Positions 1 to 20,714 of a DNA stretch of 20,714 bases are shown here, in pieces. Source of the stretch: Helicobacteraceae bacterium (GTDB lineage Bacteria; Campylobacterota; Campylobacteria; Campylobacterales; Sulfurimonadaceae); NCBI GenBank assembly GCA_015489055.1, contig WFMO01000011.1, forward strand, positions 1 to 20,714, given 5' to 3'. The notes beneath the pieces are model-generated. The model was given only the letters and a program-made list of their open reading frames with translations, did no database searches and had not been told where the DNA came from. The stretch's first letter is position 1. Every line of letters begins with the position of its first letter. The translations under genes and the position numbers were made by a program.

Positions 1-638
1 AGTTTAATTCCCCAGCTAAATGAGGTTCTTGTGACAGACAGATCGTTTAGACCACTTTTGATAAAGTTTGTAATCTCAGTTTTACGTGAACGGGGTAATA
101 TAAAATCTGGATTTGATTCATAAAACTCTAATAATTTTTTTTCATACTTAGATAATCTAAAAAAATAACTTTCTTCTTCTACGATTGTAGTTTCACGCCC
201 ACAATCAGGACAAAATTCACCATCAACAAGTTGAGTTTGAGGAAAAAATGCTTCACAACTCACACAATAATGACCTGAATAATTTCCTTTATATATATCG
301 CCATTTTTATACATTGTTAAAAATGCTTTTTGTACACCTTTTGTATGATTTACATCTGTTGTCCTGATAAACTTATCATAACTGATATCTAAGCTATCCC
401 ATAAATCTTTAAAGGTTTTACTGATTTCATTGGCAAAATCTTGAGGAAGCATATTATTCTTCTTAGCAGATTCTTCTATCTTTTGTCCATGCTCATCCGT
501 TCCTGTCAAAAAGAAAACATCATCACCTTTTAATCTTGAATATCTAGCCATCGTATCGGCTATAAAAGTTGTATATGCATGCCCTATATGAGCTTCACCG
601 TTTACATAATATATCGGAGTTGTTATATAGTTTGTCAT
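1..638 (-). CDS. metG: Methionyl-tRNA synthetase, N-terminal part (partial at window edge)
   Basis: Charges tRNA-Met with methionine in the cytosol. The reading frame is open from the ATG at 638 to the left edge, giving about 212 residues; the C-terminal part, including the expected KMSKS loop, lies outside the window. Visible are the N-terminus MTNYITTPIYYVNGEAHIGHAY with the HIGH motif at residues 17-20, the segment FLTGTDEHGQKI typical of MetRS, and a zinc knuckle with two CxxC pairs (CVSC and CPDC). AAAGGA lies about 10 bases upstream of the start. The next gene upstream, a small four-cysteine ORF on the same strand, ends 18 bases before this start, so the two are probably co-transcribed. 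From memory the neighbourhood matches C. jejuni Cj0838c (metS) onwards. Identification is secure; only the length is unknown. Confidence 0.95.
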   Translation of the reverse strand, partial: MTNYITTPIYYVNGEAHIGHAYTTFIADTMARYSRLKGDDVFFLTGTDEHGQKIEESAKKNNMLPQDFANEISKTFKDLWDSLDISYDKFIRTTDVNHTKGVQKAFLTMYKNGDIYKGNYSGHYCVSCEAFFPQTQLVDGEFCPDCGRETTIVEEESYFFRLSKYEKKLLEFYESNPDFILPRSRKTEITNFIKSGLNDLSVTRTSFSWGIK

Positions 639-656
639 ATGTTAATTATTCCTTTA

Positions 657-857
657 TTAAAATTCAAATCCACCAGATTGTCCTTTAGACATTGAGTTAT
701 ATACACTATTTACATAGTCCAGTCTTATATTGCAGCCTATGAAAGATTCGCACTTACTACAACTGTTAATATTTCTTTTTTTTTGACAAAGTTGCAAAAC
801 AGCAAGTTTGTCATCCAGATGTTTTTCAAATTTATTATCATCTGTCTTTATATGCAT
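657..857 (-). CDS. Small conserved four-cysteine protein between metG and fbp
   Basis: A 66-residue protein of unknown function. I chose the ATG at 857, which has AAAAGG six bases upstream; a TTG directly before it (860) would add one residue. The start lies inside the end of fbp (20-base overlap), suggesting translational coupling. Cysteines at residues 24, 33, 36 and 42 give the pattern C-x8-C-x2-C-x5-C, which could bind a metal or Fe-S cluster. The N-terminal half is charged and probably helical, and the C-terminus ends in a glycine-rich SGGFEF tail. No signal peptide or membrane segment is seen. From memory, a small hypothetical protein occupies the same place in C. jejuni (Cj0839c), which argues that this is a real conserved gene. 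Metal binding is inference from cysteine spacing only. Confidence 0.75.
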
Positions 858-1677
858 CAATAACCTTTTCTATCTCATACTTAGAACCAAAAAAACATGG
901 GGAGGTATCGTGAATGTGCGAACAACCCAATTCCATGATATCTTGCTTAGAATCCACAGCAAAACCACCGGCTTTTTTATAGATAAATGCAAAAGGAAAA
1001 ACTTCAAATAATTTTCTTAGTTTTCCATGTGGTTTATCAGAAGTAGCAGGATAAGAAAATAATCCTCCTCCTTTTAAGAGTATCTGATGTAAATCAGGTA
1101 CCATTCCACCTGAATAACGCAATCGGTATCCTTCACTAAAGAGTGAATCTACTAATTGCTTATGGTACGGCTTCCAATTTTGCTGCGTACCGCCGGGGGC
1201 GTTTAGCTTACCTTTATTATTTAGACGAATCTCCTTGATGTATTCAAACGAATTATTTTGCAAAAGATGCAGTTTTACCTTGTTATGGGCAAATACCATT
1301 TCAACCCTTGGCCCATAAACAACATAACATGCAGCAACCATATTTTTTGCTTCAAAACCATCTTTGTAAATACCGAAAATAGAGCCTACGCTTAAATTGA
1401 CATCCAACAAAGAAGAGCCGTCAATAGGGTCATAAGCTATAAAATATGGGCTTTGTTTGTGAAACTGCACGGCAGCTTCTTTTTCTTCACTTGCTATTGA
1501 GTTTATAGAAGCAATTTTACTAAATTCTTCTTCTATAATCATGTCGCACTTAATATCGAGCTGAAGTTGCAACTCACCTGAACTGTTTTGAGACTCGCTA
1601 TATCCAATATCTTTTGTATCAATAGCTTGTTTAATTTTTTTTGCGCTTTGTTGTATAGCTTTGAAAATATTATCCAT
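838..1677 (-). CDS. fbp: Fructose-1,6-bisphosphatase, class I
   Basis: Hydrolyses fructose 1,6-bisphosphate to fructose 6-phosphate, the committing step of gluconeogenesis. The 279-residue length suits the short campylobacterial class I enzymes. The metal/phosphate-binding signature DPIDGSS is at residues 83-89, preceded by the acidic ASEEKE segment (62-67). [14 protein letters not shown] (187-200) and [20 protein letters not shown] (219 onward) match the substrate-binding and C-terminal blocks of the family. The start codon is 10 bases downstream of the mobB stop, with AAAGGG a short distance before it. mobB lies upstream and the four-cysteine ORF overlaps its 3' end, so the group is probably one operon. 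Assignment is firm from motifs; inositol monophosphatases share the fold but lack the [10 protein letters not shown] block. Confidence 0.95.
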
Positions 1678-1687
1678 TTTTTACCCT

Positions 1688-2209
1688 TTATATCTCTTGT
1701 GCATTTTTACAAATCCAGTTTAATATCTGATCTAAATCATCCAATTTTAAAATTGTAACATTTTTTTGCTTGTTTAAAAGTTCAAAATTTGATGCTTTTT
1801 CGTCTGTAGCTACAGCATCAATAAATCTTAAATAGCTCTCCTCAATAGACTGATGAAATACACCTATTCTTGGGACTTCAAAATCTTTATGACCTTCAAT
1901 TAGTAAAATATCAAATAAACCTACCATTTCAATAATCGTGCTTAGGTCTTTGGCATCTTGCGCAAAATATGTTGTTCTAGAGGGTGAGGTTACTACAACA
2001 TCGGCTCCGCAATCAAAAAATTTATAGCTATCTTTACCTTTAACGTCAAATCTTGCTTTATTTTTCGGATCATGCTTTAAAATCACCACTTTTTTCTTAT
2101 ATTTTTGTTTTAAAAGCTGTGCGATCTTTACAATCAATGTTGTTTTACCACTATTGGAAGGACCGCTAAAAGCCACTACTAACCTCTTTGTCGTTTCACA
2201 TAACTTCAT
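1688..2209 (-). CDS. mobB: MobB, molybdopterin-guanine dinucleotide biosynthesis adaptor
   Basis: A P-loop GTP-binding protein that assists MobA in attaching GMP to molybdopterin, supplying cofactor for bis-MGD enzymes such as formate dehydrogenase and nitrate reductase. It has 173 residues, the usual MobB size. The Walker A motif GPSNSGKTT is at residues 16-24, followed by ILKHDPKNKARFDVKGKDSYKFFDCGAD, a segment characteristic of MobB (switch region with the KH pair and the D-x-x-GKDS block). LLIEGHKDF corresponds to the family's LVEG-type block. It is the first gene of the minus-strand group running into fbp, with a candidate -10 box TATAAT at 2233-2238 and AAAAGG before the ATG. The function is known from the family; a role in this organism's anaerobic respiration is inference. 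Confidence 0.93.
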   Translation of the reverse strand: MKLCETTKRLVVAFSGPSNSGKTTLIVKIAQLLKQKYKKKVVILKHDPKNKARFDVKGKDSYKFFDCGADVVVTSPSRTTYFAQDAKDLSTIIEMVGLFDILLIEGHKDFEVPRIGVFHQSIEESYLRFIDAVATDEKASNFELLNKQKNVTILKLDDLDQILNWICKNAQEI

Positions 2210-2232
2210 ATCATCATACCTTTTATAAAACG

Positions 2233-2238
2233 ATTATA
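2233..2238 (-). promoter_or_regulatory. Candidate -10 box for the mobB-fbp-metG group
   Basis: A perfect TATAAT on the minus strand, 24 bases upstream of the mobB ATG in a 102-base divergent intergenic region. No convincing -35 is visible, which is common for campylobacterial sigma-70 promoters. Confidence 0.5.
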
Positions 2239-2277
2239 CTTTATAGTCGTTAAAAAGATGTTTAACCTAATTAAAGA

Positions 2278-2283
2278 TATACT
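2278..2283 (+). promoter_or_regulatory. Candidate -10 box for the lipoprotein gene
   Basis: TATACT on the plus strand, 28 bases before the ATG at 2312; AAGGTG follows at 2298-2303 as a ribosome binding site. The -35 side is only AT-rich. Confidence 0.4.
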
Positions 2284-2311
2284 TACACATCTAAAATAAG
2301 GTGTTATTTAC

Positions 2312-2776
2312 ATGAAACTATCAGGGTTTGTTTATTTGTTAATTATTATATTTTTTGGCGGTTGCGCATCATCAAATGCATTTACAAAATTTCATATTTC
2401 CTCTAATGAACAATACGCTTTTTCAAACTTTCAATTATCGGACATATCGTACAAACAGCGATCTATCGGAACCATTGAAGCAATATATCTGAATAATATT
2501 TTTCCTAAGAGATACAATCATGATGAATATTTTTATGTGATTGTTTATCTTCGTAGCAATCAAGCATTAAAATACACGTTAAACGGACACAACCCCTTGC
2601 AAGTAACAAAGCTTGCTAAGCATAATCATTTTAGTAATTTATTGCCAATTATTGATAATTGGCACAAATATTATCTTGTAAAATTCAAACATATCGCCAA
2701 TGAGAACTTGGTGTTTCGTGCAAAACAGGCTAACTTTCTTTCCTATCCTTTAAGGTATTTAAAAACTTTACGATAG
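2312..2776 (+). CDS. Putative lipoprotein, unknown function
   Basis: A 154-residue exported protein. The N-terminus MKLSGFVYLLIIIFFGGCASS is a clear lipoprotein signal with a GGC lipobox; the lipidated cysteine would be residue 18. The mature part is rich in aromatic, Asn and basic residues and shows no domain I recognise. AAGGTG lies about 8 bases before the ATG. It is the only plus-strand gene in an otherwise minus-strand block and converges on slt, sharing 47 bases with it at the 3' ends. From memory, C. jejuni has a putative lipoprotein (Cj0842) in the same position and orientation between mobB and slt, supporting a real conserved gene. Its neighbour suggests a cell-envelope role, but that is inference from position alone. 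Confidence 0.8.
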   Translation: MKLSGFVYLLIIIFFGGCASSNAFTKFHISSNEQYAFSNFQLSDISYKQRSIGTIEAIYLNNIFPKRYNHDEYFYVIVYLRSNQALKYTLNGHNPLQVTKLAKHNHFSNLLPIIDNWHKYYLVKFKHIANENLVFRAKQANFLSYPLRYLKTLR

Positions 2777-4337
2777 AAGCATGATGCCCCATGATGTTTT
2801 GATACATAATATAATTTGTCAATACTCTCTTGCCATATCCTCTGGTTTGACTATTTGCCATCATCTCCATGCTTAAAAATGGTTCGTATTTTCCATTTGT
2901 AAATCTATCGCTGGATAAATAATGTCGTAAAAATCCATAACCTCCATTGTATGCATATGCCTGAAAAAGTGGATTTTTTACATGTCTTTGTAACCAAAAA
3001 AGATATTTTTTAGCAAACAGTAGATTTACTTTTGGTTTGAAGAGTTCATTGTAGGAGGTTATATTAAAATGAAGCTGATGAGCTAAATTATCTACAACAA
3101 AAGGCATAAGCTGCATCAGTCCAAGGGCGTATGAAGTTGAAATAGCAGATGGGATAAAACGACTTTCCTGACGCATAATAGCATATATAAATGCTTGATG
3201 CTTTAAACTTAAATTATCGATCATATCTTGATATGGCGTAATAAAATTATGAATCTTATACCTATAAGCACGTGAAATAATAAATGCCTGGACTGATTGA
3301 AGATTTTTTGCCTGATATTCTTTAGCTAGACTAAATAGTTTATCATAAGAAGTGCTATAAATTTGTTGTCTTATTTTTCTCCAAACAAATGGATTATCTA
3401 TATTTGTGTTTCTTATAGCAGGCTTTGTATAAACTTGTGTAAAATAATTATTTATCTTTACATGTAAAAATTCTTTTGCATACAAAGTATATAAGTTTAT
3501 AGTAGTTGATGCCGATAAAAAATGCAAGTAAGACTTATTACCGCTCACTAGATATTCCCAAAAAAGTATTTTATCTTGCATACGTGGTGAGGTTGCTTTC
3601 ATGTATGCCATACTGAGGTACTGTTTTGCTTTTTTGGGTTTATGAAGTCTTAGAGCATTTAAAGACAAATAAAAATTACTTTGTGGGCTTAGCTTGTCTG
3701 CATCAAGATAAAGCAAAGCATGGTGCAGATTATTTAACTTATAATCAGTTACGGCAATTTTTATAAACGTAGCAAATTTACTAGATTCCATCAGTTTGTC
3801 TAGCACGTTTATGCTGTATTGATGGTTAAAGTGCTTGTTTCGATATTTACTCCCACTTTGATTGAAAACTTTCAATACCGTATCAGCAGGATACTTTAAT
3901 AATGTATCCGCAAGAGCACCATGCCCCATAAATGAAAGATAATTGGCTGTATCATTATCATCAATATTTTTAGCAATAAATAAGAGTCTGCTTGCCTTAA
4001 AAAAAGTTGCCTTATATGGCGAAAGTGCAATATCAAGACATTGCATATTGGAAGTCTGAAGTAACTTTGTCTTAGATAGTGTCATGCAATACGTTATAAA
4101 GTGCAATTTTTTAGAACCGCTTCTTTTTGAGTAAGCTAGTAAAAGTTTTCTATTGAAAAAATCACTTTGATCAAACGCTAACTGGGCATTACGTGGAGTG
4201 ATTTTTTGTTGCAGATATTGCCATATCATAAAGTCTTTAGCAATAGATTTTGGCTTATCATTAATCTGATGCAAAGTAATATGTGCGTCTAAATAAATGC
4301 ACAATCCAAAAGCTATAAAAAAGAAAATCCGTATCAT
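2730..4337 (-). CDS. slt: Soluble-type lytic murein transglycosylase (Slt family)
   Basis: Cleaves the MurNAc-GlcNAc bond of peptidoglycan in the periplasm, forming 1,6-anhydro-muropeptides. It has 535 residues: a signal peptide ([18 protein letters not shown]), a long helical alpha-superhelical region as in Slt70 (about 30-370), then a C-terminal SLT domain. The catalytic glutamate is probably E391 in IYAIMRQESRF, followed by the family blocks ALGLMQLMP (residues 404-412) and YAYNGGYG (about 461-468). Its ATG overlaps the yggT stop by 4 bases (ATGA), so translation is coupled to yggT and gltX upstream. The 3' end overlaps the opposed lipoprotein gene. From memory, C. jejuni Cj0843c is the positional counterpart. 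Identification is strong. Confidence 0.92.
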   Translation of the reverse strand: MIRIFFFIAFGLCIYLDAHITLHQINDKPKSIAKDFMIWQYLQQKITPRNAQLAFDQSDFFNRKLLLAYSKRSGSKKLHFITYCMTLSKTKLLQTSNMQCLDIALSPYKATFFKASRLLFIAKNIDDNDTANYLSFMGHGALADTLLKYPADTVLKVFNQSGSKYRNKHFNHQYSINVLDKLMESSKFATFIKIAVTDYKLNNLHHALLYLDADKLSPQSNFYLSLNALRLHKPKKAKQYLSMAYMKATSPRMQDKILFWEYLVSGNKSYLHFLSASTTINLYTLYAKEFLHVKINNYFTQVYTKPAIRNTNIDNPFVWRKIRQQIYSTSYDKLFSLAKEYQAKNLQSVQAFIISRAYRYKIHNFITPYQDMIDNLSLKHQAFIYAIMRQESRFIPSAISTSYALGLMQLMPFVVDNLAHQLHFNITSYNELFKPKVNLLFAKKYLFWLQRHVKNPLFQAYAYNGGYGFLRHYLSSDRFTNGKYEPFLSMEMMANSQTRGYGKRVLTNYIMYQNIMGHHASIVKFLNTLKDRKES

Positions 4338-4615
4338 ACAATGAGAGAATTTAAGGCACTACTTAATAATATAGTTACAATTTGCAAAACAACGATTATA
4401 ATAAGCGGAGCTAAATCTATGCCATTAAAAATAGTTGGGACAAAACGCCTGACAAACGTATATGCCGGCTCTGTAAGCCTATACAATATTTGTACAATTT
4501 TATTTCTAGGATCAGGATTAACCCATGTTAGTAATGCTGCGACAATAATAACCCACATGTAAATATTAATAAGACTGATAACAATACTGCCTAATTGAAT
4601 GATAATTTGATTCAT
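4334..4615 (-). CDS. yggT: YggT family membrane protein
   Basis: A 93-residue inner-membrane protein of the YggT family, whose exact role is unresolved; members are linked to osmotic tolerance and membrane organisation. Two hydrophobic segments are visible, around residues 4-30 and 65-90. They flank the family segment [20 protein letters not shown], followed by [23 protein letters not shown]. It overlaps both neighbours by 4 bases: its ATG shares bases with the gltX stop, and its stop with the slt start. It is therefore the middle gene of a tightly coupled gltX-yggT-slt unit. Family assignment is confident; function is not. Confidence 0.88.
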
Positions 4616-5910
4616 TTTACAATCTCTTTTATATAATTTTTTAGATATGGATACAGGTCTGAGAGTTCAGGTCCATGTTCGCTCCCTGTTAAAAGCAAAC
4701 GCAGCGGTTTAAAAAAGTTTTTTCCTCTTAATCCAGTAGAGTTGACAATATGGTTTTTAAATTCATCAAATGTTTCAAAGTGGGGTGCTATTTTTATTGA
4801 CTCACGAATCAATGCTGCCGGTTTAAAAAAGTCATCAGGGATTACTTTTTCATCGAAAATAGAACCGATTTTATCTCTAAGCTCTTTTAGTGTTTGGGCT
4901 TCATCAAGATATATTTTGGCGATATTACCAATGTCTTCATCCGCAAAGCCAACATATCGTGACAATTCTTTTGAGTCCATAAGTTTTAAATGTTCACGAT
5001 TAATAAATTTTAATTTATCTAAATCAAATCTTACGGGTGCTTTTGAAATTTTAGTTATATCAAACCATCCAACAGCTTCTTCAAGTGTGAAAATCTCTTG
5101 TGGGGGCGCGTTGCCTATTAAAATCAGATAATTAGCAATCGCTGAAGGCAAAAAACCTTCTTCAAGCATCCATTTTACACTAGATGCGTTATCTCGCTTA
5201 CTCATTTTTTTACCAAGCTCATTTAGTATAATAGGCAAGTGTGCGTATTGTATCTCTTTGGTATAACCCAATGCTTCTCTGATTGCAGCTTGCTTTGGGC
5301 TATTGCTGACATGATCTTCTCCGCGAATAACTAGCGATACGTCACTAAGCATATCATCAACTCCACAGGCAAAATTATAGGTTGGAGTTTTATCTTGACG
5401 CATAATAATAAAGCTGTCTATTTCATCTGGCGTAAACTCTATTTTACCTTTAATTAAATCGTTTATGATTACGTTGTGCAGCGGTTTTTTTAATCGTACT
5501 ACAAACGGATTTTGATTGTCTATTGTTAGTTCTGCCGGTAAATTTTCACATGCCCCATCATATCTGTAAGGTCGTTTTTCTTTCTTAGCTTTCTCTCTGC
5601 TTAGCTCTAGCGTCTGTGGTGAACAAAAGCAATTAAAGGCTTTTTTATTATGGAGCAGATCAAGAGCCATCATGCTATGAAATTTAAAATTTTTACTTTG
5701 ATATATGACCTCTTGATATTTGATACCAAAAATTTCTAAAATTTCTAAAATTTCTTTATCTTTGCCCTTAATATTACGCTCTTTATCCGTATCTTCTATC
5801 CTAACTACCAAACCCTCATGTTTTTGCTGTGCTACTATATAATTAAACAAAGCAACTCTAAGATTGCCTATATGCATATCGCCTGTCGGACTGGGTGCAA
5901 AACGTAACAT
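4612..5910 (-). CDS. gltX: Glutamyl-tRNA synthetase (class I)
   Basis: Attaches glutamate to tRNA-Glu. I place the start at the ATG at 5910 (432 residues): it has AGGAA 5-6 bases upstream and begins [17 protein letters not shown], the normal GltX N-terminus; the longer frame to a TTG at 5967 would add 19 residues without a ribosome site. The HIGH-type motif is HIGN (residues 13-16), the KMSKR loop is at 235-239, and the block [10 protein letters not shown] follows family pattern. Campylobacterota commonly carry two GltX proteins, one of them specialised for mischarging tRNA-Gln; the sequence read here does not let me say which this is. tRNA-Glu lies 116 bases upstream on the same strand. A small hairpin (TAGGC 5932-5936 with GCCTA 5946-5950) lies in the leader. 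Confidence 0.93.
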
Positions 5911-6026
5911 AAAATTCCTATACTGTTTTATTAGGCGTAATTTTAGCCTATTATTGCTTAAGAGCAACTCTAAATACTAAAAAAATTAAACAAATTAAAT
6001 AGATAACTGATGAGATATGGGATGGT

Positions 6027-6101
6027 TGGTGACTCCAAGGGGATTTGAACCCCTATGGCAAGGATGAAAACCTTGAATCCTAACCATTAGATGATGGAGC
6101 C
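6027..6101 (-). tRNA. tRNA-Glu (anticodon UUC)
   Basis: The minus strand folds as a complete 75-base tRNA. The acceptor stem GGCTCCA pairs with TGGAGTC (one G-U pair) and is followed by discriminator A and an encoded CCA. The anticodon arm is CAAGG-TTTTCAT-CCTTG, giving anticodon TTC for glutamate. The T arm is AGGGG-TTCAAAT-CCCCT. It lies directly upstream of gltX on the same strand, and a perfect -10 box sits 22-27 bases before its 5' end. Cotranscription with gltX is possible, as no terminator is visible between them. Confidence 0.97.
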
Positions 6102-6122
6102 GTCACTAAAAGTGAGGCTGAA

Positions 6123-6128
6123 ATTATA
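6123..6128 (-). promoter_or_regulatory. -10 box for tRNA-Glu
   Basis: TATAAT on the minus strand places transcription start near 6116, about 15 bases before the mature tRNA. A small inverted repeat TCACT-AGTGA (6103-6115) lies in this short leader. Confidence 0.6.
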
Positions 6129-6164
6129 ATTAGTTACTTATTAAAAATAACTTAAAATAAAGAT

Positions 6165-6716
6165 CTATTGGTCTTTAAAAAAGTTTCTAAGCGAACGTAT
6201 AATAATCGCATTTTTTGATATGCTTTCTAATTTTGCATTTTCATTTACAATTTCGTATAAATCCATAGGAAGAGAGATCGAAAATGTTTTTGTTTCAATC
6301 TTTTTCTTTTTTGAAATCATAGAGATTATATTAGATAGCAATTCAATGATTTTTTTAGTATCGATAGGTTTTTGTATAAAACTGTTTACTCCTATCTCTA
6401 TGGATTTAGATATTTTATCAATATCATTACTAGCAGAAATCACTATCAAGATTTGATTTGGATTGCTTTTTCTAACTAGGCGAGCAAGCTCTATGCCGTC
6501 TAATTCCGGCATTATAATATCTAAGAAGATGATATCAGGATGAAATTTTTCATACATCGCCAATGCTTCTTTGCCGTCAAAAGCAGAGTAAACATCTTGA
6601 AAAAAATTTTTGAAAGTCGAACTAAGTAGCTCATTCGCCACAGCTTCATCTTCAACCACCATGGCAGTTAGTCTTTTTGTTTGTTCTGATAGTTGAACTA
6701 AGTCTATACTAGACAT
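6165..6716 (-). CDS. Response regulator with REC domain and ribbon-helix-helix-like output domain
   Basis: A 183-residue two-component response regulator. Residues 15-133 form a receiver domain: acidic pocket E22/D23, phosphoacceptor D66 in IIFLDIIMPELDG, switch S94 in IVISAS and the conserved K116 in QKP. After a lysine-rich linker (136-140), residues 143-181 read as a beta-strand (TFSISLP) followed by two helices (DLYEIVNENAKLES and KNAIIIRSLRNFF). This is the layout of CopG/Arc/MetJ ribbon-helix-helix DNA-binding proteins, including the SLP strand end and the NAIIIRSLRNF helix. RHH output domains are uncommon in response regulators, where OmpR or NarL domains dominate. AAAGGAT precedes the ATG, and an inverted repeat overlaps the likely promoter. 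No histidine kinase gene is adjacent, so it appears orphan. The REC assignment is certain; the RHH assignment is by pattern. Confidence 0.9.
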   Translation of the reverse strand: MSSIDLVQLSEQTKRLTAMVVEDEAVANELLSSTFKNFFQDVYSAFDGKEALAMYEKFHPDIIFLDIIMPELDGIELARLVRKSNPNQILIVISASNDIDKISKSIEIGVNSFIQKPIDTKKIIELLSNIISMISKKKKIETKTFSISLPMDLYEIVNENAKLESISKNAIIIRSLRNFFKDQ

Positions 6717-6738
6717 ACAAATCCTTTTTAAATTTACC

Positions 6739-6754
6739 GTTATGGTATCATAAC
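6739..6754. promoter_or_regulatory. Perfect inverted repeat over the response-regulator promoter
   Basis: GTTATG-GTAT-CATAAC, a 6-base perfect inverted repeat. On the minus strand it contains TATGAT (6747-6752), a plausible -10 box 31 bases before the ATG at 6716. Its position fits an operator, perhaps for the regulator itself; this is inference. Confidence 0.4.
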
Positions 6755-6827
6755 AATAATAAACAAAGAATTAACATTTTAAATTACATTTCAACACAAG
6801 GGCATCTCTAAAATCATATAAATAGTT

Positions 6828-7031
6828 CTACTGTGATTTAAACTGCCCAAGCCATTGCCGATCATCTTCGGCTTGATTATCTTTTTGCGTTAACAACGAA
6901 GATATAATATCTTTAAGATCAGATTCGCTCATAAATTCTAAAAGTTCTATATTTATTGATGTTTTTTTGACATCTTCATGATTATTTAGTAAGTTTTCTA
7001 TATCTTTTATTAATTGCTGTTTTTTATCCAT
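6828..7031 (-). CDS. Small hypothetical protein downstream of citrate synthase
   Basis: A 67-residue protein I do not recognise. It is highly charged and predicted mainly helical (MDKKQQLIKDIENLLNN..., ELLEFMSESDLKDIISSLL), with a C-terminal QWLGQFKSQ tail; there is no signal peptide or membrane segment. It starts 14 bases after the gltA stop on the same strand, and AAGGTAC lies just upstream of the ATG, so it is probably the last gene of the rnpB-yggU-gltA group. The tight spacing and charged soluble composition support a real gene, but no function can be given. About 111 bases follow before the response regulator, without a clear rho-independent terminator. Confidence 0.6.
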   Translation of the reverse strand: MDKKQQLIKDIENLLNNHEDVKKTSINIELLEFMSESDLKDIISSLLTQKDNQAEDDRQWLGQFKSQ

Positions 7032-7045
7032 TAAGGTACTTGTAG

Positions 7046-8317
7046 CTAAATTTGTTTATCGGTATCACCGATATACAATTGCCTTGGTCTGGCTATTTTC
7101 ATATCTTTATCATGTTTTAGCTCTATCCATTGTGTTATCCAGCCAATACTTCTACCAATTACAAAGATAATAGTAAACATAGACCTTGGGATTTTTAGTG
7201 CGGTTAAAATCAATCCTGAATAAAAATCAATATTTGGATACAGCTTTCTTGAGATAAAATAATCATCAGTCAGTGCAATATCTTCAATTTTTTGAGCAAT
7301 ATTAAGTAGGTTATCATCAACATCAAGCTCATCTTTTAACTCATTTAATAAGTTTTTTAGTATAACGGCTCTTGGGTCAAAGTTTTTATACACACGGTGC
7401 CCAAAACCCATCAATCTAAAATTATCACCTGGATCTTTTGCTCGTTTAATAAATTTATCTATATTATCTATAGTGCCAATTAGTTCCAATTGAGTCATTA
7501 CGGCTTCATTTGCACCACCGTGGGCTCTCCCCCACAATGCATCAATTCCTGCGGAGATAGCCGCATAAGGGTGAGCGCCAGTAGAAGCAACGCCTCTGAC
7601 AATAGAAGTTGATGCGTTTTGTTCATGGTCAGCATGAAGAGTAAAAATAGTGTCAAGCGCTTTTACCTCAACATCAGGTATATAAAGATTTTGACTTGGA
7701 TATGCTCTAATCATATATAAAAAATTTTCAGTATATGAACGGTTTAGATCTGGATATATTAAAGGAAGACCAAATGAACGTCTATGGCTAAATGCTGCTA
7801 GGGTAGGGATCTTGGCAATAATTCTTTTTGCCATTGTTTTGTATTCAGCTTCACTATTAATGTTTAAATGTTCAAAATAAAATGTTGATAAAGCAGAGAC
7901 AGCAGATGATATCATAGCCATCGGATGCGCTTTGTCTGGAAAAGCATCAAACAGGTTTTTAATACCCTCATGCACAAAAGAGCGCCTTCTTAGTTCTATA
8001 TCAAACTCTTCTCTTTGCTCATCTGTCGGCAATACGCCTTCTAAAAATAAAAAGCATACATCCAAATAACTCTTTTTTTGGGCTAAATCATCAATTTTGT
8101 ATCCACGATAGAGTAATTTGCCTTTTTCTCCGTCAATGAAAGTAATTTTTGATTTACAACTAGCCGTAGATGTAAATCCAGGATCATAAGCAAACATTCC
8201 TGTTTGTGCATACAATTTTTGAAAATCAATTGCATCCGGACCAATACCTGAAGATAAAATCTTGAAATCATAACTCAAATTGTTTATGTTGTTTGTTAAT
8301 GTTACAGTTTTTTTCAT
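7046..8317 (-). CDS. gltA: Citrate synthase (type II)
   Basis: Condenses oxaloacetate and acetyl-CoA to citrate, the entry step of the oxidative TCA cycle. It has 423 residues, close to the E. coli enzyme. The catalytic triad is recognisable: H266 in WGRAHGGANEA, H307 in GFGHRVYKNFDPRA and D364 in NIDFYSG. LHADHEQNASTS (227-238) and the C-terminal IARPRQLYIGD are also diagnostic, and the N-terminal block DPGFTSTASCKSKITFIDG matches type II enzymes. AAAGGTG lies a few bases before the ATG. A 12-bp AT-rich palindrome (8334-8345) and TATA-like sequences sit just upstream, so it may have its own promoter in addition to read-through from the secreted-protein gene 72 bases upstream. Presence of GltA points to an oxidative or reversible TCA cycle. 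Confidence 0.96.
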   Translation of the reverse strand: MKKTVTLTNNINNLSYDFKILSSGIGPDAIDFQKLYAQTGMFAYDPGFTSTASCKSKITFIDGEKGKLLYRGYKIDDLAQKKSYLDVCFLFLEGVLPTDEQREEFDIELRRRSFVHEGIKNLFDAFPDKAHPMAMISSAVSALSTFYFEHLNINSEAEYKTMAKRIIAKIPTLAAFSHRRSFGLPLIYPDLNRSYTENFLYMIRAYPSQNLYIPDVEVKALDTIFTLHADHEQNASTSIVRGVASTGAHPYAAISAGIDALWGRAHGGANEAVMTQLELIGTIDNIDKFIKRAKDPGDNFRLMGFGHRVYKNFDPRAVILKNLLNELKDELDVDDNLLNIAQKIEDIALTDDYFISRKLYPNIDFYSGLILTALKIPRSMFTIIFVIGRSIGWITQWIELKHDKDMKIARPRQLYIGDTDKQI

Positions 8318-8333
8318 AGCATCACCTTTAGTG

Positions 8334-8345
8334 GTTATATATAAC
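8334..8345. promoter_or_regulatory. 12-bp palindrome in the gltA leader
   Basis: GTTATATATAAC is a perfect palindrome 17 bases upstream of the gltA ATG. It overlaps TATA-like sequence that could serve as a -10 region; being AT-only in its core, it may be coincidental. Confidence 0.25.
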
Positions 8346-8389
8346 TATATTAATAGTTTGGTTAACATAATGTAAATTCTATTGAATAA

Positions 8390-8662
8390 TTATTTTGTTA
8401 CACCTGGATTCAATCTTATGCATTGCATGGTTGGAGAACTGTTTTTATTACTTGAGCTAAAAATGATAACACAATGCATGATCGGCTTAGACAAGGTATT
8501 GAATTCATACACCCTGGGCTCCCAACCACTTGTCTCTAGTTTCCACTTAGCCAACGGTTTAACTTTCTTAAATCCCATTGATGATATCACAGACCACATA
8601 CCGGCTTGAACTGATACTACTAATCCAACAGATACGACTAAGCCTAAAATTATTTTTTTCAT
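8390..8662 (-). CDS. Small secreted periplasmic protein, unknown function
   Basis: A 90-residue protein with a clear signal peptide (MKKIILGLVVSVGLVVSVQA, probable cleavage after residue 20). The mature 70 residues contain the segment KWKLETSGWEPRVYEF and two cysteines, C64 and C81, which could form a disulfide in the periplasm. I recall similar small exported hypotheticals in Campylobacterota but cannot name a function. It starts 25 bases after the yggU stop on the same strand with AGGA upstream, and 72 bases separate its stop from the gltA start. The position between yggU and gltA says little about its job. The coding call is well supported by signal peptide, ribosome site and context. Confidence 0.75.
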   Translation of the reverse strand: MKKIILGLVVSVGLVVSVQAGMWSVISSMGFKKVKPLAKWKLETSGWEPRVYEFNTLSKPIMHCVIIFSSSNKNSSPTMQCIRLNPGVTK

Positions 8663-8687
8663 ATATTTTCCTATCCTTAAATTTTGA

Positions 8688-9011
8688 TTATTTATTTTTA
8701 CTATACGTTAAATCACCATATGGCTCTATACCTTCTATTAGTTTACCGGGGGCTTTAATTCTAAATTGCTTATTGATATTAGTTTTGCCATATACAAGCT
8801 GAATTGCCGAACGTTTAACACCAAATGTTTTGGCTAAAAATTTTATCATATAATCTGTAGCCTTACCGTTGTCAGGAGCAGCTTTTACGCTGATTTTTAA
8901 TTGATTGGCTCTTATCTTGCCTATAACGTCTCTTTTACTGCTTGGAGTACCCAGCACATTTAAAATCAGTGTGTCTTCATCCCATTTATAAAAATTCTCT
9001 TCACTTGTCAT
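8688..9011 (-). CDS. yggU: YggU / DUF167 family protein
   Basis: A 107-residue member of the small DUF167 (YggU) family, present in bacteria, archaea and eukaryotes; its molecular role is not settled. The family core is visible: LNVLGTPSSKRDVIGKI, then LKISVKAAPDNGKATDYMIKFLAKTFGVKRSAIQLVYGKTNINKQFRI, with the conserved AAPDNGKA and the late GKTNINKQFRI blocks. The ATG at 9011 has AAAGGCG about 11 bases upstream. It follows rnpB by only about 25 bases on the same strand with no obvious terminator between, so it may be transcribed through RNase P RNA. Family assignment is confident. Confidence 0.88.
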   Translation of the reverse strand: MTSEENFYKWDEDTLILNVLGTPSSKRDVIGKIRANQLKISVKAAPDNGKATDYMIKFLAKTFGVKRSAIQLVYGKTNINKQFRIKAPGKLIEGIEPYGDLTYSKNK

Positions 9012-9036
9012 TTTTGTAAACGCCTTTGCTTATCAA

Positions 9037-9365
9037 GGTAGGTACAACTATAAGCCGGGTCTTGTTAAAAGTTGATATTAATCTATATTAATTTTCACAA
9101 ATTAATTAAAGCGAAACAATAGTAAATGTAAGACTCTAACCATCTGTTTCTTGCTACTAGGTTGGGTTTACAAGCTATCTATATTGCTATAGATACTGGC
9201 AGTCTCTTACACTGCCCTTTCACCTTTACCGCATAAACGGAAGTTTACTTTCTGTTGCACTTTCCCTCATATTGCTATGGCCATCTGTTAGATGGAACCC
9301 TGTCTTACTGTAGCCCGGACTTTCCTCTTGAACTTATCATTCAAGCATCAACTCGTTGTACCTTT
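9037..9365 (-). ncRNA. rnpB: RNase P RNA (M1 RNA)
   Basis: The catalytic RNA of RNase P, which trims tRNA 5' leaders. On the minus strand the universally conserved elements occur in order: GAGGAAAGTCCGGGCT (5' part, around 9314-9329), GAGGGAAAGTGCAACAGAAA (around 9251-9270), GGTAAAGGTGAAAGGG (around 9217-9232) and AGACCCGGCTTATAG (3' part, around 9049-9063). Helix P1 closes the molecule: AGGTACAAC (9355-9363) pairs perfectly with GTTGTACCT (9040-9048). The total of about 325 bases is a little short of the E. coli RNA, which is normal for Campylobacterota. A TATCAT -10 box lies seven bases before the inferred 5' end. The ends are estimated from P1 and may be off by a few bases. Confidence 0.96.
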
Positions 9366-9369
9366 TAAA

Positions 9370-9375
9370 ATGATA
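9370..9375 (-). promoter_or_regulatory. -10 box for rnpB
   Basis: TATCAT on the minus strand, 7 bases before the 5' strand of P1 at 9363, exactly where a sigma-70 promoter would start the RNA. The nearest TetR-type operator (9402-9413) would lie near position -40 to -50. Confidence 0.55.
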
Positions 9376-9401
9376 CCAAAAAAATAATTTATTTTACTAA
9401 A

Positions 9402-9413
9402 GAACAATCGTTC
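9402..9413. promoter_or_regulatory. TetR-type operator copy 1
   Basis: GAACAATCGTTC, an inverted repeat with one central mismatch pair; it is the copy nearest the rnpB promoter. Confidence 0.6.
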
Positions 9414-9434
9414 ATTATAGATATAAGCATATAT

Positions 9435-9446
9435 TAACAATTGTTC
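9435..9446. promoter_or_regulatory. TetR-type operator copy 2
   Basis: TAACAATTGTTC, containing the perfect palindrome AACAATTGTT. A TATAAT (9450-9455) immediately follows and could be a -10 box for the regulator gene, so binding here would block it. Confidence 0.6.
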
Positions 9447-9466
9447 ATATATAATAATTTGTTGAT

Positions 9467-9478
9467 TAACAATCGTTC
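9467..9478. promoter_or_regulatory. TetR-type operator copy 3
   Basis: TAACAATCGTTC, same core as copy 1 with T at the first position; it is downstream of the candidate TATAAT at 9450-9455. Confidence 0.6.
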
Positions 9479-9498
9479 ATTACATATTGTTTTCTTAA

Positions 9499-9510
9499 GA
9501 ACAATTGTTC
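9499..9510. promoter_or_regulatory. TetR-type operator copy 4
   Basis: GAACAATTGTTC, a perfect 12-bp palindrome. It ends 27 bases before the regulator ATG and directly precedes TATAAA (9512-9517), a second possible -10 or an A/T-rich leader. Confidence 0.65.
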
Positions 9511-9537
9511 ATATAAAAATATACAAAAGGGTCGTAA

Positions 9538-10152
9538 ATGCCACAAAACAGGGACAAAACAACCAAACAGAGGATTTTAGAATCTGCAATGAAATTATTT
9601 GCGGAGCTAGGATACAAAAATGCTTCGGTTAGAAAAATTGCGAAATCAGTCGGTATTAGAGAAAGTGCTTTGTATAATCATTTTAAAAATAAAGAAGATA
9701 TATTTTTGCATATTGCTTCAGAAATTTTTACTACTCCTTTTAATCATGATGAAAACATGTCAACTACTATTGCTAAATCCAATAACCCTAAAGCTTATTT
9801 ACATAAATTTGCAACAGAGTTTAAATTGATAACATTTGATAAAAATAAAGAGAATTTATTTAGGATCATGATGATTGAACTGTTTCAAAATAAAAATCTT
9901 AGAGATGGTTTTTTAAATGAATTTCATAATAAAAACATTAAAATCCTAGCACCAATCTTTTTTACTATGATGCAAGAAGGACATGTAAGATCATCAGATC
10001 CTATGGTAATGGCGCAAGAGTTTTTAGCTCCTCTTTTTTATCTTCGTTTACATGTAACACTATTAAGAATAGACTCTCAAGCAACAACAGCCCTGTCTTC
10101 ACAATTTGAAAAGCATGTTGATTTTTTTTGGGAAGGCATAAAAGTTGGATAA
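9538..10152 (+). CDS. TetR/AcrR family transcriptional regulator
   Basis: A 204-residue one-component repressor. Residues 8-55 are a TetR N-terminal helix-turn-helix (TKQRILESAMKLFAELGYKNASVRKIAKSVGIRESALYNHFKNKEDIF), with the recognition helix around SALYNHF. The rest (60-204) is a helical ligand/dimer domain of the usual size with no sign of the ligand. The ATG at 9538 has AAAAGGG seven bases upstream. Four phased palindromes upstream suggest autoregulation. Its 3' end overlaps the next gene by 8 bases, so it controls and is co-translated with the GT-C-like and GT2 genes. The family is certain; the ligand and direction of control are unknown. Confidence 0.93.
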   Translation: MPQNRDKTTKQRILESAMKLFAELGYKNASVRKIAKSVGIRESALYNHFKNKEDIFLHIASEIFTTPFNHDENMSTTIAKSNNPKAYLHKFATEFKLITFDKNKENLFRIMMIELFQNKNLRDGFLNEFHNKNIKILAPIFFTMMQEGHVRSSDPMVMAQEFLAPLFYLRLHVTLLRIDSQATTALSSQFEKHVDFFWEGIKVG

Positions 10153-11635
10153 TAAAAAAAGAGCTGTATTGATAGCAAGATATGAAATAAGCTATAAAAT
10201 ATGCATATATTTTATAGCGGCACTAACATATGCTTATTTTGCAGGTTTTAGTATGCAAGATGACGGCTTAAGAAATATCGCATTTGCATATCATCAAAAC
10301 ATCATGCACTCCTGGGGATATGTATATCCTCATTCATTATTTTTTTTACATTATGATCCATGGCATGTATGGGATAGTATATTGGCTTTTTATTTAAAAT
10401 TTTTCCCTTATGACAAAGTTCACATGGCTATTAATTTTACCGCCTTGTTTAGTCTAATGATATTACTTGAACTATTATTTAAAAAATTTTCGAAAATAAA
10501 CTTTCATACTCTGTCTGTGTTTTTTATATTGATGATTACTTCTATTGGTTGTAGTAGATATATTAACGTCAGACCTGACTTATTATCCGGCTTATTTTTA
10601 ATGCTTGCTTTACTGCTTGATAAACGTTTAATCTTTTTGTTTATTCTTACTATATTGTACTCTAGTAGTTACTATCTATTTTTTTTATATACAGGCTCGA
10701 TAGGTTTAGTGTATATGATATTAAAGAATTATAGAGCATTAATAGTGCTTGTCATCGGTTCTTTGATTGGATTATTTATTCATCTGTCATATGGAGGTAT
10801 AGATTTTCTTAAAACAGTATCATACTTACTGCATGACCAAACCTTAAGAGATGGTTTGATGGTTGGTGAAGGTCAGCCCTTATTTAGTTTTATACATATT
10901 TTTAATTATTATGTTCTTGTCGGTCTTTGTCTTACTGTTACTTTTACGCTGGCTTACAAATTTTATCGTTATTTTAAACAACAACCAATCGCCCTACTCC
11001 TTTTAATTATGTCACCGCTTTGGCTGGCTCAAATAAGATATTTTGAGATACTTCAACCACTATTTTTTCTATACCTATTATTAGAGAGTAAAAAAATCAT
11101 AGATTATATGCTCTCAAGACGAGTCAAATATGTTATTTATAGACTGACTCATATATTTAAATCGCTAACATTTAATCAACTTTTTATACTGCCTGCGCTA
11201 CTTTACACCATTGCAATTCTGGGCTATTCTATGAGTACGCATAATCATATAAAAACTCTGCGAAACAAGATATTTTATAAAGATAAAATCTTTAATAATA
11301 AAATCATACTATTTAATACTTTATCTTCTGATATCTATTACGCTTCATACCTAAATCCTACTATCAGATTTGTACCTAGCTGTAGTATAGGATGGTTTAG
11401 AGGCAGTAAGAAGATGAAAAAGATTTACGTACAGATGATGAAGCCACGCGGCATCACGCCAAAAGAGCTTAAGACGCTCCTTACATACGTGCATGCCAGT
11501 TATTTTTTTCAGGTGTTAAATAATGATAAACAAACACTATCATTTAAAAAATTAGACAAACTTGGCATCAAGCCCATTATGATAATAGATAATAAAATTT
11601 TATTTAAAAATATCAATCTTAAAGGAAAATTATGA
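10145..11635 (+). CDS. Polytopic membrane protein, probable GT-C-type glycosyltransferase
   Basis: A 496-residue integral membrane protein with roughly ten hydrophobic segments in the first 370 residues and a soluble C-terminal part (about 375-496). After the first membrane segment comes a short loop with an acidic pair, SMQDDGLRN (D39, D40), the position where GT-C glycosyltransferases carry their catalytic acidic motif. Together with the adjacent GT2 polyprenyl-phosphate transferase this suggests transfer of a sugar from a lipid carrier on the periplasmic side. The start is TTG at 10145, with GGAAGG about 8 bases upstream; the next in-frame Met would remove the first membrane segment. It overlaps the TetR gene by 8 bases and the GT2 gene by 4. 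Membrane topology is clear; enzymatic class is inference, and acceptor and sugar are unknown. Confidence 0.65.
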   Translation: MDNKKRAVLIARYEISYKICIYFIAALTYAYFAGFSMQDDGLRNIAFAYHQNIMHSWGYVYPHSLFFLHYDPWHVWDSILAFYLKFFPYDKVHMAINFTALFSLMILLELLFKKFSKINFHTLSVFFILMITSIGCSRYINVRPDLLSGLFLMLALLLDKRLIFLFILTILYSSSYYLFFLYTGSIGLVYMILKNYRALIVLVIGSLIGLFIHLSYGGIDFLKTVSYLLHDQTLRDGLMVGEGQPLFSFIHIFNYYVLVGLCLTVTFTLAYKFYRYFKQQPIALLLLIMSPLWLAQIRYFEILQPLFFLYLLLESKKIIDYMLSRRVKYVIYRLTHIFKSLTFNQLFILPALLYTIAILGYSMSTHNHIKTLRNKIFYKDKIFNNKIILFNTLSSDIYYASYLNPTIRFVPSCSIGWFRGSKKMKKIYVQMMKPRGITPKELKTLLTYVHASYFFQVLNNDKQTLSFKKLDKLGIKPIMIIDNKILFKNINLKGKL

Positions 11636-12552
11636 AAATTGCTGTATTAATACCGTGCTTTAATGAAGAAGCAACCATTGAAAAAGTTATTTTTGATTTT
11701 AAGCAAACTTTACCGCAAGCTAATATTTTTGTATACGATAATAACTCAACAGACAACAGCTATATAGTTGCCAAACAAAATGACGCAATTGTTAAAAAAG
11801 AGTACAAGCAGGGAAAGGGCCATGTTGTGCGTTCTATGTTTTTGGATATAGAGGCTGATATATATGTTATGGTTGATGCTGATGACACTTACCCGGCACA
11901 AGAAGTCTTAACATTAATCGATCCAATTGTAAGCTGTGAAGCTGACATGTGTGTTGGAGACAGACATTCCAATGGAAGCTATTTGCAACAAAATAAAAGG
12001 ATGTTTCATAATTTTGGTAACAACCTTGTTGCAAAACTAATCAATACTTTATATAAAGAAGATTTAAAAGATATTATGAGTGGATATCGTGCTTTTAATA
12101 GAGATTTTGTTAAACATTTCCCAATCCATAGTGGTGGTTTTGAGATAGAAACTGAAATGAGCATTCATGCGCTTGACAAACGTTTTAAAATAAAAGAAGT
12201 TCCCATCTCATACAAAGACAGAGAAGATGGAAGCGTATCAAAACTAAATACATATACTGACGGATACAAGATACTCAAAACTATATTTTGGTTATTTAAA
12301 GATTATAAACCGCTTATGTTTTTTTCAATAATAGCTGGAGTATTTTTTATACTTTCTTTAGCAGCAGGGGTACCCGTAATAGTTGAATTTGTGCGTACGC
12401 ATTATATCGCAAAAGTACCGTCTGCTATTTTAGCAGTCGGTCTTATGCTGATATCGATCATGACACTTTTTATAGGCTTTATCTTAGATACTGTTACAAA
12501 ACAGTATAAAGACAATTTCGAATTATTTAGATTAAACAATAAATATAAATAA
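11632..12552 (+). CDS. GT2 family polyprenyl-phosphate glycosyltransferase
   Basis: A 306-residue membrane-anchored transferase of the DPM1/GtrB/ArnC type, which moves a sugar from a nucleotide donor to polyprenyl phosphate on the cytoplasmic face. The GT-A fold starts VLIPCFNEEATIEKVI (6-20), the nucleotide-binding DNNSTDNS is at 36-43, the metal-binding DxD is VDADD (81-85), and the family block DIMSGYRAFNRDFV (147-160) with FEIETEMSIHA (170-180) follows. Two membrane helices end the protein (about 229-253 and 264-286). Its ATG overlaps the preceding stop (ATGA), indicating coupled translation with the GT-C-like gene, which could use its product. It ends 20 bases from the convergent pilin gene, with no clear terminator. 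Family assignment is strong; the sugar is unknown. Confidence 0.88.
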   Translation: MKIAVLIPCFNEEATIEKVIFDFKQTLPQANIFVYDNNSTDNSYIVAKQNDAIVKKEYKQGKGHVVRSMFLDIEADIYVMVDADDTYPAQEVLTLIDPIVSCEADMCVGDRHSNGSYLQQNKRMFHNFGNNLVAKLINTLYKEDLKDIMSGYRAFNRDFVKHFPIHSGGFEIETEMSIHALDKRFKIKEVPISYKDREDGSVSKLNTYTDGYKILKTIFWLFKDYKPLMFFSIIAGVFFILSLAAGVPVIVEFVRTHYIAKVPSAILAVGLMLISIMTLFIGFILDTVTKQYKDNFELFRLNNKYK

Positions 12553-12572
12553 ATAATTGCTATCTTGATTCA

Positions 12573-12752
12573 TTATTTCATTGCATTAGTAATAGAAGCA
12601 TTTGCTTTAGTCATAATAGTATTTTTTTGCCCAGTCAACCAAACATTTATGCCTGCTACTAAACCCACTCCGATAAGTACAAGTAATAACGCAATCATAA
12701 CACCACTCAAACCTTTTTGAGACTTAAATCTTTTAAAAAACTTTTTTAACAT
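12573..12752 (-). CDS. Short Flp-like pilin
   Basis: A 59-residue ORF. The N-terminus MLKKFFKRFKSQKG is a positively charged leader ending in glycine, followed by LSGVMIALLLVLIGVGLVAG, a hydrophobic helix: the class III/type IV prepilin layout, with cleavage expected between G14 and L15 and a 45-residue mature pilin, the normal size of Flp. Unlike typical Flp it has no glutamate at mature position 5 (methionine instead). The rest, INVWLTGQKNTIMTKANASITNAMK, is small and polar. AAAGGAT lies 6 bases upstream and TATAAT is at 12781-12786, so it has its own promoter. It sits at the 3' end of the Tad cluster on the same strand. Being the pilin of that cluster is inference from features and position. 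Confidence 0.7.
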   Translation of the reverse strand: MLKKFFKRFKSQKGLSGVMIALLLVLIGVGLVAGINVWLTGQKNTIMTKANASITNAMK

Positions 12753-12780
12753 AAATATCCTTTTATAATTTGCTGTTGAT

Positions 12781-12786
12781 ATTATA
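12781..12786 (-). promoter_or_regulatory. -10 box for the pilin gene
   Basis: TATAAT on the minus strand, 28 bases upstream of the pilin ATG in the gap after the secretin stop. TTGGAC lies 19 bases further upstream as a possible -35 with a long spacer. It would allow pilin expression independent of the assembly genes. Confidence 0.55.
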
Positions 12787-12849
12787 CAATATTTGTATAT
12801 CTTATGTCCAATAAAATATCAATATATTTAATATAACGTTTTTACATAC

Positions 12850-14628
12850 TTAATTTTTACAATAAGTAAACCGCCTTGAAATCCATAATACATGTGAGAG
12901 CTTTCTGCACACATTTTTATAACAATCCTGAGTAATATTGATCCATACACCTCCTGTTTTTGTTTGTTGCTTTAAAGTCGATATAAATTTATGTCCATAT
13001 ATCCAGATACCTTGAATGGTTCCATTTATTGGTGTTGATCTTATAAATATCTTTTTAGTTGAAACCATGCAGTTATGCTGAATCAATTTAAGAGGTTTTT
13101 GCTTGACAACTTGCTTAACAACTTGAACACCCCTTTTTGCCTGCAGAATTATTTGGCTGTTTTTAGAAGTAGTGATATTGTTATCAGAGGAATTAATATC
13201 CTTTACCGATGTATTGTTAACAATAGCTACGTTACCAATTGTACCTTTTTTCGGAGTCAAGACGATTGTGTCTATTTTTTTACTGCTGATTTTATGTTTA
13301 TTTTGTATATCTAGAGTTTTTACAGTCGTTGTGTTATCATCACTGCCTAAAAGATTAAGTTTTTGACTGCTTTGTTCAAATCTGTGGTAGAAATGTGTGT
13401 CATTTACATCTGTTTTTTGATTGATGATTTGCGGTACCAGAAAAAATAGCAGATCATTTTCGCTATTGCTTGTTGAATCATTTCTAAACAATCTGCCTAT
13501 AAGTGGTAAATCACCTAAAAATGGGATTTTGGATTTTGTAACAGTGCTTTGTTTATGTAGACGTCCGCCAAGGGCTATAACCTGTCCTGATTTTGCAACA
13601 ATATTGGTGCTGATATGTTTGCTTAAAAAAGATGGTACCACAACACCGCTTCCAAGACTGACATCATGCGCTTTATCAGGATCAAATTCACTATCGCCTA
13701 TTTTTACATCTACATGTATATAATTGCTATGATCTAAAAATTTTGTTGTTAGTACAAGTTTTAGTCCATACTGCTTTTTTTTCAGCTGAATAGTAGGCGG
13801 ATACCCTGCTCCGGTCTGTGTTAAACCTATGGGAATATACACATCTCCTCCGACTTGAAAGCTTGCGTTTTTATCCTCTGTTGTTGTTAAAACAGTATCA
13901 TCCAATATTTTAGCGATTCCTTTTGTTTGCAAGAATTTCAGTGTACTGGTCAAACTATGTGTACCTGATCCCCCAATAGTTGAAAATTGACCTATATTAT
14001 TTAACAGCCAGCCGCTGAAAGTTGCTGATGTTGCTACTCCTGGGTTTAGTGATGCGCTTATATATTGATTAAAAAAACCAAGTCCGGTTATTCCTCCCAA
14101 TTGCTTTGCTTTTGTGTTGTTAATCTGAACTAAATACAGTTTTGTTCTCACCATTTTATTAATTTTAGTTGTAGTTGTAATATCCATAATTCGCTTTAAA
14201 TTAAATCCGGCATTTGCCAAAAGTTTATAAACGCGCTTCTTTTCATGCGGATTTGAAAAGATTCCTGATATAATGATTGAGCCATCGCCTATGCGGTGGA
14301 GACGAATCTTTGGCTGTATTGTATTAATCATACTCTGTATGAATGCAAGATTCTGATTTACATAGATTTGATAGTTGAGTATTTTTCCATTACTAAATAC
14401 AATAAGCATTGAGGTATTGCCACTTTTTTTACCATATAATTTTAATGTTGTAAAAGAACTATGCGGCATATTTAGTAAAGACACATTTATAATTCCTTTA
14501 CTTCCGATAATAATTTTAGATATGCCTCTATTTAGCTGTAATACCTTAAATTCGTTTTGAAACACCACTATATCTTTTGCCAAGATTATTATAGATGACA
14601 ATAGCATTGCTAATATAATTTTTTTCAT
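12850..14628 (-). CDS. cpaC: Tad pilus outer-membrane secretin with extra C-terminal domain
   Basis: Forms the outer-membrane channel for the Tad/Flp pilus. It has 592 residues: a signal peptide (about 1-17), an N-terminal pilus-secretin domain (about 20-95), a BON-like region (about 95-150), then the secretin domain, ending in the signature IPFLGDLPLIGRLFR (368-382) and LLFFLVPQII. Typical RcpA/CpaC proteins stop soon after this point. Here about 190 more residues follow: a Thr/Asn/Ser/Lys-rich linker (about 405-515) and a terminal domain (about 520-592) with IFIRSTP, GTIQGIWIYGHKF, GGVWINIT and WISRRF blocks that resemble a bacterial SH3 domain, plus four cysteines (520, 569, 574, 590). AAGAGGAAA precedes the ATG, 12 bases after the TadE-like gene. 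The secretin is certain; the SH3 resemblance is by eye. Confidence 0.92.
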   Translation of the reverse strand: MKKIILAMLLSSIIILAKDIVVFQNEFKVLQLNRGISKIIIGSKGIINVSLLNMPHSSFTTLKLYGKKSGNTSMLIVFSNGKILNYQIYVNQNLAFIQSMINTIQPKIRLHRIGDGSIIISGIFSNPHEKKRVYKLLANAGFNLKRIMDITTTTKINKMVRTKLYLVQINNTKAKQLGGITGLGFFNQYISASLNPGVATSATFSGWLLNNIGQFSTIGGSGTHSLTSTLKFLQTKGIAKILDDTVLTTTEDKNASFQVGGDVYIPIGLTQTGAGYPPTIQLKKKQYGLKLVLTTKFLDHSNYIHVDVKIGDSEFDPDKAHDVSLGSGVVVPSFLSKHISTNIVAKSGQVIALGGRLHKQSTVTKSKIPFLGDLPLIGRLFRNDSTSNSENDLLFFLVPQIINQKTDVNDTHFYHRFEQSSQKLNLLGSDDNTTTVKTLDIQNKHKISSKKIDTIVLTPKKGTIGNVAIVNNTSVKDINSSDNNITTSKNSQIILQAKRGVQVVKQVVKQKPLKLIQHNCMVSTKKIFIRSTPINGTIQGIWIYGHKFISTLKQQTKTGGVWINITQDCYKNVCRKLSHVLWISRRFTYCKN

Positions 14629-14640
14629 TTTTTTCCTCTT

Positions 14641-15072
14641 TTATTTACAGATATACTTAACTGAACTGTTTTGATCTTGATATGAATATGTAATCATATG
14701 TGCTTGCAGATTTTTATTGAAATATCTACTTTTATACCCATAAGATACTGTTACATCAATGGTATTGGGTGAAGGATTGGGTTTTTGAGATACAAGTTGA
14801 ATCGAAGTATGATTTGGGCATAGAGATGCAGCATTTTTGAATGCAGATTTATACATGCTGCTACCCTTTATATTTGTTATATTTTGCTCATTATCCAATG
14901 CGCGTGACATAATGTTTGATATTAATATTAGGTTATTATCAACTCTCATAACACCCCAATAATCTGTCAGTAAAATCACAATAAATGCTAATGTTGGAAT
15001 AACAACTAAAAGCATAGCAATAATTTGAGCAAATCCAAATCCGCTTCTCCATGCTCTAACCTTTTTATTCAT
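14641..15072 (-). CDS. TadE/TadF-like pseudopilin
   Basis: A 143-residue protein with one N-terminal membrane helix (about residues 11-36: GFGFAQIIAMLLVVIPTLAFIVILL) preceded by a basic leader (MNKKVRAWRS). This is the layout of TadE/TadF minor pseudopilins, which normally read G-x-x-x-VEFALVLP. The remaining 105 residues are presumed periplasmic, with cysteines at about 84 and near the C-terminus (YICK), which might pair. I start it at the ATG at 15072; a TTG two codons earlier (15078) is possible but has no better ribosome site. It overlaps the end of cpaB by 8 bases. Context between cpaB and the secretin supports a pilus role; the sequence divergence means TadE versus TadF cannot be decided. 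Confidence 0.65.
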   Translation of the reverse strand: MNKKVRAWRSGFGFAQIIAMLLVVIPTLAFIVILLTDYWGVMRVDNNLILISNIMSRALDNEQNITNIKGSSMYKSAFKNAASLCPNHTSIQLVSQKPNPSPNTIDVTVSYGYKSRYFNKNLQAHMITYSYQDQNSSVKYICK

Positions 15073-15967
15073 AAACAATTTTAACCGAATGATGATTTCG
15101 TTTCACATTATGCAAAGATCTATGTTTATGAAGATTTGTCAAGTGTAACATCAACATCTTTTTAGTGTGCTCAAACCGGCTATTAGACTTACCGTTGCAT
15201 TTCACAATCCATAACTGCCCATCATAGCCATTACTTGAATAATATCTCATACTATCAAGCGACTGTGTTTTATAATACAGCGCTAATAAATTAGCGATGC
15301 CGCTTGGAGAAAGCTCCATAATTACACTATCTGCAGTTACAACGGAGTGTGTTTTATCATGTAGATGAATTATAAATGTATTTACCAATTTATGTTTATA
15401 TAAAAAACCTTTAACCGCTACATGTAAAGCCACATATCTTGTTTTAAATATCAATTGACCATGTTGGTTATGTGACGGCGATACCGTAACTATATCAACC
15501 TTGTCTCCCGCATTCAATGGTGAGCTAAAATTTTTAAACATGTTTATAGGAACAGAAATTGTATCTACGCCTAAATGTTCAATTGTTTGGTTTGTCTTAT
15601 GTGTTGGTTTTACTACTGTTTTTATAGGTTGTGACACATCTTTTAAATGCTTTATCAAAGATAACTCTTTTTTCTCAATCGGCATAAACTTTAAGATATC
15701 CTCTTTTGCATATTTTCCTACAATCTCTGTATAAGGCAGAGGTTTAAATGAGATAAGATTAATCGGAAAATGTTTAGCTACGATATCTTCAGGCTTTATT
15801 TTAGATCCGAGTTTTATAAAATGTTTGGCAACAAACACATTTATCGTCGGTTGAATCATTTTATGCATATTGTTTTGTTTAAAGTAAAACCATAGCGTTG
15901 TAGATGATAGAAAAAATATCGCTGATAACATTATGGCTACTAAAACTCTTCTTTGTTGTTGTCTCAT
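15065..15967 (-). CDS. cpaB: CpaB/RcpC pilus assembly protein
   Basis: A periplasmic assembly factor of Tad pili, thought to act with the secretin. It has 300 residues: one membrane helix (about 8-29), then a SAF-like segment VFVAKHFIKLGSKIKPEDIVAKHFP (44-68), then the CpaB/RcpC domain with VDTISVPINMFKNFSSPLNAGDKVDIVTV (around 134-162), corresponding to the family's VSIPVD...GDRVDV block. The C-terminal tail is rich in His, Lys and Arg (about 255-295: HTKKMLMLHLTNLHKHRSLHNVKRNHH), which is unusual and could contact nucleic acid, cell wall or metal; this is speculation. It begins 10 bases after the tadC stop and overlaps the TadE-like gene. Family assignment is good. Confidence 0.85.
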   Translation of the reverse strand: MRQQQRRVLVAIMLSAIFFLSSTTLWFYFKQNNMHKMIQPTINVFVAKHFIKLGSKIKPEDIVAKHFPINLISFKPLPYTEIVGKYAKEDILKFMPIEKKELSLIKHLKDVSQPIKTVVKPTHKTNQTIEHLGVDTISVPINMFKNFSSPLNAGDKVDIVTVSPSHNQHGQLIFKTRYVALHVAVKGFLYKHKLVNTFIIHLHDKTHSVVTADSVIMELSPSGIANLLALYYKTQSLDSMRYYSSNGYDGQLWIVKCNGKSNSRFEHTKKMLMLHLTNLHKHRSLHNVKRNHHSVKIVYE

Positions 15968-15977
15968 TTATATCCTT

Positions 15978-16811
15978 TTATGTGATAGATTTCATAAGTA
16001 CGCCAGCAATCATAGGAAACATAATAATTGCAATAATAGCAGGCAGTATAAATATAAATACAGTCAAGGTAATACCTATATTCATTAGTGCCGCTTTTTT
16101 TTCAACACCCAAGATATCAGCTTCTTTTATCTCAATAGATTGATTTTCAAATATTTCTTTAACGCCTATGCCGGTATCTTCAGATAGTTTCATAAAACCA
16201 ACAATAGTTGCAATAGCTTCTGAAGATGTTCTGTTTGCTAGATTAGCATAAGCTATATCACTATTGTAGGTTATAAATTCTTGTTTAAAGCGGCGTGACT
16301 CTTCAAGCAGATCCTCTCCTATGACACCTGCACCTTCTGTTGTAACCGTATCAATAGCATTATGAAGACCGCCTCCCCCTTCAAGGATAATAATCAACAG
16401 ATCTATAAAGACCGCCAAGTCATTATCTATTTTTTTAACTCTTGCTTTTTTTTGTTCATCAACATAGAGCATAGGCATAAAAACAGCAATAGAGATAGAA
16501 ATAATAAACACCAATATTTCCATCAGCCATGACAGATGAAACAAAAAGCTAAGTAAAAAAACACTAACTCCCGCAATGCCGGCAAGATAAATTATCTGTT
16601 TGTACTCCTTCTTGGTGATACCGGCTTGAACCAATTTTAGCTTTAGTTTATCAGCTTTATTGGTAGTATCTGAAAAAATACCAAAACTGTTCGTTTGGAA
16701 AACAACTTTTATCCACTCTCTATGCTTACGCAAAAGATATAAAAAATAAAAACAAAAAGATAAAAAGATAACAAATGATACCATCATTACAATATTTAAC
16801 ATAAATATCAT
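15978..16811 (-). CDS. tadC: TadC inner-membrane platform protein
   Basis: One of the paired GspF-like platform proteins of the Tad pilus. It has 277 residues: an N-terminal membrane helix, a pair of central helices (about 80-110: YLAGIAGVSVFLLSFLF and LVFIISISIAVFMPML), then a cytoplasmic T2SSF domain with DLLIIILEGGGGLHNAIDTVTTEG and GFMKLSEDTGIGVKEIFENQS, and a final membrane segment (ITLTVFIFILPAIIAIIMFPMIAGV). The pattern of a GGGG-containing amphipathic helix followed by Glu/Asp-rich helices is the TadC type. The ATG overlaps the tadB stop by 4 bases, so the two partners are translationally coupled. Strong assignment. Confidence 0.88.
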   Translation of the reverse strand: MIFMLNIVMMVSFVIFLSFCFYFLYLLRKHREWIKVVFQTNSFGIFSDTTNKADKLKLKLVQAGITKKEYKQIIYLAGIAGVSVFLLSFLFHLSWLMEILVFIISISIAVFMPMLYVDEQKKARVKKIDNDLAVFIDLLIIILEGGGGLHNAIDTVTTEGAGVIGEDLLEESRRFKQEFITYNSDIAYANLANRTSSEAIATIVGFMKLSEDTGIGVKEIFENQSIEIKEADILGVEKKAALMNIGITLTVFIFILPAIIAIIMFPMIAGVLMKSIT

Positions 16812-17746
16812 TTTTCAATCCTAGTAATAATCCTATTTATAAACAGTCCGAATATCACCCACGCGATAATCCCTAAAAGTTCAAACCTGCCATAATGACT
16901 AGTCATATAAAAATGTTGGATTTTACCTTGAAAATTTGCATTTAAAGCAAAATATAAAAAGACAGCAATACCGGCTATGAGGTATGAGCCCACAGAACTC
17001 TCTCTAGTTACAACATCTATCTTTTCTTGCATTTTTTTTCTATGTCTTATGGTTAATTCTACTTTGTGGAGTGTTTGTGAAAATCTTCCGCCACTTGCCC
17101 TTCCAATTTTAACAGAAAGTGCAAATATCCTTAATTCTCGCGACTTGATATATTTATTCATATTATCAAAGGCATCTTCTTCTCCGATTGTATTTTTTTC
17201 ATGAAAAAATCTACTAAATACATTTTTAAGCATAACAGAGCTTGAAATATCTACAGCTTTTTGTAGTGATTGCTCAAAGCCGACACCATTTTTCATCATT
17301 TTCACCAAAACAGAAATAACAATCGCCAAAGCTCGATTAAACTGTATAGTTTTATATGATATGATTAATTCTATAATCCAATATGAAATACCGCTGCCAA
17401 CTAACAAGCCAAGAACAACCCCGATGTAAATATTTTTTAAAAATATAGAAAAAACTAATATACACAACGATAAAAAAACAATTTCTACAAAAAACAAAAC
17501 AACGTTGGAAATATTCTCTATGCCTAAAAGCATTTTTTTACTATTTAACTTGCTTAAAAACGATCTCTTTTGTGATACGTTTTTATAATCAAGCAATTCT
17601 GTGTCACTAGAATTACCTAGTGAAATCATCTGCTTAATATTTCGTAATTGATATATTTTTCTTAAATATCCAAATATTTGCAACACCAACACTGCCAAAG
17701 CGCTACTGCTGATAAAAAGCAAAATAACCTCGATAATAATCTTCAT
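16808..17746 (-). CDS. tadB: TadB inner-membrane platform protein
   Basis: The other GspF-like platform protein, which together with TadC anchors the TadA motor. It has 312 residues, with hydrophobic segments at the N-terminus, two central helices (about 80-125), a cytoplasmic T2SSF domain (about 145-255: FNRALAIVISVLVKMMKNGVGFEQSLQKAV and LSVKIGRASGGRFSQTLHKVE, with the conserved G-G-R-FSQ-L block) and two C-terminal membrane segments. It starts one base after the tadA stop and overlaps tadC by 4 bases. The order TadA-TadB-TadC is the conserved core of Tad clusters. Confidence 0.9.
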   Translation of the reverse strand: MKIIIEVILLFISSSALAVLVLQIFGYLRKIYQLRNIKQMISLGNSSDTELLDYKNVSQKRSFLSKLNSKKMLLGIENISNVVLFFVEIVFLSLCILVFSIFLKNIYIGVVLGLLVGSGISYWIIELIISYKTIQFNRALAIVISVLVKMMKNGVGFEQSLQKAVDISSSVMLKNVFSRFFHEKNTIGEEDAFDNMNKYIKSRELRIFALSVKIGRASGGRFSQTLHKVELTIRHRKKMQEKIDVVTRESSVGSYLIAGIAVFLYFALNANFQGKIQHFYMTSHYGRFELLGIIAWVIFGLFINRIITRIEK

Positions 17747-17747
17747 T

Positions 17748-19295
17748 TTATAAGTTTGACCATCTCTCTACAATATTTTTACCATCACTATATGAATTTT
17801 GAATAATCTCAGCCATATAATTTTCCTTCCATCCACACATTCTTGATGGAGGAAAATGAATCAACTCATCTATAACCATATCTTTGGTAACTACAAAGTC
17901 ATTATCAAAAATTCTACTATCCATATCGACACCATTATCTAGCATTTTTTTAATAGCTCTTGAAGATGCAGATACTGCTATAAATTCTCCATGCGAATTC
18001 ATAGGATTTATGCCCCCGCCTGATCTTTTAAATTCTAAAAGATCAAGCATTGCGACAACTCCGCTCTCTTCCACTCTTTTTTCAGGCTCAGAAATCTTTA
18101 CTATTCGTCTTGTGCCGTCTGGAAATCTAATTAACTGGACAATCAAATCGACAGCTGAAATAATTTGTGAGCGTACAAAACCCATATTGGCAGTCGGACG
18201 GGCTTCTAAAAACATATTTTCGATTCTAACAATTGCCTCTTTTGTATCATCAGAGTGTATTGTTGTCATAGAACCGGGATGACCTGTATTCATGGCGTTT
18301 AGCATCGTAACAATTTCAGGACCCCTGCATTCTCCTACAATGATACGCCTCGGACTTGACCTTAATGCGGTTTTAAGTAGTGCTTCGATACTGATTTCAC
18401 CAGCCCCCTCCTCATTTGGAGGACGAGCCTCAAATGATCTTATGGAATGACACGGCATCTGTGGTTTCATCTCCTTAGTATCTTCGATGGTTAATAATTG
18501 ATCACCTTCATCTATAAATCTTGTTAGAGAGTTTAAAAAGGTAGTTTTGCCGCTTGAAGTTCCGCCGGAGACAACAATGTTTAACTTACCTTTAATAGCA
18601 TTGATTAAAAAATATGCCATTTTAAGGTCCATCATACCGGAATCTATAAGTGATTCAAAAAGAAGTGGAATCTCACGAAACTTTCGCAATGTAACATAAG
18701 CTCCAGGTTTCCCATCTTTATTTAAATTTGCTGCAACCGGCGGTATCTGGACTTCCAATCTTGATCCATCTGTTAATTTCGCAGATACAATAGGATGTGA
18801 TTCATCAACTTTTCTGTTTGATGCAGAGAGCATCCTGTTTATTAGTTTTCTAAGTTCCTCCTCGCTTCTAAAGCAAAGTGGTGTGGAGATTGTTTGACCG
18901 GCATAAATAATATCAATATAATCTTTGGTATTAATCAAAATATCATTTAAATTATCTCCGGCAAGCTTTATCAAAGTGGTAATTGGTCCAAAATATAACA
19001 GATTATTAATCACAAATTCTGAGATCTCATGTTTTAAAACAGCTTTTGGAATGGAATACTCAGAGATATGTTTAACTACAACATCTCGAATCATTTGCTC
19101 AGTTAAAGTACCATTTATATTCAATTTATTAACAAAGTCATCATATATCAGACATGCCAATTTATAATAATTGTCATCTCGATACATAAGCGGAAAACAA
19201 ACCTGATTACAGGTTGAATCTGCAATAGCAGATGTTGATTTTTGCTCTATCTTTGTGGTATCTTTTAAAAATTTTATCTTATCCTTTAGAGCCAT
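17748..19295 (-). CDS. tadA: TadA/CpaF secretion ATPase
   Basis: The hexameric cytoplasmic ATPase that powers Tad pilus assembly. It has 515 residues. Walker A GGTSSGKTT is at 244-252, the Asp box TIEDTKE at 269-275, Walker B RRIIVGECRG at 316-325 and the His box GHPGSMTTIHSDD at 338-350; SPRRIIVGECRGPEIVTMLNAMNTGH is characteristic of the CpaF/TadA/VirB11 group. The N-terminal domain (about 40-210) includes VDESHPIVSAKLTDGSRLEVQIPPV, also typical. The C-terminus is somewhat extended, with a WKENYMAEIIQ tail. Its start overlaps the cpaE stop by 10 bases and tadB follows after one base. Certain assignment. Confidence 0.96.
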   Translation of the reverse strand: MALKDKIKFLKDTTKIEQKSTSAIADSTCNQVCFPLMYRDDNYYKLACLIYDDFVNKLNINGTLTEQMIRDVVVKHISEYSIPKAVLKHEISEFVINNLLYFGPITTLIKLAGDNLNDILINTKDYIDIIYAGQTISTPLCFRSEEELRKLINRMLSASNRKVDESHPIVSAKLTDGSRLEVQIPPVAANLNKDGKPGAYVTLRKFREIPLLFESLIDSGMMDLKMAYFLINAIKGKLNIVVSGGTSSGKTTFLNSLTRFIDEGDQLLTIEDTKEMKPQMPCHSIRSFEARPPNEEGAGEISIEALLKTALRSSPRRIIVGECRGPEIVTMLNAMNTGHPGSMTTIHSDDTKEAIVRIENMFLEARPTANMGFVRSQIISAVDLIVQLIRFPDGTRRIVKISEPEKRVEESGVVAMLDLLEFKRSGGGINPMNSHGEFIAVSASSRAIKKMLDNGVDMDSRIFDNDFVVTKDMVIDELIHFPPSRMCGWKENYMAEIIQNSYSDGKNIVERWSNL

Positions 19296-20491
19296 TGCTT
19301 AAGCCTTGATAAAAAATTTTCAGGTTTTTGTAGCACTGTTTTTTTATTATCTTCGAAATGTTGATGATGATAAAAAAACTGTCTTGTCAGCAATAATAGT
19401 TTTTGACTCAAAGGTGCATTTGGGTACAAATCATATACAAGCTTTGCCTCATTCCAACACTCTCTACAATGAGCAGCATCGTTTGGCAAGGAAAAATCTA
19501 TCTCAAATTGATGCTTTAATCCTCTTGAGAGTATTTTCTTAGCATCATCTTGGGTAATTGTTCCAAAAGAATCTACACGATTTGCTATGAGCCGCGTTTT
19601 ATTATACCATCCGCTTTTATCAATAATATCTATATATGTCTTTAAAATAGACATTGACGGGATGCTAAATTCGGTAATAACAAAAATTTCATCAGCCATT
19701 TCCTGAATATCGACTTCTAGCTCAACATCTTCAAAAACACCAATATCTATGATAATAAAATCAAATTTCTCTTTGATAAAATTGATAAAATTTAAAAATT
19801 TTTGAATATTTTCATGTTTCTCTAAATCTTCTCTGTCTGTATGTTTTTGAATCCCGGGCACAAGAAACAAATTATTTGATATTTTATATAAACCGCTACT
19901 AAATAACTCTTCAACTTCTAAATTTGGCATCATAGCAATATCTATGATATATTTTTCTGGATTTATAACGTTAAAGAAAAGATTTGATATTGCTTTTGTA
20001 TAGGCAAAATCCAAAAATAAAACATTTTTATCTTGATACTCATCTGCTAGACATCTAGCTGTATTCATGGCAATTGTTGTAGTACCAATCCCACCACTAA
20101 TACCTGTAAAAACAGAAATATTGCTTTTTCCTTTTCTTTGTTTTATAACAAGCCGTGAGTCAATAACTAGCCTATGTATATCCACAGCTTTACTGGGACT
20201 ACTATCATTAATATAAGCATCAACGCCTATTTTGCCTGCTTGTAGTGAAAACTCTATATCATCTTTACCTATTACTATTATATAGATATTGTTTTTAAAA
20301 TGCATAGATGTGAGTATTTGTAGCTCATTTATAGATTCAACTCTATAAATTAAAACTATGTCTCTATTGTTATTTGTGGCATAAAAGTTGATGAACTCGT
20401 TTATGTTGGCAAAATTTCTAACATCTTCAAATTCATCAACAAATTTATTATAACACTCCATATCTGCCTGTGAAACATATGCGACTATCAT
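19286..20491 (-). CDS. cpaE: TadZ/CpaE, ParA-like pilus localisation protein
   Basis: A MinD/ParA-superfamily protein that positions the Tad machinery, often at the pole. It has 401 residues: an N-terminal receiver-like domain (about 1-105) without an evident phosphoacceptor signature, then a MinD-like ATPase fold (about 123-400). The P-loop reads GISGGIGTTT (130-139): the signature lysine of the deviant Walker A (KGG) is replaced by serine and GK(T/S) by GTT, so nucleotide hydrolysis may be impaired, as described for several TadZ proteins. VLFLDFAYTKAISNLF (157-172) is the Walker A' region and FIIIDIG the Walker B. Its ATG shares one base with the stop of the upstream ORF (TAATG). Family assignment is good. 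Confidence 0.87.
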   Translation of the reverse strand: MIVAYVSQADMECYNKFVDEFEDVRNFANINEFINFYATNNNRDIVLIYRVESINELQILTSMHFKNNIYIIVIGKDDIEFSLQAGKIGVDAYINDSSPSKAVDIHRLVIDSRLVIKQRKGKSNISVFTGISGGIGTTTIAMNTARCLADEYQDKNVLFLDFAYTKAISNLFFNVINPEKYIIDIAMMPNLEVEELFSSGLYKISNNLFLVPGIQKHTDREDLEKHENIQKFLNFINFIKEKFDFIIIDIGVFEDVELEVDIQEMADEIFVITEFSIPSMSILKTYIDIIDKSGWYNKTRLIANRVDSFGTITQDDAKKILSRGLKHQFEIDFSLPNDAAHCRECWNEAKLVYDLYPNAPLSQKLLLLTRQFFYHHQHFEDNKKTVLQKPENFLSRLKQWL

Positions 20492-20714
20492 TATTTTATG
20501 CCTTGCATGACGTTAAGCAATTTAAAATGTGTTGTTGTGCCTGGCTGTCCTATCTTAAAGGATGAAGTATTTTTTAGATCTAAAATAAGATTATTGTGTA
20601 CTTGTTGCTGGTAACTGACAACTGTAAATCCAAGATTGTGAAGTAATGAATCTATTGCTTGATCTTTGGTTGGATTAGTAGGTTTTTTTGCAAAAAGCTG
20701 TAAAAAATTACCAA
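20491..20714 (-). CDS. C-terminal fragment of an unknown protein upstream of cpaE (partial)
   Basis: The last 73 residues of a gene cut by the right edge, ending in GQPGTTTHFKLLNVMQGIK and a TAA that overlaps the cpaE ATG by one base. The visible part (GNFLQLFAKKPTNPTKDQAIDSLLHNLGFTVVSYQQQ...) has no motif I recognise and is moderately polar, with no membrane segment. The stop/start overlap implies it belongs to the Tad operon. By position it could be a CpaD-like, TadG-like or unrelated accessory protein, but the sequence does not decide. Confidence 0.6.
   Translation of the reverse strand, partial: GNFLQLFAKKPTNPTKDQAIDSLLHNLGFTVVSYQQQVHNNLILDLKNTSSFKIGQPGTTTHFKLLNVMQGIK

Follow-up and report, generated by a model that had tools for sequence, protein, structure and literature searches.

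What does a TetR-family gene need with four evenly spaced palindromes? The question is raised by a locus in the window, the whole stretch of 20,714 bases that was analyzed, in which four 12-bp palindromes stand ahead of a TetR gene with start-to-start steps of 33, 32, and 32 bp.

9402 to 9413, + strand: candidate operator 1, GAACAATCGTTC, kept in relatives
9435 to 9446, + strand: candidate operator 2, TAACAATTGTTC, the promoter-spacer site, directly 5' of the predicted -10
9450 to 9455, + strand: predicted -10 (TATAAT) of tetR, a consensus match only, with a weak -35
9467 to 9478, + strand: candidate operator 3, TAACAATCGTTC, 3' of the predicted start point
9499 to 9510, + strand: candidate operator 4, GAACAATTGTTC, 3' of the predicted start point
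9538 to 10152, + strand: TetR-family regulator of 204 amino acids (PF00440, PF14246)

The positions and intervals of the four repeats agree with those in a preliminary description of this DNA, and their grouping exceeds chance. The pattern KAACNNNNGTTM had five matches in the window compared with 1.23 expected; four of the five lay within the array, and five matches were reached by only 1 of 100 shuffles. The repeats had been described as inverted. The sites are present, but sites 1 and 3 are imperfect palindromes, with C instead of T at one position. In the Sulfurimonadaceae (family f1) the symmetric consensus covers about 20 bp, ATATGAACANNTGTTCATAT. No second site pair was found elsewhere in the window's own assembly (83% complete), in which the loose motif (two or fewer mismatches) was rarer than its reversed control (62/63 versus 91/101).

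Within the window, sites 1 and 3 are alike, as are sites 2 and 4, which would suit chance or the recent tandem duplication of an AT-rich unit. However, none of 2,000 first-order Markov windows held three or four sites within 120 bp (18 held two), and the spacers, as had been claimed, are unrelated to each other (mean pairwise identity of 0.40 versus 0.39 for shuffles). The retention of the array across six families, described below, refutes this explanation, which we regard as scarcely credible.

Orthologues of the regulator were detected in 37 of 80 relatives (E value of 4.7e-43 or better, with the next matches weaker than 1e-13). In an overlapping sample of 298 genomes from the order, 81 had one at 1e-25. 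Of the 37 orthologue-bearing genomes, 35 had a pair of sites with a step of 31 to 34 bp, versus 1 of the 43 others, which bears out the proposed tie between the sites and the adjacent regulator; the reversed control of the pair pattern was found in 1 of the 80 genomes. The two orthologue-bearing genomes that were missed by the pair pattern carry arrays with steps of 22 and 43 bp. Across 102 orthologous loci from six families of the order, at least two sites were found in 98, at least three in 93, and exactly four in 64. The middle four bases and the spacers are variable, and the outer half-sites and the steps are nearly invariant across loci. Thus, the loss of motif or spacing in relatives that keep the regulator, which the preliminary description had named as the result that would speak against it, was not the outcome in 98 of the 102 loci, and the array is old and common to six families of the order.

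Four loci had fewer than two sites. G283 is the only one with an open regulator gene and no site, and it has no dif within 10 kb. G147 also has no site; the first 28 residues of its tetR relative are unmatched, and the gene lies away from the terminus, at 0.724 of the contig from dnaA. The tetR locus of G146 comes without upstream sequence, and a site pair adjoins difH on another contig of that genome. G248 has one site. In six genomes from two genera (L081, L082, L089, L206, L075, and L076) there is an extra operator-like site 137 to 139 bp upstream of the array, at about -272 from tetR. Contig 10 of the Sulfurimonadaceae metagenome-assembled genome (MAG) G034 (L255/L124) carries a second array with steps of 42, 42, and 42 bp about 0.5 kb from dif, and the genome's own array has 32-bp steps; this contig is probably a contaminating Sulfurovum-type contig.

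The steps between sites follow the helical repeat of DNA. Among steps shorter than 100 bp, 251 of 255 were 21 to 22, 31 to 33, or 42 to 43 bp, corresponding to two, three, or four helical turns. The remaining four (53, 63, 63, and 87 bp) were kept in the statistics, and the six steps of 137 to 139 bp were excluded. A degenerate site is visible between the sites of long steps in G111 and G294. Steps are mostly 32 bp in the Sulfurimonadaceae, chiefly 31 to 33 and 22 bp in Hydrogenimonas (f4), and 22 or 32 to 33 bp in the Nitratiruptor type (f18); in the Sulfurovum type (f6), 18 of 21 loci have steps of 42 to 43 bp and 16 of 21 have four sites. When each genus contributed a single value per class (33 values), the mean vector length R at a period of 10.5 bp was 0.95; it was 0.92 when the 31- to 33-bp class was left out (15 values). 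The formal P values (1e-13 and 3e-6, respectively) are too small because the values are still related by descent. In 80 named loci, many of which are the same contigs, 214 of 218 steps fell in the same classes. The same-face arrangement that had been proposed for the window is borne out by these changes of whole helical turns between lineages, which same-face binding with some reach between dimers would predict; a rigid dimer-dimer contact would instead fix a single distance.

The position of the array relative to the promoter was evaluated with a scan for the best consensus match. A TATAAT-like sequence lies 3' of one operator in many f1 loci. In all 27 scored loci of families f6 and f10, a promoter with good TTGACA/TATAAT-like elements has an operator in its spacer, some 20 bp ahead of the predicted start. 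In f1, the best match centers an operator at -21 in 17 of 41 scored loci, but for many f1, f4, and f18 loci the scan is unreliable and its answers differ within one genus. The outer sites differ. Their predicted placements are about -62, -105, and -147 for four-site f6 arrays with steps of 42 to 43 bp; about -53, -85, and +11 for 12 of those 17 f1 loci; and about -53, +11, and +43 for the window and two of its congeners. The placements are unreliable where the -35 is weak. The array thus slides relative to the promoter between lineages. Since simple occlusion does not need sliding outer sites, the array as a whole, beyond the promoter site, seems to be what is conserved.

It is very probable, judging from sequence and conservation, that the adjacent TetR protein binds these sites and represses its own gene. 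Binding of the palindromes by some other protein is very unlikely, because the arrays track the orthologue across the 80 genomes and include the promoter-spacer site of tetR itself. The preliminary description had also assigned to the array the autoregulation of an operon running from tetR into glycosyltransferase genes. The overlap with the promoter fits autoregulation, but the neighbors of tetR do not support the operon as the purpose of the array.

9035 to 9364, - strand: RNase P RNA (rnpB), divergent neighbor, between dif and the array
10145 to 11635, + strand: 496-amino-acid protein without a Pfam match, not in the conserved unit
11632 to 12552, + strand: GT2 glycosyltransferase (best NCBIfam match AglJ, below cut-off), not in the conserved unit

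The gene for the 496-amino-acid protein overlaps the end of tetR by 8 bases. Glycosyltransferase genes follow tetR in just 2 of 36 gene maps, those of this genome and G005, and the pair at 10145 to 12552, the 496-amino-acid protein included, was seen in these two maps only and is a lineage-specific gain near dif. The maps exclude open reading frames shorter than 70 amino acids and include some mechanical ones. Opposite-strand genes resembling the 2-oxoglutarate oxidoreductase (oor) operon face tetR in about two-thirds of the maps from f1; this name and those of the neighbors called suc, fumarase, malate dehydrogenase, and murA were assigned by eye. An envelope or lipid target, considered because of the neighbors in some genera, had no Pfam support.

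The regulator matches TetR_N (PF00440) with 56.4 bits against a cut-off of 24, and its C-terminal AefR-like match is barely above the cut-off; TetR_N and TetR_C_7 were its only Pfam matches. A search against the sequences of solved structures returned distant TetR-family matches only (best E value, 2.9e-16). Conservation was 0.71 in the C-terminal region versus 0.77 in the DNA-binding domain (19 sequences). Such high C-terminal conservation is not proof, but it would not be expected of a freely changing ligand pocket.

Potential targets beyond the arrays were sought as exact matches to ATGAACN4GTTCAT in the 80 genomes, which gave 55 matches outside known arrays, of which 40 were examined. A general regulon acting through single sites was rejected, with 31 of the 40 matches inside mechanical open reading frames. 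One of the others (G034 contig 10) is part of another array, three (L127, L137, and L138) are near or between other open reading frames, two (L112 and L113) lie between convergent genes, and three (L120, L121, and L122) are ahead of an ABC transporter operon. The palindrome between convergent genes (L112 position 2054 and L113 position 2039) is conserved between G004 and G006 except in its middle bases. The one ahead of the ABC operon is a single consensus palindrome about 80 bp before the first permease gene, in three genomes of one genus; this operon is a possible second target, and some ordinary regulation may therefore exist. Neither the gene maps nor the 40 of 55 single-site matches that were examined revealed a target gene shared between families. 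Within 200-kb terminus stretches of four genomes, all 10 sites above the threshold belonged to arrays, at a threshold so strict that 10 of 15 array sites passed and 5 fell below.

The feature that is newly recognized here, and that was absent from the preliminary description, is the position of the array-bearing tetR at the replication terminus. The genes dnaA, murA, oorA, and rnpB were located in 26 genomes with long contigs, seven of which consist of two or three contigs, so that the length of the main contig was used. G147, which lacks an array, was excluded. In all 25 array-bearing genomes, tetR was located at 0.448 to 0.557 of the contig from dnaA, with a median distance from the half-way point of 0.020 and a maximum of 0.057. 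The corresponding medians for murA, oorA, and rnpB were 0.047 to 0.050 and the maxima 0.294, 0.319, and 0.385, but these genes are not random controls because each was chosen as a neighbor of tetR in some family. In f1 genomes, tetR is at most 6.2 kb from oor, with rnpB adjoining, and 466 to 701 kb from murA; in f4, f6, and f18 it is 2.6 to 33 kb from murA and 37 to 716 kb from oor. The neighbors therefore changed and the terminus position stayed. In f18 and f4, the oor and rnpB genes have stayed fairly close to the terminus.

In 200-kb stretches from four genomes, one per family, the maximum of the GC skew was separated from tetR by 2 kb (f1), 6 kb (f6), 4 kb (f18), and 16 kb (f4). Averaged over the named loci within 10 kb of tetR, the skew was between about -0.05 and 0 on the upstream side and between about -0.05 and -0.15 on the downstream side; there is a step, but the sign does not change cleanly. 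The skew peak and difH of Nitratiruptor are 74 kb apart (PMC2731167, in excerpt).

The second landmark of the terminus, the site of chromosome dimer resolution, is also close to the array in the window.

8357 to 8386, - strand: XerCD-type dif, flanked by the citrate synthase gene and a small open reading frame

The 28-mer at 8360 to 8387 shares 27 of its 28 positions with the dif site published for Sulfurimonas denitrificans (PMC2731167, in excerpt). Neither this site nor the divergent rnpB figured in the preliminary description. Matches to dif were confirmed with plain sequence patterns. A dif or difH site was 0.16 to 10.5 kb from tetR in all 25 array-bearing genomes with long contigs (2.1 kb or less in 23) and, within the available flanking DNA, upstream of tetR in 74 of the 102 loci: 13 of 15 in f4, 15 of 16 in f18, 16 of 21 in f6, 4 of 7 in f10, 26 of 42 in f1, and 0 of 1 in f3. 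The linkage holds for both XerCD-type dif and XerH-type difH. The difH site was 106 to 267 bp before tetR in 28 of 31 f4 and f18 loci, and the three misses had only 0, 84, and 224 bp of upstream sequence.

In five further f1 genomes, dif shares a contig with tetR at a distance of 4.8 to 32.8 kb; distances in f1 range from 0.2 to 33 kb. The sites are 33 kb apart in G007 (contig 57) and 10.5 kb apart in G017 (contig 1), compared with 1 to 2 kb in several relatives, and these long gaps are probable insertions or rearrangements at the terminus. Among 30 named loci with 9.9 kb of upstream sequence, mostly from Sulfurimonas-like MAGs, 11 have neither dif nor difH within it, and 10 of these 11 have the array. 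Linkage to dif in the Sulfurimonadaceae is therefore strong but not absolute. An argument from the joint absence of array and dif in G283 was dropped, because the ten array-bearing loci are also without dif within 9.9 kb upstream.

The proximity of difH raises the possibility that the protein is an accessory factor or regulator of Xer recombination, with the array positioning the dif or difH synapsis or, in difH lineages, controlling a divergent xerH-like gene. Apart from the short distance between difH and tetR, this would accord with a gene for a Xer-like recombinase (350 to 356 amino acids) that lies beyond difH in G051 and G065, as published for Nitratiruptor, in which xerH is 52 bp from difH (PMC2731167, in excerpt). 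However, in Sulfurimonas and Sulfurovum, xerC and xerD are far from dif (same source), and difH is found as well in families whose genomes lack this TetR. G270 has difH and no orthologue at 1e-25. The distances argue against it as well. In accessory complexes of the cer/psi type, the spacing and the phase between accessory and recombination sites are fixed. The distance from difH to the array is 69 to 72 bp in 9 of 13 f4 loci but 52 to 111 bp in f18, so that a phase relation between the two was rejected, and dif in f1 is 0.2 to 33 kb away. Thus, it seems unlikely that assistance to Xer recombination accounts for the array.

Our preferred reading is that a TetR-family protein would occupy three or four palindromic operators, whose whole-turn spacing would place the dimers on one face of the DNA and may allow cooperative loading. 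One operator would lie between the -35 and -10 of its own promoter, through which the protein would repress itself. The DNA-bound complex would itself probably be the working part, a nucleoprotein structure at the terminus with a gene autoregulated as tus and rtp are. This is suggested by the retention of sites and phase while the array slides relative to the promoter, by the lack of a conserved other target among the gene maps and matches examined, and by a locus that stays at the terminus, usually near dif or difH. The complex might serve as a fork barrier, as a terminus organizer, or as a help for Xer recombination. An autorepressor that forms a same-face complex at the terminus, organized like tus and rtp without homology to them, is the best reading we can offer, and we give it an even chance.

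The main competitor is a TetR autorepressor of the ordinary kind whose phased operator is unusually large; it would respond to a ligand and act on its own gene and a few lineage-specific ones, with dif a neighbor by ancestry. The overlap with the promoter is equally at home in such a scheme, as are the single site before the ABC operon in one genus, the extra distal operator in six genomes, the glycosyltransferase genes behind tetR in two, and the 11 named loci without a nearby dif; neighboring loci can, moreover, remain linked by descent. It explains less well why sites 40 to 150 bp upstream or 10 to 45 bp downstream of the start are kept, neither of which simple repression needs, why dif stayed near in the 25 long-contig genomes as other neighbors changed, and why no target gene was conserved between families. 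We consider it a serious but lesser possibility. A function of the protein at the terminus has, in our judgment, about one chance in two, with the remainder falling mainly to an ordinary autorepressor kept near dif by descent.

The tus gene of Escherichia coli and the rtp gene of Bacillus subtilis lie at the terminus. Each is autoregulated via a ter site in its own promoter (PMC10331603, in excerpt). The present gene resembles them in its location, and its predicted promoter contains candidate sites for its product. Unlike Tus and RTP, its product belongs to the TetR family, with no Tus or RTP match in Pfam; its operators are symmetric; and no set of several polar sites flanking the terminus was found, with none beyond the array above the strict threshold in the 200 kb of four genomes. 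For these reasons a likeness to Tus and RTP is claimed and not membership. LacI on an array of 22 lacO copies blocks a fork in vitro (PMC10331603, in excerpt). It is conceivable, and we suggest it tentatively, that the Sulfurimonas, Sulfurovum, Hydrogenimonas, and Nitratiruptor types have a third, independently evolved autoregulated terminus system, in which a TetR-family protein loads on a phased array near dif or difH; such a system would stop forks, hold the terminus, or assist dimer resolution. For these lineages no terminator protein was found in searches of the open-license PMC literature. Nor did these searches bring up a paper that we recognized as describing a comparable array or a TetR linked to dif.

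Among TetR-family repressors, Tn10 TetR and QacR place two dimers on each operator region. HlyIIR likewise places two dimers on its operator region (PMC1828608, in excerpt). The present regulator shares with these three the family, by its TetR_N domain, and palindromic operators at a promoter, predicted to be its own. It differs from them in its three or four operators, in steps of two, three, or four turns that are kept across families, in the lack of a conserved target gene among those examined, and in its terminus position. SlmA and RefZ also belong to the TetR family; they recognize short palindromes and have roles in division or in the positioning of the chromosome. The regulator falls far short of the cut-offs for both, with 25 bits against the SlmA model (NF007015; cut-off, 120) and 49.8 bits against the RefZ model (NF037937; cut-off, 180), and its sites, unlike theirs, are gathered in a single array at the terminus. 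Helicobacter pylori is a member of the Campylobacterota. At its arsR promoter the repressor Fur oligomerizes on several operators and compacts the promoter DNA (PMC5007355, in excerpt). Fur differs from the present regulator in family and in its control by metal, and the excerpted description mentions no link to the terminus.

The retention of a terminus-near array in several families of sulfur- and vent-dwelling bacteria hints that the protein acts on the terminus beyond gene switching. If the array works there, it is a candidate means by which replication is ended or the terminus ordered in these bacteria, and it would mark a route from a common repressor fold to a chromosome protein. Even as an autorepressor only, it would be a defined, testable case of phased multisite repression. 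The whole-turn jumps in step between families, with most arrays at three or four sites, form a natural record of a same-face rule.

Downstream of the glycosyltransferase gene, positions 12850 to 20491 of the window (- strand) hold a Tad-type pilus cluster with secretin, SAF domain, T2SSF, T2SSE, and AAA genes.
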